64,000 nt of DNA, from assembly GCF_014279835.1 (NCBI RefSeq), contig NZ_CP047942.1, positions 1,178,001 through 1,242,000 of the forward strand, given 5' to 3'. This document shows positions 1 through 64,000 of this stretch, one piece after another. This stretch comes from Synechococcus sp. MVIR-18-1. Its GTDB lineage: Bacteria; Cyanobacteriota; Cyanobacteriia; PCC-6307; Cyanobiaceae. Within the stretch, counting starts at the first letter, position 1. Each line of letters begins with the position of its first letter. A program made the translations under genes and the position numbers. The notes beneath the pieces are model-generated. The model made no database searches, was not told the origin of the DNA, and saw nothing but the letters and a program-made list of their open reading frames with translations.

Positions 1-1023
1 ATCAAAGCGCACTCCGTAGGTGCCAACATTATTAAGAGCGGAATCAATCATCCGTGTTGATAATTGATTGACCTGAATATCTCTCGTTCCAAAGTGATGC
101 TTGCGAGTGCTTGTTAAAGGAATGTGTAATGCACTTTGTGAGAGGTCATGATTGATCGAGGCTTTGTATTCGTCACCAAGGGCCACACCAGCCACTCTTG
201 AAAATACTTTTCCCGTACGAATCTCATTGAGACGGTTCAAATAAATGCGCCCCGGTGCCAGTCTATTGCTATCAAGAACAGCAATAAGCTCTTGCTCTTG
301 GTTTGTTTCCTCTGCTGCTACCACAGCAAGTTGGAATGGCCCGTCACTACGACCTCTCAATAGACCGTTCATAATTCCTCTCGCAGGAAGAACTGAACTC
401 ACAATCACTTTGCGACTTCGAGCTGGGATCGTTATTTGCTGTGGGAGCTTGCGATCAAGTTCGCCTCTCAACATTTGCACTGCTGTGGCGTCACCTGGGC
501 CCGTATTCCATGGACGACGGCCAAGGGGCTTTACGCCCATCAAACGATTGGACTGATAGGGCGCCTCAAAACTGTTTTTAACAGAGCCTCTTTTTAATTT
601 GAGGGTCACAGGTTTGCTACCTGGATTGATAGCAATTGCTGCAACTGATAGCAATCCTCTGGATCGACGACCTCCTAACTTACTGCTGTCTTGAGGATAG
701 TATTTATGGTGCATATGCAACCCGAATTCGCCATTAAAAGTGAATTCAGCATTCCTTAATGGCTGGTTGTTTTCAGCGGCGACAGCTGAACCTGGAGCTG
801 TATTGACGAGGATCCCAGGCCCTTTGACAATTTCGGGTTGGTTCGAATGAAGGACTGGAACGTTATTAAAGGTGCCATTGAGAGCACGAGCTCTCTGCCC
901 AGCCATCAAGGGCACGTAAGCATGCGCCTTCTCCACGACACCTAAATCACATGTCGCAATTGCGACGCTGACTAGGACCAGTTTTGATAATCGGTGCGAC
1001 ACGCGAGACTGGTTTTGGGCCAT
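1..1023 (-). CDS. DUF3370 family secreted protein, partial at the window edge
   Basis: This frame is open for 341 codons from an ATG at 1023 and runs off the left edge, so the C-terminus is missing. The N-terminus has a signal peptide: basic residues, a hydrophobic stretch (LVLVSVAIAT) and an AHA-type cleavage site near residue 38. The mature protein opens with VPLMAGQRARALNG and later has RPWNTGPGDATAVQMLRG and a PARGIMNGLLRGRSDGPF segment. I recognise these as the core of DUF3370, a mainly cyanobacterial family of exported proteins with no assigned function. The nearest in-frame stop upstream leaves no other ATG, so the start is fairly secure. It lies downstream of, and in the same direction as, a small sigma factor gene, 282 bases away. 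Confidence 0.8.
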   Translation of the reverse strand, partial: MAQNQSRVSHRLSKLVLVSVAIATCDLGVVEKAHAYVPLMAGQRARALNGTFNNVPVLHSNQPEIVKGPGILVNTAPGSAVAAENNQPLRNAEFTFNGEFGLHMHHKYYPQDSSKLGGRRSRGLLSVAAIAINPGSKPVTLKLKRGSVKNSFEAPYQSNRLMGVKPLGRRPWNTGPGDATAVQMLRGELDRKLPQQITIPARSRKVIVSSVLPARGIMNGLLRGRSDGPFQLAVVAAEETNQEQELIAVLDSNRLAPGRIYLNRLNEIRTGKVFSRVAGVALGDEYKASINHDLSQSALHIPLTSTRKHHFGTRDIQVNQLSTRMIDSALNNVGTYGVRFD

Positions 1024-1225
1024 GCGGCTGGATTCTTCCGCAAGTTCCAAACCTAATCGTCTGGTTCAGAAGCGCCAAGTGTGTGTTGGCAGTCTCGATT
1101 TCTGGAACAATTCGCCAGGATTATGGAAGATCGTGTGTTTACGCATGTTGCCTCCATTTTTCTGCCAGTCCTCATGTGAGCCCTCCAGTCATTGGCGGAG
1201 TCATCACCAACAACGCAAGTTGGAG

Positions 1226-1333
1226 ATGCTCCGTTTCTGGCGCGATGGGCTTGAGCGTCAACTTGCTGCTGTCAACGCGGCGATGACCACACTTGAGGGC
1301 CAAATTCAACGGGACCACAGCGACGAATCCTGA
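1226..1333 (+). CDS. possible small protein of 35 aa
   Basis: A short frame encodes MLRFWRDGLERQL followed by an amphipathic helix-like stretch (AAVNAAMTTLEGQIQRD). Its composition is more protein-like than the Ser/Pro/Cys-rich translation upstream in the same frame, which looks like noise. A purine-rich TTGGAG directly abuts the ATG, too close for a standard ribosome binding site, so a TTG six bases earlier could be the start. The 3' end overlaps the end of the sigma factor gene on the other strand by 28 bases. I do not recognise the family. It may be chance coding in the gap between two minus-strand genes. Confidence 0.35.
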   Translation: MLRFWRDGLERQLAAVNAAMTTLEGQIQRDHSDES

Positions 1334-1959
1334 TCTACCAACTCCTGCCGCAATTGGGCTAGGGCCCGTTTCAGCCTCCGCTGCATTGTCATTGCGCTGA
1401 CACCCTGCTTTGTCCCAGCAACACGGAGGCTGGCACCTTCGATCACGACCTCAATCAGCGCCTTTTGCTCCGTTGGCGCTAATTGGTGAATGGCCTTCCA
1501 GATTCGGCGGGCGCTTTCCTGCATCAGCATCGGCTCCCATCCAGGTTGGTCTGCTGCCACTCTGCTTTCGTCTAGGGGCTCCCACGATTGACGACGGCGA
1601 TAGGCATGGACCTGAAGTTCCCTCTCCGCTGACATCGAAGCTTTTTGCGGTTCTGAAGAGGTGTTTTTAATTGTGTTTTGGGCTTGTTCTTGGAGCCGTC
1701 TAGGGAGTCGCACCAGTCCCACGCTGTCTCTGAGGTAATGAAGAATGGCTCCTCTGATGTGAGGCCTTGCAAACACCTCAAATGGTTTGTCTTGACCTTG
1801 CTCATAGCCTTCTGCCGCTCGCAATAACCCAAGCCTGCCCACCTGCTCGAGATCATCTCGATCCAGACCTGATCGTCTTGCGTAATGCCCTGCAATCGGA
1901 TCGACCAGGTTCAGATGATGCTTGATCCGTGCATTTCTGATCGTGTGGTTTTCGTTCAT
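1306..1959 (-). CDS. small sigma-70 family factor, group 3-like
   Basis: The 217-residue protein has a sigma region 2 (residues about 30-90: DLEQVGRLGLLRAAEGY, then the FARPHIRGAILHYLRD segment that contacts the -10 element) and a region 4 helix-turn-helix near the C-terminus (about 165-210: LAPTEQKALIEVV to RRLKRALAQLRQEL). The segment between them is short and carries no clear region 3. It lacks region 1.1 and is far shorter than principal sigma factors, so an alternative sigma factor of the SigF/SigG-like group is likely. The ATG at 1959 is the only good start. It is transcribed towards the DUF3370 gene. Its regulon cannot be read from the sequence. Confidence 0.85.
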   Translation of the reverse strand: MNENHTIRNARIKHHLNLVDPIAGHYARRSGLDRDDLEQVGRLGLLRAAEGYEQGQDKPFEVFARPHIRGAILHYLRDSVGLVRLPRRLQEQAQNTIKNTSSEPQKASMSAERELQVHAYRRRQSWEPLDESRVAADQPGWEPMLMQESARRIWKAIHQLAPTEQKALIEVVIEGASLRVAGTKQGVSAMTMQRRLKRALAQLRQELVDQDSSLWSR

Positions 1960-2016
1960 GGTTGTTATCGAAGAAGGGGGTCGGTATCGGACGGTTGTCC
2001 TTCTTTAGACAGACAG

Positions 2017-2913
2017 CTAAGGGGATGACTCCACAACCGTGTTTCCACGGATTTCGAGAACGACTTCACGCAATAAGGCCTCTGGGCCATGAACTTTGAG
2101 CCAGTTCCGATCAGCGCTTGCGGTGGCCAATAGGTATCCAGCAAATCCAAGGGCATTGATGCTGAATCCGGCAGCACCTTCTCGACGACGCCTCACCATC
2201 GCCATCCATTGCGGTGTAAGCAAAAGGTTGTAGAAAGATCTTGGGCGTTGATCTTGAGAGGGATGTCCGTTGCCTAGTTGTTTAGAAAGTGATAGATAGC
2301 AGTCATAAAGGTGTTGTGCTTGTTCATCTTGGTTCTTGCTTGGATTGAATCGCGAGACAACGGAGCAGCTGTTCAACAAGGAATCGTTCGTTGTTTCGAT
2401 TCTTCTCTGTGAAGCCAATTGTTTTTGAAACCAGAGGTCTCTTGGACAACTAATCTCGTCTTTGTTGCGTGGCAACAGTTGAAGATGTCGATGGGGTTGA
2501 CTCGCGCCTGCAATAGGTCCGCTGTTGAAAAACCACAGGCCAGATGTGTCTTGATCAACGTGAACTAATGCGGTCCAGTCAGCCAATGTGAGCCAACTAT
2601 CCTGGGCGGCCCAATCGGAAGTAATCAGAAGCATGTGTCCACGTTGGACCGGATATTTATTCAAAATGACTGCATGACCTGGATCTAAACGTGCCACCTC
2701 AAGTTGTGGGTCCCACGGTTGAAATGGATTGGGTTTAGGTCCCTCTCTCTTTAAATGTTTAGGCAAGCGACTTTCGAGAGTTCGCAACTCGAAATTGGAT
2801 TCTGGATTACCAACAAGAGGTTCTAATGAGGTACTAAGAGGAACGAGCGCTCCAGACTTCAGTGCCCTCTCGCTTTGCTCGAGCGCTCGCTTCCAGTAGG
2901 TCTCAGTTCCCAT
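2017..2913 (-). CDS. Ap4A phosphorylase / ATP adenylyltransferase-like HIT protein
   Basis: The 298-residue protein matches the Ap4A phosphorylase (Apa1/Apa2-like) branch of the HIT superfamily, which splits diadenosine tetraphosphate with phosphate into ADP and ATP. Visible signatures are an N-terminal NPFQPWDPQLEV segment, the NKYPVQRGHMLLIT strand that precedes the nucleotide site, and the catalytic histidine motif in GASQPHRHLQLLP (PHRHLQ, about residues 135-142). The C-terminal part (FSINALGFAGYLLA) is also typical. The gene starts inside the end of the spoIID-like gene (11-base overlap), so the two are probably co-transcribed. It is cytosolic, with no signal peptide. The family assignment is firm; the preferred nucleotide is inferred. 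Confidence 0.87.
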   Translation of the reverse strand: MGTETYWKRALEQSERALKSGALVPLSTSLEPLVGNPESNFELRTLESRLPKHLKREGPKPNPFQPWDPQLEVARLDPGHAVILNKYPVQRGHMLLITSDWAAQDSWLTLADWTALVHVDQDTSGLWFFNSGPIAGASQPHRHLQLLPRNKDEISCPRDLWFQKQLASQRRIETTNDSLLNSCSVVSRFNPSKNQDEQAQHLYDCYLSLSKQLGNGHPSQDQRPRSFYNLLLTPQWMAMVRRRREGAAGFSINALGFAGYLLATASADRNWLKVHGPEALLREVVLEIRGNTVVESSP

Positions 2914-3880
2914 TTGTTTTGAGCCTCGCTAGGGAGGCACCCACGTAATAACGACTCAAGATTTCATTGAACTTGAGCCCCTTCATGGCCAGGTTTTGTG
3001 CGCCGTGTTGACTCATGCTTGCGCCCAAATGGCTGTGCGCCTCAGCAGCGATTTCACTGGTCGATGCGTACAGCGATTCCACTAATCCTCCTTGAAAACT
3101 CAGCACCAAACCCTGGGTCGCTTTTGTTGCGGCTGCCGTGGGTGCGCTTTGACTATTGAGGCCTCCATAGGCTTGCCAACGTGTTGTATCACCAAGATTG
3201 AAATCGGAATCTGCAGGACGCACAAGGTGCACGAGGGCATAGGACCGTGCAGCAACAGCTTGTGCCTTTAATGCTTCAGGATTCCAGTGACTCGGCATCT
3301 CCGCTCCAACTACAGAGGCTACGTAACGCTCCAAAGAAAGTTGATTAATCGCAATCCAACCATCACCTCTGTTGAGGAAATAAACTGTCCCCGGATAGGA
3401 GCGCTCATTCACGACTACGGCCCCATTTTGACCTGAATGGCAGGTCACTAGGTTCGAATGACGATCAGCAAAAAGTTTTTTAAGAGTTCGTTTCTGCACG
3501 ACTTCACCGTTGCTGAATCGGCACTCGGCTTGCCCTGATAAATCCACGGCACGCGGTGGCGATTGACTCAACAAAGCAACGCGCACAATCGGGTTGCCAG
3601 GAGCGCCTAGTGGCCTTGCACTAGGAGTGGGCTGCGCTACTGATTTAGTTGGCGGCCGATGGAGCTCACGTCCATCAGCTGGGGAGTGAATCGTTGCTTG
3701 ATCTTTTTCGGAGCTCTCAAGCAGCGTTTCAAGGGTATTTTTTTGGGTTCGCTGTTGTTCGAGCGTCCCAAGCGCTTGGACACTCCAGGAGACGACACCG
3801 ATCATTCCCGCGGTGGCGGTCATGCCCAGCAACAGTGGGGTGAGCTGTCTCACTGTCCCTCGGACAACGCTTTTGATCAT
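2903..3880 (-). CDS. SpoIID/LytB domain protein, membrane anchored
   Basis: The 325-residue protein starts at ATG 3880 with one N-terminal membrane segment (LTPLLLGMTATAGMIGVVSW), then a Pro/Thr-rich linker and a SpoIID/LytB domain. The domain shows VGAEMPSHWNPEALKAQAV, whose Glu aligns with the catalytic Glu of the SpoIID lytic transglycosylase, and SYALVH and MSQHGAQNLA near the end. The long insert seen in Bacillus SpoIID between YxSTS and SQxGA is short here. SpoIID cleaves glycan strands during sporulation; in a non-sporulating cyanobacterium a role in peptidoglycan remodelling is inferred. A longer reading from a TTG at 3958 would cover the start of the divergent gene and adds no recognisable sequence, so I reject it. 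Confidence 0.87.
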   Translation of the reverse strand: MIKSVVRGTVRQLTPLLLGMTATAGMIGVVSWSVQALGTLEQQRTQKNTLETLLESSEKDQATIHSPADGRELHRPPTKSVAQPTPSARPLGAPGNPIVRVALLSQSPPRAVDLSGQAECRFSNGEVVQKRTLKKLFADRHSNLVTCHSGQNGAVVVNERSYPGTVYFLNRGDGWIAINQLSLERYVASVVGAEMPSHWNPEALKAQAVAARSYALVHLVRPADSDFNLGDTTRWQAYGGLNSQSAPTAAATKATQGLVLSFQGGLVESLYASTSEIAAEAHSHLGASMSQHGAQNLAMKGLKFNEILSRYYVGASLARLKTNGN

Positions 3881-4619
3881 GCCTGAAATCAACAGAGTTG
3901 CTTGGAATGGCCGTGCATTGGTCGTTGGGCGTGGTGGTCTTGGTACAGCACTTGCCAAGGAGTTGCAACGCCGTCAGCCTGCTCTGGAGGTCATGCTTTG
4001 CGGCCGAACCTTGGGTTCAGCCGATGACGAGTGTGGAAATTGGCAGGTGGATCTCGAGTCGTCCCAGAGCCTTGCGGTGTTGTCTCAGAGGCTCCTAGGG
4101 GATCCACAGCCCCTGCGTTTGGTGATCAATGCCACTGGGCGACTGCATGGAGGCTCCCTCACCCCTGAGAAGCGTCTGCAGCAGGTTTGTGCCGATCATT
4201 TGATGGAATCCTTTGCGATCAATGCCGCTGGCCCTCTGCTCTTGGCTAAAGCGATTGAGCCAGCTCTGAACCGGGATCTCCCTTTTCACTTTGCGAGTCT
4301 CAGCGCGCGAGTCGGGAGCATCGGCGACAACAGAACAGGGGGCTGGTACGCCTATCGGGGAGCCAAAGCGGCTCAGAACATGTATTTGCGTTCGTTGAGT
4401 GTGGAGTGGGCGCGGCGTTTTCCTCTCGCCACAGTCACGATGCTGCATCCAGGCACCACAGATACAGCACTTTCCAAGCCGTTCCAAAATTTTGTTCCGC
4501 CGGATCGTCTGTTCAGTCCTCAAAAAGCGGCCGCCCTGTTGCTTGATGTTTTGCTCGAGCAGACAGCAGGCGATAGCGGCCGTTTCCTGGCTTGGGATGG
4601 TCAGGAGATTCCTTGGTGA
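3879..4619 (+). CDS. short-chain dehydrogenase/reductase
   Basis: The 246-residue protein has the Rossmann nucleotide-binding pattern near the N-terminus (ALVVGRGGLGTALAKEL), the NATG-type strand (VINATGRLHGG), a FHFASLSARVGSIGDN active-site serine region, and the YxxxK catalytic pair in WYAYRGAKAAQN. It belongs to the SDR family of NAD(P)-dependent oxidoreductases, near the CsgA/C-factor-like group. The glycine motif GRGGLG departs from the usual GxxxGIG, and the substrate is unknown. ATG 3879 shares two bases with the start codon of the divergent spoIID-like gene. Upstream in-frame starts exist (3813) but would lie inside that gene. Its 3' end overlaps the DUF2237 gene by 19 bases. Confidence 0.88.
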   Translation: MPEINRVAWNGRALVVGRGGLGTALAKELQRRQPALEVMLCGRTLGSADDECGNWQVDLESSQSLAVLSQRLLGDPQPLRLVINATGRLHGGSLTPEKRLQQVCADHLMESFAINAAGPLLLAKAIEPALNRDLPFHFASLSARVGSIGDNRTGGWYAYRGAKAAQNMYLRSLSVEWARRFPLATVTMLHPGTTDTALSKPFQNFVPPDRLFSPQKAAALLLDVLLEQTAGDSGRFLAWDGQEIPW

Positions 4620-5008
4620 GCGTGCGTTTTGAGGACGTCTAGGGGGATCACCTGCAGCGCTGTGTGTTCGGTTGCTTCGAGTCGAACCGGTGGAGCCATT
4701 CCGTCGTCATAGGCCTGCTTCCAGCGTGGGGCACAGACACACCAGTGATCGCCTGGTTTGAGACCAGGGAAGCCAAAGTCGGGCATGGGAGTGCTCAGGT
4801 CATTGCCCTGGGCCTTGCTGTAATTCAGAAAGCGTTCAGACATCACGCAACAGACGCTGTGTTGCCCCACGTCGCTGGGATCTGTGCGGCAGTGTCCATC
4901 TCGAAACCAACCTGTCATCGGCTCACAACTACAGCCTTCAAGCGCACCACCTAAAACATTCAGATTCCCCTGCCCAACTGGCTTTTGCTCTTGTTGTTGT
5001 GACGGCAT
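4601..5008 (-). CDS. DUF2237 family protein
   Basis: The 135-residue protein carries the DUF2237 pattern: LNVLGGALEGCS, MTGWFRDGHC, HSVCCVM, GNDLSTPMPDFGFPGL, GDHWCVCAPRW and APPVRLEATEHTAL. It has seven Cys, many at conserved family positions. DUF2237 proteins are small, soluble and of unknown function. I chose ATG 5008 because it puts the conserved region about 16 residues from the N-terminus; a GTG at 5050 would add 14 residues of low interest. It converges on the dehydrogenase gene with a 19-base overlap, so the two mRNAs would be complementary at their 3' ends. Confidence 0.87.
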   Translation of the reverse strand: MPSQQQEQKPVGQGNLNVLGGALEGCSCEPMTGWFRDGHCRTDPSDVGQHSVCCVMSERFLNYSKAQGNDLSTPMPDFGFPGLKPGDHWCVCAPRWKQAYDDGMAPPVRLEATEHTALQVIPLDVLKTHAHQGIS

Positions 5009-5119
5009 TCGCTTGCATTTGCTGCCAGGAGTCTGCCGAACGACTGGCACATTCCGAGACGAGATGGTTGACGGATCACGGGGGTTAGGCGTTAAAGGTC
5101 GTTCAGTTATGCCTCCTCG

Positions 5120-5350
5120 ATGGATTGGGAGTTCACTGAAGACGCGGCGTTTATCGCCCTCTGCGATGCGTTCCGCGAAAGTGGCGAGTCATCGGCTATT
5201 GAGTTCCTTGCCAATGGTGAGGGAGCCTTCCACTTTCAGGATCTTGCGCAGAACGCTGCGGGAGAAGGATTTGATTTGAGCGAGTCCAGCGCGCTGGATG
5301 ATTTTCAGCAGGACGTGATCGACACGATGGAAAAGCTCTGCCAGGAGTGA
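5120..5350 (+). CDS. small acidic protein, possibly Nif11-like
   Basis: The 76-residue product is very acidic (about 18 Asp/Glu, 4 Arg/Lys) and helical. The stretch FHFQDLAQNAAGEGFDLSESS resembles the end of Nif11-type domains, where a helix is followed by AG-F-F/L-S, and the preceding AIEFLANGEG could be the first helix. I would not call it a Nif11 protein on this alone. It stands alone on the plus strand between two minus-strand genes, and a strong hairpin overlaps its stop codon. Codon use resembles neighbouring genes, which supports a real gene. Function is unknown. Confidence 0.62.
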   Translation: MDWEFTEDAAFIALCDAFRESGESSAIEFLANGEGAFHFQDLAQNAAGEGFDLSESSALDDFQQDVIDTMEKLCQE

Positions 5351-5362
5351 TCCTGCAGAGCT
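5334..5362. terminator. hairpin overlapping a stop codon, probable terminator
   Basis: The arms AGCTCTGC-(C)-AGGA and TCCT-GCAGAGCT form a 12-base-pair stem with one bulged C and a GTGA loop. The TGA of the loop is the stop codon of the small acidic protein. Read on the minus strand, the stem is followed by TTTTCC, so it could terminate the minus-strand gene ending at 5379; read on the plus strand there is no T tract. Confidence 0.6.
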
Positions 5363-5378
5363 CACATTGAATCGGTTG

Positions 5379-5651
5379 TCAGCTGAAGTAAAAGCTGATT
5401 TCCTTGTCCTTCAGGCCTTCCCAGCCAGCCTCGATTAATCGGGTGTTCAGGACGTCTTGGCTGAAATGTTTGGCACCGGTGCGAACGATCCGGTTTCTCA
5501 TCGACTTACGCACTCCACTGCGCTTTCGTTGTGCCTCTTGATCCATGACCTCGCGGTAGAGCGTGAGCATCGCTTCTGGAAGAGGGCTGCCATCGATATC
5601 CAATCCAGCCTTAATCGCATTGTCGATGGCGTCGGGGCCGCTGAAGTCCAT
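5379..5651 (-). CDS. conserved hypothetical protein, 90 aa
   Basis: The product starts MDFSGPDAIDNAIKAGLDI, has a basic middle (QRKRSGVRKSMRNRIVRTG) and ends in WEGLKDKEISFYF. No signal peptide, membrane segment or known motif is visible. The charge pattern and even codon use suggest a real soluble protein, perhaps nucleic-acid or membrane-surface binding because of the basic patch, though that is a guess. It lies 52 bases downstream of metH in the same direction and could be its distal operon partner. I do not recognise the family. Confidence 0.65.
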   Translation of the reverse strand: MDFSGPDAIDNAIKAGLDIDGSPLPEAMLTLYREVMDQEAQRKRSGVRKSMRNRIVRTGAKHFSQDVLNTRLIEAGWEGLKDKEISFYFS

Positions 5652-5703
5652 GGGAGCAAGTGCAGTGCCTCAGAAGTCTGAGGCAACACATTGCTGTGAG
5701 GCT

Positions 5704-8700
5704 TTAAGCGCTGAAGTAGCGAGCGTTGCTGTGCAAAGCAACCAGGGCTGTTGTGCTCTGTTCTGGATGCAGTTGATCGCTTTCATCCATGGTCAAACCA
5801 ATGCGATCAGCCTGTAGCCATTCCAGTTGTTGACGGGAATCCGCCACGTTGGGACAGGCTGGATAGCCAAAGGAATACCGGCTACCCCTATAGCGCTGGG
5901 CAAAAATGTCCCTGAGAGGCATCCCGTCGGGATCGGAGAAGCCGCATTCACGCCGAATCCGGGCGTGGGTCCACTCAGCAAGCGCTTCTGCCATCTGAAC
6001 GGCTAATCCGTGAAAAAACAGATAGTCGCTGTAGGCATCCTTGCGAAAGAGTTCTTGGCTGAAGCGACTGGCTTCTTCACCCATGGTGACCGCTTGCATC
6101 GGCAGTACATCGCAGGGATGCCCCTCTTTGAGGTCTTGGAAGAAATCGGCGATGCAGTAGCGATTCCCACTGCGTTGACGGGGGACGTCAAAACGACCCA
6201 GCTCTGCACCACCCTCCGGGTTAAACACCACCACCGCGTTGCCATCGCGACCGCAAGGGAAATAGCCGTAAGCCACTGCTGGATGGAGGAGTTGGTCGTC
6301 TTTGGCCCGCGCCAGCCATTTTTGGAGGATTGGCTCGGCCTTATCCGCGAGATCCTGTTCGTACTCTTCACGGCTTTGGTTTTTGGCTTTGCGCATCTGC
6401 CACTGACCAGCGAACAGTGCCTGACGGTCGAGGAACGCAATCACTTCGTCGAGGGGAATCTGATCGTCTCCCTGAAGAACGGAGGCACCAAGGAAGGGAG
6501 TGATGACGGCTTTCTCCTCAGGAACGGCATCGGATCGGTGGTAACTGACGGGAAGCTTGAGATCAGGTGTCTCAGTTGGCTCAGAGGAGCTCTCAGGCGC
6601 TGCGTCGGCTGACTCTGAGGGTTCTGCGTCCCCACCAATCGAGAGACCTTCGGGGGTGCCATCGAGGAAGCCAGCGCGATCATCCCAGCGATCCTTTGCT
6701 TTTGCAGTCACTAACGCGTCCATAAAGCGCAGATCTGTGAAAGCGTCTTTGCCGTAAATCACTTTGCCGTCGTACACATCGTTGCAGTCTTTATTCACGA
6801 ACCTGGGTGTAAGTGCAGCGCCACCAAGGACGACCGGTACGTTGATACCTGCTTCGTTAAAAGATTGCAAATTATTTTTCATGAAGGCTGTAGATTTCAC
6901 TAGAAGTCCACTCATGGCGATGCAATCAGCCTGATGCTCTTCCTGGGCAGTGATGATTGCATTCACATCTTGCTTGATTCCAAGGTTAATAACTTCATAG
7001 CCATTATTGGTCAAAATAATGTCTACGAGGTTTTTGCCAATATCATGAACATCACCTTTAACTGTTGCGATTAAAAACTTGGCTTTTGCAGATCGCTCCC
7101 CTTCTTCTTTCTCCATAAAGGGTTCTAAAAATGCCACTGCAGATTTCATGGTTTCGGCAGACTGAAGGACGAAAGGAAGTTGCATTTGCCCGGACCCAAA
7201 CAGTTCTCCAACCACCTTCATTCCGTCAAGCAAATAGGTGTTGACGATTTCTAATGGCGGATAATTTTCTAAGCCCTCTTTGAGAGCGTCCTCCAATCCA
7301 ATGCGCTCACCATCAATGATGTGTTGTTTCAGCCGCTCTTCGACAGGTAGGTCGCTCAGGGATGGTCCCGATTCACGGGCGGCTTTGGCACTTACACCCT
7401 CGAATAACGTTGTTAGAACTGTAAGCGGGTCATAAGTGCAAACATCTCCTTCGAATCCACGACGATCATTGATCAAATCTCGACAAACTTTCTGATGCTC
7501 TTCGCTGATTTTCATCAGGGGAAGAATCTTGGCTGGTGACACAATCGCCGCATCCATTCCAGCTTCACAGCAATCATGCAAAAAGACTGAATTCAGCGTA
7601 ATTCTGGCGGCAGGAGATAAGCCGAAGCTCACATTCGATACGCCAAGGACAACATGAACTTGGGGGAGATCCGTGCGAATCCTGCGAATGGCTTCGATTG
7701 TTTCAGCCCCGTTGCGTCGATCTTCTTCGATACCAGTGGAGATCGGTAATGCGAGCGCGTCGTAAAAGATTTCCCGGGCTGGAATTCCATACTCCACAGC
7801 ATCTCGATAGGCCCTTTTCGCAATCGCAACTTTTTGGTCTGCAGTCCGGGCCATACCGTCTTCGTCGATCGTGCCAATCACCACTCCAGCTCCATAGCGT
7901 TTGGCTAGCTCCAACACCTTGAAGAACCGTTCATCACCGTCTTCGTAGTTGGTTGAATTGAGAATGCACTTTCCTCCAGCAACTTTGAGTCCGGCTTCCA
8001 TCTTTTGCCATTCGGTGGAATCCAGCATCAAAGGAAGATTCACATTGGTGACGACTCGATTCACCAGCTCGCGCATATCTCGCTCACCATCACGACCGAC
8101 ATAATCAACGTTGATATCAAGCACATGAGCATTTTCTTTGACCTGGCCTCTGGCAACGGCGACCAATCCGTCCCAATCCTCTTCATTCAGTAATTCACGT
8201 ACTTTCTTAGATCCACTGGCATTGAGTCGTTCACCAATGATTAAGAAAGAATTGTCTTGTAGGTAAGGAGTTGCGCCATAAATCGATGAGGCCGCTGCTT
8301 CATAACTGAGGGCTTTTCTTTCATGGTGGTGGGTGCGCACTTTTCTTGGTGCGGCATTTAGCTCTGATGAAATTTCAGAAAGAGCTCCAATATGAGCAGG
8401 TGTTGTTCCGCAACATCCACCAATCACTTGAACCCCAAGATCTTCCACAAAGTGCATTAATTGCATTTTCAGCTCCACCGGTGTCAGCCGGTAATGCGCC
8501 ACGCCTCCAACATTTTCTGGTAAGCCTGCGTTGGGGATGCAGCTCACCACAAATGGAGCATTATCTGTCAGATAACGCATGTGCTCTTTCATTTGTTCAG
8601 GACCTGTTGCGCAGTTCAGCCCAAGAACATCAATCGGAAAGGGTTCAAGAATGGAAACAACAGCTGCGATGTCGGAACCCACCAGCATGGTGCCTGTGGT

Positions 8701-9324
8701 TTCCATCGTTACGGACACCATCAATGGGCGGCGTTCACCGCTGGTTTCAAAGGCTTGCTCAATCCCTTGAAGAGCAGCCTTGATCTGCAGAACGTCCTGA
8801 CATGTCTCAATGATGAGTAGATCCACATCGCCGGCAATCAGTCCTTCTGCTTGCTCCTGATAGGAATCGCGAAGGAGATCAAAACTGATGTGTCCCAGCG
8901 TGGGTAATTTTGTGGTGGGTCCCATCGACCCAGCCACGAATCGTGGTTTTTCGTCGGTGCTGTATTCCATGGCCACTTCCTTGGCCAACTCGGCAGCACG
9001 CTTGTTGAGCTCGAAGGTTTTGTCTTCTAAGCCGTACTCGGCCAGCACGACAGAGGCGGCACCAAAGGTATCGGTTTCGATGACATCACAACCGGCGTCA
9101 AGAAACTGTCGATGCACGCTTTGAACGGCATCGGGTCTTGTGACGACAAGGTTTTCATTGCAACCCTCTAAGGCTTCCCCGCCGAAATCATCGGCGGATA
9201 AGTCGAGCTGTTGCAGGGAGGTGCCAGTTGCTCCGTCAAACACCAAGACAGGTCTTGATGGATCATGCAGCCGCTTTAAAAAACGTGAGGCGATCAGGGT
9301 GGGGGTCTCTGTGACGGCCTGCAT
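5704..9324 (-). CDS. metH: cobalamin-dependent methionine synthase
   Basis: The 1206-residue enzyme moves a methyl group from methyltetrahydrofolate to homocysteine through methylcobalamin. All four modules are visible in order: the homocysteine domain (residues about 20-320, DGATGTSLQ at the start, zinc Cys in LNCATG near 237 and in GGCCGT near 303), the pterin domain (about 360-620, [11 protein letters not shown]), the B12 cap and Rossmann domains (about 650-880, with the cobalt-ligand His in [10 protein letters not shown] near 758), and the C-terminal reactivation domain (about 930-1206, ending before SxGYPACPN). An acidic Ser/Glu-rich linker precedes the reactivation domain. It is downstream of ilvE, 58 bases apart, and near divergent cobN, which fits a B12-dependent cell. 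Confidence 0.97.
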
Positions 9325-9382
9325 CGCTCAGTTGCTTCTCTCGAGCCATTCTATGAACTGCTCTTGATCCGAAGGCCGATCC

Positions 9383-10300
9383 TTAGTCTTCGAGTTCGAT
9401 CCTGGTGACCCAATGGCTGAATTCAGGATCTCGTCCTTGCGTAATCGACACGAGCCGTTGTCTTAAGGCATCCATTACCGGTCGATGGGTCGGTAAGACC
9501 GTGGATTCGAGTTGCCGAATCGGCGTAATTTTCGCTGCAGTTCCCGTAAGGAAGACTTCATCGGCGATACAGAGTTCGGTTTTGTCGACGGGGCGTTCGA
9601 TCACCTGAAATCCCATGTGCTTTGCCAGCTCAATCACGCTGGAGCGGGTGATTCCCTCAAGAATGTCTTGATCAACTCCAGGGGTGATCAGGACTCCGTC
9701 GCGCACCAAAAATAGATTCATGCCACTGGCTTCGCTCACTTTTCCCCGCGTGTTCATGAGCAGGGCTTCGTCGAACCCGCTCGTGACTGCTTCCGTTTTG
9801 GCTAGTGAGCTTGTGATGTAAGCACCACTGATTTTTCCGCGCAGGGGAAGTGAGCGATCTTCCTGCCGGGTCCAACTACTAATGCGGCAACTCACGCCAT
9901 CGGGAGAGAGGTAATCGCCGAGCTCTAAGCCGTAAATCAGAAAATCAGTCTCGATGTTGTGCAGACGTGGTGCGATGCCTAAATCACTGGTGTAAACAAA
10001 TGGCCTCAGGTAGATGGGCGTTGTGGGCTTATTAGCCCTCAGCACCGCAACGAGAGCCTCCATCACGGTTTCTTCCGTGAGATCAGCGAGCAGGAGCTTG
10101 GCGCTCTGGGAGAGACGCCGGGCATGGCGGTCCGGGCGAAACAACAGCATGCCGCCAGGTTTTTCCGGATCTGGAATCGCGCGCATGCCTCCGAAAGCAC
10201 CGGTGCCGTAATGAAGGGCATGCGTGGCGATCGAAACTTTGGCCTGGTCAAACGGGATGCAGCGGCCTTCAAACCAGGCGTAGGGAAGGAACTGATGCAT
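9383..10300 (-). CDS. ilvE: branched-chain amino acid aminotransferase
   Basis: The 305-residue protein is a class IV PLP aminotransferase that makes valine, leucine and isoleucine from their 2-oxo acids. It shows the N-terminal HALHYGTGAFGGMRAI substrate-binding region, the Lys in LRGKISGAYITSSLAKTEA that holds PLP, and the phosphate-binding VFLTGTAAKITPI segment near the end. Length fits the family. It is the first gene of an ilvE-metH pair and diverges from cobN with only 76 bases between the two start codons, which hold a hairpin. Confidence 0.94.
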   Translation of the reverse strand: MHQFLPYAWFEGRCIPFDQAKVSIATHALHYGTGAFGGMRAIPDPEKPGGMLLFRPDRHARRLSQSAKLLLADLTEETVMEALVAVLRANKPTTPIYLRPFVYTSDLGIAPRLHNIETDFLIYGLELGDYLSPDGVSCRISSWTRQEDRSLPLRGKISGAYITSSLAKTEAVTSGFDEALLMNTRGKVSEASGMNLFLVRDGVLITPGVDQDILEGITRSSVIELAKHMGFQVIERPVDKTELCIADEVFLTGTAAKITPIRQLESTVLPTHRPVMDALRQRLVSITQGRDPEFSHWVTRIELED

Positions 10301-10328
10301 CGCTCATTGATCGATGCTCAAATTTTCT

Positions 10329-10350
10329 CACTCACCTCGCTCGGTGGGTG
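10329..10350. promoter_or_regulatory. inverted repeat between ilvE and cobN
   Basis: Arms CACTCACC and GGTGGGTG form an 8-base-pair stem (one G-T pair) with loop TCGCTC. It lies about midway in the 76-base divergent region, so it could be a shared operator or a hairpin at the 5' end of either mRNA. No T tract fits a terminator for a nearby gene end. The region is too short for a cobalamin riboswitch. Confidence 0.4.
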
Positions 10351-10376
10351 TGATGTGATCAGACCAGAATGGAGAC

Positions 10377-13300
10377 ATGCATCGACTGAGCAGTCTTCCT
10401 GGCGCCGAAAGCAACGAGGTTTTCACCGTTGTTGAGCAACCGCCTGCCCCCATTCTTTTTCTGACTAGCGCTGCGACCGATATCAGTACGCTCTCCGCTT
10501 GTCTTCGGCAGCCAGAGCTGGGGCAGTGGAAGGAGCAATTGCGGGCTTTGCCGCTCGATTGCCTGCGACATCCGGCTCAAATTGACCACTATCTGGCCAC
10601 AACGGGGCGAGCCGCCCGGGTGCTTGTGGTGCGCTTGCTAGGTGGGCGGGGTCACTGGAGCTATGGGCTTGAACAGTGCAGGCGTTGGCAGTCGACTGCC
10701 CCACAACGCACCTTGATCGTCTTGGCGGGGACCGCTGATCAAAACGACGAGCTCCATCCGATTGGATCGGTTTCTCCCACCCTTTCTCAACAGTTGGCTC
10801 TGTTGTTGCGCGAAGGCGGGATGCCCAACATGACCAAGGTTTTGAAGGCGATTCATCCCTTCATCACCAGTTGCACGGAACCTGAGGCCTTGAAGGACGC
10901 GCCCGATCTTCAGCCGGAACGGATGGCTGATCCAGCCCCATTTGATTGGCGTGATGAATCAGGTGCGAAGGTCGGAGTCCTGTTGTATCGGGCCCATGCC
11001 CGCGCCGCTGACACGGATTGGTGTGATCAACTTTTAACGGCGTTGCGAAGTCGTGGATTAGCACCGCGTGCCCTCTGGGTGAGCAGCTTGAGAGATCCCG
11101 TGGTTCAGGAGGGGGTGCAACGAGCATTTCAAGCGCAGGATGTTCAGCTGGTGGTCAGCACCACGGCATTTGCATCGGTGCAGTTTCAAGAGGCGGGACT
11201 GGGCACTCCGTTGTGGGATGGCCTTGATCTGCCTGTGTTGCAACTGCTTTGCTCGGGACGATCCAAACAAGCTTGGGACGCGACCACCCAGGGGCTCGAT
11301 CCCATCGATCTCTCCCTTCAAGTGGTGCTTCCTGAGTTGGATGGACGCATCACCACGAGAATCGGTGCATTCCGTGAAGTCCAGGATGCGGAATCCAGTT
11401 TGTCGACCGCTGTCAAAAGTTTGGTTCCCGACGCTGCTGGGCTGAATTGGCTTGCGGACCATGCCCGTTGTTGGGTTGATCTTCGTCAAACGGACGCAGC
11501 AGAGAAGCGCGTGGCATTGGTGCTTGCGAATTACCCCGTTCGCAATGGACGTTTGGCCAATGGGGTTGGTCTGGATACTCCCGCTAGCACCATCAATATT
11601 TTGAATTGGCTTTCTGAAGCCGGTGTTGCGCTTGGCAGCGAGTCGTGTCCCGATGCGTCTCAAGCGCTGATGGCCCAATTGTTGTCTGGACGCAGCAACG
11701 ATCCGGAGAGTTCTCACCTTCAGCCCCTTGCCTATCTTCCCCTCAACCACTATCTGCGCTGGTGGCGACAGCTCACGCCTGAAGCTCGAGCTCTGATTGA
11801 GCGCCGCTGGGGCTCACCGGAACAGGCCGTGGATCTGGAGGAGAAGGGATTTGCTGTGCATGGTCTTCTGCTGGGTCATGTGGCTGTGTTGATTCAGCCC
11901 AGCCGTGGCTACGACCCCGATCAGATCAGTGATCTTCATTCTCCGGATCTCCCTCCTCCACATCGTTATTTGGCTCAATATCTCTGGCTGCAGGAGGTGC
12001 ATGGCACCCAGCTAATGGTCCATGTGGGCAAACATGGCAGCGCCGAATGGCTACCAGGCAAGTCGGTTGGACTGAGTGAGGCCTGTGGGCCAGGACTGGC
12101 GCTTGCTCCGATCCCTCACATTTATCCCTTCATCGTGAATGATCCTGGAGAGGGTTCCCAGGCCAAGCGTCGGGGCCATGCCGTGATTCTCGATCACCTC
12201 ACTCCGCCCTTGGGTCGGGCTGGATTGCATGGATCTTTGCTGTCTTTGGAAGCCTTGCTCGATGAGTATGTCGAGGCTCGTCAGGTTGCTGCCGAACGCT
12301 GCGATCTGCTCGAGCAGCAAATCAAGCAGCTACTTCAACGTCTGGATTGGCCTTCCCTCCCCAATGCATCAAACGAAGCACCAAACGATGCATCAAGTTC
12401 TCCTGATCAAGACAACGAGTCTTGGGCCCGCTGTCTTGATCAGGTGGAAACGTATCTGTGTGAATTGAAGGAGGCGCAAATCAGAACAGGCCTGCATCGT
12501 CTTGGCAGCCAACCTGAACCGTTGATGCAGAGAGAACTTCTTCTGGCCATTGCTCGATCGCCCTCCGGTGGCTGTCAAGGCATCACTCAGGCGATGGCCA
12601 AGGTGATTGGACTGGAATGCGACCCTTGGTCGGATGAAGACGGTGCTCGTCTTAGCGCCCACGACTGCAGAACCCTCGAGCAGTTGGGTTGTGATCAGCC
12701 CAGACGTGTATCGGCAGCTGTGAGTTGGCTCGATGATCAAGCGCTCCGCTTGCTGGAGCAGATCACAGACGAGCCCTCTGAATCTCTGTGTCCTTTGCTG
12801 CAGCAGTGGCTTCAAGACAACAAAGAGCCTGCTCTGCTGCGCTTGCGCGACGAGCTGGTGCCGCGATTGTTGGCCTGTGCTTCCAGTGAAAAGACGGCTT
12901 TTCTTGCTGCTTTGGCTGGACGACGGATTGCTAGTGGACCCTCCGGAGCCCCAACGCGTGGTCGTCCAGATGTGTTGCCTACGGGTCGCAATTTTTATTC
13001 CGTTGACCTGCGCGGTCTTCCCACCGAAGCGGCTTGGGATTTAGGCCGGCGTAGCGCTGAGCAACTGTTGGATCTCTACCGACTCGAGGAAGGAGAAGAT
13101 CTAAGGCACCTTGCGTTGTCGGTGTGGGGAACAGCCACGATGCGCAATGGCGGTGAAGACATCGCCCAGATGTTCGCGTTGCTGGGGGTGCGTCCTCTCT
13201 GGGATGGCCCAACTCGGCGCATGGTGGACCTTGAAGTGATTCCTTTAAGCCTGCTGGCTCGACCCCGGGTTGATGTCACCTTGCGGATGTCAGGACTGTT

Positions 13301-14153
13301 CCGCGATGCCTTCCCCCAGCTTGTGGGCTGGGTGAATCGCGCTGTGCAACTCGTCTCATCACTCGACGAAACAGACGGTGAAAACCCGCTTGCGGCGATC
13401 ACCCGTGAGCAAGGGCCTCAATCGAGGATTTTTGGTTCAGCACCGGGAGCGTATGGCGCTGGATTGCAAGCCTTGATCGATTCGGGTCAATGGGACAACC
13501 AGGACGAACTTGGAGAGGCTTTTTTAGCCTGGAGTTCGTGGAGTTATGACAGTGATGTGCGAGCCCAGGCCAATCGAGAAGGGTTAGAGGCTGCTCTGCG
13601 TCACGTGCAGGTTGTGCTCCATAACCAGGACAACAGGGAACACGATCTACTCGATTCAGATGACTACTACCAGTTTCATGGGGGGATGACGGCTGCGGTG
13701 CGTCGTTCCGGTGGAACCTCAGTGCAGCCCTGGTTTGCAGATCACTCTCGCCAAGAACGGCTTCGCATTCATTCCCTCAGCCGTGAAATCGACAAGGTGG
13801 TGAGAAGCCGTTTGTTAAACCCACGCTGGATCCAGGGAATGCAACAGCATGGCTACAAGGGAGCCTTCGAAATGGGAGCCAGCCTCGACTATTTATTTGC
13901 CTACGACGCTTCCACGAATGCCGTTCCTGATTGGTGCTACGGGGCCATCTGTGATCAGTGGCTGTTGGAAGCTGGCACACAAGACTTTTTGACCCGGTCC
14001 AATCCCTGGGTTCTCAGGGATATGGCCGAACGTTTACTTGAAGCTGCCAACCGAGGATTGTGGTCTCAACCATCCCCTGATCAGCTTGACCAGATCAGGG
14101 GCTTGGTTCTTCAAGCTGAGGAGACTGTCGAGAAAGGAGGTCTTAGTTGTTGA
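10377..14153 (+). CDS. cobN: cobaltochelatase subunit CobN
   Basis: The 1258-residue protein belongs to the CobN/ChlH family of large chelatase subunits, which bind the corrin ring for cobalt insertion in aerobic cobalamin synthesis. Diagnostic stretches include VGKHGSAEWLPGKSVGLS, the HIYPFIVNDPGEGSQAKRRGHAVI block, the PTGRNFYSVDLRGLPTEAAW block, FRDAFPQLVGWVNRAV and DSDDYYQFHGGM. Length fits CobN. A Ser/Asn-rich insert around residue 660-680 is low complexity. No cobS or cobT is nearby; in cyanobacteria the magnesium-chelatase ChlI/ChlD subunits are thought to serve instead. The 3' end overlaps the next gene by 11 bases on the opposite strand. Confidence 0.94.
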   Translation: MHRLSSLPGAESNEVFTVVEQPPAPILFLTSAATDISTLSACLRQPELGQWKEQLRALPLDCLRHPAQIDHYLATTGRAARVLVVRLLGGRGHWSYGLEQCRRWQSTAPQRTLIVLAGTADQNDELHPIGSVSPTLSQQLALLLREGGMPNMTKVLKAIHPFITSCTEPEALKDAPDLQPERMADPAPFDWRDESGAKVGVLLYRAHARAADTDWCDQLLTALRSRGLAPRALWVSSLRDPVVQEGVQRAFQAQDVQLVVSTTAFASVQFQEAGLGTPLWDGLDLPVLQLLCSGRSKQAWDATTQGLDPIDLSLQVVLPELDGRITTRIGAFREVQDAESSLSTAVKSLVPDAAGLNWLADHARCWVDLRQTDAAEKRVALVLANYPVRNGRLANGVGLDTPASTINILNWLSEAGVALGSESCPDASQALMAQLLSGRSNDPESSHLQPLAYLPLNHYLRWWRQLTPEARALIERRWGSPEQAVDLEEKGFAVHGLLLGHVAVLIQPSRGYDPDQISDLHSPDLPPPHRYLAQYLWLQEVHGTQLMVHVGKHGSAEWLPGKSVGLSEACGPGLALAPIPHIYPFIVNDPGEGSQAKRRGHAVILDHLTPPLGRAGLHGSLLSLEALLDEYVEARQVAAERCDLLEQQIKQLLQRLDWPSLPNASNEAPNDASSSPDQDNESWARCLDQVETYLCELKEAQIRTGLHRLGSQPEPLMQRELLLAIARSPSGGCQGITQAMAKVIGLECDPWSDEDGARLSAHDCRTLEQLGCDQPRRVSAAVSWLDDQALRLLEQITDEPSESLCPLLQQWLQDNKEPALLRLRDELVPRLLACASSEKTAFLAALAGRRIASGPSGAPTRGRPDVLPTGRNFYSVDLRGLPTEAAWDLGRRSAEQLLDLYRLEEGEDLRHLALSVWGTATMRNGGEDIAQMFALLGVRPLWDGPTRRMVDLEVIPLSLLARPRVDVTLRMSGLFRDAFPQLVGWVNRAVQLVSSLDETDGENPLAAITREQGPQSRIFGSAPGAYGAGLQALIDSGQWDNQDELGEAFLAWSSWSYDSDVRAQANREGLEAALRHVQVVLHNQDNREHDLLDSDDYYQFHGGMTAAVRRSGGTSVQPWFADHSRQERLRIHSLSREIDKVVRSRLLNPRWIQGMQQHGYKGAFEMGASLDYLFAYDASTNAVPDWCYGAICDQWLLEAGTQDFLTRSNPWVLRDMAERLLEAANRGLWSQPSPDQLDQIRGLVLQAEETVEKGGLSC

Positions 14154-14718
14154 GGTCGCGAACCATGGCCTTGAACGGATCAATCGATCCCGGTTTTGCA
14201 GAGGGATCCCGCGATTCCGGCGTGTTCTTGGGCTGAATTTCGGGCTCAGACTTCAATTCTTCCTTGCGACCCATAGGGGCAGCATCAGGCGCCATTGGCG
14301 TATTGACGCCAGCTGTGCGTAACGCATTCCCCTTCAGTTTTTGATCCAGTTGGGCCTGGGTCATCGTTTCGGCGAATGTCTTTTTGACAGGCTTAGGAAT
14401 GCCGCTGGAGAGCAAAGACGGAATCGCGGGTTCCTCATTGGGCTTCTCATCACCCAATCCTTGGGTGCGCTTTCCAACGGTGACGTCCATTGCGTCGACC
14501 TTGGTCACCAACTCTTTGTTGCCAGGGTTGTCGGCGGTTCCGGGGAAGGTGCGACGAATGGTCTTGGCCTCTCGCATGTAATCCACGTTTCCGTAGGACG
14601 ACGACGCGTCGGAGTCGAGATAGAAGGCTTCGGCTTTCGGCTTGGCACGGTCCTTCGGAAGGTCCTGTTGACCGTCGTCCTTGGAGCTTGAATTCAGCAG
14701 CCGATCAAAGAGGCCCAT
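14143..14718 (-). CDS. conserved cyanobacterial hypothetical protein, 191 aa
   Basis: The protein starts MGLFDRLLNSSSKDD and is rich in Pro, Lys, Asp and Ser, which suggests a largely disordered chain. A more ordered block (residues about 33-60, AFYLDSDASSSYGNVDYM and EAKTIRRTFPGT) looks like the conserved core that I associate with cyanobacterial proteins of unknown function. No signal peptide or membrane segment is present. It is the last gene of a minus-strand run headed by uvrC and follows the PHP gene by 27 bases. Its end overlaps the end of cobN. Function is unknown. Confidence 0.75.
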   Translation of the reverse strand: MGLFDRLLNSSSKDDGQQDLPKDRAKPKAEAFYLDSDASSSYGNVDYMREAKTIRRTFPGTADNPGNKELVTKVDAMDVTVGKRTQGLGDEKPNEEPAIPSLLSSGIPKPVKKTFAETMTQAQLDQKLKGNALRTAGVNTPMAPDAAPMGRKEELKSEPEIQPKNTPESRDPSAKPGSIDPFKAMVRDLNN

Positions 14719-14745
14719 TCCTGTGATCCAGATCGATACATGAAT

Positions 14746-15399
14746 TTAGCGGCCTTTTAGGTCCATACCGTGGGTATCGGTGCCGCAGCTACGCAAAAGG
14801 CCAAGGTTCTTCAACTGTTTGTCGATCGATTCACAGATCAATGGGGTAGGGGCCCAGCGTTGTTGCATGTCGTAGTCGTACCAAGCTTCACCACCGTCAA
14901 AACCCAGCTCTGCCGCCGCTTCAATCAAGGCGGAGAACCCCAATCTGTAGCGACCTGGATGAGCAAGGATTGCAAGCCCTCCGGCGCTATGGATGGCTTT
15001 GCGGACCTCACCGGCCCTTAGTGGAGCACCGACTGCAGCATCGCCGCTTGAATAGGGCAAAAGGGCAGGATGTCCTGGCGTAAAGCCAAGAGCCAAAACG
15101 TGGACCAAGCATCCGCGCAGGATGCAACTGATTTCCATCCCACTCCATAGCGTTGGCGTGGTTTCACCCCGATCGCGGGCGCGTTCCAGCCAAGCAACCA
15201 TCGGAACGTAGGCAGCGGTCGAATGGTGATCGGTGACCGCAAGGTGACTCAGCTTCCGCTCAGTGGCTTGTTCAATCAGAGCGATCGGTTCCAGACTGCC
15301 GTCACTGCAGACGGTATGGCAGTGAAAATTCAGTAAGCCTGGGCAGCTCTCAGGACCAACCGTGTCAAGGACATCCCGCAACGGGTGATCGTCATGCAT
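14746..15399 (-). CDS. PHP domain metal-dependent phosphoesterase
   Basis: The 217-residue protein has the PHP fold signatures: LNFHCHTVCSDGSLEP (metal-binding HxH), LAVTDHHST, a WSGMEISCI strand with the metal-binding Glu, ILAHPGRYR and the final SCGTDTHGMD. PHP proteins hydrolyse phosphoesters such as 3',5'-bisnucleotides or 5' ends of RNA; the substrate here is not evident. I chose ATG 15399, which overlaps the end of hemJ by 8 bases; an earlier in-frame start at 15453 would add 18 residues inside hemJ. The position implies co-expression with hemJ. Confidence 0.88.
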   Translation of the reverse strand: MHDDHPLRDVLDTVGPESCPGLLNFHCHTVCSDGSLEPIALIEQATERKLSHLAVTDHHSTAAYVPMVAWLERARDRGETTPTLWSGMEISCILRGCLVHVLALGFTPGHPALLPYSSGDAAVGAPLRAGEVRKAIHSAGGLAILAHPGRYRLGFSALIEAAAELGFDGGEAWYDYDMQQRWAPTPLICESIDKQLKNLGLLRSCGTDTHGMDLKGR

Positions 15400-15985
15400 C
15401 TGGGACCGACTCCTGCGCAAGAGCTGCTTCACGAAGACGACGCCAGCGGGCATAAAACTGAATGGTTCCTGCCATGAACACCACCAGTCCGACGGTTAAC
15501 CAGGTTGCCGCCCCAGTTGGGAACTGGGTCTTGAACACCACCAGCATCACCACGAGAACGAGCAACAGGGTGGGAAGTTCATTGAGGGCACGGAGTTGCC
15601 GTCCGCTCCATTGGCAGCTCCCAGCCTGAAGTTGGCCCATGAGTCGATAGCAGAACACGTGATACGCCACTAACAAGCCCACAAACCCGAGCTTTGCGTG
15701 CATCCAACCTTGCTGAAGCCAGGACGGCTGGGCAATCAACAGCCCTGCAGCCATCGTGACGGTAAGGATCAGTCCAGGTGTGGTGATGATGTTGGCGAGT
15801 CGCCGTTCCATCACGGCGTACTGCGCTTTGAAGGCTTCGCGTACAGGCGATTCCTCCTCCTCTGCTTCCACGTGATAAATGAACAGCCTGACGAGATAAA
15901 ACAGACCGGCAAACCAGACCACCACCCCAACGATGTGAAGGGTCTTGAACCACAGGTAAGCCTCAGGTGGAAGCGTCAGTGTCAT
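15392..15985 (-). CDS. hemJ: protoporphyrinogen IX oxidase HemJ
   Basis: The 197-residue membrane protein belongs to the UPF0093/HemJ family, which oxidises protoporphyrinogen IX to protoporphyrin IX for haem and chlorophyll synthesis in most cyanobacteria. Four hydrophobic segments are visible: about 10-30 (FKTLHIVGVVVWFAGLFYLVRL), 65-85, 98-115 and 135-175. The invariant His in LHIVGVVVW and WMHAKL, with the ALNELPT motif before the third/fourth segment, are family hallmarks. It sits between the photolyase-like gene (35 bases upstream) and the PHP gene, in the same direction. Confidence 0.92.
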   Translation of the reverse strand: MTLTLPPEAYLWFKTLHIVGVVVWFAGLFYLVRLFIYHVEAEEEESPVREAFKAQYAVMERRLANIITTPGLILTVTMAAGLLIAQPSWLQQGWMHAKLGFVGLLVAYHVFCYRLMGQLQAGSCQWSGRQLRALNELPTLLLVLVVMLVVFKTQFPTGAATWLTVGLVVFMAGTIQFYARWRRLREAALAQESVPDA

Positions 15986-16020
15986 GACCCCATCAATCTC
16001 GCTTCGACAATAGAAAGCCG

Positions 16021-17427
16021 TTAGCTGAGCGAGTTAAGAAACTGTTGTGCGTTCATGTAATGCGTGTCTAAGACCTCTGGAGACATGCGATCAAGATTCC
16101 GAGCCATCATCGCCAGCCGTGGTTGCGAACGAAAAAAGTCTCCATGACGATGAATAAAGCTCCAGAACAAGCCATCCCAAATGCCACACCACTCTCCAGG
16201 TTTGTAGTCAGACATTTTGCGCACATAATTCGATCCTGATAAATATGGCTTACTCGTAAAGATTCCACCGTCAGCAAACTGACTCATTCCATAAACATTC
16301 GGGACCATTACCCAATCGTAGGCATCCACAAAAAGTTCCATGAACCAGGTGTAGATTCGGGTGGGGTGGAAGCCGCAAAGAAGCATCATGTTTCCAAGTA
16401 ACATTAATCGCTCAATGTGATGACAATAACCAGTATTGAGAGCACGTTTAATAGCATCATCAATGGGCGGAATTCCTGTCGTTCCTTGGTAAAAAGCATC
16501 TGGGATGGGACGATCCTCAAACTTCCAAAAATTGCTGTTTCGCATCGTTACTCCGTGACGCAAATACATGGCGGCCATGAATTCACGCCAACCAATAATT
16601 TGTCTCAGAAAACCCTCCAAAGAATTCATAGGGATCTCACTCGCGTTTGCTGCTTCGAGCGTTCGGTTTAAAACCTGTTGGGGAGTGAGAAGTCCCAGAT
16701 TCAGCATGGGTGTTAAAACGCTATGCCACATCACACGGTGCTGGGAGCTGATCGCATCCTCGTAGGTGCCAAAACCAGCCAGTCTGTTTTCAAGAAAAGT
16801 GTCCAACCATTGTTGTGCCGACAAGTGATCAACGGGCAAATCAAGTGATGGTTCGTCAGGAACACTGATGCCCTTGGGAAGTTTTTTACGGTTGTCTGCG
16901 TCAAAACTCCAACGACCACCCACAGGAGCCCCCTGATCATCGATCAAAACTCCCAGGCGTTTGCGCTGCATTTGGTAGAAATTGGCCATCATTGGCTTGC
17001 GCCGGCCATTGAAATAGTCATCCATCACTTCAGTTGGTGTGAGCAACATCGGAGTGGGCAAAATTTCTACGACGCAACTTCGCTGTTGCAGGGTCTTTCT
17101 GACTCTCTTGGTTAAAAGATCGTCGACGGGATCAGCGAGGTAAAACGTTTGATATCCAGAGTCGATCAGTTGATTCAGCAGATCTGACGTCTGTTGCTGT
17201 TTGTTTGGCGTCAGGGTAAGAACGCTATGGCCTTTGGATTCAAGGCGCTTCTGATACGCCAGCATCGATTGTTGATGCAATTCGAGCTTGCGTGGATGGA
17301 TGGTGAGTGGCCACTGAGGGTCACCTCCAAGGATCAAGCCGTCAGCAATCAGGGCAATGCTTCTGTTGGCACGAATGCCGGGATGGTGTTCAAACAGCTG
17401 ATGGGGGAAAACAAGGGTGATGTCCAT
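16021..17427 (-). CDS. photolyase-like protein of the FeS-BCP (CryPro) group
   Basis: The 468-residue protein matches the cryptochrome/photolyase branch called FeS-BCP or CryPro, whose tested members repair (6-4) photoproducts or act as light sensors. Visible parts are the N-terminal VFPHQLFEHH of the antenna domain, the helical FAD domain with EGFLRQIIGWREF, NTGYCHHIERLMLLGN and VYGMSQFADGG, and TSKPYLSGSNYVRKMSDY. Family members usually bind a [4Fe-4S] cluster through four Cys, three of them in the stretch after KMSDY. Here Cys occur only at 118, 335, 351 and 414, with a single one in that stretch, so the cluster is probably absent. It follows the secreted Cys protein and uvrC in an apparent operon. 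Confidence 0.88.
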   Translation of the reverse strand: MDITLVFPHQLFEHHPGIRANRSIALIADGLILGGDPQWPLTIHPRKLELHQQSMLAYQKRLESKGHSVLTLTPNKQQQTSDLLNQLIDSGYQTFYLADPVDDLLTKRVRKTLQQRSCVVEILPTPMLLTPTEVMDDYFNGRRKPMMANFYQMQRKRLGVLIDDQGAPVGGRWSFDADNRKKLPKGISVPDEPSLDLPVDHLSAQQWLDTFLENRLAGFGTYEDAISSQHRVMWHSVLTPMLNLGLLTPQQVLNRTLEAANASEIPMNSLEGFLRQIIGWREFMAAMYLRHGVTMRNSNFWKFEDRPIPDAFYQGTTGIPPIDDAIKRALNTGYCHHIERLMLLGNMMLLCGFHPTRIYTWFMELFVDAYDWVMVPNVYGMSQFADGGIFTSKPYLSGSNYVRKMSDYKPGEWCGIWDGLFWSFIHRHGDFFRSQPRLAMMARNLDRMSPEVLDTHYMNAQQFLNSLS

Positions 17428-17433
17428 AGCGTC

Positions 17434-17748
17434 TTAACCGGCTTCTCCCGCCAGTCGACAGGCACGCTTTCCGAGAGCTGTTGCTGGGATTCGATCCACC
17501 AGTCCACCTCGTGGGCTGAGCTGTTGGTTGCGGCAATCCATCACCACCCGTTCGCGATGCCTTTGTTGATCTTCCAGGCGCATGCGCAATTGCCAGTGAT
17601 TTTTGGCGCTGCGGGTGATCTCATCGGCGCACACCACACCTGTACATAGACCAGGTGCAGCGAGAGCCCGATCAGGACTGATCAGCGTGATGGCGACCCC
17701 GATCAAAACTGTGAAGATCAGATTTGTGGCTTGAAAGCACCTTTTCAT
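17434..17748 (-). CDS. small secreted protein with four cysteines
   Basis: The 104-residue precursor has a signal peptide (hydrophobic [14 protein letters not shown], cleavage after RALA near residue 30). The mature part contains four Cys in [21 protein letters not shown] and KRACRL, consistent with two disulfides, and an Arg/Glu-rich helical middle ([15 protein letters not shown]). It starts inside the end of uvrC (ATGA overlap) and ends six bases before the photolyase-like gene, so it is translated as part of a repair operon although its product is exported. I do not recognise the family. It is probably periplasmic or luminal. Confidence 0.75.
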
Positions 17749-19700
17749 GCCGTGTCCTCGCCTGCCATCACCACGTTGTTGTCATCCAAGTCTTGAGGAT
17801 GAAAATAGGCGCGGATCTGTTTGGCCAGCGAGAGTCCCACCCCGGGGGCTTGATGGAGCTGATCCACGCTTGCGAGCTGAATGGCATCAATCGATTGAAA
17901 GTGGGCCAGAAGATCTCGTACGCGTTTTGGGCCTAGTCCAGGAATATCGGAGAGGCGTGAGCGTTTCATCCGCTGGCCCCGTTGCTGTCGATGGAAGGTC
18001 ACCGCAAAGCGATGCGCCTCGTCACGCAAACGTCGCAACAAGGCCACCCCGAGTTGATCGGGCTCGCTTTCAAGGGGTTGCTTGGCTTCTGGGAGGAAAA
18101 CCTCTTCTCGTTGTTTGGCCAAGGAACACACCACAAGATCCTCATGCAAATCCAATTCGCGCAAAGCTTCCATCACGGCTGATAGTTGACCTTTACCTCC
18201 GTCAATCATCACGACATCGGGCCAGTCATGCAGTCCGTCCATGTTCAGACTGCTGCTGGATTGACGCCTGATTTGAACCAGGTCAGCACCCTCCGCTTTC
18301 ACGCGGGCCCACTTGCGAAAGCGCCTGCGCATAATTTCTGCCATGGCCATGAAGTCATCGCTATGACCGGCCTGAATGCTGCTGCTTTGGATCTTGTAAC
18401 GGCGGTAATGCTGCTTAGCAGGAAGCCCGTCTATAAAAACCACCTGGGAGGCAACAGCATCACTGCCTTGAATATGACTGATGTCATAACCCTCGATTCG
18501 CCTTGGAGGTGTGGCTAATTCAAGAAGTTGAGCGAGATCTTCATTCGCTAAAGCTTGTTGTTCTTGGCTTTGGCGAGCACGGCCTAGTTCAAATTCAGCA
18601 TTACGCATGACCAAATCAATGAGATCAGCTTTTTGGCGCCGTTGGGGATGCAACACCTGAACTTTGCGCTCTCTTTGCTCGCTGAGCCATTCGGCAATCA
18701 AAGGCTGTTGAGGAAGCGGATGTTGCACTAAGACTTCTGGAGGAATTTCAACAGCATCAACCTGGCTGTAGTGCTCTTCAATCACCCGCTGAAGAATTAA
18801 TCCTGCCTGCAGGTCTGTTGCGTCTGCTGCAAAGCCAAGCCTTCCCACGAGTTTTCCAGCTCGCATCTGGAACAACTGAATCGCGGCAAAGTGCTCATCT
18901 TGAGCAACAGCAAGAACATCTCTGCTCACGGATGCATCCGGCAAGCTCATTTTTTGATCTGCCGTTAATTGATCAATGCCTTGAAGTTGATCGCGTATTC
19001 CAGCAGCAGATTCAAAATCAAGTCTCTCGGCGTATCGCTCCATCTGCTGGTTGAGGAGTTGCCTGAGCTCATCGCTCCGCCCTTGAAACACCATCGCAAC
19101 TTTGCGTAAAATCTGGTGATAATCCTCCGAACTAACCTTTTCCTGGCAAACACCTGGACAACGTCCAATGGAATAATTGAGGCAGGTACGGTTTGGATAG
19201 AGAGGTCGTGGACGTTGGCGTAGAGGAAACACACGTTTCACAAGAAAGAGGGTTCTTCGTAGTAATCCCACATCTACATAGGGTCCGTAAAAACGATCCA
19301 GTGGACTTCGAAATCTTCGACGTCGAGTGATGAAAATTCGGGGGTAGGGTTCGCTCCAGGTAATGCAGAGATAGGGATATTTTTTATCATCTTTAAGCAA
19401 CACATTGAAATGCGGTTGCTGGTTTTTGATGAGATTCGATTCCAGAGCGAGCGCTTCTGCCTCGCTGTCAGTCACGATGAATTCGATTTCGCAGATCTGA
19501 CGCACCATCAAGCGAATGCGTGGGCTCAGGTCATGGCTGCTGCGAAAGTAGCTTCGAACCCTGCTGCGCAAGGTTTTTGATTTTCCGACGTACAGCAAGC
19601 GGTCGTCGGCATCGCGCATGAGATAACAGCCCGGCTCAGGGGGAATCTCTTTCAGGCGCTGTTCCAGGCGCTCCGGTTGCTCAAGCAAAGGACGCTGCAT
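17745..19700 (-). CDS. uvrC: excinuclease ABC subunit C
   Basis: The 651-residue nuclease makes the two incisions around bulky lesions once UvrA and UvrB have marked them. Domains in order are the GIY-YIG nuclease (residues about 18-100, [20 protein letters not shown]), a zinc-like Cys cluster (about 170-190), a UVR motif for UvrB binding (about 210-240), an RNase H-like nuclease domain (about 390-570, [16 protein letters not shown] and [11 protein letters not shown]), and a helix-hairpin-helix tail ([25 protein letters not shown]). Length is typical. It heads the minus-strand repair run and diverges from coaD across 55 bases. Confidence 0.97.
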
Positions 19701-19755
19701 GTGTTGAATCTAGAGACCCTGCGCTGCATAGGATCCGATCAGTCCTTCATGGCTG

Positions 19756-20238
19756 ATGCGCGCTCTCTACCCGGGCAGTTTTGATCCTCTCACTCTTGGA
19801 CATCTCGATTTAATCGAACGTGGATGTTCTCTATTCGGAGAAGTGGTTGTCGCCGTTCTCCAGAACCCAGGGAAGTCCCCCGCTTTCAGCCTTGAGCAGC
19901 GGCTGGAGCAAATCACCCAGGCCACCTCTCATCTGCAGGGGGTCACGGTGACCAGCTTTAACGGCCTGACGGTGACCTGTGCTCGCGACCATCAGGCCCA
20001 GTTGATTTTGCGCGGCTTACGAGCGATGAGTGATTTCGAATACGAGCTCCAGATCGCTCATACGAACCGATCTTTGGATTCTGAATTTGAAACCATTTTC
20101 CTCAGTACCGCTGCCCACTACAGCTTTCTGAGCAGTTCAGTTGTGAAGGAGGTAGCTCGATTTGGCGGTCGTGTTGAACACATGGTCCCTCCGGTGGTGG
20201 CGGAGGACCTCAAGAGGTTCTTTAATTCGGCTTTATAA
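19756..20238 (+). CDS. coaD: phosphopantetheine adenylyltransferase
   Basis: The 160-residue enzyme joins 4'-phosphopantetheine and ATP to give dephospho-CoA, the penultimate step of CoA synthesis. The nucleotidyltransferase T/HxGH motif is in [16 protein letters not shown], and the ATP-binding loop is [15 protein letters not shown]. The [13 protein letters not shown] stretch is typical of bacterial CoaD. Length fits the family. The downstream coiled-coil gene begins 10 bases after its stop, so the two are probably co-transcribed. Confidence 0.96.
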
Positions 20239-20248
20239 GTCAGTTGCG

Positions 20249-21199
20249 ATGAGCGAGATCCAGTTCTCCGTGCTCGACCAGCTCGACCAGCTCGAGGAAA
20301 TTGTCCTCGAAGGTAGCCGCATTCCTTTTAGTGGTGGAAGGCTGGTAAATGAGCAGGATGCCGTCGAGATCATGGATGGCGTTCGAGCATCGCTGCCTGG
20401 GCAGGTTGCTCAGGCTGATCAGTTGCTGCAAAAGAAGGATGAGTTCATCACCTCAGCCCGCAGTCAGGCCGACGAAATTGTTCAAAAAGCTCAGATTCAG
20501 CGCGAACAGCTTGTAAGTGCTGCTGCGGTTCGGCAGGAAGCGGAGCGCCAAGTGAATGAGATGAGAGATCAAGTTCGCCAGCAGTGCGAACAGCTCCTCC
20601 AGAGCTCTCGCCAGCAGGCCGCTCAAATGGAGCACGACATGCAGTCCAAGCAGGTTCAGCTGGAGCAGCAATTTGCTGCGCGTCGGCAACAGTTAGAGCA
20701 AGAGGCCTTGCAACGCCGTCAACAGCTCGATCAGGAAGCGCTCGAACTGAAGCGCCAATTGGCCGAGCACCATGAACGCAGCCGACAGCAGTCAGCTCAG
20801 GAGCTCGAGCAGATTCGTAGTGAAGGGGTCAAGCTTCAGAAAGAAGCCCAATCAGAAGCTGAGCGTATTCATCACGATGCACTCCAGTTTCGCCAGCAGA
20901 CCCAACAGCAGTGTGAGTCGTTGATTCAGCGCACACGTCACGATGCCGCATCTGTTCAGGACGGTGCCAACCGCTATGCCGAGCAAACGCTTGGTGAGCT
21001 TGAGCAAAGACTCAAAGAGATGGCCCAGGTGGTTTTGGCCGGTCGCCAGGAGCTTGTCAAAATTCAGATGATTCGCCCCGACAGTTCTGCACCTGAGACA
21101 GAGACCTCTGAAGCGAAAAACCGTCAGGGGAAAGCAGTGACGATGAACAAAGCACGTCGTGCCGCGTCCCGTCTCAGATCGATGAAGGGCACGGGCTGA
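20249..21199 (+). CDS. long coiled-coil protein, Gln/Glu/Arg rich
   Basis: The 316-residue protein starts MSEIQFSVLDQLDQLEEIVLEG and is then almost entirely predicted coiled coil from about residue 55 to 285. Residues 145-155 and 156-166 are near-identical 11-residue units (RRQQLEQEALQ and RRQQLDQEALE), pointing to a hendecad coiled coil. The N-terminal motif (EIVLEGSRIPFSGGRLVNE) resembles proteins with a short DivIVA-like or membrane-targeting head, but I cannot confirm this. The tail is basic (MNKARRAASRLRSMKG). I chose ATG 20249 because longer readings run inside coaD. It has no signal peptide. A structural or cell-organising role is inferred only. Confidence 0.8.
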   Translation: MSEIQFSVLDQLDQLEEIVLEGSRIPFSGGRLVNEQDAVEIMDGVRASLPGQVAQADQLLQKKDEFITSARSQADEIVQKAQIQREQLVSAAAVRQEAERQVNEMRDQVRQQCEQLLQSSRQQAAQMEHDMQSKQVQLEQQFAARRQQLEQEALQRRQQLDQEALELKRQLAEHHERSRQQSAQELEQIRSEGVKLQKEAQSEAERIHHDALQFRQQTQQQCESLIQRTRHDAASVQDGANRYAEQTLGELEQRLKEMAQVVLAGRQELVKIQMIRPDSSAPETETSEAKNRQGKAVTMNKARRAASRLRSMKGTG

Positions 21200-22457
21200 G
21201 GTTGTAAACGATCCTCAAAATCTGGCCGATCGTTGCATTCGGTCGGCTAGCACCATTCGAGATCATGCTCACATACCTAGGGCCATCGCTGGTTTGGAGG
21301 ATTCCAGAAATCGAGCGCACCCCACTGATGGTTCCTGTTTTCCCCCAAAACTTGCCTTGGATCGGTGAGCCGATGAAGTAATTGCGCAGCGTTCCGCGCT
21401 GTCCAGCAATCGCCATCGAAGCTTGGTAGTAGGCGGCGTAAGGATGTTGATCCATCCGCATCAGCAACGCTGCGATGGTCTGACTCGACACACGGTTGTT
21501 GCGCGAGAGACCACTGCCGTCTGCAACCCTGAGCCCCCTCACGGGGATTCCTTGTTGTTGCATCCAACGATGTGCGGACGCCGATGCAGCGCGGACATCC
21601 CATTGGTCAGCTGCTTGTCTCAGCAACACTTCTGCCGTGAAGTTGTGACTTTCGGTGTTGGCAAGGCTGAGCAGAGCATGCATCGGAGCAGAAGTCTCCT
21701 CATGCAGCACGATCTGATCATCGCTTTGTTGAGTCTGTTGAGTCTGTTGAGTGTTGGTGATGGGTCGAGCTTGTTGCACTTGGACGGATCCGCCGCGACG
21801 CTTCACTTCTTTTTTGAACAGCGTCTCTAACCGCCTGTAGGGATCGCTCACGGCACCTCCCAACGCATTACTGGTTAGGGCCAGCCGAGTAATTGGGGCT
21901 CCATAGGCATAGGCGCGATCTGCAGGGTGCCAATCGTTTGGCCACCAATTTTGACGAGGTTCCTCTCGCACCATCAAGTTCACGGGCCCGGCAGAGGCTC
22001 CCCGCGCTCCTCCCTGGCCCATAGCGGCCATGGCAAAACGCTGTAAACCGGCAATTCCTAGATCAGGATCACCTTGACCCTTGAGCTCAAGGGTTCCATC
22101 AGCACGTTGCACTAACTGTGTTCGCAAGCGGAAATCTGGACCTAATTGGTCGAGAGCGAAGGCCGTGCTGATGAGTTTTTGGTTGGAGGCTGGAATACGT
22201 GCCATCGCGCCATTCACATCACCCAACAGATCACCATTGCTGTTGACCACTGACACGCTCCAAGCCCTGGCAACGGGAGCGATCAAGCGATTCAAAGCTT
22301 GCTGTAGGGGTTCACATGAACGACCCCGTTGTTGAAGATCAGGAAGAGGTTGGTCGGAGGGCGGTGCTGGAGGGGTTAGTAAAAAAGGCTCCGCACGACC
22401 AGGCATCGATGCTGTAGTTGTTGCCGCCAGCGTTAGGAGAAGGAGGGCTGCTTTCAT
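21174..22457 (-). CDS. dacB: D-alanyl-D-alanine carboxypeptidase/endopeptidase, PBP4 family
   Basis: The 427-residue exported enzyme has a signal peptide (ALLLLTLAATTTASMPGRA) and the three penicillin-binding motifs: SxxK in IPASNQKLIS, SxN in DGSGLSRNNRVS, and KTG in WGKTGTISGV. It belongs to peptidase family S13, which trims or cleaves D-Ala-linked cross-links in peptidoglycan. A Gln/Thr repeat (TQQTQQTQQS) sits between the second and third motifs and comes from a 9-base tandem repeat. The start overlaps the DUF4330 gene by 4 bases (ATGA), and its end overlaps the coiled-coil gene. The last residues are PCPSSI. Confidence 0.93.
   Translation of the reverse strand: MKAALLLLTLAATTTASMPGRAEPFLLTPPAPPSDQPLPDLQQRGRSCEPLQQALNRLIAPVARAWSVSVVNSNGDLLGDVNGAMARIPASNQKLISTAFALDQLGPDFRLRTQLVQRADGTLELKGQGDPDLGIAGLQRFAMAAMGQGGARGASAGPVNLMVREEPRQNWWPNDWHPADRAYAYGAPITRLALTSNALGGAVSDPYRRLETLFKKEVKRRGGSVQVQQARPITNTQQTQQTQQSDDQIVLHEETSAPMHALLSLANTESHNFTAEVLLRQAADQWDVRAASASAHRWMQQQGIPVRGLRVADGSGLSRNNRVSSQTIAALLMRMDQHPYAAYYQASMAIAGQRGTLRNYFIGSPIQGKFWGKTGTISGVRSISGILQTSDGPRYVSMISNGASRPNATIGQILRIVYNLSPCPSSI
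21727..21752. repeat. 9-base tandem repeat inside dacB
   Basis: The unit TGTTGAGTC is repeated in register three times, the third copy ending in G rather than C. On the coding strand it encodes QQT-type triplets (TQQTQQTQQ). Units of 9 bases keep the frame, so copy-number change would add or remove whole residues in a surface-loop position. Confidence 0.75.
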
Positions 22458-22975
22458 TGCACCTTGACGCCGCTAACGGTCCCATTCAGGCGGTAAAGAG
22501 CACCTTCAAGTTCCACGGGTGTGCCGACTTTCAACTTGGTACCGGCGAGAACCACGCCAGATTTTGAAACTGTTGCATCGCCTTCCAACACAAAGCGAGC
22601 ATTCAGATCGTTAACGCTTGCCCGGTTGGGATCGGGTGCTGTCACGACGGATCCATCAGGTTGTACCTGTACCAGCACTCGGTTGATGTCGTCCACGCGA
22701 ATCAACTTGACGCTTCCGGCGGGCTGATTCCGAATAATGATGCTCGTCCTTCCAGAGGCAAGGGCGTCCTGGACCAAGGCTTCAGGGTCTGCAGCACTCA
22801 CACGACGGACGTCAACCATCACCTGCACGGATTTCACTGACCCGTTTGCTTTGGCTAACGCGTTGGTGAGCTTGGGACTCCAAAGAACACCACCAAGGGC
22901 CCCTAGGGCAATCAGTCCAGCAGTGGCATCAAGAGCTGAGAACCCTCGTAATCGGTTTCCTAAATCCATACCCAT
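22454..22975 (-). CDS. DUF4330 family protein, membrane anchored
   Basis: The 173-residue protein has a hydrophobic N-terminal segment (FSALDATAGLIALGALGGVLW) that resembles the DUF4330 opening, then a soluble part with VMVDVRRVSAADPEALV, SIIIRNQPAGSVKLI and ending LEGALYRLNGTVSGVKV. DUF4330 is a cyanobacterial family with no clear function; the soluble part is likely beta-rich. I chose ATG 22975 as the likeliest start; a GTG at 22984 and an ATG at 22969 are equally possible. The stop overlaps the start of dacB, so translation is probably coupled. Confidence 0.8.
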   Translation of the reverse strand: MGMDLGNRLRGFSALDATAGLIALGALGGVLWSPKLTNALAKANGSVKSVQVMVDVRRVSAADPEALVQDALASGRTSIIIRNQPAGSVKLIRVDDINRVLVQVQPDGSVVTAPDPNRASVNDLNARFVLEGDATVSKSGVVLAGTKLKVGTPVELEGALYRLNGTVSGVKVQ

Positions 22976-23015
22976 TCCGATCACCTGGTCACAGTAAAAG
23001 CGTTAACTGGGAACA

Positions 23016-23717
23016 TCAACCACGTAGATCCTCGATAAAGCGATCGACAGCACCTAATTGACGCCCAAGACTGTCACGATCGCCGTTCAGTGCCATCCCA
23101 ATCGCTTCAGCGTCTGGTTTTGAAGGCATGGTGCCCAGGAACCGATAGCCATCAGGATCCGCCTTAAACAGATGCCACATCTCCTTTTCGGTTTGCAGGA
23201 GTGCCCCTTCAGCCAGTGGCTCTAAGTGGAAGGCAGACCGCCAGATGGAGAGAAACCCTTTGCGCCTTCCCCTGGCGACACTGCCAATGCCCACACCAGC
23301 ATCTTCAAGCTTTCCATTGAGGAGAACCACCGCTCCTTGCCAGCTGTTGCAGATCTGCTCGACCATCTCGTAATCGCTTGGTTGCGGTCCAATGGCCAAC
23401 AGCATTCGGCCTGTGATCTCTGGGTCGCTGGAGAGCATCAGATCCTTCAAGGCAAAGCAGTGAGCAGCCAATTCCGGGCTTTCTCGTTGCGCTAAGGCCG
23501 TTGATCCTGCATCAGGCCAGCCCAACACCACGTCATGCCCTGCAGTCTCCAAGGCCGTTGCCAGGCGCAAAGCCGGTTTTAGCAGCCTTAGTCCTTCAAA
23601 GCGCCAGGTCACGGTCCAACGCCGTTGCTGACGATCGCTCAGAGCTTGCTTGAGAGAGGCGAGGGTCATCGCCTCGGCCTGTACAAGATCGGCAGGAAGG
23701 GTGACGGACAAACTCAA
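23016..23717 (-). CDS. DUF1995 family protein
   Basis: The 233-residue protein shows DUF1995 features: RWTVTWRFEGLRLLKPALRLA near the N-terminus, SSDPEITGRMLLAIGPQPSDYE, VVLLNGKLEDAGVGIGSVAR and FLSIWRSAFHLEPL. DUF1995 is found in cyanobacteria and chloroplasts and may bind a nucleotide or act in photosystem or plastid maintenance; none of this is proven here. No signal peptide or membrane segment is visible. The start is a TTG at 23717, with no ATG between it and the upstream stop. It follows the cysteine desulfurase gene by 34 bases. Confidence 0.82.
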   Translation of the reverse strand: MSLSVTLPADLVQAEAMTLASLKQALSDRQQRRWTVTWRFEGLRLLKPALRLATALETAGHDVVLGWPDAGSTALAQRESPELAAHCFALKDLMLSSDPEITGRMLLAIGPQPSDYEMVEQICNSWQGAVVLLNGKLEDAGVGIGSVARGRRKGFLSIWRSAFHLEPLAEGALLQTEKEMWHLFKADPDGYRFLGTMPSKPDAEAIGMALNGDRDSLGRQLGAVDRFIEDLRG

Positions 23718-23751
23718 CTCGTTGGAGTGCTGCGCGGAGAGTACCTAGACG

Positions 23752-24939
23752 TCAGGCGCGATCGTGGTTCATACGATCAATCGCGTTTTGAATTCGATCG
23801 TTGATCGCTGGCAATGTTGAGGGGTCACTCCAGTAACCAAGACTGAGCCGAAGTCCTGATCGACGCCATAAGGGATCCACCTCCATTGCTGCAAGTACGG
23901 GGCTGTCACTATCGCGGCCGGAGGAACAAGCACTTCCACTGCTCGCCGCGATTCCTTCACGATCCAGGGCTCGTACCAAGGCGCGACCCGACATGGGCTG
24001 ACCGTGACGATCGGAGACCAGCACTGAGAGATGGTGCGGTAAACGCTCCCTGGGATGTCCACTGAGACGGATTGCATCGTTTTGGCAAAGCAGGGCAAGC
24101 AAGGCATCGCGCAACCGAGCGATCCCAGATCCTGATGATTCGACCTGATTCGCCTGACAAGAAGCGATGTCACGGAATGCTGCCGCCATGCCTTGCGCTA
24201 AGACGGGGCATTCAGTACCGGCGCGAAGCCCATTCTCCTGTTGGCCACCGGCAAATAAGGGCTGGATCCGTTCAGCGATGTCTTGTCTTAGGAGCAACAA
24301 GCCGATGCCTCTTGGACCTCCGCACTTGTGTGCTGAGGCCGTGAGCAGGTCAACTGGAAGTTCTCCCCAATTAGGGCAACCCTGGCTCAAGACTTGGGTG
24401 GCATCGGTATGGAACGGAATCCCTCTGGAACGACAGGCCTCACCTACAGCTTGGATCGGTTGCAGCGTTCCCACTTCACTTTGACCCCAGATCAAGGACA
24501 CGATTTTGGTTGGAGGGGCTAGCAGTCGATCCAAATGTTCCATTTGGATCTGTCCGTAGGCATCAACAGGCCATCGTTCAACCGTCCATCCGCACGCGAT
24601 CAATTGCTGAGCTGCAGCTGCAACAGCGGGATGTTCCACAGCAGAGATCACCAACCGCCCTGCTGATTCAGTTTTGGCCAGCCCTATCAAGGCAAGATGG
24701 GCCGACTCGGTGGCCCCGGAGCTGAACAGGATGTCCGATCGTTCAGCTCCCAGGCTGTTGCCGATCGAAAGGCGCGCACGTTCCAGTGACTCAGCTGCAT
24801 CACAGCCGAAGCGATGAAGGCTGGAAGGGTTGCCCCAGCTGCCCTTCTGTGCCTTAAGCATGGAAGTGATCACGCTCTCTCTCACAGGAGCGGTGGCACA
24901 TCCATCCAGATAAAAATAGGGGTCTTCAGGGTTTGTCAT
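23752..24939 (-). CDS. cysteine desulfurase-like PLP enzyme
   Basis: The 395-residue protein is a class V aminotransferase of the NifS/IscS group, which takes sulfur from cysteine for iron-sulfur clusters and thiolation. The PLP Lys is K205 in TASAHKCGGPRGIG, the PLP-stacking His lies in ISAVEHPAV (H103), and the sulfur-carrying Cys is C338 in SSGSACSSGRDSD, within the short loop of group I enzymes. It differs from typical members: the usual LDNAATTP opening is LDGCATAP and HK-YGPKG is HKCGGPRG. The start (24939) overlaps the end of dapF by 14 bases. It may be a specialised sulfurtransferase rather than the housekeeping enzyme. Confidence 0.88.
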   Translation of the reverse strand: MTNPEDPYFYLDGCATAPVRESVITSMLKAQKGSWGNPSSLHRFGCDAAESLERARLSIGNSLGAERSDILFSSGATESAHLALIGLAKTESAGRLVISAVEHPAVAAAAQQLIACGWTVERWPVDAYGQIQMEHLDRLLAPPTKIVSLIWGQSEVGTLQPIQAVGEACRSRGIPFHTDATQVLSQGCPNWGELPVDLLTASAHKCGGPRGIGLLLLRQDIAERIQPLFAGGQQENGLRAGTECPVLAQGMAAAFRDIASCQANQVESSGSGIARLRDALLALLCQNDAIRLSGHPRERLPHHLSVLVSDRHGQPMSGRALVRALDREGIAASSGSACSSGRDSDSPVLAAMEVDPLWRRSGLRLSLGYWSDPSTLPAINDRIQNAIDRMNHDRA

Positions 24940-26068
24940 CGCGATTCAAGCGTGACAGGGTTCGCTCTTCGAGGGAGTCGCCAGCGAGGTTGAGCATGGC
25001 GTCGAGAGAGGTTGACGACAAAAATTCTTGGACGCGAGCCTGGGCTTCATCGCGTAAGCAATGGTCCGGTTTCTGGCAGGTGTCTTTGCAATCATTCGCG
25101 CAGTTCAAGCTCTTCGAGCTCTGCGTTGATTGGGTGGCGGCAGCAGCTGTAGACGGCATGGTTTGTCCAACAGCTGCCGCCGAAGTTGGCTGCTCTTGCC
25201 TTGTCTCTGGCAGTAATTCAGGATTTAAAACGCCATCAAAAACTGCTACGGCGGGTCCGGTCATAAACACGGAGCCCTTGCGATCAGGCCAACTGATCTC
25301 GAGAGGCCCGCCTGGAAGTTTCACCGTGGCTTCTGATTCCGATAACCCGAGCAGCGTTGCGGCAACGAGCGTGGCGCAGGCTCCCGTGCCGCAAGCCAGG
25401 GTTGGACCTGCCCCGCGCTCCCATACACGGATCTCGAGTGTGTGCTGATCGATCACTTCCAAAAAGTGCACATTGGTTTTGGCTGGAAACAAAGGATTTA
25501 CCTCCAGTGCAGATCCCCATGCGTCAAAGGGAATGGCTTTGAGGTCTTGTACCGGCACAACCACATGGGGATTGCCCATTCCCACAGCGGCGAGCTGAAG
25601 AGTGCTGCTCTCGAGTTCGATCTCCCCTTGAGGAAGTCCAGACAGCCCCTTTGAGAGTGTGGTGGGAACTTGTTCGGGTTCCAGGAATGGCTGCCCCATA
25701 TCGACCCGGATCTGTCCGTCATCACAAAGTTCAGGGACGATGACGCCCGCCATGGTTTCGGTTCTCCATGTCCGTCCTGGCTGATCTCCATCGCTATCAG
25801 CAAGAAAACGGGCTAGGCAGCGGATGCCGTTGCCGCACATTTCGGCTTCGCTTCCATCCGCATTAAAAATGCGCATCCGTAGTTCTTCGCCATGCTGTGG
25901 GGGCAGGGCCAATATCAAGCCATCGCCTCCGATCCCAAATCGGCGATCACACAGCTGGCGCACCCAATGGGGATCTGGCTCCGTGATGGTCAGAGGAAGT
26001 TGTCCCCCGCGGCCTTCCAACAGCACGAAGTCGTTGCCTAAACCCTGATACTTGCTGAATTGCAGCAT
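24926..26068 (-). CDS. dapF: diaminopimelate epimerase with Cys-rich C-terminal extension
   Basis: Residues 1-285 form a complete DapF, which converts LL- to meso-diaminopimelate for lysine and peptidoglycan. The catalytic Cys pair is C78 in EMCGNGIRC and C226 in LACGTGACAT. Usual DapF is about 280 residues; this one has 380. The extra 95 residues are an Ala/Thr/Ser/Gln linker, a Cys cluster at 323, 327, 331 and 337 (C-x3-C-x3-C-x5-C) and a charged helical end (LSSTSLDAMLNLAGD, ERTLSRLNRDD). The extension may be a fused metal-binding or partner domain. The gene overlaps the cysteine desulfurase gene by 14 bases and diverges from hfq. Confidence 0.93.
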   Translation of the reverse strand: MLQFSKYQGLGNDFVLLEGRGGQLPLTITEPDPHWVRQLCDRRFGIGGDGLILALPPQHGEELRMRIFNADGSEAEMCGNGIRCLARFLADSDGDQPGRTWRTETMAGVIVPELCDDGQIRVDMGQPFLEPEQVPTTLSKGLSGLPQGEIELESSTLQLAAVGMGNPHVVVPVQDLKAIPFDAWGSALEVNPLFPAKTNVHFLEVIDQHTLEIRVWERGAGPTLACGTGACATLVAATLLGLSESEATVKLPGGPLEISWPDRKGSVFMTGPAVAVFDGVLNPELLPETRQEQPTSAAAVGQTMPSTAAAATQSTQSSKSLNCANDCKDTCQKPDHCLRDEAQARVQEFLSSTSLDAMLNLAGDSLEERTLSRLNRDDKP

Positions 26069-26094
26069 GAAATGTCCGATCCCTCTCTGATCCT

Positions 26095-26325
26095 ATGGAG
26101 CCAAGTTCCTTCGATCCGAGCTTGCCCAGCATTCGCTTGCTGCAGACCTGGATTCGTGATCGCAAAATCCTCAGTCTTGAATTAACCGATGGGCGTCGGC
26201 TGATTGGAGTGCTGATCTGGCAAGACCAACACTGTTTGGCGCTTCAACCAACGGATTCTGACGACCCGGTTTTGATCAGTCGTGCCGGCATGCTCCTGGT
26301 CCGGCCGTTGCCTAGGGGCCTTTGA
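26095..26325 (+). CDS. hfq: cyanobacterial Hfq-like protein
   Basis: The 76-residue protein is a divergent Sm-like RNA chaperone. [19 protein letters not shown] corresponds to the N-terminal helix and first strand, [19 protein letters not shown] to the Sm1 core, and [13 protein letters not shown] to the Sm2 strand. Bacterial YKHA-type residues are missing, as in other cyanobacterial Hfq, where the best known function is binding the pilus motor PilB1 rather than classic sRNA annealing. Location next to dapF is conserved in cyanobacteria and supports the call. Start codons of hfq and dapF are 26 bases apart. leuS begins 43 bases downstream. Confidence 0.85.
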
Positions 26326-26368
26326 AAAACCGTATTTGTGTCACGATCTGTCCAAATGGTCCCTTGTC

Positions 26369-28972
26369 GTGACGGCTTCCTCGTCCCCATCCGCCAGCCC
26401 AGCCTCTTCGGCGGCTGATCGGTATCAACCCCTCGCGCTCGAAGAGCACTGGCAAGAGCTTTGGAAGGACCAGCGCCTCTATGAAACGCAGGACCCGAAG
26501 CCAGGTCAGCGCGCTTTTTATGCCTTGTCGATGTTTCCGTATCCCTCGGGAACGCTTCACATGGGGCATGTCCGTAACTATGTGATTACGGATGTGATTG
26601 CTCGGGTGCAACGCATGCGGGGTGATGCGGTGCTTCATCCCATGGGTTGGGATGCTTTTGGCTTACCAGCTGAAAATGCCGCCATTGAACGGAAGATCGA
26701 ACCAGGCGTTTGGACAGATAGCAACATTGCTCAGATGCGAGGCCAGTTGGGTCGCCTGGGATTATCGATTGACTGGGATCGGGAGGTAGCAACCTGTCAC
26801 AGCGATTACTACCGCTGGACGCAGTGGCTGTTCCTGGAACTTCATGCCGGCGGGCTTGCTTACCAAAAGGACGCCACTGTCAATTGGGATCCTGTTGATC
26901 AAACGGTGCTTGCCAATGAGCAAGTGGATGCTGATGGACGCTCCTGGCGCTCTGGAGCGTTGGTGGAAAAGCGGGACTTACGTCAATGGTTTTTACGCAT
27001 CACCGATTATGCCGATGCCCTGCTGGATGATCTTGACCAACTTCAGGGTTGGCCTGAACGCGTCCGCACCATGCAGGCCAATTGGATCGGCCGTTCTATT
27101 GGGGCGGAGATCGATTTTCAAGTTGAAGCGCATCCAGAGACTTCAATCACTGTTTTTACAACGCGTCCAGACACGTTGTTTGGAGTGAGTTATCTCGTTT
27201 TGGCTCCTGATCACGCTCTTGTTGATCAACTCACCACAAGCGATGAACGCATTTCAGTTACTGCGTTCCGGGATCTTATGGCTGAACTGAGTCAAGAGGA
27301 GCGGACGTCTGATGATCAACCAAAACGTGGGGTTCCCACCGGTGCAGTAGCGATTAACCCAGCGAATGGTGAATCGATTCCCATTTGGATTGCCGATTAC
27401 GTGCTGGCTGATTATGGAACTGGCGCTGTCATGGGAGTACCGGCCCATGATGTTCGTGATTTTTCATTCGCTCGGCAACATGAACTGCCTGTTCAACGGG
27501 TCATTGAAGTTGCAGGAACCAATGAGCATCTCAATGATGGGGAAGCTTGGACAGGACCAGGCACCTTGATTCACAGTGCAAGTTTTAGTGGATTAACGAA
27601 TGAAGCGGCTAAAACTGCGATTACTAATCATGGGGCCGAGAAAGGTTGGGCTCGGGCTAAACGTCAATACAGGCTTCGCGATTGGTTGATTTCCCGTCAA
27701 CGATATTGGGGATGCCCAATCCCAATCATTCATTGTGATGATTGTGGTGCTGTTCCAGTTCCCCGTGATCAGCTTCCTGTTGAATTGCCAACTGGAATTG
27801 ATCTCAAGGGTTCAGGCGGATCTCCCCTCGCTCGTGCCGAGGATTGGGTCAGTGTGAGCTGTCCTAAGTGCGGTAAACCAGCTCGACGCGAGACCGACAC
27901 GATGGATACCTTTATGTGTTCATCATGGTATTACTTGCGTTTTGCAGATCCTCACAATCGAGATCTTCCATTTGATGCAACCTCGGTTAATCGTTGGTTA
28001 CCGGTTAAGCAGTATGTGGGGGGGATTGAACATGCAATTCTGCACTTATTATATGCACGCTTTTTTACTAAGGCATTGAATGATCGTGATTTACTCGAGA
28101 CAAATGAACCTTTTGAACGCTTGCTAACGCAAGGCATGGTGCAAGGCACGACCTATCGCAATCCGAGAACAGGGCGTTATGTCTCCCCAGCGGTGGTGAC
28201 GGATGAATCCAATCCCCTCGATCCAGATGACGGTGGACCGTTAGAGGTTTTATTCGAGAAAATGTCCAAGTCGAAGCACAACGGTGTGGATCCAGCTGCT
28301 GTGATTGATCGCTACGGCGCTGATACCGCTCGGATGTTCATTTTGTTTAAAGCTCCTCCAGAAAAGGATTTGGAATGGGACGACGCGGATGTAGAGGGTC
28401 AATTCCGTTTCTTGCAGCGTCTTTGGCGGCTGGTGGATGCGGAGGTCAGTCATGACGCTGCCCCCCCTGCAACAGGTGAATCAGACAGTGAGATGCGTCG
28501 GGCCGTGCACCAAGCCATCAAGGCTGTTAGCGAGGATCTCAGTGATGATTTTCAGTTCAATACGGCGATTTCGGAGCTGATGAAGCTGAGCAATGCCCTC
28601 TCCTCTGGCTTGGCTCAAGCCTCTACGGGTGTGCGCCAAGAAGCGATGTCTGCTCTCGTGCGCTTACTTGCGCCATTTGCACCTCACCTAGCCGAAGAGT
28701 TTTGGCAACGACTCGGTGGTCAAGACAGTGTCCACCGTCAGCCATGGCCAGACCACGACCCTGATGCCCTGGTCATGGACTCCATTGAAGTGGTGATTCA
28801 AGTCAAAGGGAAGGTGCGGGGATCGATGTCCGTTGCCGTTGATTGCAGCAAGGAAGAGCTAGAGCGCTTGGCTCTTGCCAGCGACGTGGCTCAACGCTGG
28901 CTGGAAGGCAAGCCCCCCAGACGCGTGATTGTGGTTCCCGGAAAGCTCGTCAACCTGGTGCCGAGCACCTAA
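26369..28972 (+). CDS. leuS: leucyl-tRNA synthetase
   Basis: The 867-residue class I synthetase charges tRNA-Leu. Signatures are the HIGH-type HMGHVRNY (with [12 protein letters not shown]), the editing domain ([39 protein letters not shown]), the zinc-like Cys set (CDDCGAV, CPKCGKP) and the [12 protein letters not shown] catalytic loop. The start is probably GTG 26369, giving [19 protein letters not shown] before the conserved LEEHWQELW; an upstream frame extends to 26282 but overlaps hfq. It ends 4 bases from the end of the convergent pgi gene. Confidence 0.96.
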
Positions 28973-28976
28973 CCGA

Positions 28977-30575
28977 TCAACCTTTGCTAAAGCGCAGTGA
29001 GGCTGGACTGTCCCAGCTTCCCTGTGCCATATATCCACGATCGTTGCCCGTGAGATGACGCAGGATCCAGAAAATGGCTTCTTCGGTGCCTGATCCAATG
29101 GCCTTCTGGATGTCGGCTGCAGATCTGGACACTCCGTCGGATAAGACGTCTTCTACTTGCTTTTGCAGATTGAGAATGGCGGCTGCGGCTTTTTTTCCTG
29201 CTTCGACACCTGGTTGGTGATAGGCATTCACATTGACCAATTCCCCATACAAACCAACGGCCCTCTCAAACAAAGCGATCAGTGCTCCGAGACGGCGCGC
29301 ATCAAAGCTACGCATGCTGATACTCAAGCTTTGGCGTCCTCCTTCCGTGAGTGCTGAGCGCGTTCCTTGCAGAAACCCATCGAGGAAGTCACCAGGACGC
29401 TCCCCCTCGATCGAAGGGATGTCATCCACATCACGCAGGACTTCGATGAAGGTCACGAAAAAATTATCGATTCCGTCACGCAATTGCTGAACGTAGGCAT
29501 GTTGGTCTGTTGATCCCTTATTTCCATACACGGCAATGCCTTGATGCACTTCTTTCCCATCGCGATCGAGGTGTTTACCAAGTGATTCCATTACCAGCTG
29601 TTGGAGGTAACGACTAAAAACCTCTAGTCGATCCCGATAAGGAAGTACGACCATGTCGCGTTTGCCTTTGCCTTCGCCTGCGGCATACCAGGCTGCTGCC
29701 ATCAGTGCTGCTGGATTGCGACGCACATCTGGACAGCGCGTGGCTTCATCCATTTGGGCTGCGCCTGCCAAGAAGCCACGGATATCGCAACCGATCAAGG
29801 CGCCTGGTAGTAAACCAACAGCACTCGTGATGCTGGTTCGACCACCAATCCAGTCGAACATGTCGAAACGCTGGAGCCAGTTTTCTTTTTCAGCCTGCTG
29901 ATCAAGCTTGCTACCCGCCATGGTGACCACGACCGCTTGCCCTGGCCAACTGCCTCCATGGGCTTCGAGGCGATGTCTGGCTTGTTCCATGCCGAGGTGA
30001 GGTTCGGGTGTTCCCCCCGATTTGCTCACCGTGATCACCAACGTTGTACGGAGACGTTCCCCCAGGCTTGCAAGAACCCGGCTCATGCCATTGGGATCCA
30101 CGTTGTCGAAAAAGTGGAACGGCAGGCCTACGGCATGGTCCTGAAGAGCGCGAATCATGAGCAAAGGACCGAGAGCACTCCCTCCAATCCCGATCCAAAG
30201 GACATCAGTAAAGGGCTGTCCGTTAGGTGCCTGAATCGATCCACCAAGAATTGATTGACCGAATTGATCGATGGCATCAATTTCAGCAGAGATGCTCGCC
30301 CCAACCTGTTGATCCGGTGCTAGCTGCGGCTGGCGTAACCAATAGTGGCCAACTTGACGCTGCTCATCGGCGTTGGCGATCGCACCCCCCTCCAGTTCTT
30401 CCATCGCCTGGAACGCTTGTTCCAGGCGGGGAGTGAGCGCCTCGAGAGCAGAACTATTGAGATGCATCCGACTGACATCAAGCCAGAGCCCGAGATCGTC
30501 GTGATACCAAAGCAAATCGCAAAAGCGTTGCCACTGGGTCTGGCTATCGATGGCGCTGAAATCCGGGAAGCTCAT
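28977..30575 (-). CDS. pgi: glucose-6-phosphate isomerase
   Basis: The 532-residue enzyme interconverts glucose 6-phosphate and fructose 6-phosphate. Signatures include the GGSALGPLLMIRAL loop, the VTVSKSGGTPEP sugar-phosphate binding stretch, GGRTSITSAVGLLPGAL and the catalytic His and Lys region (YGNKGSTDQHAYVQQL and YHQPGVEAGKKAAA). Length is within the bacterial range (cyanobacterial forms run about 530). It diverges from an exported lysozyme-like gene and converges on leuS. It feeds glycogen and pentose-phosphate cycles and provides hexose phosphate that can reach glucosylglycerol synthesis. Confidence 0.96.
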   Translation of the reverse strand: MSFPDFSAIDSQTQWQRFCDLLWYHDDLGLWLDVSRMHLNSSALEALTPRLEQAFQAMEELEGGAIANADEQRQVGHYWLRQPQLAPDQQVGASISAEIDAIDQFGQSILGGSIQAPNGQPFTDVLWIGIGGSALGPLLMIRALQDHAVGLPFHFFDNVDPNGMSRVLASLGERLRTTLVITVSKSGGTPEPHLGMEQARHRLEAHGGSWPGQAVVVTMAGSKLDQQAEKENWLQRFDMFDWIGGRTSITSAVGLLPGALIGCDIRGFLAGAAQMDEATRCPDVRRNPAALMAAAWYAAGEGKGKRDMVVLPYRDRLEVFSRYLQQLVMESLGKHLDRDGKEVHQGIAVYGNKGSTDQHAYVQQLRDGIDNFFVTFIEVLRDVDDIPSIEGERPGDFLDGFLQGTRSALTEGGRQSLSISMRSFDARRLGALIALFERAVGLYGELVNVNAYHQPGVEAGKKAAAAILNLQKQVEDVLSDGVSRSAADIQKAIGSGTEEAIFWILRHLTGNDRGYMAQGSWDSPASLRFSKG

Positions 30576-30680
30576 CTCTTGCGGAGAACCTTCATCCCTG
30601 AACCTATCCGTGATTGTCCGAGATGCCCACGAATTGGAATATCACGGTTATTCTCTCGGCGGAAACGTGGTCTGTGTTTT

Positions 30681-31457
30681 GTGAGTGTTCTTGGACGTCA
30701 GGTTGTTGCCATAACGGGAGTTCTGGGCTTCATCTGTTTGTCCGTTGCTCACCTTCGCAGCACCGCGGAACTTCCTTCAGTCGATGCTGAGATCCAGACG
30801 CAGCCTCTGCATGGAGATCCGAGTGTCTTCAGCCCAGAAGAGCTTTTGCTGCTGCAGCGACGTTTTGGTGTGCATGGACCACAAACGCAACTTGCTCAAT
30901 TGTTCACCCGGGGCATGGACCAATTCCAACCTCTGCGAACGCAAACGGTCAATCGCCTTCAAGAACTAAAGCCCGTGATTAAGCGGGAATCGAGACGTTA
31001 TCGGGTGAATCCGATGCTGGTTACGGCCATCTTGTTTGATGAAATACAGCATTCCAAGCCGGGAGAAGATCTGCCTTTTGTTGTCCATTCCGGACTTGTC
31101 TCAACGCATGGACCTGCTCAGCTTGGAATTAGTGAGTTGATTCATCAAGGTCGACTTCCTTTGCAACCATCAAACGTTGAAATCGCTGAAGCTAGAAATC
31201 TTTTGATGAATTCCGAGGCCAATGTTGAATTACTTGCAGCAAAGATAGCTCGACTCAAAAAAGAGTTAGGCCTTTCTCCCGATCAAGTTTTAATTGCGAG
31301 TCGCTCGTATGTTGATGCCAAAGCGATCGCAACCCTCGCTTATCTCCATAATGGCAAACTTGATTATCCAAGGCGTGTGTTGCGATACATGCAAGACACC
31401 GAGTTGCACGGCCTAATCTTTTCTGAACGTCGTCCAATCACTCAGCCGTTGGTTTGA
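30681..31457 (+). CDS. exported lysozyme-fold-like protein
   Basis: The 258-residue protein begins with a hydrophobic anchor or signal segment (VVAITGVLGFICLSVAHL). The core VIKRESRRYRVNPMLVTAILFDEIQH resembles the start of SLT/DUF1402-type lysozyme folds, where a helix with a catalytic Glu follows P-x-LV-x-AI. The HGPAQLGISELIHQ stretch corresponds to the family GxxQL turn. Two Glu, E103 in KRES and E121 in the DE pair, are candidate catalytic residues. I chose GTG 30681, which lies beyond the pgi start; longer readings overlap pgi. The likely job is peptidoglycan cleavage, inferred from fold likeness only. Confidence 0.65.
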   Translation: MSVLGRQVVAITGVLGFICLSVAHLRSTAELPSVDAEIQTQPLHGDPSVFSPEELLLLQRRFGVHGPQTQLAQLFTRGMDQFQPLRTQTVNRLQELKPVIKRESRRYRVNPMLVTAILFDEIQHSKPGEDLPFVVHSGLVSTHGPAQLGISELIHQGRLPLQPSNVEIAEARNLLMNSEANVELLAAKIARLKKELGLSPDQVLIASRSYVDAKAIATLAYLHNGKLDYPRRVLRYMQDTELHGLIFSERRPITQPLV

Positions 31458-31529
31458 ATACTGATAAAAGTTAGTCATTTGAATCCCATTTTCTGCAATC
31501 AATGTCTGTTTATTCATTTTTCTATAACG

Positions 31530-32450
31530 TTAAGGACATAGAACTTTTAATGCAGCGAGTCGGGTTTGAAGTTCATCCCAGTCAAAACTTCTTGGATCGC
31601 CGCGTTCTCCACCAAGATCAACATGACGATGGGTGGTAATGGCCGCTGGTGTGAATCCAAAACGATTGATCCAGTCTGTTAAGACAAGCGCTAGAGAGTC
31701 GTATTGGGCGGATGAGTATCCGCTATGGATAGATCTGCTATTGGCTCCATCCCCTGGTGTTTCCAGGCTTAAGTGAAGCGCAAAATTATTAACGGAGCCC
31801 CTTATTTTTGGATTGGTTACGGCCCATTCACCTAAAAAAGCTGAATAACCAGCCCCGTAGGCGCGATTGAGTGGATCAACAAGATCAACAATTTTCCCGT
31901 TAAGACCAATCACTGTGTGGTAACTCACTTGGTCTGCATCTCTTGGGTGGGGAGTCAAAAAGGTATTCACAGCAGACTGGAGCGAGTACACCGTTTCATG
32001 GAGGACAACAACACGGGGATCCGGATTGAGAGCTGCTCCCCAGGGATTAATTCTGAAGCGGTCTCCATAATTTGTTGGATCTGTTGCTACCGATACACGA
32101 CGATCCTTCAGCGTGCGTTGTTGAGCTTCCAGCCGATTTTTGAGCTTGGAGTCAAAGCCAGAACATTGTTTCGATAAGGGTGAAGACCAGGAGATCGCCC
32201 TAGGAGGGAATGGTTGCTTGGTTGGCTCAATATTTTTACGCTCTCGTTTTGCCTCACTGCCCACTTCATCAAGAAGATCGAGGAGAGACGGACCACTCGC
32301 TTTCAGTGCACCACTTTGATCATTGCTCAACCAGGCCAAAGCACCCATGCCCAAAACGACAGTGCCGCTACAGAGGATGACCGTTGCACCACGATGCGAT
32401 ACCTGAGACTTCAGTCGCTTCCAGATTTGAGTTAAACGATTGAAAACCAT
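31530..32450 (-). CDS. N-acetylmuramoyl-L-alanine amidase, Amidase_2 family
   Basis: The 306-residue protein has an N-terminal hydrophobic segment (GATVILCSGTVVLGMGALAW) and an Amidase_2 domain (about 135-300). Zinc ligands are recognisable: His in VVLHETVY, His in ITTHRHVD and Asp in GDPRSFDWDEL. The YHTVIGLNGKIVDLVDP segment is the substrate-side strand. It cleaves the bond between MurNAc and L-Ala in peptidoglycan, outside the cytoplasm. The start overlaps the end of the M61 peptidase gene by 19 bases, so the pair is co-transcribed. The 72-base gap to the convergent lysozyme-like gene shows no clear terminator. Confidence 0.88.
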   Translation of the reverse strand: MVFNRLTQIWKRLKSQVSHRGATVILCSGTVVLGMGALAWLSNDQSGALKASGPSLLDLLDEVGSEAKRERKNIEPTKQPFPPRAISWSSPLSKQCSGFDSKLKNRLEAQQRTLKDRRVSVATDPTNYGDRFRINPWGAALNPDPRVVVLHETVYSLQSAVNTFLTPHPRDADQVSYHTVIGLNGKIVDLVDPLNRAYGAGYSAFLGEWAVTNPKIRGSVNNFALHLSLETPGDGANSRSIHSGYSSAQYDSLALVLTDWINRFGFTPAAITTHRHVDLGGERGDPRSFDWDELQTRLAALKVLCP

Positions 32451-34129
32451 CGATCACGTAAGTCTTTTTGTGATGAGGAGGCTCTAGGGTCCCAGCCGAT
32501 TTCCCATTGCTCAACAATTGGATCGCTTTTCTTCAGGATTGTCGAGCTAAGACGACCACGACGCGCATAAAGAACAGGAATCTGCTCAGGCCCTTGAAGG
32601 AGTGCTTGCCAATGATCAAGACCCCTTAGACGCCAATCATGAGCCCCGATCAGTTCGTCCCCTGGGACAAGTCCTGCGTGTTCAGCAGGACCATTCGGAC
32701 TCACCTTGTTGATGATGAAACGACCTTTTTGTTTGGAAAGTTGTAGTCCTACGTTTGGGTGCTTTGCGTGAATTGCAACCGCTTGCAAGCCAAGAGCGCT
32801 CAGGCTTTCGTGAATAGGAGCTGCCATGGTGGTTTCAAGCCAGGTTGGCAAAAGCTCGGCTAGTGCCATGTTGTGGGCCGCCACAGCTTGAATCAAGTCT
32901 GTTGGCTCATAACCCTTGCCGTAGCGGCCTAAGCGTTGCCAAAGGTCACGAACAACACAGGAAAGGGCCGATCCTGATTGTCTAAGTTGTACATCAAGGC
33001 AAAATGAAATAACAGTTCCAAGTCGGTAGTAGCTAATTTGAGCAACAGAATTTGCGGCTGTTTGTTTATAAAGCCGTAGCCATGCTTCTCTCGAGCTATC
33101 AGCTAAGGATTGGATGTTGCATCCAGGATTTAGGAGGACATGGGAAATATCTTTCCCTAAATCTTCGAGGAACGTCTGTCGATCAGATTTATCCGCTAAA
33201 AGCGACAGGGTGAGATCAAAATAACTGGTGATTCCTTCTGCAAACCAAAGTCCATCGCTAATTTCTGCCTTGTCGTATCGATAGGGAACGTAGGCGCCTG
33301 GTCGGAGTCTACGCACATTCCATTGGTGAAAGTATTCGTGGCCTATGAGCTGTAGGAGTTGCCGATAGCCATCTTTTTTTGTGAGAGCTTCCCAGGAAAA
33401 TTGAAGCACTGAAGAATGATCATGCTCTAAACCGCCATAACCTTGATCGAGCAGCTGAATCACTAATTGATAACAATCACCAGCCGGTGGTGGGGTACCC
33501 ATCAGCGTGCAAGCTGCTTCACAGACCGCCTCGATATCGGCTTGAAGGGGGAGAGGCCAACCCATCGGTGGCTCGCCGATTGTTAGCAACTCATGCTGAT
33601 GTCCACAAACAGTGAACGGACGAGAATCAAAGGGACCGGCGTGTACTGGCGCATCAACGAGATGGTCAAAGTCTTTTGCTTCATAGCCATCGTCAACACG
33701 TGGCAGGGGGAGATGTCCTAACCAATCGGTAGGCAAACACAGTTGGAGATGATGCGGATTCCAGCGTTCCCCATCAATCAGCATGACCACTGCGGGAAGG
33801 CACAGGGATGCGAAATCTGGATCTAAATGATTGGTGCGCACCGTGAGCTGACGCGCTTCCAGCGTGTAGGTCAAGCACACGGGATCGAGGTCCAGGAGCT
33901 CGGCTGTCCAGCACGAGGGCGCTACTCGCTTGCATCTAATCGCGCGACCTGATTGCTGAAGCTGAAGGCTGTGCAGATGCTGCGCGTGATCGCGAACGGT
34001 ATAGGACCCAGGTGTCCAACTCGGCATTAGCCAGGATTGATGGTGTACTCGAGGTGTCCACTCGAGTTTCACCTTGAGTTGCTGACGTGCAGGCTCGCAG
34101 AGATCGATCGAAATCCTGACGCCATCCAT
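32432..34129 (-). CDS. M61 family metallopeptidase with PDZ domain
   Basis: The 565-residue protein has the M61 (glycyl aminopeptidase-like) layout: an N-terminal beta domain (PSWTPGSYTVRDHAQ), the GYGGLEHDHS signature, the zinc motif HEYFHQW (about residue 265) with a downstream Glu in WFAEGITSYF, and a C-terminal PDZ domain (about 455-520, INKVSPNGPAEHAGLVPGDEL). No signal peptide is seen, so it is probably cytosolic. I chose ATG 34129, whose first base is also the last base of the upstream stop (TGATG), over a GTG at 34135. Substrate is unknown. Confidence 0.9.
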   Translation of the reverse strand: MDGVRISIDLCEPARQQLKVKLEWTPRVHHQSWLMPSWTPGSYTVRDHAQHLHSLQLQQSGRAIRCKRVAPSCWTAELLDLDPVCLTYTLEARQLTVRTNHLDPDFASLCLPAVVMLIDGERWNPHHLQLCLPTDWLGHLPLPRVDDGYEAKDFDHLVDAPVHAGPFDSRPFTVCGHQHELLTIGEPPMGWPLPLQADIEAVCEAACTLMGTPPPAGDCYQLVIQLLDQGYGGLEHDHSSVLQFSWEALTKKDGYRQLLQLIGHEYFHQWNVRRLRPGAYVPYRYDKAEISDGLWFAEGITSYFDLTLSLLADKSDRQTFLEDLGKDISHVLLNPGCNIQSLADSSREAWLRLYKQTAANSVAQISYYRLGTVISFCLDVQLRQSGSALSCVVRDLWQRLGRYGKGYEPTDLIQAVAAHNMALAELLPTWLETTMAAPIHESLSALGLQAVAIHAKHPNVGLQLSKQKGRFIINKVSPNGPAEHAGLVPGDELIGAHDWRLRGLDHWQALLQGPEQIPVLYARRGRLSSTILKKSDPIVEQWEIGWDPRASSSQKDLRDRWFSIV

Positions 34130-34500
34130 CAGCACATGGCCCGCTCAGCTCCCTGCTGACCTGTTGTTGAAACGGATGGATCCAAGCTGACCCCATCTGC
34201 AGAGCGCAGGGCCGACCTCAGGGCATAGGCCCGCAAAATGGTTTTGAGATGCGTTTTGTGTCCTGCAGAATTTCTGGTTTGACCAAGATCCAGCATCAAC
34301 GCCAACGATCCATCGGCATCCCACCTCCAGCCCATTTGGAGCCCGCTGCTGTCTGTGGCTACCAATTCAGCTGGATAAATATCCTGGCCAAACGCTTTGA
34401 TTAGGCCTGGACGTTGGACGAGGTAGTGCTCCGCTAACAGAGTTTCCTCAAGAAGCTCGAGGTCTGTGATGACGGTTGGCAGGATGGTCAGATGGGACAT
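34129..34500 (-). CDS. DUF1257 (Ycf35-like) protein
   Basis: The 123-residue protein opens MSHLTILPTVITDLELLEETL, the hallmark of the DUF1257/Ycf35 family encoded in cyanobacteria and red-algal plastids. The middle LVATDSSGLQMGWRWDADGSLALMLDL is the family strand region, and the end RAYALRSALRSADG is a helix. Ycf35 has no confirmed function. I chose ATG 34500 because earlier in-frame starts would intrude on the divergent purN region. The stop overlaps the M61 start by one base. The operon ycf35-like, M61, amidase mixes an organelle-type gene with protein and cell-wall hydrolases. Confidence 0.85.
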   Translation of the reverse strand: MSHLTILPTVITDLELLEETLLAEHYLVQRPGLIKAFGQDIYPAELVATDSSGLQMGWRWDADGSLALMLDLGQTRNSAGHKTHLKTILRAYALRSALRSADGVSLDPSVSTTGQQGAERAMC

Positions 34501-34509
34501 GAGCACATG

Positions 34510-35220
34510 ATGCCTGCGCCTTTGAACCTTAGCCACTGTGCTGCGAATTCACTCGATTCAGGTCTCGAGCTGATTTCCCCGTCGATTCAGCAATGGCCTC
34601 AGTTTGAGCCAGCGTTGCGATTGGGAGTGATGGCTTCTGGCAACGGAAGCAATTTCGAGGCGATTCAAAGCTCGATTTCTGCTAAAGCGCTGCATGCCGA
34701 CATTCGCCTCTTAGTGGTCAACAACCAAGGCTGTGGAGCTGAACAACGAGCGGAGCGTCTGAACATTCCTTGTGAGTTGTTCGATCATCGTCAGTTTGAG
34801 ACGAGAGAACGTCTTGATCACGCCCTTGTGAATGCGTTTCTTGAGGCTGATGTGGATCTGATTGTGATGGCTGGATGGATGAGGATTGTGACTCCTGTGC
34901 TGATTGAAGCGTTCCCGAACAGATTGCTCAATATCCACCCATCACTTTTACCCAGCTTCAAAGGTCTCGATGCGGTTGGTCAAGCTCTTCAAGCGTCTGT
35001 GCGGATCAGTGGTTGCACTGCACATTTGGTCCAGGCGGATGTGGATACCGGCCCCGTCATCGCCCAGGCGGCTGTTCCAGTGCTTCAGGACGACAGCCCA
35101 GAGTCCTTGGCCTTGCGTATCCAAGCCCAAGAACATCGCATCTTGCCCTGGGCTATCGCTCTTGCCGGCATGCAGTGGCGGCAGACCTTGGCGCCTTCTT
35201 CCAGCACAGATCAGGGGTAA
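34510..35220 (+). CDS. purN: phosphoribosylglycinamide formyltransferase
   Basis: The 236-residue GAR transformylase adds a formyl group from 10-formyltetrahydrofolate in purine synthesis. The GART core starts at about residue 35 (ALRLGVMASGNGSNFEAI), with NIHPSLLPSFKGLDAV carrying the catalytic His and TAHLVQADVDTGPVIAQ carrying the Asp. About 34 extra N-terminal residues precede the core. In-frame ATGs at 34492, 34507 and 34510 are possible; the last avoids overlap with the divergent Ycf35-like start at 34500. The 3' end overlaps argC by 10 bases. Confidence 0.92.
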   Translation: MPAPLNLSHCAANSLDSGLELISPSIQQWPQFEPALRLGVMASGNGSNFEAIQSSISAKALHADIRLLVVNNQGCGAEQRAERLNIPCELFDHRQFETRERLDHALVNAFLEADVDLIVMAGWMRIVTPVLIEAFPNRLLNIHPSLLPSFKGLDAVGQALQASVRISGCTAHLVQADVDTGPVIAQAAVPVLQDDSPESLALRIQAQEHRILPWAIALAGMQWRQTLAPSSSTDQG

Positions 35221-36275
35221 AAGGGCACGAGAGGTAAACCTGTTTCGCCCGGTAGTCCTGCCATCAGGTTGAGACATTGAATGGCCTGTGCGGCCTGTCC
35301 TTTCATCAAGTTGTCAACGGCGCTCATCAGGACAAGACGTCCGGTTCGATTGTCGACTTGGACGGATAAAAAGGCCCGGTTGGTGTGTTTTGCCCATTTG
35401 GTTGCTGGATAGGTTCCAACCGGCAACACCGTGACGCAGGTGTGATGGCGGTAAAAACTCTCCAAAACGGTGGTGCAGTCTTCGGCAGTAAGTCCCGGAT
35501 CGCGCAATCTGGCGTACACGGTTGAGAGCAGCCCGCGCACCATGGGAACCAGATGGGGTGTGAACTGCAACTGGATTCCACATCCGGCAACCTCACTGGC
35601 CATCTGCTCAATTTCAGAGGTGTGGCGATGGCCTACGACGCCGTAGGGACTAATTGATTCAGAGGCTTCCGCCAGCAAAAGATGTTCTTTTGCTGCGCGT
35701 CCTCCACCGGATGTGCCCGTCTTTGCATCGATAATCACACCGTCTTGTTCGATTAATCCCTGCTTGAGAAAGGGCAACAAAGGAAGCAAGCTCGCGGTAG
35801 GAAAGCAGCCGGGCGCAGCTACCAATCGCGCTGTTGCAATAGCAGAAGCATTCCACTCAGGTAATCCGTATGTGGCTTCAGCACAAAGATCGGCATCTGT
35901 GCGCTTGCACGAGAGAGCCTCCTGGGCGTAGACGCTCGACCATTGGTCGAGCGAGCGGTAGCGGTAATCAGCGGAGAGATCGACAACGCGTACGCCTCGA
36001 TCCAGAAGCCCAGGCACCAGGCCACTCGCCAATCCATTGGGGAGGCTGAGCAAGGCCACATCTGCCCGCTCGGCAATTCTTGTGGGCTCAGGACTCTCCA
36101 CCAGGGGATCATCCGGTAGGGGCAAAAACGGACAGAGCTCGCTCCAACGCTTGCCAGCACTGCGTTCTCCGGCGAGCAGGCTGATCTCAAAATTTGGATG
36201 GGACTGCAACAGCCTCAGGCTTTGCAAGCCCCCATAACCGGATGCTCCGATGACCGCAACTCGTTTGATCGCCAT
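35211..36275 (-). CDS. argC: N-acetyl-gamma-glutamyl-phosphate reductase
   Basis: The 354-residue enzyme reduces N-acetylglutamyl phosphate to the semialdehyde in arginine synthesis. It has the N-terminal GASGYGGLQSLRLL nucleotide-binding loop, VVDLSADYRYR, the catalytic Cys in VAAPGCFPTAS, and the GTSGGGRAAKEHLL and HRHTSEIEQ segments near the substrate site. Length fits type 1 ArgC. It diverges from ribBA by 101 bases, in which I see no strong structure, and converges on purN with a short overlap. Confidence 0.95.
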   Translation of the reverse strand: MAIKRVAVIGASGYGGLQSLRLLQSHPNFEISLLAGERSAGKRWSELCPFLPLPDDPLVESPEPTRIAERADVALLSLPNGLASGLVPGLLDRGVRVVDLSADYRYRSLDQWSSVYAQEALSCKRTDADLCAEATYGLPEWNASAIATARLVAAPGCFPTASLLPLLPFLKQGLIEQDGVIIDAKTGTSGGGRAAKEHLLLAEASESISPYGVVGHRHTSEIEQMASEVAGCGIQLQFTPHLVPMVRGLLSTVYARLRDPGLTAEDCTTVLESFYRHHTCVTVLPVGTYPATKWAKHTNRAFLSVQVDNRTGRLVLMSAVDNLMKGQAAQAIQCLNLMAGLPGETGLPLVPFYP

Positions 36276-36376
36276 GAACTGAGCGGAATGATCGGCTGAT
36301 CGTACTGGCGTCGATCATGATGAGAGCTTGTTGAATACCTAGAACGCTGAGCCATTCAGCCGCAGCTGCCGAGGAC

Positions 36377-37987
36377 ATGGATCCGATCTTTGATTCCATC
36401 CCTGATGCCCTTAACGCCATCCGTAATGGCGAGTGCGTTGTTGTCGTCGATGACGAGCGCCGTGAAAACGAAGGAGATTTAATTTGTGCATCGCAGTTTG
36501 CGACGCCAGAGCAGATCAATTTCATGGCCAAAGAGGCTCGTGGCTTGATTTGTCTTGCCATCGAAGGAGATCGTCTTGATGCCCTCGACCTCCCCTTGAT
36601 GGTTGATCGCAACACCGATGAAAATCAAACGGCTTTCACGGTGAGTATTGATGCCGGCCCTGAGCATGGTGTCTCGACTGGAATTTCAGCAGAAGACCGC
36701 TCTCGAACGATTCAGGTTGTGCTTCAGGCCGATGCCAAACCATCCGATTTAAGGCGTCCAGGGCACGTGTTTCCGCTAAGAGCCCGTTCTGGAGGGGTGC
36801 TCAAACGTGCTGGACATACTGAAGCTGCTGTTGATCTCGCCCAGCTCGCCGGACTCATCCCCTCGGGGGTGATTTGTGAAATACAGAATTCCGATGGGTC
36901 GATGGCTCGTCTGCCAGAACTTCAGGACTACGCCAAACAATTTGGCTTACGGCTGATCAGCATTGCTGACCTCATCAGCTACAGGCTTCAGAACGAGCGT
37001 TTTGTTCGTCGTCATGCTCAGGCAGTCATGCCTAGTCAGTTCGGACAGTTCCAGGCGATTGGATTTCGCAATGAACTGGATAACAGTGAGCATGTTGCCC
37101 TGGTGAAAGGTATTCCCGGGCAACTGCAAGAACCTGTTTTGGTTCGGATGCATTCTGAGTGCTTGACGGGAGATGCATTTGGTTCTCTTCGTTGTGACTG
37201 CAGGCCACAACTTGAGGCCGCTTTGTCGCAAATCGAGCAAGAAGGTGAAGGGGTTGTTGTTTATTTACGGCAAGAAGGGCGTGGCATTGGTCTGATCAAT
37301 AAATTGAAGGCTTACAGCCTTCAAGATGGTGGACTCGACACCGTTGAAGCGAATGAAAAGCTTGGATTTGGAGCAGATCTCCGCAATTACGGAGTGGGGG
37401 CTCAGATTCTCGGTGATCTTGGTATTCATCGCCTCAGGCTCTTAACCAATAACCCACGCAAAATTGCAGGACTCGGGGGGTACGGCTTGGAAGTTGTGAG
37501 TCGAATCCCACTCATCATTAATCCAGGCGATCATAATGCCAATTATCTAGCCACAAAAAGAGATAAATTAGGACATCTATTCAATGAGAATAGCTCTAAC
37601 GATGTTGTCACTCTAGCCTGGGATTGTGGCGAAGATCTGATCGCGAAGCTCCCAGATCTTTTAAATAGGGCTGAGATGTTGGCTTCAGAATTAAATCTGA
37701 GTTTGCAACCAGAGCAAACACCAAGACTGCTTGCTCTTTGGGAGCGTCCTCAATTTGTTTGGACTATTTCAGGTGACAATTCCGCAATTGAGCAATTTCT
37801 CAAAACTTTGGCGTCTTGGACGGAAACAAAAAGGCTTGGCTTCTTGAAAACGGCGAAAGCAGAACAGCGTCTCCATCCTTCATTGCAACTCAATCGCGAA
37901 GACAGAGACTTGGCTTCCTTGTTAGACGACAAAAAAAATGGCTGGACAGACCAAGCTGACCAGCCGATTTTGATTCACTGGTCCTAG
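36377..37987 (+). CDS. ribBA: RibBA: DHBP synthase and GTP cyclohydrolase II
   Basis: The 536-residue protein carries both entry activities of riboflavin synthesis. Residues 1-205 are DHBP synthase ([37 protein letters not shown]). Residues about 210-405 are GTP cyclohydrolase II, with the zinc motif [16 protein letters not shown] and [14 protein letters not shown]. About 130 residues follow the cyclohydrolase (from about 410), ending [18 protein letters not shown], with no motif I recognise; cyanobacterial RibBA proteins often carry a tail of this kind. GAGGAC in front of ATG 36377 is a weak ribosome binding site. Confidence 0.95.
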
Positions 37988-37991
37988 CGGA

Positions 37992-38516
37992 TCAGTCACT
38001 CACTGTGACGCTTTCAATGCGACTGCCATTTTTCAAGGCGAGAACGACATCCATGTCACCGGTTTGTCCAAACACCGTGTGAACACCATCGAGATGGGGC
38101 TGAGCTTCATGAACGATGAAGAACTGGCTTCCGCCCGTGTTCTTACCGGCATGGGCCATCGAAAGAATGCCAGGGGCATGCTTCTTACTGTTGATCTCGC
38201 AATTGATCATGTAGCCAGGACCGCCTGTTCCAGGCATTCCTTTTGCGCCTTCACGGCTGTTTGGGCATCCACCCTGAGCCATAAAACCATCGATGACGCG
38301 ATGGAAGGCAAGACCGTCGTAAAAGCCTTCACGCGCGAGCTTCACAAAATTGGCGACGGTGTTCGGCGCATCTTGATCGAACATTTCCAGCTTGATCTGG
38401 CCGGCATCCGTTTTCATCAGGACTGTCGTCAAGGCACCAAAAGCAAAAACTGATCTTAGGCAAGCGAGCAAGATGAGTGTCAATGCCAGCTGTTTTAAGC
38501 CATGACCACAGTCCAT
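37992..38516 (-). CDS. cyclophilin-type peptidyl-prolyl isomerase, probably exported
   Basis: The 174-residue protein is a cyclophilin that isomerises Xaa-Pro bonds. The fold is clear: [54 protein letters not shown] and [11 protein letters not shown]. The start is decided by a strong ribosome binding site, GGAGGGAGGA, directly before ATG 38516, giving a signal-peptide-like N-terminus ([19 protein letters not shown]). Starting there overlaps the divergent mtnP start by 15 bases. If the start were an inner TTG (38432) or ATG (about 38417), it would be cytosolic; the Shine-Dalgarno favours the exported form. Confidence 0.93.
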
Positions 38517-39419
38517 TCCTCCCTCCAAGACGCTCGAGTTGGTGTGATCGGTGGTAGTGGTTTGTATGCGATCGATGGACTCGAATCTGTTGAAGAAGTC
38601 ACGTTGGACACGCCATTCGGTGTTCCTTCTGATTGTTTGCGCGTCGGCCAACTCAATGGAGTTGAGGTGGTGTTTCTTGCCCGCCATGGACGCTCACATC
38701 ACCTGCTCCCAAGCGAAGTTCCCTATCGGGCCAATATCTGGGCCATGAGGTCCTTAGGGGTTCGCTGGCTGATATCGGTGTCAGCCGTTGGATCTCTTCA
38801 GGAACATCTTCGCCCCCGCGACATGGTTGTTCCAAGCCAGTTCATCGACAGAACGGTGCAGAGGCCTCAATCTTTTTTTGGCGATGGCTGCGTTGCCCAC
38901 GTCAGCCTTGCTGATCCGTTTTGCGAGCGGTTGAGTGATCTGCTTGCCTCTGCAGCATCGACAGAAATGCCATCCGGACATCGGCTGCATCGTGGTGGCA
39001 CCTATCTATGCATGGAAGGCCCAGCGTTTTCGACAAGAGCGGAAAGCGAGCTATATCGCAATTGGGGTTGTGATGTGATCGGCATGACGAATCACACGGA
39101 AGCCCGTTTAGCGAGAGAGGCCGAAATCGCCTATGCCTCCCTGAGCATGGTTACCGATTTTGATTGTTGGCATCAAGAACATGATGCCGTGACCGTTGAG
39201 ATGATTATTGGCAACCTCAAAGCCAATGCCACTGCAACGGGGCCAATCCTCTTCGCACTCATGGAAAAATTAGGCCGTGAACGTCCTTCTTCCCCTGCCC
39301 ATGACGCTCTCAAAGATGCATTAATGACGCCTCCTGATGCTGTTCCTGCGGCTACCAGGCATCGCCTGGATTTATTCACGAGTGCTTATTGGGGACCGGC
39401 AACCGCTCCAGTTCAATGA
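38502..39419 (+). CDS. mtnP: S-methyl-5'-thioadenosine phosphorylase
   Basis: The 305-residue enzyme splits methylthioadenosine, a by-product of polyamine synthesis, into adenine and methylthioribose 1-phosphate. It shows the phosphorylase signature [15 protein letters not shown], the phosphate loop [24 protein letters not shown], and [15 protein letters not shown] with [17 protein letters not shown]. It is the PNP/MTAP family, and the TNHTE sequence favours MTA as substrate. Starts at ATG 38502 in the shared divergent region with the cyclophilin; its 3' end overlaps murQ by 7 bases. Confidence 0.93.
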
Positions 39420-40348
39420 GGCGTTGCATTCAGGGTGATTCCGATCGAACCAAGGGCTAGTCGTAGGTTGCCGTTGTGATTGGACAACAGGGTTTGAGCC
39501 TCTGGAAGATCCATGGATCCAGCCGCCATCACCAAGGCTCGTTTGACCGAGCCCTTGGCTTCGTTGAGTAGGGGAAGGCCTTGCTCGCGTGATAAGCCAA
39601 CGAGATCGGTCAAAATTCGCAGTGAGCGGTCCACAAGCTTGCTGTTGCTAGCAGCGACATCAACCATGCGGTTTCCATACACCTTTCCCAATTTCACCAT
39701 CACCCCGGTGGAGAGGATGTTGAGAGCCATTTTTGTAGCGGTTCCCGCCTTCAAACGCGTCGATCCAGTCAGCAGTTCTGGTCCGGTGATCAAGCGGATG
39801 TCCAAGTGGCAGGGCATGGGCGCTTGTTCTGCGGGAACGCAGGCCATTGCAATAGCCAAGGCCTGTAAATCCACGGCGTATTGGAGGGCACCGCGTACAT
39901 AGGGCGTGGTGCCACCAGCGGCAATGCCTACTAAGCAATCCTTTGCGCCGAATTGATGTTCTTTGAGGTCGTCTACGCCTGCTGTCTCAAGATCTTCAAG
40001 ACCCTCTGAACTGCGTAAAAGGGCCGGAGCACCTCCAGCTAAAACACCCTGTACCAGTTCTGGTGGGCTGCAAAAGGTGGGAGGACATTCAGCGGCATCC
40101 AAAACACCAAGACGTCCCGAGGTTCCTGCCCCGATATAAAACAGTCTCCCGCCTTGGCTTAATCGCACTGCTACAGCATCGACTGCAGCGCTGAGCGCTT
40201 CTGAAGCACCTTCAACAGCTAACTGCGGTTTGCGATCTTCATCGATGAACAGCTTCACGAGATCGACTGTGGACAGTACGTCCAAATCGGCACTGCGGGG
40301 ATTCGATTGCTCTGTTGTGAGGTAGCCCCGATTTTCAGATGGATTCAC
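39413..40348 (-). CDS. murQ: N-acetylmuramic acid 6-phosphate etherase
   Basis: The 311-residue enzyme opens the lactyl ether of MurNAc-6-phosphate to give GlcNAc-6-phosphate, a step in recycling peptidoglycan. It has the SIS domain (GGRLFYIGAGTSGRLGVLDA) with the catalytic Glu in AAECPPTFCSPPE, the second substrate loop VGIAAGGTTPYVRGALQY, and KAGTATKMALNILSTG. Start is a GTG at 40348, overlapping the stop of the DUF3110 gene (GTGA), so translation is coupled. It is the last gene of a dnaK-dnaJ-DUF3110-murQ run. No anmK or murP transporter is nearby. Confidence 0.94.
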   Translation of the reverse strand: MNPSENRGYLTTEQSNPRSADLDVLSTVDLVKLFIDEDRKPQLAVEGASEALSAAVDAVAVRLSQGGRLFYIGAGTSGRLGVLDAAECPPTFCSPPELVQGVLAGGAPALLRSSEGLEDLETAGVDDLKEHQFGAKDCLVGIAAGGTTPYVRGALQYAVDLQALAIAMACVPAEQAPMPCHLDIRLITGPELLTGSTRLKAGTATKMALNILSTGVMVKLGKVYGNRMVDVAASNSKLVDRSLRILTDLVGLSREQGLPLLNEAKGSVKRALVMAAGSMDLPEAQTLLSNHNGNLRLALGSIGITLNATPH

Positions 40349-40746
40349 AGCAAACCTTCCAAGCGACGACGGACGTCATCCAGACCATCACTTGGGCTTG
40401 ATGGCTGCACGCTATCGAGCGATTGATCCTCGGTTTGCCAATTGCTGACGTCACGATTGGCAGTGGGAGGAGCCAGCATTAAGCGTTCGTCATCTGATTT
40501 GGGTACAAAGCCAGTTTCGACGAGTCGCGCTTCATATCCAGCCTCAGTACAAAAGAGTTCCACCTCGTGTTGATCGAGAGCCTCAACTGTCGGAGTGGGG
40601 AAATCCTGGGCCTCTAGCAGGCCTGCATACCGTTCGGCATCGTCGCAGTTTTCAAACATCAAAACCACGGTCTGGCCAGAGAGCTCAAGGGAATGAATGC
40701 CCTCACTGTCCTGACCGGCGTCGTAAAGAAGGACGTGAACGAGCAT
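40345..40746 (-). CDS. DUF3110 family protein
   Basis: The 133-residue protein matches DUF3110, a cyanobacterial and plant family of unknown function: VHVLLYDAGQDSEGIHSLEL, VVLMFENCDDAERYAGLLEAQDF and ELFCTEAGYEARLVETGFVP. The first 85 residues are the conserved domain; the rest is a charged Ser/Asp-rich tail. The residues YAGLLEAQDF suggest a small alpha/beta fold. It lies 44 bases after the dnaJ gene and overlaps murQ, in the chaperone run. No targeting signal is seen. Confidence 0.87.
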   Translation of the reverse strand: MLVHVLLYDAGQDSEGIHSLELSGQTVVLMFENCDDAERYAGLLEAQDFPTPTVEALDQHEVELFCTEAGYEARLVETGFVPKSDDERLMLAPPTANRDVSNWQTEDQSLDSVQPSSPSDGLDDVRRRLEGLL

Positions 40747-40790
40747 GAGATGTTCGAGGTCGCTTTCAGTCTCTCATCGAAAGTCCTTGC

Positions 40791-41696
40791 TTAGAGCCGA
40801 CCTTGATCCAGACTCAGCTCCTGAAGCCTCTGGTAGAGGGCTTGTTCGTCATCGTTCAGGTGGGCAGGAATCACGATGACCACTTCAACCAGCTGATCAC
40901 CTTGTCGGTCATTCCAAACCAGGCCGCGTTCTCGTAGTCGCAGCAGGCGGCCACTTGATGACCCTGGAGGCACTTGAAGGGTGACGGAACCCGACAGTGT
41001 TGGAACATCCACTGCGCATCCAAGGGCCGCATCGGGCGGAAACAGTTCCAAGCGGTACAACACGCGCAATCCATCAATGCGGAGCCCTTCAGCGGTGACA
41101 ACCTGCAACTGCAAAAAATGATCACGTCCACCAGGTGCGACCCCCTCCAAACGGAGGCGCCAGCCATCCCCTGCGAATGGAGGCGTATCCACCTCGATCA
41201 CAGTTCCATCGGAGAGCTCCAAATTCACCGCTGTGCCGTGAAGGGCCTGGTCGGGAGTCAAGACAACGGTTGTTTCGAGATTGTCTTGTGAGCGAACAGG
41301 AGGTGGAGGTTGGGGAGATGGGGTGGGTCTGCGTTCTGATGGCGAGTCATCGTCATCGTGGGTGTCTTCGGGGCGATCAGGCTCTGGAGAATGACCAATG
41401 CCAAGAACGACGGCGAGATACTCCTCGAAATCAGGGAACCCTGAAGCAAACGGGTCTTGATTAAGACTTCGACCGGTGCGACCGCGCTCCCAGGCGACGC
41501 GCCTGTCGTGATCACTGAGGACGGCATAGGCCTCATTGACGAGTTTGAAGCGCTCTTCAGCCTGGCGATCGTTTCCGTTGAGATCGGGGTGCCAGCGCCT
41601 TGCTTCACGCCTGAACGCACGTTTCAGTGAATCCCCGTCACTGCCTGGATCGAGACCTAGAAGGGCCCAATAATCGGGCTCAGCGATAGAAGTCAT
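40791..41696 (-). CDS. dnaJ: DnaJ-type co-chaperone (CbpA-like)
   Basis: The 301-residue protein has a J domain at residues about 5-75 (DYWALLGLDPGSD, HPD motif in RWHPDLNG, EAYAVLSDHDRR) and two C-terminal substrate-binding lobes (LQLQVVTAEGLRIDGLRVLYRL and VTLQVPPGSSSGRLLRLRERGL). The zinc-finger CXXCXGXG repeats of type I DnaJ are absent, and the middle is Pro/Asp-rich, so this is a type II (CbpA-like) protein. It stimulates DnaK ATPase. I chose ATG 41696; a GTG at 41726 lies further inside the dnaK gene. It overlaps the end of dnaK by 17 bases and is probably its dedicated partner. Confidence 0.92.
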   Translation of the reverse strand: MTSIAEPDYWALLGLDPGSDGDSLKRAFRREARRWHPDLNGNDRQAEERFKLVNEAYAVLSDHDRRVAWERGRTGRSLNQDPFASGFPDFEEYLAVVLGIGHSPEPDRPEDTHDDDDSPSERRPTPSPQPPPPVRSQDNLETTVVLTPDQALHGTAVNLELSDGTVIEVDTPPFAGDGWRLRLEGVAPGGRDHFLQLQVVTAEGLRIDGLRVLYRLELFPPDAALGCAVDVPTLSGSVTLQVPPGSSSGRLLRLRERGLVWNDRQGDQLVEVVIVIPAHLNDDEQALYQRLQELSLDQGRL

Positions 41697-43674
41697 CATC
41701 CCAAGGGTCGATTCCGCGACGTCCACTTCTCATGCGTTCGTCAGAACGGCTGTTACCCGTGGACCAGGGGTCATCCTCCCAATCATCGTCTGCGAAGAGT
41801 TCGTCTTTGAGCGTTCCCAGCGTGCTGCGAATGCCCTGAAGAGGACCTACATCGCTGCTTCGTTCTGCTGAAAGGCGGCGGTTCAAACCGAAGAGAGCTT
41901 CTTGAAGGCCGCTCACGCCCATCTCCAATTGCTGAGGATCATCCTGCTCCAGCAGATCCTGGACATCACGCATGGCCATTTCAACAGCTCTTTGCTGCCG
42001 TTCGGCGCCGTAGGGACCGAGCTCAAGGGCAGCATCACGCAAACGTCGCTCCGCTTGCGCTACCAAGGTGAGAGCTGAATTGCGCCGCTCAATCGCAGCA
42101 CGGCGGCGGCGGTCTTCATCAGAGCGCGCTTCCGCTTCGGCGAGGAGTGCCTGCAATTCGTCTTCATTGAGATTCGACCCTCCCTGAATCGTGACGGATT
42201 GCTTTCGGCCCGTGGTTCGATCTGTCGCACTGACTTGAAGAATCCCGTTGGCGTCGATATCAAAAGCCACCTGAATCTGAGGCACACCACGTGGGGCAGG
42301 CGGAATACCTGATAAACGGAAACGGCCTAATGACTTGTTGTCTTGAGCCATTTGACGCTCACCTTGCCAAACGTGAATTTCTACAGACGATTGATTGGCA
42401 CCAGAAGTGCTGAACACGTCGGATTGACGCACTGGAATCGGGGTATTCCGAGGAATTAACACTTTCATCAGGCCACCCACAGTTTCCAAGCCAAGGGACA
42501 GGGGTGTGACGTCATTCAGCAGCAGATCCCTTAGCTCACCAGTGATGATTCCTGCCTGAACGGCTGCACCCACAGCGACAACTTCATCTGGATTAACGGA
42601 TTGACAGGGGTCATGAGGAATCAACGTCCTCACGAGCTGCATCACCATCGGCATTCTTGTGCTGCCACCTACGAGCACAACGTCATCAATGTCTTCTGCA
42701 AGCCAGCCTGAGTCTCGCAATGCAGCCTGAACGGGAGTGAGCAGTCGATCAAGCAAATCAGGACAAAGGCTTTCAAATGTTTTGCGATCGAGGGTGGTTT
42801 CGATGTGAAGAGGGCCTTCCTGACCGGTTGCAATAAAAGGAAGGGAGATCGGAGTGGTGGAAACGCCTGAGAGTTCTTGTTTGGCTTTTTCAGCCGCTTC
42901 GGTGAGACGTTGAAGCGCTTGACGATCCCTGCGCAGATCAATTTGATGTTGCTGGAGAAAGGCATCAGCAAGCCAATCAACGATGAGTTGATCGAAGTCA
43001 TTGCCACCTAGTTGGGTATCACCGTTGGTGGACTTCACATCGAAGACACCATTTGCGATCCGAAGGAGCGAGACATCAAAGGTCCCTCCACCCAGATCGA
43101 ACACAAGGACCCGACGAACAGCACTGCGATCAAAGCCATAGGCGAGGGCAGCAGCCGTGGGCTCATTGAGAATCCGCTCAATCGACAAGCCCGCAAGACG
43201 TCCCGCGTCTCGAGTGGCCTGACGTTGGGCATCATTGAAGTAAGCCGGAACCGTGAGAACGGCTGCATCGACCGTTTCTCCTAAGTAAGTACTGGCGTCA
43301 TCGACCAGCTTGCGCAGGATGCTCGAGACAAGCTCTTCAGGGGCATATTCCCTTTCGGTTTGCGGACAAGCAACACGAACGTTGCCTTGGTTGTTTGCAC
43401 GCACCGTGTAAGGAACGGTGAGTGTGTTGTCGTCGAGTTCATCCCAGGCGCGCCCGACAAAACGCTTGAGATTGGAAAACGTGTTGCGAGGGTTGAGGAC
43501 AAGTTGGCGCCTAGCGGGCTGTCCGACCAGAAGCTCATCTTCTTTGGTGTAACCAACGACCGATGGAGTTGTCCTCGTTCCTTCCGCGTTGGCAATCACC
43601 ACCGGTCGACCCGCCTCGAGCACGGCGACGACGGAGTTCGTGGTTCCCAGGTCGATTCCGACGATCCGGCCCAT
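41680..43674 (-). CDS. dnaK: Hsp70 chaperone DnaK
   Basis: The 664-residue chaperone starts MGRIVGIDLGTTNSVVAV. The ATPase domain (about 1-365) contains IDLGTTNS, the LVFDLGGGTFDVSLL phosphate loop and VVLVGGSTRMPMVM; the substrate domain (about 370-480) contains LNDVTPLSLGLETVGG. The tail lacks the EEVD or KxDD-type end and instead has DDDWEDDPWS and finishes DPWDDDFYR. Cyanobacteria carry several DnaK; this form fits a paralog that pairs with its own DnaJ, not the main heat-shock DnaK. It diverges from pstC by 142 bases, with no CIRCE element. Confidence 0.95.
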   Translation of the reverse strand: MGRIVGIDLGTTNSVVAVLEAGRPVVIANAEGTRTTPSVVGYTKEDELLVGQPARRQLVLNPRNTFSNLKRFVGRAWDELDDNTLTVPYTVRANNQGNVRVACPQTEREYAPEELVSSILRKLVDDASTYLGETVDAAVLTVPAYFNDAQRQATRDAGRLAGLSIERILNEPTAAALAYGFDRSAVRRVLVFDLGGGTFDVSLLRIANGVFDVKSTNGDTQLGGNDFDQLIVDWLADAFLQQHQIDLRRDRQALQRLTEAAEKAKQELSGVSTTPISLPFIATGQEGPLHIETTLDRKTFESLCPDLLDRLLTPVQAALRDSGWLAEDIDDVVLVGGSTRMPMVMQLVRTLIPHDPCQSVNPDEVVAVGAAVQAGIITGELRDLLLNDVTPLSLGLETVGGLMKVLIPRNTPIPVRQSDVFSTSGANQSSVEIHVWQGERQMAQDNKSLGRFRLSGIPPAPRGVPQIQVAFDIDANGILQVSATDRTTGRKQSVTIQGGSNLNEDELQALLAEAEARSDEDRRRRAAIERRNSALTLVAQAERRLRDAALELGPYGAERQQRAVEMAMRDVQDLLEQDDPQQLEMGVSGLQEALFGLNRRLSAERSSDVGPLQGIRSTLGTLKDELFADDDWEDDPWSTGNSRSDERMRSGRRGIDPWDDDFYR

Positions 43675-43816
43675 AACCGCGCATTTGGTGCCTCCAAGCT
43701 AACGGGCCAAACTCCAATCACCAAGCTCTTCTGTGCAGGAATCCTGTGGTGTTCTTGCGCTTACATGCAAAACAGCAGGCATACGGGTACGGTTCGGCAA
43801 TCTGTCTGCCTGCAGA

Positions 43817-44764
43817 GTGACCGAATTCAAGGCTCAATACCTACTTCGAAGCAGACCACCAGCGGAAAAATTCGTTGATGGCAGTTTCCAGAAATTGGTC
43901 GTGGTCATGGCCTCGATGGTTGCGCTGATCCTCATCTCCATCCTTGTGGTGGTGTTTTGGGGATCCTTGGAGTCGATGGGGCGTTATGGACTGAATTTTT
44001 TGTTCACGTCCAACTGGAACCCTGTTGATGACGAATACGGTGCCTTCACGGCGATCTATGGAACGCTCGTGACCTCTCTACTGGCACTTGTGATTGCTGT
44101 TCCTTTGGGTGTAGGCACTGCAATTTTCATTACAGAAAATATTATTCCACTTAAAGTTAGAAACATTATTGGATTGATGGTGGAGCTGTTGGCGGCCATT
44201 CCCTCAGTCGTTTTAGGGTTGTGGGCAATTTTTATTTTAGAGCCTCTTATTCGACCATTTCTTATGTTCTTATATGAGGATTTGGGTTGGATTCCTATTT
44301 TTAGTACTGAACCTTTGGGTCCAGGCATGGCTCCAGCTATCTTGATTTTGGTTGTGATGATTTTACCGATCATTACTGCTATTGCCCGTGATTCGTTAAA
44401 CCAAGTTCCAATGAGACTTCGCCAAGCTGCTTATGGCGTTGGGGCAACACGTTGGGGAGCGATTTTGAATGTCATCTTGCCTGCAGCCATATCGGGAATT
44501 GTGGGCGGAGTGATGCTTGCCCTCGGAAGAGCAATGGGAGAAACCATGGCTGTCACGATGATTATTGGGAATTCAAATGTATTTAGCTGGTCATTGTTGG
44601 CTCCAGGAAATACCATTTCAGCCATGCTAGCCAATCAGTTTGGAGAGGCAGATGTAAGTCAACTCTCTTCCCTTATGTATGCAGCTTTTGTTTTAATGGT
44701 TCTGACCTTATTGGTTAATGTCATTGCGCAGTGGCTTGTGAAACGTCTGAGTCTTAAGTATTAA
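43817..44764 (+). CDS. pstC: phosphate ABC transporter permease PstC
   Basis: The 315-residue permease has about six membrane segments (first LVVVMASMVALILISILVVVFW) and the EAA-like loop in MRLRQAAYGVGATRWGAILNVILPAA. The GLMVELLAAIPSVVLGLWAIF segment is typical of PstC. It pairs with PstA to pass phosphate delivered by a PstS protein. The start is probably GTG 43817 (VTEFKAQYLLRSR); an upstream frame to 43733 has no PstC likeness. pstA follows 2 bases after its stop. Confidence 0.93.
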   Translation: MTEFKAQYLLRSRPPAEKFVDGSFQKLVVVMASMVALILISILVVVFWGSLESMGRYGLNFLFTSNWNPVDDEYGAFTAIYGTLVTSLLALVIAVPLGVGTAIFITENIIPLKVRNIIGLMVELLAAIPSVVLGLWAIFILEPLIRPFLMFLYEDLGWIPIFSTEPLGPGMAPAILILVVMILPIITAIARDSLNQVPMRLRQAAYGVGATRWGAILNVILPAAISGIVGGVMLALGRAMGETMAVTMIIGNSNVFSWSLLAPGNTISAMLANQFGEADVSQLSSLMYAAFVLMVLTLLVNVIAQWLVKRLSLKY

Positions 44765-44766
44765 TC

Positions 44767-45669
44767 ATGAAATATCATTCACTTGCAAGGTCGGCAGATA
44801 ACATTCCCGACCTCAACTATAAAACTTGGGAGAAGCGCAATCTTGTTAGTCGGCTCTTATCAGTATTAGCAGGGGTGTTTTCATTCCTATGTGTTTTGCC
44901 GCTGATTGCGGTCCTTGCATATATCTTAATAAAAGGAATGTCAACCTTTAGCTTAGATCTTTTCACTCAACTTCCACCACCTCCAGGTGGTGAAGGTGGT
45001 GGTTTCGGCAATGCAATTATTGGCAGTATTGTTGTCACAACAATTGCGGCGCTAATTGCGATTCCTATTGGTGTTGGAGGGGGGATTTACTTAGCCGAAT
45101 ATTCCACAGGTCGTGGTTTTTCGCAGTTCATTCGTTTCGGAACCAATGTTCTTGCTGGCGTTCCATCCATCATTGCTGGTGTTTTCGTTTATGGAGTGAT
45201 TGTTTCTACGCGCATTCTTTTTGGCAATACCTTCAGTGCGATTGCAGGAGGAACAGCTCTCTCGGTGTTGATGCTGCCCACCGTTGTTAAGACAACCGAT
45301 GAAGGCTTGAAGCTTGTTTCCAACGACCTGAGGCGCGCAGCACTCGGAGTGGGTGCATCGCGTTTCGTGACAGTGAGCCAAATCACTCTTCCTAAGGCAT
45401 TTACCCCAATTGCAACTGGTGTGGTGTTGTCAATCGCTAGAGCGGCTGGTGAAACTGCTCCTTTGATTTTTACGGCACTATTTTCCCCGTTTTGGCCAAA
45501 CGGGATCTTTGATCCCATTGCAACTTTATCGGTCTTAATTTATAATTTTGCTGCTCAGCCTTATGATCTTCAAAATCAGCTCGCTTGGTCAGCATCCTTT
45601 ATTCTCGTCGTATTCATATTAGCTCTTAATCTGCTTGCTCGCTGGCTTGGGCGATTTGCTAGCAAATGA
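44767..45669 (+). CDS. pstA: phosphate ABC transporter permease PstA
   Basis: The 300-residue permease has six membrane segments; the FTQLPPPPGGEGGGFGNAIIGS loop and the EAA-type RRAALGVGASRFVTVSQITLPKAF loop are PstA features. It forms the channel with PstC in the inner membrane. The gene begins 2 bases after pstC, so both are translated from one mRNA. A 56-base gap with a short inverted repeat separates it from pstB. Confidence 0.94.
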   Translation: MKYHSLARSADNIPDLNYKTWEKRNLVSRLLSVLAGVFSFLCVLPLIAVLAYILIKGMSTFSLDLFTQLPPPPGGEGGGFGNAIIGSIVVTTIAALIAIPIGVGGGIYLAEYSTGRGFSQFIRFGTNVLAGVPSIIAGVFVYGVIVSTRILFGNTFSAIAGGTALSVLMLPTVVKTTDEGLKLVSNDLRRAALGVGASRFVTVSQITLPKAFTPIATGVVLSIARAAGETAPLIFTALFSPFWPNGIFDPIATLSVLIYNFAAQPYDLQNQLAWSASFILVVFILALNLLARWLGRFASK

Positions 45670-45725
45670 TCATCACCTTCAAAGGTGTTAATCCCCATTC
45701 TTGCCGCCACTGATTTTCTCCAGTT

Positions 45726-46544
45726 ATGACAGCTTCATCATCCCCTGAATCAGTTCCATCTAATTTAGATATTTGCCTATCCATTCAAAATGCAACCATT
45801 AGCTATGGAGATTTTGAGGCATTAAAAAATGTCTTTTGTGATATCCCAAGAGGACAAGTCACAGCTTTTATTGGACCTTCAGGTTGCGGTAAGTCCACAA
45901 TTTTACGAGCCATTAATAGGATGAATGATCTTATTGAGGGATGTTCGCTTAAGGGAAGAATTCTTTTTGATGGTGCTGATTTATATGCTCCTGATGTTGA
46001 TCCAGTTGAAGTTCGCCGTCGTATAGGAATGGTTTTTCAGCAACCTAATCCTTTTCCGAAGAGCATCTATGAAAATATCGCCTTTGGTGCACGTATTAAT
46101 GGCTATAACGGCGATATGGATGAATTAGTGGAACGGTCACTGCGTCAGGCGGCTGTATGGGATGAATGCAAAGACAAGCTCAAAGAGAGCGGAAATTCAC
46201 TTTCAGGTGGTCAACAGCAGCGTCTTTGCATTGCACGCACCATTGCCATTGAGCCTGAAGTGATTTTGATGGATGAACCCTGTTCTGCACTTGATCCCAT
46301 CTCTACCTTGAAGATCGAAGAAACCATCCATGAGCTGAAGAAGAGTTTTACAATCGTGATTGTGACCCACAATATGCAGCAGGCCGTACGTGTGAGTGAT
46401 ATGACAGCGTTCTTTAATGCGGAAGCTGTTGAAGGCGGGTCAGGAAAAGTTGGTTACCTCGTTGAATTCAATGACACCGACAAAATTTTCAACGCGCCAT
46501 TACAACAGGCCACCCAGGATTACGTTTCAGGCCGCTTTGGTTAA
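45726..46544 (+). CDS. pstB: phosphate ABC transporter ATPase PstB
   Basis: The 272-residue ATPase powers the Pst importer. It has the Walker A motif GPSGCGKST, the signature LSGGQQQR, Walker [14 protein letters not shown] and the switch His in [23 protein letters not shown] is typical of PstB. It ends 8 bases before a hairpin. No pstS or phoU lies in this run, so the binding protein must be encoded elsewhere. No clear Pho box was found upstream of pstC. Confidence 0.95.
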
Positions 46545-46551
46545 TTGATTG

Positions 46552-46569
46552 ATCTGTTTGAACAGGTCA
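46552..46569 (+). terminator. hairpin after pstB
   Basis: GATCTGT and ACAGGTC form a 7-base-pair stem (one G-T pair) with a TTGA loop, 8 bases after the pstB stop. The T content that follows is weak (ATCTTGTGGTT), so termination is likely but unproven. The next 150 bases (46570-46720) show only an AT-rich tract and a perfect 10-base palindrome TAGGATCCTA at 46690-46699. Confidence 0.4.
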
Positions 46570-46721
46570 TCTTGTGGTTATCCGTTAAAACTTAGTGCCT
46601 TTACTCTGATTCCATTTAAGTTTTTTGTATAGATATTTTGCGTGTTGATCACATTCATTGCTCGATCAAAACTTGCTCTATGTTTGTTTTAGGATCCTAT
46701 CCCTTTGTTAGGAAATACTTT

Positions 46722-46753
46722 CCAATAAAAAACCCCTTGTGATCCAGGGGTTT
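46722..46753 (-). terminator. rho-independent terminator for tRNA-Ser
   Basis: On the minus strand AAACCCCT pairs with AGGGGTTT across an 8-base loop, and the stem is followed by TTTTATTGG. It lies 14 bases downstream of the tRNA 3' end. Confidence 0.8.
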
Positions 46754-46766
46754 GAGGGTTAGCTAA

Positions 46767-46853
46767 CGGAGAGGGAGGGATTCGAACCCTCGATAGAGTT
46801 GCCCCTATACAGCATTTCCAGTGCTGCGCCTTCGACCACTCGGCCACCTCTCC
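46767..46853 (-). tRNA. tRNA-Ser (anticodon GGA)
   Basis: The 87-base gene folds as a class II tRNA: acceptor arms GGAGAGG and CCTCTCC with G discriminator, a long variable arm typical of tRNA-Ser, T arm GAGGGTTCGAATCCCTC and anticodon loop CTGGAAA within the arms GCA and TGC. The anticodon GGA reads UCC and UCU. CCA is not encoded. A terminator follows it. Confidence 0.95.
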
Positions 46854-46899
46854 AGTGGCTGAAGTGAGAATGTAGCAGGGCGTTTCCTGAGGACCTGAT

Positions 46900-47268
46900 T
46901 TGAGACCAAGTCACACCGTCACAATTCATTGGCCCCAGGCTGGACGAACGATCACCCATCAAGTCCCCGAGGGGGAGTACATCCTCCAGAGCTTTGAGCA
47001 GCAGGGCGACCCGCTGCCTTTCTCTTGCCGTAACGGTTGCTGTACGTCCTGCGCAGTGAGAGTTCAAAGGGGACAGCTCGATCAGGCTGAGGCCATGGGA
47101 CTCTCAAAAGAGCTCAGACAACAGGGTTATGGATTGCTTTGTGTTGCAAGAGCTATCGGTCCTCTCGAAGCGGTGACGCAAGATGAGGATGAGGTTTATG
47201 AACTGCAGTTCGGTCGACATTTCGGACGTGGTCAGGTGCGTCCTGGCCTTCCTTTGGATGAGGAGTGA
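46900..47268 (+). CDS. plant-type [2Fe-2S] ferredoxin
   Basis: The 122-residue protein has the plant-type cluster motif C-x4-C-x2-C with a distant fourth Cys: C43, C48 and C51 in CRNGCCTSC and C81 in LLCVARA. PEGEYILQSFEQQGDPLPFS precedes it, as in ferredoxins. It is longer than PetF (about 97) because of a C-terminal tail of about 20 residues. Start is a TTG at 46900; no ATG or GTG lies closer to the conserved region. It overlaps the next gene by one base (TGATG). Its electron partner is not evident; it is not the main photosynthetic ferredoxin by sequence. Confidence 0.87.
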   Translation: MRPSHTVTIHWPQAGRTITHQVPEGEYILQSFEQQGDPLPFSCRNGCCTSCAVRVQRGQLDQAEAMGLSKELRQQGYGLLCVARAIGPLEAVTQDEDEVYELQFGRHFGRGQVRPGLPLDEE

Positions 47269-48134
47269 TGACTTCAGAACTTGATTGCCGGCAAGTTGCC
47301 TTTGATGCTGCCCTCGACGCATCAAGCCAGCAACAGCTTGCTGAGGTAGCCAAAACAGCTTCAAACCTTGGAGCTGCCGTGCTCATGCAGCATTACGGCC
47401 GCCTCAGCAGCATCGAAAGTAAGGGTCGCGTAGGCGACTTGGTTACCAACGCCGATCTTGCCGCTGAAAAAGTTGTTCTCGCGTATCTGAGAGAACAGAC
47501 GCCGGCCATTGCAATTCTTGCCGAAGAAACCGGGTCCAGTGGTACACCAGGCGCTCTTTGCTGGTGCGTGGATCCTCTCGATGGAACGACGAATTTTGCC
47601 CACGGATATCCCTTTTTTGCCACATCCGTTGGTTTGATCTGGAAGGGGCAACCACTGCTGGGTTCAGTGGCAGTGCCATTCCTAAATGAGACCTATTGGT
47701 GTTCTCCCAACCAAGGGAGCTTTGTCAACGACAACCCGATTCACGTGAGTGACTGCAGCAGCTTGCAGGACAGCCTTCTTGTGACGGGATTTGCTTACGA
47801 CAGGCATGAGCTTATCGATAACAACTACGCCGAGTTTTGTTGGTTAACCCATCGTTGTCGTGGTGTGCGTCGCGGTGGGGCCGCCGCCGTTGATCTTGCT
47901 TTTGTGGCCACAGGGCGACTGGACGGTTACTGGGAGCGTGGTTTGGCGCCTTGGGATCTTGCTGCAGGCGCTGCATTGGTGGCTTGTGCTGGTGGTTCCG
48001 TTGGTGACTACAGAAACTCTGCGTTTGATGTGGTGAATGGAAGAATTCTTGCGACGTCACCAGGACTTCACCTCCCACTCAAGCAAGAGCTCGCTTGCGT
48101 GACCGCCTTCTCACCCAAGCTTTATGGAGCTTGA
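47268..48134 (+). CDS. inositol monophosphatase family protein
   Basis: The 288-residue protein belongs to the Li-sensitive phosphatase family that includes SuhB and inositol monophosphatase. The metal sites are DLVTNADLAAE, LAEETG, DPLDGTTNFAHG and APWDLAAGAAL. The substrate could be inositol phosphate, fructose-1,6-bisphosphate-like sugars, or histidinol phosphate. A histidinol-phosphate role is possible because hisZ follows 47 bases downstream. The start ATG 47268 shares one base with the ferredoxin stop. Confidence 0.9.
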   Translation: MTSELDCRQVAFDAALDASSQQQLAEVAKTASNLGAAVLMQHYGRLSSIESKGRVGDLVTNADLAAEKVVLAYLREQTPAIAILAEETGSSGTPGALCWCVDPLDGTTNFAHGYPFFATSVGLIWKGQPLLGSVAVPFLNETYWCSPNQGSFVNDNPIHVSDCSSLQDSLLVTGFAYDRHELIDNNYAEFCWLTHRCRGVRRGGAAAVDLAFVATGRLDGYWERGLAPWDLAAGAALVACAGGSVGDYRNSAFDVVNGRILATSPGLHLPLKQELACVTAFSPKLYGA

Positions 48135-48181
48135 GGTTCGGCAGTCATAGGATCGTTGTTCGTGTTTTGTTGACTAGCTGG

Positions 48182-49360
48182 ATGGCCCTGCAACCCGCCA
48201 CGGGCGCTCGAGATCTGAATCCGAAGCAAGTCCAACAAAATCAGCATCTAAGGGAACAGCTGGCGACGGTGTATCGCCACTGGGGATACGACGAGGTTTC
48301 GCCACCACAGGTGGAACGGCTCGACACACTCATGGCCGGTGGTGCCATTGCAAGCCATGACGTGGTTCGACTTGTAGCCGATGACCCGCTGGGTCTTCGG
48401 CCAGAGATGACAGCCTCGATTGCTAGAGCAGCCTGCACAAGACTGAAGGATCGACCTAGGCCGCTGCGACTTTGTGCTTGCGGAACCATTTTCGAGAGCC
48501 GTGCGGCAGAAGAGGGGGGGCTGTGCATCGAAGAAAAACTGCACAGCGGTGTTGAGCTCTTTGGCGTGAAAGATCTGGCAGCAGAACTTGAACTTTTAAC
48601 CCTCCTCTTAGAGGCAATGAGTGCTCTCTCGCTGCTGGAAGAGCATCAGCCCCAACTCTTGATAGGCCATACCGCGTTGATGGAATTGGTGTTGGCACCA
48701 TTCGAGCAACCAAATCGGGATGACATCCGCAGCTGCTTAATTCAGTACGACCGGCTTGGACTTGAAGCGATGGATCTTGAAGCAACGGATCTTGCACGAC
48801 TCGTGATGCTTTTGGACTGTCGTGGTACACCCATGACCATTCTTGATCGATTGGCAGAAAGCTTTGGCTCACAACCTGTTCTGCATGAATTAAAGCGATT
48901 ATTTGTGCATCTCAGTCCCCTCGCTCAACAACAATCGCTGACACTGCAATTGGATCCAACCTTTCACCCTCACCATGAGTTGTATGACGGCTTGGTCTTT
49001 CAGCTCGTTTGTCAGGGGGTTTCAGCTCCGGTGGTCATTGCCCGTGGAGGGCGATATGACGGACTAGTAGAGCGATGCGGAGAGAGCGAGGCAAATGCTG
49101 GGGGTGTGGGATTTAGTTTCTGCCTCGATGACATTCGTGATCTACCTGGCTCGAGTTCCGAGAATCCCAAACGAGAATCCACAGTTTTAATTTGCTGGAG
49201 CGACCACTCAAGTCTTGAAAAAGCACTCTTGAAACAGACGAGCTGGCATGCACAAGGACAAGTCGCTCAATGTGATCTCAAGTCTTGTTCCAATCGCGAA
49301 GAAGCTGAACAGCGTCTCAAGACTTCTGGATGCAACACCATCGACTGGCTCTCTGACTAG
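48182..49360 (+). CDS. hisZ: ATP phosphoribosyltransferase regulatory subunit HisZ
   Basis: The 392-residue protein resembles the catalytic core of histidyl-tRNA synthetase but lacks its anticodon domain, as HisZ does. It has VYRHWGYDEVSPPQVERLDTL, the motif 2-like LRLCACGTIFES and motif 3-like FCLDDIRDL. HisZ joins short HisG to make the first enzyme of histidine synthesis. No hisG is in the window. The start at ATG 48182 (MALQPATGARDLNP) is chosen because PATGARDL is the usual opening; a frame from 48095 overlaps the preceding gene. Confidence 0.9.
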   Translation: MALQPATGARDLNPKQVQQNQHLREQLATVYRHWGYDEVSPPQVERLDTLMAGGAIASHDVVRLVADDPLGLRPEMTASIARAACTRLKDRPRPLRLCACGTIFESRAAEEGGLCIEEKLHSGVELFGVKDLAAELELLTLLLEAMSALSLLEEHQPQLLIGHTALMELVLAPFEQPNRDDIRSCLIQYDRLGLEAMDLEATDLARLVMLLDCRGTPMTILDRLAESFGSQPVLHELKRLFVHLSPLAQQQSLTLQLDPTFHPHHELYDGLVFQLVCQGVSAPVVIARGGRYDGLVERCGESEANAGGVGFSFCLDDIRDLPGSSSENPKRESTVLICWSDHSSLEKALLKQTSWHAQGQVAQCDLKSCSNREEAEQRLKTSGCNTIDWLSD

Positions 49361-49386
49361 ATTGATGGGGAGAGTTACTAACATCT

Positions 49387-49611
49387 ATGGCACACACCAT
49401 TGTCACCGACATCTGCGAGGGCGTGGCTGACTGTGTTGATGCTTGTCCCGTTGCCTGTATCAATCCAGGGAATGGCAAAAACAAAAAAGGAACGGATTTT
49501 TATTGGATTGACTTCGATACCTGTATTGACTGTGGTATTTGTCTCCAGGTTTGCCCCGTGGCTAATGCAATCCTTCCTGAAGAGAGGGCAGATTTACAAA
49601 TACCTGGCTGA
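49387..49611 (+). CDS. bacterial-type iron-sulfur ferredoxin
   Basis: The 74-residue protein has two Cys sets: C10, C16, C20 and C24 (CEGVADCVDACPVAC) and C46, C49, C52 and C56 (CIDCGICLQVCP). The second binds a [4Fe-4S] cluster; the first lacks the classic CxxC and may bind a [3Fe-4S] or [4Fe-4S] cluster. This type is common in cyanobacteria and acts as a low-potential electron carrier. It follows hisZ by 26 bases. Its 3' region has a stem-loop. Confidence 0.9.
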   Translation: MAHTIVTDICEGVADCVDACPVACINPGNGKNKKGTDFYWIDFDTCIDCGICLQVCPVANAILPEERADLQIPG

Positions 49612-49623
49612 TAGCAAATTACC

Positions 49624-49659
49624 GATATTCAACAATCCATCAGTGGGTTGTACGATATC
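49624..49659 (+). terminator. extended stem-loop after the ferredoxin gene
   Basis: GATAT pairs with ATATC, then across a small internal loop ACAATCC pairs with GGGTTGT around an ATCAGT loop. It starts 13 bases after the stop. There is no T tract directly behind it, so it could stabilise the mRNA 3' end or act as a weak terminator. The remaining gap to htpG (49660-49831) is AT-rich without another obvious structure. Confidence 0.45.
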
Positions 49660-49831
49660 AATTTACTTGTCATCTTTAACCGTTACTAGCTAATAATCTC
49701 TAATTATTGGATACGTGTTTTTTTATGTATTATTGATATTGCTTAGAAAGAGGTTCCATGCAGCGATCCCTCGTCTAATGAATGTCTCTGCATCCATCTG
49801 TGCATCCAAATGAACACATTGTTTGATCGGA

Positions 49832-49876
49832 GGTTCGGAGAACCCCCTCAATAGGCTGTTGTGTTCTCAGGGGTTC
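49832..49876 (+). promoter_or_regulatory. two competing hairpins in the htpG leader
   Basis: GGTTC (49832-49836) can pair with GAACC (49840-49844) as a tight hairpin, while the overlapping GAACCCC (49840-49846) can pair with GGGGTTC (49870-49876). The two cannot form together. The start codon at 49910 has no clear Shine-Dalgarno, so leader structure could control translation, for example by temperature. No CIRCE element is present. Confidence 0.4.
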
Positions 49877-49909
49877 TATCTCTAAAATTCAGTTTTTCAA
49901 GTTGCTGTC

Positions 49910-51814
49910 ATGGCGGTGTTGGACGAGCAGGGTCAAATTCAGATCCACACCGAGAATATCTTCCCGATCATCAAGAAGGCTGTTTACTCCGGCCATGAGG
50001 TATTCCTGCGTGAGCTTGTTAGCAATGGCGTTGATGCCATCAACAAGCGTCGAATGGCAGCAATGGCTGGAGACTGCAGTGAGGGAGACGACGGCACGAT
50101 CAAAATTCACGTCGATCGCGAGGCTAAAACTCTGACCATTTCCGATAACGGAATTGGTATGACGGCAGATGAAGTAAAGCGCTATATCAATCAGGTTGCA
50201 TTTTCAAGCGCTGAGGACTTTCTTGAGAAATATAAACAAGAAGATGATGCCATTATTGGACATTTTGGCTTAGGTTTTTATTCGAGCTTCATGGTGGCGG
50301 AGCGGGTTGAATTGCTTACCAAATCTGCCAAACCCGACCATGAAGCCGTGCGTTGGTCCTGCGACGGGTCTCCTAATTTCAATCTCACAGGTGCAGAACG
50401 CACAGATGCAGGAACCGATGTGATCCTGCATCTTATGGAAGAGGAATTGGAATATATAGAACCTGCAAGGATTAGGACACTCATCAATACGTACTGCGAT
50501 TTCATGTCAGTACCTGTTCAGCTTGAAGGGGAAACAGTTAACAAAATGGTCGCTCCATGGCGTAAGAATGCTCGGGAACTTTCGGATCAAGATTATATTG
50601 ATCTTTATAATTATCTCTATCCATTTCAAGGCGACCCCTTGCTTTGGGTGCACCTAAATACTGATTATCCATATAACCTACAAGGAATTCTCTTTTTCCC
50701 CAAGCAAACCGGTAGGGCTGATTGGGAGAAAGGAGAAATTAAGCTCTACTGCAATCAAGTGTTTGTGAGCGATTCCATTAAGGAAGTTGTTCCACGCTAT
50801 CTTCTGCCATTGAGGGGAGTGATTGATTCTCCAGATATCCCATTAAATGTAAGTAGAAGTGCACTGCAGACGGATCGACGTGTGCGCTCTATTGGTAATT
50901 TCGTTGCCAAAAAAGTCTCTGATCGTCTTCGTAGTCTTAAAAAAGATGAACCACAAGCCTATGCAGAAGCATGGGAGTCTCTTGCCCCTTTCGTAAAAAT
51001 TGGAGCGATGGAAGATGATAAATTTGCTGAACAGGTTGAAGAACTGGTGATGTTCGCCACCAATGCTTCAATCTCCACTGACGATACCTCTGATCCAATT
51101 GGAGGTAACGAGCGCAACTTCACCACACTTGATGGGTATCGCGGAAGGCTTCCTAATGATGAAAAAATAATCCTGTATTGCACCGACGAAATATCACAAT
51201 CTGCAGCGCTCAACCTATGGACTTCTCAAGAGCGTGAAGTGTTGTTCGCCGATACGGTGATTGATAGTCAATTCCTCCCTTGGCTTGAATCACGACATGA
51301 AGAATTGAAATTTCAGCGTGTTGATGCTGAGTTGGATGCATCACTTAAGGAAGAAACACCCGAATTGAGTGATGGTGATGGGGAAACGAAGAGCGAAAGT
51401 TTGCGCAAATTAATTAAAGATGCATTGTCTAACGATAAAGTCACCATTCAGGTTCAAGCGCTCAAATCTGGATCAAACGGGCCTGCGGCTCTGATTTTGC
51501 TTCCAGAACAAATGCGTCGTATGAATGATATTGGCGCATTAATGGATCAACGACTACCGGGTTTACCCGATTATCACGTGTTGTTGGTCAATCAAAAGCA
51601 TCCCCTTGTGGAGGGTCTGCTCAGACTTCAATCCGGTGGGGTCATTGTTGGTGATTCTGGGCAATCACCAAGCGAAATGCTTGCACGAGACCTTGCTCAA
51701 CATCTTTATGACACTGCAAAGCTGTCAGTGGGAGGTTTAGATCCCAAGGAGCTTGCAAACTTCCAAAACAAAAATTTGCAGCTGATGTCGCAATTGATGG
51801 AACGAGGTCTCTAA
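49910..51814 (+). CDS. htpG: Hsp90 chaperone HtpG
   Basis: The 634-residue chaperone has the N-terminal ATP domain (VYSGHEVFLRELVSNGVDA, LTISDNGIGMTADEV and GHFGLGFYSSFMVA), a middle domain (LYCNQVFVSDSIKEVVPRYL) and a dimerisation end. HELVSNAxDA becomes RELVSNGVDA here. In cyanobacteria HtpG is needed for heat survival and phycobilisome linker stability. It is followed by rpmB 61 bases downstream. Expression is probably heat-induced; the leader hairpins may take part. Confidence 0.95.
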   Translation: MAVLDEQGQIQIHTENIFPIIKKAVYSGHEVFLRELVSNGVDAINKRRMAAMAGDCSEGDDGTIKIHVDREAKTLTISDNGIGMTADEVKRYINQVAFSSAEDFLEKYKQEDDAIIGHFGLGFYSSFMVAERVELLTKSAKPDHEAVRWSCDGSPNFNLTGAERTDAGTDVILHLMEEELEYIEPARIRTLINTYCDFMSVPVQLEGETVNKMVAPWRKNARELSDQDYIDLYNYLYPFQGDPLLWVHLNTDYPYNLQGILFFPKQTGRADWEKGEIKLYCNQVFVSDSIKEVVPRYLLPLRGVIDSPDIPLNVSRSALQTDRRVRSIGNFVAKKVSDRLRSLKKDEPQAYAEAWESLAPFVKIGAMEDDKFAEQVEELVMFATNASISTDDTSDPIGGNERNFTTLDGYRGRLPNDEKIILYCTDEISQSAALNLWTSQEREVLFADTVIDSQFLPWLESRHEELKFQRVDAELDASLKEETPELSDGDGETKSESLRKLIKDALSNDKVTIQVQALKSGSNGPAALILLPEQMRRMNDIGALMDQRLPGLPDYHVLLVNQKHPLVEGLLRLQSGGVIVGDSGQSPSEMLARDLAQHLYDTAKLSVGGLDPKELANFQNKNLQLMSQLMERGL

Positions 51815-51875
51815 GCAGACACTTTGCTAAACTATTGACTCGGCCATTGGCCACCGCTTTCTTAAGGACGCCGTT

Positions 51876-52112
51876 ATGTCACGGGTGTGTCAGCTCACAG
51901 GTACTCGCGCCAACAACGGCATGGCTGTGAGTCACTCGCATATTCGTACCAAGAAGCTGCAGCAGGCCAATCTGCAGCAGCGTCGCCTGTGGTGGGCTGA
52001 GGGAAAGCGTTGGATCAACATCCGCATCACGACACGTGCCCTCAAGACCATCCAGAAGAAAGGGTTGGGTGCCTACGCACGTTCACTGGGCGTTGATCTC
52101 GGAAAGCTGTGA
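51876..52112 (+). CDS. rpmB: 50S ribosomal protein L28
   Basis: The 78-residue protein is L28, a small basic protein of the large ribosomal subunit. [22 protein letters not shown] is the diagnostic opening, and [29 protein letters not shown] is the core. Its Cys count does not form the zinc set seen in some L28. TAAGGA eight bases before the ATG is a clear ribosome binding site. The gene is not part of a larger ribosomal operon here, which is usual for rpmB. Confidence 0.96.
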
Positions 52113-52129
52113 AGCCTCTCTAGAATTTT

Positions 52130-52147
52130 GAAACCAACAACGGTTTC
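52130..52147 (+). promoter_or_regulatory. hairpin directly before the peroxiredoxin start
   Basis: GAAACC and GGTTTC form a 6-base-pair stem with an AACAAC loop, ending at the base before ATG 52148. No Shine-Dalgarno fits. The pair could block ribosome entry or mark an mRNA processing site. Confidence 0.4.
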
Positions 52148-52699
52148 ATGAAAAGACGATCCCTACTCCAGACTGCAGTTCTGGGAGCAGGGATTTTTTT
52201 ATTGGCACCCGCTCGTGTACGGGCTTTAGGTGGTACGTCTCCCGAAATCGGAATCAAAGCTCCTGATTTCGATCTTTTGGGCTTCAGTAGTGTCAATCCA
52301 GATCAAAATCACTGGAGTTTGACAAGCCTTCAAGGACGTTGGCTTGTCGTTTACTTTTATCCGAGAGATTTCACCTCTGGTTGCACAATCGAAGCTCATG
52401 GCTTTCAGGAAGCATTGCCAGAGTTCAAAAAGCAAAGAGCAGAGGTTGTTGCTATCAGTGCTGACTCAGTAAGCGATCATGAATCATTTTGTAGTTCTGA
52501 GGAGCTGAAGTTCCCTTTACTTTCAGACCCTGATGGTGTTGTAAGCAAAGCTTACGGCTCTTGGATGGCGCCATACTCGATGCGCCATACATTCCTTATT
52601 GATCCAGAGTCTGTGCTTCAAGCTGCTTGGACAGGAGTTCGACCAGTTGGTCATGCCAACGAGGTGCTCAGCCGTCTCAAGGAGTTACAAACCGGGTAA
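52148..52699 (+). CDS. exported peroxiredoxin, PrxQ/BCP-like
   Basis: The 183-residue protein has an N-terminal twin-arginine-like signal (KRRSLLQTAVLGAGIFLLAP) and a thioredoxin-fold peroxiredoxin domain (about 33-180). The peroxidatic Cys is C79 in DFTSGCTIEAHGF. PrxQ has a resolving Cys five residues later; here it is H84, so the protein would act as a 1-Cys enzyme or use C115. YFYPRDFTSGCT and SWMAPYSMRHTFLID are typical. It probably destroys peroxides in the periplasm or thylakoid lumen. A hairpin abuts its start codon. Confidence 0.9.
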   Translation: MKRRSLLQTAVLGAGIFLLAPARVRALGGTSPEIGIKAPDFDLLGFSSVNPDQNHWSLTSLQGRWLVVYFYPRDFTSGCTIEAHGFQEALPEFKKQRAEVVAISADSVSDHESFCSSEELKFPLLSDPDGVVSKAYGSWMAPYSMRHTFLIDPESVLQAAWTGVRPVGHANEVLSRLKELQTG

Positions 52700-52733
52700 G
52701 TCCTCTGCGCGTGTTAGAGATGGGACGTAGACC

Positions 52734-52763
52734 ATGACTCGGCAGAGTCAGTAAAGGGAGGTG
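52734..52763 (+). promoter_or_regulatory. ggpS leader: hairpin, six-codon ORF and ribosome binding site
   Basis: TGACTC (52735-52740) and GAGTCA (52745-52750) form a 6-base-pair stem with loop GGCA. The same bases contain a minimal frame, ATG ACT CGG CAG AGT CAG TAA (52734-52754), whose stop is right before GGGAGGTG (52756-52763), the ribosome binding site of ggpS. The hairpin could sit in front of or compete with ribosome loading. Confidence 0.45.
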
Positions 52764-52767
52764 AAGC

Positions 52768-54267
52768 ATGGCGGTCACAAAAGGACAAAGTCCTTTCATT
52801 CTTCTGTACCATCGCACGCCATTTGATGAAGGAAAGGATGAAAAGGGCAACAGAATTTGGTGTGATCAGAAAAGTCCAAACGGAATCATCCCAACGCTTA
52901 GAAATTTATTTCGTACGCGAAAAAATGGGACATGGATTGCTTGGAGAAAAGTAGACAAGGTTGAGGATTCAGCTGATGAAAGTATCGCGATGTCTGATCC
53001 GAAACCATTTACATTGTGCAGAATTCCATTAGAAGATAATCAGATATCAAGTTTTTATCATGTCACGTCAAAAGAATCTTTTTGGCCCATACTTCATACC
53101 TTCCCAACCCATTTTAACGTTAATAACGCCGACTGGGGAATCTTTGAAGAAGTTAATCTACGTTTTGCTAAAGCTGCTTGTCATCAAGCCGCAGATTCAG
53201 CAACTGTGTGGGTTCATGACTACAATTTGTGGCTTGTTCCTGGTTATATCAGAGAATTAAGGCCTGACCTAAAGATTGCATTCTTCCATCACACACCATT
53301 CCCTGGAAATGATGTCTTTGCAATTTTACCTTGGCGCGAACAAATTCTTGAAAGTCTCCTTAGTTGCGATGTAGTAGGGTTTCATATTCCGCGTTATACC
53401 GAAAACTTCGCGCGAGCTGCCAACTGTTTATTAGGTGCAAAGAAAGGATCCAAGATACCTGTCAATTCAAGATTCGCTCCAACCGGTTCAGCTTTAACGG
53501 AGCCATCTGAAACTCCTTATTTACATTACAAAGGACGAAAGATACAACTCTTGTCATCGCCTGTTGGGACATCACCCGATGTTATCCAAGAGCTTGCAGC
53601 ACGTGCTGATGTTCAAGAATTAGCCGATCAGATAGATGATGACACCAAGAAGGGTAGAAAACTCATCCTTTCTGCTAGCCGTGTTGATTACACCAAGGGC
53701 AATGAAGAGCTCTTGCTTGCCTTTGAACGGCTACTTGAGCATCGACCTGATTGGCATGGAAAAGTAGTTCTTATGCTTGCTTGTGTTGCCGCTGCAAGTG
53801 GCATGAAAATCTACGAAGAAACACAACGCACCATTGAAGAAACCGCAGGTCGAATTAACGGACGATTTAGTTTGATTGATTGGGTTCCTATTCGTTTTTC
53901 TACACGACGCATACCTTATGAAGAAATGGTTGCTTGGTTTACTCGTTCGGATATCTGTTGGATTACACCACTGCGCGATGGATTGAACTTAGTTGCGAAG
54001 GAATATGCAGCAGCTCGTAAGGATCGAGGTGGTGTACTAGTTCTCTCTGAGTTTACCGGTGCTTCTGTTGTTCTTGATGGCGCAATCTTGACCAACCCTT
54101 ATTCACATCGACAGATGGATGAGGCCATTGAACGTGCATTGGAGATGCCGGAAGATGAACAACTTAAAAGAATGAGTAGAATGAGTAGTGCTGTTGAAAG
54201 CTTTACCGTGAGTGATTGGGTAAGTGAACAAATGGATGCACTTGAAACTCAAAATTGTGATGATTGA
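52768..54267 (+). CDS. ggpS: glucosylglycerol-phosphate synthase
   Basis: The 499-residue GT20-family enzyme joins ADP-glucose and glycerol 3-phosphate to make glucosylglycerol phosphate, the salt-stress solute precursor. It has VWVHDYNLWLVPGYI, FFHHTPFPGNDVFAI, DVVGFHIPRYTENFAR, ILSASRVDYTKGNEELL and the C-terminal LRDGLNLVAKEYAA and SEFTGASVVL segments, which are close to trehalose-phosphate synthase. No phosphatase domain is fused. ATG 52768 is preceded by GGGAGGTG. It shares one base with the ggtB start and heads the ggpS-ggtBCDA run. Confidence 0.92.
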   Translation: MAVTKGQSPFILLYHRTPFDEGKDEKGNRIWCDQKSPNGIIPTLRNLFRTRKNGTWIAWRKVDKVEDSADESIAMSDPKPFTLCRIPLEDNQISSFYHVTSKESFWPILHTFPTHFNVNNADWGIFEEVNLRFAKAACHQAADSATVWVHDYNLWLVPGYIRELRPDLKIAFFHHTPFPGNDVFAILPWREQILESLLSCDVVGFHIPRYTENFARAANCLLGAKKGSKIPVNSRFAPTGSALTEPSETPYLHYKGRKIQLLSSPVGTSPDVIQELAARADVQELADQIDDDTKKGRKLILSASRVDYTKGNEELLLAFERLLEHRPDWHGKVVLMLACVAAASGMKIYEETQRTIEETAGRINGRFSLIDWVPIRFSTRRIPYEEMVAWFTRSDICWITPLRDGLNLVAKEYAAARKDRGGVLVLSEFTGASVVLDGAILTNPYSHRQMDEAIERALEMPEDEQLKRMSRMSSAVESFTVSDWVSEQMDALETQNCDD

Positions 54268-55538
54268 TGAGGGAGAATCAGTTCATACGTAGGATCCTAG
54301 CGTCACTTTTTGTTGTCTTGATCTGTAGTGCTGGTTTTGGACTTGCACAGGCAAAAACGGTTGAATCAGTTTCCTTTTTGATGGCAGCTCCATTTGCTGA
54401 CGCTACTCAAGATTTAGTCCAGCAATTTAATCAAGAGCACCGTGGTGATATCAAACTTCAGGTTATTAAGGGTCCATTAGAAACAGAAGCCATGTCTGAT
54501 TTGGCGATTAGTAGTTTGCTTCTGGGCAAAGCCCCATTTGATGGACTACTAATGGACGTCACATGGCTGGCAAAGTATGCTGAAGCTGGCTGGCTTGAAC
54601 CTTTAGAAAGTTATTTTAACGAAGCAGATGTAGATACCTTGGTGGTCGGAGCACGTGCGGGTAACTCGTACAAAGGACACCTTTATCGTTGGCCTATGAA
54701 CTCAGATATGGGCTTACTTTATTACCGAACTGATCTGATGCAACGACCTCCAGAAACTCCAGATGACTTAGTTCAAGTGAGTCAAGCTCTACAAAATGAG
54801 AAAAAGGTAGATTGGGGTTATGTCTGGCAAGGACGACAATATGAGGGACTCAGTTGTGTCTATTTAGAGATGATTGATGGTTTTGGAGGGGATTGGTTGC
54901 AGACCAATGTCAACCAAATTGGCTTAAATTCAAAACCTGGTGTAGAAGCAGCGGCGTGGCTACAGGGACTGATTGATCAAGGTATCAGTCCAAGATCAGT
55001 CACCAATTATGGAGAACCTGAGGCTCTACAGAGCTTCAAGGTAGGAGACGCCGCTTTCATGCGTAACTGGCCCTACGCCTGGGCCGAGCTGCAAAAATCA
55101 GATAGTGCCGTGAAGGGGAATGTTGGAATCACCACCATGGTTGCTAATCCCGGGCACTCCACCGCAACGATTGGAAGCTGGGGGCTCACGGTTTTAAAAG
55201 GTTCTACCCATGTGGATGCTTCCATCGAAGCTGTTCGCTTTCTTACCAGTGAGACTGCACAAAAACAGTTGTTTCTCAAATATGGTTATTCTCCAACACA
55301 ACAACGTGTTTTTGATGATCCTCAATTACTACAAGATAAACCTATCCTTGCTGAATTCGTTCGAGCCCTAAAAGTTGCTAAATCAAGACCCGAAACGCCT
55401 TTATATGCTCAAATTAGTGACGTATTAACTCGCCAACTGAGTAGCATCCTTACCGATAAAAAAACACCAGAAGAGGGGATGAATGTAGCTGCTGCCAACA
55501 CCAATCAAATCTTGATCTCAGCAGGTGAGCAATCATGA
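54267..55538 (+). CDS. ggtB: glucosylglycerol ABC transporter, substrate-binding protein
   Basis: The 423-residue protein has a signal peptide (ILASLFVVLICSAGFGLAQA) and the fold of family 1 sugar-binding proteins: SFLMAAPFADATQDLVQQFN, MDVTWLAKYAEAGWLEPL, MNSDMGLLYYRTDL and YAWAELQKSD. In cyanobacteria GgtB delivers glucosylglycerol, also sucrose and trehalose, to the permease; it is probably periplasmic. ATG 54267 is used; a TTG at 54264 is in frame. It ends overlapping ggtC (ATGA). The role as solute retriever fits the neighbouring synthase. Confidence 0.9.
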   Translation: MRENQFIRRILASLFVVLICSAGFGLAQAKTVESVSFLMAAPFADATQDLVQQFNQEHRGDIKLQVIKGPLETEAMSDLAISSLLLGKAPFDGLLMDVTWLAKYAEAGWLEPLESYFNEADVDTLVVGARAGNSYKGHLYRWPMNSDMGLLYYRTDLMQRPPETPDDLVQVSQALQNEKKVDWGYVWQGRQYEGLSCVYLEMIDGFGGDWLQTNVNQIGLNSKPGVEAAAWLQGLIDQGISPRSVTNYGEPEALQSFKVGDAAFMRNWPYAWAELQKSDSAVKGNVGITTMVANPGHSTATIGSWGLTVLKGSTHVDASIEAVRFLTSETAQKQLFLKYGYSPTQQRVFDDPQLLQDKPILAEFVRALKVAKSRPETPLYAQISDVLTRQLSSILTDKKTPEEGMNVAAANTNQILISAGEQS

Positions 55539-56416
55539 TTGTTTTTCTTTTACTTCCAGCCTTGCTGCTGCTTTTTATTGTTTTTGTGGGTCCCTTATTT
55601 CGGTACGCATGGCTAAGTTTCCATGCAAACTCCGTGATGACTGGCTTAATTGCGATTCCGAATGGAGGTGCCAATTGGCTGCGCTTAATGCAAGATCAGC
55701 GATATTGGCAGGATCTTGGGCAAACACTGCGTTTTGCAGGAGTATCTGTTGGTCTTGAACTGATTCTAGCGCTTAGCATCGCTCTCCTCTTGGATCAGCG
55801 CTGGCGAGGCCGAGATGTGGTTCGAACATTGACGCTCATCCCTTGGGCTTTACCGACCACAGTGATGGCGCTTGGTTGGCGTTGGATCTTCAATACACCT
55901 TATGGACCTGTTGATCATTTCACCAAGTTGGCTGGGATTGGTTCACTAAATATTCTCGGCGACCCTAATTTTGCATGGATGGCTACCGTATGGGCAGATG
56001 TTTGGAAGACAACGCCATTTGCAGCCTTAATTTTGTTAGCTGGGTTGCAGACGATTCCAGCTGACCTTTATGAAGCAGTACGGCTGGAGGGTGGAAATTC
56101 TTTGATCTGCTTAAGAAGAATCACATTGCCCTTACTCCGCCCTTATATTCTTCTCGCTTTACTTTTTAGAATTGCTCAAGCTTTTGGAGTTTTTGATTTA
56201 ATTCAAGTCCTTACAGGAGGTGGACCTGCAAGTAGTACTGAAAGTATTGCTTTGTACGCATATTGGAATGCGCTCAGGTTTTTAGATTTTGGATACAGCT
56301 CTACCATTATTATGGCAAGCTTTATGCTTATAAGCTTGATTTGTGTGTTTGCCTGGATGTTCCTGCAAATTCTTATTCCTACTCATTCAAAGTCTCGAGG
56401 AGTCATTGAGTCATGA
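55535..56416 (+). CDS. ggtC: glucosylglycerol ABC transporter permease
   Basis: The 293-residue MalF-type permease has about six membrane segments (first IVFLLLPALLLLFIVFVGPL) and the EAA loop LYEAVRLEGGNSLICLRRITLPLL. TLIPWALPTTVMALGWRWIFN is a common permease segment in this family. It overlaps ggtB and ggtD by 4 bases each, so the run is translated as a unit. Confidence 0.9.
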   Translation: MIVFLLLPALLLLFIVFVGPLFRYAWLSFHANSVMTGLIAIPNGGANWLRLMQDQRYWQDLGQTLRFAGVSVGLELILALSIALLLDQRWRGRDVVRTLTLIPWALPTTVMALGWRWIFNTPYGPVDHFTKLAGIGSLNILGDPNFAWMATVWADVWKTTPFAALILLAGLQTIPADLYEAVRLEGGNSLICLRRITLPLLRPYILLALLFRIAQAFGVFDLIQVLTGGGPASSTESIALYAYWNALRFLDFGYSSTIIMASFMLISLICVFAWMFLQILIPTHSKSRGVIES

Positions 56417-57225
56417 ATAGACGTTTTCTTATCTCCCTGCTCTTATTATGGTCTTTAGGTCCATTGTTATGGCAAGTTTATACGTCCTTTTGTAGTGATC
56501 AGGCTCTTATTCAGCCGTTCATTTCACATGATCACCGTTGGACCTTGACTCATTATCAGAATGTTTTAAATGCTAATCCGCCATTTTGGCGGTATCTTGT
56601 CAATAGTTTCATTGTAGGTGTATCCAGCACTTTACTCTGCTTGGTCCTAGCACTTCCTGCTGCTTATGCTCTGAATCGGATTCCTAGACGATTGTCTATT
56701 CTCAGTCGTTTGGCTCTCGTTGGTGCAGCCTTATTCCCTTACGTTTTACTCTTTTTAGCTTTGCTTGAGTTGGCTCGGGAATTTAATTTAGGCAATCAAC
56801 TCTTGGCATTAAGCCTTCCTTACGCAGCTTTATCTCAACCGCTGGCCATCCTTTTACTCAATAATGCTTTTAATGATCTACCGCCTGAATTAGAGGATGC
56901 CGCAAAGCTTGAAGGTCTTTCACTTTTTCAACGTTTTCGTTGGATTCTGATCCCGTTGATATCACCTGCTACCGCTAGCACTGCCATTCTTGTGTTTCTG
57001 TTTTCCTGGAACGAGTATCCAATTGCCTTAACCTGGATCAGTGATTCAAACAAATTAACTCTGCCGGTTGCCATGGCACGCATTGCAGGATCATCGATTT
57101 ATTCTGTTCCATATGGTGCTTATGCGGCAGCAACAGTACTTGGGTCGATTCCCTTGGTTTTACTTGTTTTAATCTTTCAAAAACCCATTGTGTCTGGTCT
57201 TACTAGCGGAGCTGTAAAAGGATGA
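56413..57225 (+). CDS. ggtD: glucosylglycerol ABC transporter permease
   Basis: The 270-residue MalG-type permease has an N-terminal membrane segment (FLISLLLLWSLGPLLWQVY), the EAA loop LEDAAKLEGLSLFQRFRWILIPLI and FLFSWNEYPIAL. It pairs with the ggtC product and overlaps the genes on both sides by 4 bases. The assignment to glucosylglycerol follows from the operon. Confidence 0.9.
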   Translation: MNRRFLISLLLLWSLGPLLWQVYTSFCSDQALIQPFISHDHRWTLTHYQNVLNANPPFWRYLVNSFIVGVSSTLLCLVLALPAAYALNRIPRRLSILSRLALVGAALFPYVLLFLALLELAREFNLGNQLLALSLPYAALSQPLAILLLNNAFNDLPPELEDAAKLEGLSLFQRFRWILIPLISPATASTAILVFLFSWNEYPIALTWISDSNKLTLPVAMARIAGSSIYSVPYGAYAAATVLGSIPLVLLVLIFQKPIVSGLTSGAVKG

Positions 57226-58190
57226 CCCTTCAAATCCAAGATTTAGGACGTCGTGTTGGGCAACAATGGATTGTTCGCCATCTCAATTTACATGTTGAGG
57301 ATGGTGAATGTGTCGCTTTAGTGGGTCCATCTGGCTGTGGTAAGAGTACTACCTTGCGACTGATTGCAGGACTAGACACAGTCTCTGAAGGTGAGATTAC
57401 TCTCAATCAGATGAATGTTTCGAATGTTTCTGCAGCACAAAGAGCTGTTGGAATGGTGTTTCAAAGCTATGCCTTACTTCCACATTTAAGTGTTTTCGCT
57501 AATTTAGAACTCGGCCTACGAGTGCGAGGAGTTCGTCCAATTGATCGTCAAAATCGAATTCAAGCCATGCTTGAACTTGTCCAGTTGCATGACCGAGCAG
57601 ATGTGTTGCCGGCAAAGTTGTCTGGAGGTCAAAGGCAACGGGTGGCATTAGCAAGAGCTTTGCTACGTGATCCAGATGTGTATTTGCTCGATGAACCTAT
57701 GAGCAATTTAGATGCACAACTTCGCGAGGAATTAAGGCCTGAGCTTCGTCGACTGGTACTCGACAGGCAAAAACCGGTGATCCACGTTACACATGATCAG
57801 CACGAAGCGATGGCTATTGCTGACCGTATCGCCGTTTTGCATTCCGGAAGAATTCAACAGGTTGCAACTCCTTCTGAGCTTTATCACCACCCCGAAACTT
57901 TGTTTATTGCCAAATTTATTGGTCGTCCTCAGATCAATTGCCTCCGACCTAAGAATGATGTTATTACTGCGGTCAGGCCAGAGTCTCTTTTCTTTGCTAA
58001 CGAGGGGCTTCCTTGCAAGCTAATGTCTCGCGAATGGCTTGGTAGTTCTCAGCTTTTTTACCTTGATTCTCCTGAAGGTTTTTTGAGATTGGCCTGCTCT
58101 ACGGCTCTTGATATTCCTGAATCTTTCCACGTTTCTTGGCATCGCTCTGATGAGCATCATTTTGACGTAGAAACTGGTCGACGTCTTTGA
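57222..58190 (+). CDS. ggtA: glucosylglycerol ABC transporter ATPase
   Basis: The 322-residue MalK/UgpC-like ATPase has Walker [10 protein letters not shown] (residues about 35-43), the LSGGQRQRVALARAL signature, DEPMSNLDAQLRE and the switch His in HVTHDQHEAMAIADR. The C-terminal regulatory domain (about 235-322) is shorter than in MalK. In Synechocystis ggtA lies apart from ggtBCD; here it completes the cluster. A weak terminator-like hairpin follows. Confidence 0.9.
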   Translation: MTLQIQDLGRRVGQQWIVRHLNLHVEDGECVALVGPSGCGKSTTLRLIAGLDTVSEGEITLNQMNVSNVSAAQRAVGMVFQSYALLPHLSVFANLELGLRVRGVRPIDRQNRIQAMLELVQLHDRADVLPAKLSGGQRQRVALARALLRDPDVYLLDEPMSNLDAQLREELRPELRRLVLDRQKPVIHVTHDQHEAMAIADRIAVLHSGRIQQVATPSELYHHPETLFIAKFIGRPQINCLRPKNDVITAVRPESLFFANEGLPCKLMSREWLGSSQLFYLDSPEGFLRLACSTALDIPESFHVSWHRSDEHHFDVETGRRL

Positions 58191-58211
58191 TCTTTATCAT
58201 CGAATTTAAAT

Positions 58212-58228
58212 ACTTGTTTTAAGTTTTT
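58212..58228 (+). terminator. weak terminator after ggtA
   Basis: ACTT and AAGT form a 4-base-pair stem with a GTTTT loop, then TTTTT. The stem is short, so confidence is low, but it is the only candidate between ggtA and the convergent csaB end. Confidence 0.3.
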
Positions 58229-58258
58229 CCCCTTGCTTTTGCTGTCATTATTTGACAC

Positions 58259-59359
58259 TCAGATATCTTTTAGCGTGGATTTGAGAACTTGTTCGTGTTT
58301 ATAGGCCTGTCGTTGAATACCTTGTAGATTTGATTTTGACGGTACTTGTGACATGCAGTCACTCCATTGCAATATTATTCTTTCAAGACTTGGCAGATGG
58401 GCTATGTCAAGCCAAGGTGCATCTGCTGTTTGTGCAGCGGCCTCCACCTTTGGGTCATAACTGAGTGCCACAGTGGGACACTGGCTAACAGTTGATAAAA
58501 TAAATGCATGCAACCTCATCGCAACAACTAGACTTGCATTGCTAAAAATATCTTGTGCATGCTCGATATTCTTTGCGATAATTGTTGATGATTTTGCTGC
58601 GAGTCTTTTGGGTACCAATCCTTTTTGGCTTAGCGTCCGTAGCAAGTTGACATCTTGATTGGCATGAAAGGCAAACCAAGTTACCGATTTTCCTTTGTTA
58701 TCGCTTAGTTGATCAACGGCTTCTAATAAGAGTGACCATCCCCTTGGCGTTAGCAGGTCTGTTGGGCGCCAACACAGCACTATATTTCCTCCTCCTTGAT
58801 AATCGTTTGCTTGGTGGCTCCACACTGGATCGGGTGCCACTGACATCGTCGTTGTGATCCCGATGCGTTTGGCTAGTTGCATCGATGCACTGTCTCTCCA
58901 GGTAATTGATTTTGCACTGTTCAGAACCCGACCCACGAGATAGCGGCTCCATGCATACCTCAATGGACCAAGACCTTGCCCCCACAACAAAACCGGTTTG
59001 TGTTTTATTCGTGCTACTAATATCAAAACAATGTAATAAACAAGACTTCGAAAACTTGTGCTGTCTTGGAGCAGGCTTCCTCCGCCAAGTACAACCACCT
59101 GAACATGTTTGATGCTCTTTAGGACAGTTTTTAAAGATCTTCTATTAACCACCTTTCCATTTGGAACAATTGTTTGAACTGCTGCTGCGTCATATGCAGT
59201 AATCAATGGTTGCCATTCTGTAGGCAACTGTTTGTTCAAGACTTCCAGAAGGGCATCATCTCCCAGGTTGTGTTCTCCGTAATAGCCACAGAGGAGAATG
59301 CGCCTCGGTGAGGAAGACGGAGCCTTGCCAGACATTTTGGACATTAGGGGGGCCTTCAT
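58259..59359 (-). CDS. csaB: polysaccharide pyruvyl transferase CsaB
   Basis: The 366-residue protein matches the CsaB family: ILLCGYYGEHNLGDDALLEVL at the N-terminus, VVLGGGSLLQDSTSFRSLVYY, LLWGQGLGPLRYAWSR, ITWRDSASMQLAKR and SNASLVVAMRLHAFI with SYDPKVEAAAQT. It adds pyruvate to a cell-wall-linked polysaccharide, which in some bacteria anchors S-layer proteins. No signal or membrane segment is seen. It stands alone, divergent from the DUF2499 gene across 48 bases. Confidence 0.9.
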   Translation of the reverse strand: MKAPLMSKMSGKAPSSSPRRILLCGYYGEHNLGDDALLEVLNKQLPTEWQPLITAYDAAAVQTIVPNGKVVNRRSLKTVLKSIKHVQVVVLGGGSLLQDSTSFRSLVYYIVLILVARIKHKPVLLWGQGLGPLRYAWSRYLVGRVLNSAKSITWRDSASMQLAKRIGITTTMSVAPDPVWSHQANDYQGGGNIVLCWRPTDLLTPRGWSLLLEAVDQLSDNKGKSVTWFAFHANQDVNLLRTLSQKGLVPKRLAAKSSTIIAKNIEHAQDIFSNASLVVAMRLHAFILSTVSQCPTVALSYDPKVEAAAQTADAPWLDIAHLPSLERIILQWSDCMSQVPSKSNLQGIQRQAYKHEQVLKSTLKDI

Positions 59360-59407
59360 TATCTGCGCTTAGGGCGCCTACGTTGGAGAATCACTTGGTT
59401 GTGATAC

Positions 59408-59710
59408 ATGCATGCTCTTTCGCTCGGTACATGGTGGATTCATGTGGCGTCTGTTTTTGAGTGGTTGTTAGCCATGGTGTTGATCGCCCAGCGTGGATCA
59501 CTCCGCTCTCAGACGAGCATGATCTGGCTCTCAGCAGCCATGATTCCTGCATTGATCAGTGCCATGGCTGCATGCACTTGGCACCTGTACGACAATGCTG
59601 AGAGCCTTCGTTGGCTTGTCACTCTGCAAGCCAGTACAACCCTGCTTGGGAACATCACGTTGGCTTGTGCTGCCTGGAATCTGCAACGTGACGCCACGGT
59701 GAAGGGATGA
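59408..59710 (+). CDS. DUF2499 membrane protein
   Basis: The 100-residue protein has three hydrophobic segments (WIHVASVFEWLLAMVLIAQ, MIWLSAAMIPALISAMAACTW and TLQASTTLLGNITLACAAW) and the YDNAESLRWLVTLQA loop typical of DUF2499. The family occurs in cyanobacteria and chloroplasts. It overlaps the DUF3593 gene by 4 bases (ATGA). Function is unknown; a place in the thylakoid membrane is likely from its distribution. Confidence 0.87.
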   Translation: MHALSLGTWWIHVASVFEWLLAMVLIAQRGSLRSQTSMIWLSAAMIPALISAMAACTWHLYDNAESLRWLVTLQASTTLLGNITLACAAWNLQRDATVKG

Positions 59711-60036
59711 TTTCCAACTTTGATCCAGCCCCCCTCTTCGCGCTGTCTTTAATTCCCTACCTGGTGTTCCTCTATCACCTTGGGAGAAGCCGGCAGCTTC
59801 CAAAATTGACTGTTCTCGGGTTTCAGCTCACGCTTCTGTTCGTTGCCGTCACCATTGCTGCTGCTGTGTTTGCTCTGGTTCGCTACGACTCTGAATTGGT
59901 GGCTGTGGATTGGCTTCACGGTGGTGCTGAAGCGTTTCTGACACTGAGCAATGCCTGCATTGTTGCTGGTCTGCTCCGATTCAAATCCCACCAGCCAGTA
60001 AATAACTCTTACGAGGAGGAGATCTTGGGGCAATGA
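59707..60036 (+). CDS. DUF3593 membrane protein
   Basis: The 109-residue protein has three membrane segments (FALSLIPYLVFLYHLG, LGFQLTLLFVAVTIAAAVFAL and FLTLSNACIVAGLL) with WLHGGAEAFLTLSN, which is the DUF3593 core. DUF2499 and DUF3593 genes are usually adjacent in cyanobacteria and both have plastid homologues in plants. psaK starts 33 bases downstream, so expression with photosystem I genes is plausible. Function is unknown. Confidence 0.87.
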   Translation: MISNFDPAPLFALSLIPYLVFLYHLGRSRQLPKLTVLGFQLTLLFVAVTIAAAVFALVRYDSELVAVDWLHGGAEAFLTLSNACIVAGLLRFKSHQPVNNSYEEEILGQ

Positions 60037-60069
60037 AATCGGAAGATGAGGTGTCGCTTGTTGCGCTGC

Positions 60070-60327
60070 ATGTTTATTCCTCTTCTGGCTATTGCTCCTG
60101 CCACCGTTTCCTGGTCACCCAAGGTTGCCCTTGTGATGGTGGTCTGCAATGTCATCGCCATCGGGATTGGCAAAGCCACGATTAAGCATCCAAACGAAGG
60201 CATCAAACTGCCCGGTTCCTCCTTCTTCGGGGGTATGAGTCACGCAAGCATGCTTGCCACCACAAGCCTGGGACACATGATTGGCATTGGCGCAATCCAA
60301 GGTCTCGCAGCTCGAGGCGTGCTTTAA
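60070..60327 (+). CDS. psaK: photosystem I subunit PsaK
   Basis: The 85-residue protein is PsaK (subunit X), a peripheral photosystem I antenna subunit with two membrane helices: WSPKVALVMVVCNVIAIGIGK and MLATTSLGHMIGIGAIQGLAA joined by a loop (HPNEGIKLPGSSFFGGMS). I chose ATG 60070 (MFIPLLAIAPATVSW), the usual opening; an upstream ATG at 60046 adds a basic stretch without likeness. A 13-base-pair perfect hairpin follows the stop. Confidence 0.92.
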   Translation: MFIPLLAIAPATVSWSPKVALVMVVCNVIAIGIGKATIKHPNEGIKLPGSSFFGGMSHASMLATTSLGHMIGIGAIQGLAARGVL

Positions 60328-60345
60328 GTTCCCTTCGCTGTTCTC

Positions 60346-60374
60346 GATTTGAGGCAGCACAGCTGCCTCAAATC
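60346..60374. terminator. 13-base-pair hairpin between psaK and dxs
   Basis: GATTTGAGGCAGC and GCTGCCTCAAATC are perfectly complementary with an ACA loop. It lies between two convergent genes and so could end both transcripts, but no T tract follows in either direction. Confidence 0.6.
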
Positions 60375-60382
60375 AACCAAGC

Positions 60383-62326
60383 TCAGCCAGCTGATGAGAC
60401 TTCAGCTGGTGATTTTTCTTCGAGTTTTAGGAAACCCGTGGTTGGAAGCACGAAATGTTTTTTGATCCTCACTGCCATCTGATCCGGAGTTAAACCCAGG
60501 GCTTCAAAGCTTTGTTGGGGAGTTGCATGGTCCACAAGCCGGTCAGGAATTCCTATGCGCAGCATCGGAATCGCTAACCCCTTCTCCTGGAGCGATTCAA
60601 GAACAGCCGAACCGAAGCCACCTGGCAACGCTCCCTCTTCCATCGTGATGATCTTGCCGATTTTTTGGGCCATGGGATGAATGAGTGCTTCATCCAACGG
60701 CCGTAAGAAACGTGCATTAATCACAGTTGCCTCAACGCCCACTGCAGATAAACACTTTGCTGTGGCTACGGCCTTCGGCACCATGGCGCCGTAGGCAACG
60801 ATCAAAACATCGTTACCTTCACGCACGACTTCACCAAAGCCAATGGGAAGAGCTTCCCAGCCTTCCTCCATTAGGGGAACACCTTCACCGGGGCCACGAG
60901 GGATTCTTAGAGCTGTAGGGCCATCGTGATGGAGACAGGTCACCAGCATCCTCTGAAGCTCAGCTTCATCTTTGGGAGCCATCACGGTGAAATTAGGAAT
61001 CGCACGCATGTAGCTGATGTCGTATTGACCTTGGTGGGTTGGACCATCAGCTCCGACAATTCCGGCCCGATCCAAAACAAAGGTCACGGGCAGTTTTTGT
61101 ATCCCGACATCGTGGATCAGTTGATCAAAAGCTCTCTGTAAAAACGTGCTGTAGATGGCCACCACTGGCCTGAGTCCATCGCAAGCCATGCCAGCGGAGA
61201 GGGTGACTGCATGCTGCTCAGCAATGCCAACATCGATGTATTGGTCGGGAAGTGCTTTTTGCAGGATGTCCAGGCCAGTTCCAGTCGCCATGGCAGCTGT
61301 GATGCCAACAACCTTTGGATTCTGTTCGCAGAGTTTGACCAGGGTTTGTCCAAATACCTTGCTGTAGCTCGGTGGTTTTGGGGTTTTGCTGGGTCTTGCT
61401 TTACCAGTACTGAGATTGAAAGCTGACTGTGCGTGGTAACCAACTTGATCGGCTTCTGCGTAGGGATACCCCTTTCCTTTTTTTGTAACAACATGAACCA
61501 TGACCGGCCCACCAACGCGATGTGCGGCCTGGAACGATCGGGTCATTTCAGCAATGTCATGACCATCAATTGGACCCATATAGGTGAATCCAAGCTCTTC
61601 AAAAACGGCACCGACTTTGGGAACAGCGAGGCGGCGCATGCTCTCTTTGAGACGATTCAGCTCTGGTGGAATTTCTCCCCCCATAAAGGGGAGATGGCGC
61701 ACGCTTTCTTCAACGCTTCCAGACAAAAATTGAAGGGGCGGGCTTAATCGCATCCGGTTGAGGTAGGTCGACAGCGCTCCAACCGGTGGAGAGATCGACA
61801 TATCGTTGTCGTTTAAAACAACGAGTAGTGGGGTGGATGGCAGATGACCGGCATGGTTGATCGCTTCCAAGGCCATGCCACCGGTTAAGGCACCATCACC
61901 AATGACGGCAACACATTTGTAATCAAGACCTTGCCGATCACGGGCCATGGCCATTCCGAGGGCTGCTGAGATGGATGTGCTGGCGTGCCCTGCTCCAAAA
62001 TGGTCAAAACGACTTTCTGTTCGTTTTAAATAACCGGCCACTCCTCCCTGCTGACGCAGAGAGTCGAAGCTTCCATAGCGTCCGGTAATTAATTTGTGTG
62101 GATAGGCCTGATGCCCTACATCCCAAACCACTTTGTCCTGGTCCAGATCAAGGGTTTGGTATAGGGCCAGGGTTAATTCAACAACGCCTAATCCAGGGCC
62201 AAGATGTCCGCCGCTGTTTGACACCACTTCTAAATGGCGTTCACGAATTTGCTTGGCCACCTCTTCAAGCTGCGCCGCGGACAGTCCGTGCAGCTGATTG
62301 GGATGGGTTAATTCGCTCAGATGCAT
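60383..62326 (-). CDS. dxs: 1-deoxy-D-xylulose-5-phosphate synthase
   Basis: The 647-residue thiamine-diphosphate enzyme condenses pyruvate and glyceraldehyde 3-phosphate, the first step of the MEP isoprenoid path to carotenoids and phytol. It has the [15 protein letters not shown] and [18 protein letters not shown] openings, the [18 protein letters not shown] cofactor motif, and [18 protein letters not shown] and [10 protein letters not shown]. Length fits DXS. I chose ATG 62326; ATG 62332 is two codons upstream. It diverges from ilvA by 79 bases. Confidence 0.96.
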
Positions 62327-62405
62327 ACCCATCCCAAGACCGATTCAGTCAATCTACGAGCCTCCCCGACCCTTCGCGATGGTGAGTGGTTGTCAGACTG
62401 CAGTG

Positions 62406-63932
62406 ATGGATCATTATTTGCCGAGGATCCTGCGCGCCCGCGTCTATGACGTGGCCAGGGAAACCCCTTTAGAACTTGCCAACAACCTGAGCCGAAGGTT
62501 GGGCAACAGCGTTTGGTTGAAACGGGAAGACCTTCAACCCGTCTTCTCCTTCAAGTTGCGTGGTGCATACAACCGAATGGCTCAACTTTCTGAAGCTGAG
62601 CTGAAACTCGGGGTGATCGCCTCAAGTGCTGGAAATCATGCACAAGGAGTGGCACTTAGTGCATCTCACCTCGGTTGTAGAGCCGTGATCGTGATGCCGG
62701 TCACCACCCCTGGCGTGAAAGTTGATGCTGTCCGCCAGTTGGGAGCAGAGGTGGTCCTGCATGGTGAGACTTACGACGAGGCCTATGCGGAGGCCAGGTC
62801 ACGCAGCGAAGCGGAACAACTTTGCTTTATCCATCCGTTTGACGATCCGGAGGTGATTGCTGGACAGGGAACGGTGGGCATGGAGATCCTCCGACAGTGC
62901 CATCAGCCACCCGATGCGATTTATGTGGCTGTGGGTGGTGGTGGTTTGATCGGCGGAATCGCCGTGTACGTGAAAAGTCTCTGGCCTGACGTTCAAATCA
63001 TTGGTGTTGAACCCCACGACGCTGCCGCCATGACGCTGTCGTTAGAGGCCGGTGAACGCATTCGATTGCCACAGGTGGGTCTATTTGCAGATGGAGTCGC
63101 TGTCCGTGAGGTGGGTGAGCACACCTTTGCTTTGGCCCAGAAGTACGTTGATGACATCGTCACGGTGAGCACCGATGAAATCTGTGCAGCCATCAAAGAT
63201 GTTTTTGAAGACACCCGTTCGATTCTCGAACCGGCAGGTGCCCTCGCGATTGCGGGACTCAAGGCTGATGTAAGCCGGCGGTCGCTTCAGAATCAAAACC
63301 TTGTTGCTGTTGCCTGTGGAGCGAACATCAATTTCGCGCGCCTGCGCTTCGTTGCTGAGCGTGCCGAATTAGGTGAGGAACGTGAAGCGATGCTCGCCGT
63401 AGAAATCCCCGAGCGTCCGGGAAGTCTTCGCTGCCTATGTGAATTGCTGGCAGACCGGAGCCTGACTGAATTTTCCTATCGAATGGGGGCTGGTGATCAG
63501 GCCCACATTTTCATGGGCGTTCAGGTGAGCGGGCCCGATGACAGAGCGACTTTGATCGACCATCTCAAAGCGCACGGTTATGCCTGCCTAGATCTCAGTG
63601 ACGATGAACTCTCGAAGGTGCATCTCCGGCACATGGTTGGGGGTCGACTCCCCGCGAGTTCATCGGCCAGCAATGTTCAGGAGCTGCTTTATCGCTTTGA
63701 GTTTCCAGAGCGCCCAGGGGCCTTAATGCGCTTCGTGACGGCCTTGCATCGCGACTGGAGCATCAGCATTTTCCACTACAGAAATCATGGAGCTGATGTT
63801 GGTCGGATTGTGGTCGGTGTTCTTGTTAGCACCGATGATCTCAAGGACTGGCAATCCTTCCTAAGTGACCTTGGTTACAGCAGTTGGGAAGAAACAAGTA
63901 ATCCTGCTTACCAACTCTTTCTTGGTGGATGA
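62406..63932 (+). CDS. ilvA: threonine ammonia-lyase (biosynthetic)
   Basis: The 508-residue PLP enzyme makes 2-oxobutyrate for isoleucine. The N-terminal catalytic part (about 1-320) has the PLP Lys in SFKLRGAYNRM, the SSAGNHAQGVALS loop, the GGGGLIGGIA phosphate loop and AVACGANINF. The C-terminal part has two ACT-like regulatory units (LAVEIPERPGSL and FEFPERPGALMRFVTAL), which bind isoleucine for feedback control. I chose ATG 62406 (MDHYLPRILRARVYDVA); a longer frame to 62298 overlaps the dxs start. Confidence 0.95.
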   Translation: MDHYLPRILRARVYDVARETPLELANNLSRRLGNSVWLKREDLQPVFSFKLRGAYNRMAQLSEAELKLGVIASSAGNHAQGVALSASHLGCRAVIVMPVTTPGVKVDAVRQLGAEVVLHGETYDEAYAEARSRSEAEQLCFIHPFDDPEVIAGQGTVGMEILRQCHQPPDAIYVAVGGGGLIGGIAVYVKSLWPDVQIIGVEPHDAAAMTLSLEAGERIRLPQVGLFADGVAVREVGEHTFALAQKYVDDIVTVSTDEICAAIKDVFEDTRSILEPAGALAIAGLKADVSRRSLQNQNLVAVACGANINFARLRFVAERAELGEEREAMLAVEIPERPGSLRCLCELLADRSLTEFSYRMGAGDQAHIFMGVQVSGPDDRATLIDHLKAHGYACLDLSDDELSKVHLRHMVGGRLPASSSASNVQELLYRFEFPERPGALMRFVTALHRDWSISIFHYRNHGADVGRIVVGVLVSTDDLKDWQSFLSDLGYSSWEETSNPAYQLFLGG

Positions 63933-63995
63933 GGTGGTGTGAATGGCTAAAACCTGCACCAGCGTTACTTTGAAACCGGTTCATATGGGGAGGTA

Positions 63996-64000
63996 ATGGC
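63996..64000 (+). CDS. probable start of the next gene, cut by the window end
   Basis: A strong ribosome binding site, GGGGAGG (63987-63993), is followed by ATGGC at the edge. Only the start codon is visible, so the product cannot be named. The 63 bases between ilvA and this ATG show no other frame of note. Confidence 0.4.

Follow-up and report, generated by a model that had tools for sequence, protein, structure and literature searches.

Two small membrane proteins encoded directly in front of psaK in Synechococcus sp. MVIR-18-1 raise the question of what they do and whether their position beside a gene of photosystem I (PSI) is a clue to it. In the window, which is the whole 64,000-nucleotide stretch of DNA that was analysed (C1:1178001-1242000 of a single-contig genome of 2.45 Mb), the open frame of a DUF2499/Ycf49-family protein of 100 amino acids (59408..59710, forward strand) is followed by that of a DUF3593 protein of 109 amino acids (59707..60036, forward strand) and by psaK, which encodes the PSI reaction centre subunit PsaK of 85 amino acids (60070..60327, forward strand). 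A divergent csaB gene for a polysaccharide pyruvyl transferase lies upstream of DUF2499 on the reverse strand (58259..59359), and dxs is convergent downstream of psaK. Based on the profile searches, and for the two DUF proteins also on alignments, the first protein belongs to the DUF2499/Ycf49 family (PF10693, 119 bits against a cut-off of 22.1, profile positions 1-88 of 89) and the second to DUF3593 (PF12159, 114.8 bits against 25, positions 2-85 of 88), while the third was confirmed as PsaK by PF01241 (45.1 bits against 23.2) and by the NCBIfam equivalog TIGR03049 (120 bits against 67.95), and CsaB was recognised by TIGR03609 (347 bits against 213.1). DUF2499 and DUF3593 share four bases, ATGA at 59707-59710, in which the start codon of the second gene runs into the stop codon TGA of the first. 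The gap between the end of DUF3593 and the psaK ATG at 60070 is 33 bases long and would shrink to nine bases if the alternative in-frame ATG at 60046 were used. The tandem at 59408-60327, which the first-pass annotation had described with this overlap and this gap, agrees with both the frames and the profile matches. A terminator scan found no terminator-like site between the three genes; its one site, a stem with a T tail 3' of psaK (60386..60410, forward strand), overlaps the 3' end of dxs and is weak against a mean of 1.5 sites in shuffled sequences.

The survey of the phylum showed that the pair is nearly universal in the photosynthetic class to which the window belongs. Among 156 genomes that were sampled evenly from the phylum, 69 of them in this class (a total that was read from the kinship-sorted order of the matches listed) and 87 outside it, the profile search found DUF2499 in 67, and DUF3593 and the PsaK family in 68 each; every carrier in the matches listed was among the 69, with none of the three families in the 87 other genomes. 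Plastids have ycf49 as well, according to the available part of PMC4603697. The only class members without DUF2499 were the non-photosynthetic endosymbiont G147, whose DUF3593 match carries three stops, and G087, in which PSI, photosystem II (PSII) and PsaK are present and both DUF genes are missing. G087 was set aside as a case of true loss: its csaB is missing as well, and of the 20 other genomes in its family, 19 have csaB next to the pair, which suggests, without proving it, that one missing stretch would explain all of the absences. In the Synechococcus elongatus control, DUF2499 was present and DUF3593 gave no match, so the DUF3593 half appears to be dispensable.

Several variants of the genes were recorded in addition. 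One genome (G060) holds two complete DUF2499-DUF3593 pairs (C23:368626-369344 and C9:25036-25606). In another (G111:C71, L064:5360-8545), the DUF3593 gene is interrupted by about 2.8 kb with a group II intron, which gave a domain match to Rfam RF00029 (5471-5549) and carries a reverse transcriptase/maturase gene; the two DUF3593 pieces, if joined, make a normal DUF3593 protein. A third genome (G133:C33, L047:5078-5917) has a 280-residue frame in which DUF3593 is joined to a C-terminal hexapeptide-repeat transferase (Pfam Hexapep), a part that we take to resemble serine acetyltransferase. A MAG contig titled Chloroflexaceae (JAAUTE010000191.1, L168) encodes a DUF2499 protein that is 61% identical to the UCYN-A query and is probably a mis-binned cyanobacterial contig. 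No relatives of DUF2499 or DUF3593 were found in viral contigs and DUF3593 had no match in phage records; psaK is carried by one phage, P-TIM68 (two records).

Gene order was scored in the 67 genomes that have DUF2499, with limits of 600 bases to a same-strand DUF3593, 700 bases to a divergent upstream csaB and 600 bases to a downstream psaK. DUF3593 follows DUF2499 in 45 of them, from 15 of the 22 families, which, with psaK next in line in all six genomes of the window's own family, bears out the view that the tandem is not a product of chance. The two genes, which are an old pair, were also compared at 30 other loci that have both on the same strand, where the start was taken as the ATG nearest to the profile start. 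They overlap at 17, in eight of these by exactly four bases; close coupling is thus common and not special to the window's genome. The linkage to psaK did not hold as a general gene order: it was found downstream of the pair in six of the 67 genomes, all of them (6/6) from the window's own family (f1), labelled Cyanobiaceae here on the basis of size and gene content, whereas psaK was beside the pair in none of the 61 genomes outside this family. It was likewise adjacent in none of 80 named loci, the top-ranking ones among 563 relatives that the UCYN-A query matched, a set whose titles include no marine Synechococcus or Prochlorococcus and no Cyanobiaceae, and in which DUF3593 was adjacent in 54 and csaB (within 1300 bases) in 49. 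Because the positions of dxs and of a gene for threonine dehydratase are conserved at the same six loci, the psaK adjacency counts as roughly one inherited event. In G036 (family f10), DUF3593 alone precedes psaK, and DUF2499 lies elsewhere, beside csaB. A PsaK tree of 28 sequences placed the DUF-linked copies and the only UCYN-A PsaK in one of two groups (support 99/99), and four of the six Cyanobiaceae genomes have no other psaK. The window's genome has a second copy (G000:C1:793375-793572), on a long branch apart from the DUF-linked psaK.

The commonest wider neighbour was csaB, which lies divergently upstream of DUF2499 in 34 of the 67 genomes and 11 of the 22 families; this order is deeply conserved without an evident functional link and may stem from a promoter region that the two genes share. 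No recurrent neighbour among photosynthesis genes was found outside the Cyanobiaceae in the gene-order survey. Wide separation from such genes in most cyanobacteria had been named beforehand as an argument against a photosynthetic role, and such separation is largely what the survey revealed; the link to PSI is supported instead by gain and loss in endosymbionts, as discussed below.

That the two proteins form one unit was further indicated by a natural fusion. In a Stenomitos rutilans MAG (L171), both domains lie in one 227-residue frame with no stop, in which an internal ATG precedes the second domain and from which an assembly error may have removed a stop. An AlphaFold model of this frame, for which the input was the frame itself together with 56 single rows and five pairs read through, reached a mean pLDDT of 91.4 and a pTM of 0.85, both uncontrolled values for one fusion frame. 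The model has three long helices in each half and low confidence only around the linker, and because a pTM of 0.85 spans two halves that are joined by a weak linker, it suggests that the halves pack in a defined way. Both this single natural fusion and the confident predicted packing therefore speak for co-assembly of DUF2499 and DUF3593. The three helices that had been assigned to each protein are likewise seen in the model, which is of a homologous fusion protein and not of the window's own chains. A diatom protein also holds both domains, according to the available part of PMC3478156, and differs in this from the window, in which two separate overlapping genes encode them.

The charge pattern and the helix order in the alignments suggest that both halves have the same topology, in which the first loop and the C-terminus would be stromal and the conserved His-bearing loop lumenal. 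The DUF2499 alignment has 20 invariant columns across 29 sequences, and the alignments of both families together with the fusion model place invariant His, Glu and Gln residues in or beside the predicted helices. When the fusion model was compared with the PDB by Foldseek, nothing matched at E <= 0.001 (the best E was 0.12), and VIA-align Z scores of up to 11.1 to seven-helix receptors are in the range that helical bundles may reach without kinship. Homology between the two DUF families was considered and is at most a lead, as their in-register alignment over 80 columns was not significant (P 0.18; E 0.072, probability 0.8%); their lumenal-loop and third-helix stretches are alike by eye. No relation of either family to PsaK was detected by profile comparison.

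The function of the pair is best approached through endosymbionts that have given up parts of photosynthesis. We compared two UCYN-A genomes (G157, 1,491,611 bp; G158, 1,443,806 bp) with those of four diatom spheroid bodies (G147, which is EtSB, 2,794,318 bp; G191, which is RgSB, 3,020,309 bp; G192; and G193). UCYN-A has retained PSI and lost PSII, as stated in the accessible portion of PMC11070190. Both UCYN-A genomes have DUF2499 and DUF3593 intact and side by side and also keep PsaA, PsaB, PsaK, Ycf4, cytochrome f and CsaB. Full-length CP43/CP47 was found in neither, and G157 has only a short remnant with stops. G158 has a 347-residue CP43/CP47-related frame without the middle of the profile (G158:C1:1021868-1022812), which by our reading is IsiA-like. 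The dN/dS values between the two genomes were 0.136 for DUF2499 and 0.100 for DUF3593, whereas PsaK had 0.031 and six further genes of the same stretches ranged from 0 to 0.143; both DUF genes are under purifying selection in UCYN-A. In the spheroid bodies, by contrast, neither gene was intact in any of the four genomes, which hold one remnant of DUF2499 and three remnants of DUF3593 with stops. None of the four has intact PsaA/PsaB or a PsaK match over the cut-off, and Ycf4 is intact in none and present as remnants in three; cytochrome f and CsaB are intact in all four. Literature on these bodies, as far as its available text goes, reports that nine of the ten genes of chlorophyll a synthesis remain in RgSB with no signs of decay (PMC5638926), that phylloquinone, tocopherol, phycobiliprotein and carbon-fixation genes were lost in the group (PMC12903740) and that thylakoids with respiratory transport are said to persist (PMC11070190).

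The contrast between UCYN-A and the spheroid bodies shows that the pair tracks PSI and Ycf4, and not PSII, the cytochrome b6f complex, CsaB or most of chlorophyll synthesis. It is kept with PSI in both UCYN-A genomes and lost with PSI in all four spheroid bodies, with G087 as the exception in the wider sample. Since the four spheroid-body genomes are related, their losses represent one or two events rather than four, and the pattern cannot separate PSI itself from phylloquinone synthesis or from other PSI-linked functions. We consider a link between the pair and PSI, of whatever kind, to be likely. Of what the first-pass annotation had suggested for a joint task in the thylakoid, a link to PSI is thus supported, mainly by the gain and loss in endosymbionts and not by gene order, and antenna binding gained no support.

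We propose that DUF2499 and DUF3593 would combine into a small heterodimer of the thylakoid membrane, to which each contributes three helices and whose work serves PSI. Its likeliest job may be to assist transiently in the biogenesis of PSI, such as by holding or loading a late part on the PsaK side, and in the Cyanobiaceae, the pair would now head a presumed operon with psaK. We assign a probability of roughly 0.55 to the pair being a heterodimeric PSI biogenesis factor. The DUF2499 profile matched no PDB sequence and the DUF3593 profile only PsbH at a chance-level E of 0.25, while the PsaK of the window, as a positive control, matched 33 distinct PDB sequences. Among PDB sequences, there is thus no relevant match that would make the pair part of the mature complex, although a map may still hold an unassigned chain, and because it is absent from all of the solved complexes, a biogenesis factor fits better than a subunit. 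The psaK neighbourhood in the Cyanobiaceae is compatible with a step on the PsaK side but does not prove it. In a Synechocystis screen of 12 unstudied ycf knockouts, a severe growth defect was seen for ycf51 only, as summarised in a commentary (PMC11062422); this would weigh against an assembly factor only if ycf49 was among the 12, which is possible. A more specific version is tentative: the pair may be an unrecognised, near-universal heterodimeric PSI factor, inherited by plastids as Ycf49/YCF49-like and sometimes fused, whose invariant His and Glu would hold a PSI cofactor during assembly.

A lesser but real chance is that the pair serves PSI in another way, either by delivering or handling phylloquinone, chlorophyll or carotenoid or by acting in PSI-dependent cyclic electron flow or its regulation. 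The endosymbiont pattern fits this equally well, the invariant His, Glu and Gln residues in or next to the predicted helices are in keeping with it, and in the spheroid bodies, phylloquinone and tocopherol synthesis disappeared along with PSI, as noted above. However, most of chlorophyll synthesis persists in RgSB despite the loss of both DUF genes, and neither family has an enzyme signature. It is very improbable that the pair has a general role in thylakoid membranes, cytochrome b6f or respiration; as small membrane proteins conserved across the class, the two would suit such a role, but both were lost from the spheroid bodies, in which cytochrome f is intact and thylakoids are said to persist together with respiratory transport. 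Equally improbable is a cell envelope function together with CsaB in making pyruvylated wall polysaccharide. The divergent csaB, which adjoins the pair in the window as in half of the genomes surveyed, would favour it, but all four spheroid bodies keep csaB without the pair, and three Cyanobiaceae (G107, G114 and G137) keep the pair and psaK with no csaB over the cut-off. Plastids, to our knowledge, are not expected to need CsaB. Yet they carry ycf49 (PMC4603697, in the portion available). A role in PSII, with which the occurrence of DUF2499 in 67 class genomes, the majority of which surely have PSII, and the position of psbE slightly further along the plastid ycf49 block (PMC4603697, same portion) would agree, is hardly tenable and nearly refuted by the retention of both genes under purifying selection in the two UCYN-A genomes without full-length CP43/CP47, unless the genes were re-purposed there.

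The proposed role in PSI biogenesis can be set beside what is known of relatives of the pair. The families and the plastid gene are already known and named: the Ycf49/DUF2499 proteins of plastids, plants (AT4G22830, 'YCF49-like') and cyanobacteria belong to the same Pfam family as the window protein. In cyanidiophytes and eustigmatophytes, plastid ycf49 lies directly before ycf4 in a petL-ycf49-ycf4 block, according to the part of PMC4603697 that was accessible, whereas DUF2499 in the window neighbours DUF3593 and psaK. With the plastid block, there are two separate neighbourhoods that include a PSI gene, which in the plastid case encodes an assembly factor. The PSI assembly factors Ycf3, Ycf4, Ycf37/PYG7 and Ycf51 are likewise small conserved cyanobacterial or plastid proteins, and Ycf4 shared the fate of the pair in the six endosymbiont genomes; for these factors, however, mutant and interaction data exist (PMC11449065, in its available part, and PMC11062422), whereas the putative role of the pair was derived from sequence. 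PsaK is a neighbour in the Cyanobiaceae and shows the same pattern in the six endosymbionts, but it is a solved PSI subunit without sequence relation to the DUF proteins, which occur in no solved structure. Of the plant PSI assembly factors, only Ycf3, Ycf4 and PYG7 are listed as also present in cyanobacteria in the accessible text of PMC11449065. The literature found, within the parts available, gives no function for DUF2499, DUF3593, ycf49 or AT4G22830; an apparent 'ycf49' in PMC6015050 was discarded, as in the text available it is Ycf4 followed by the superscript reference 9. As far as the literature search shows, a link of the pair to PSI by gain and loss in endosymbionts is not in print. 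This contrast turns a vague guess of 'photosynthesis-related' into a specific prediction for PSI, and the pair, which is present in 67 of the 69 genomes of the photosynthetic class, has relatives in plastids and is unstudied, could be a missing piece of PSI assembly.
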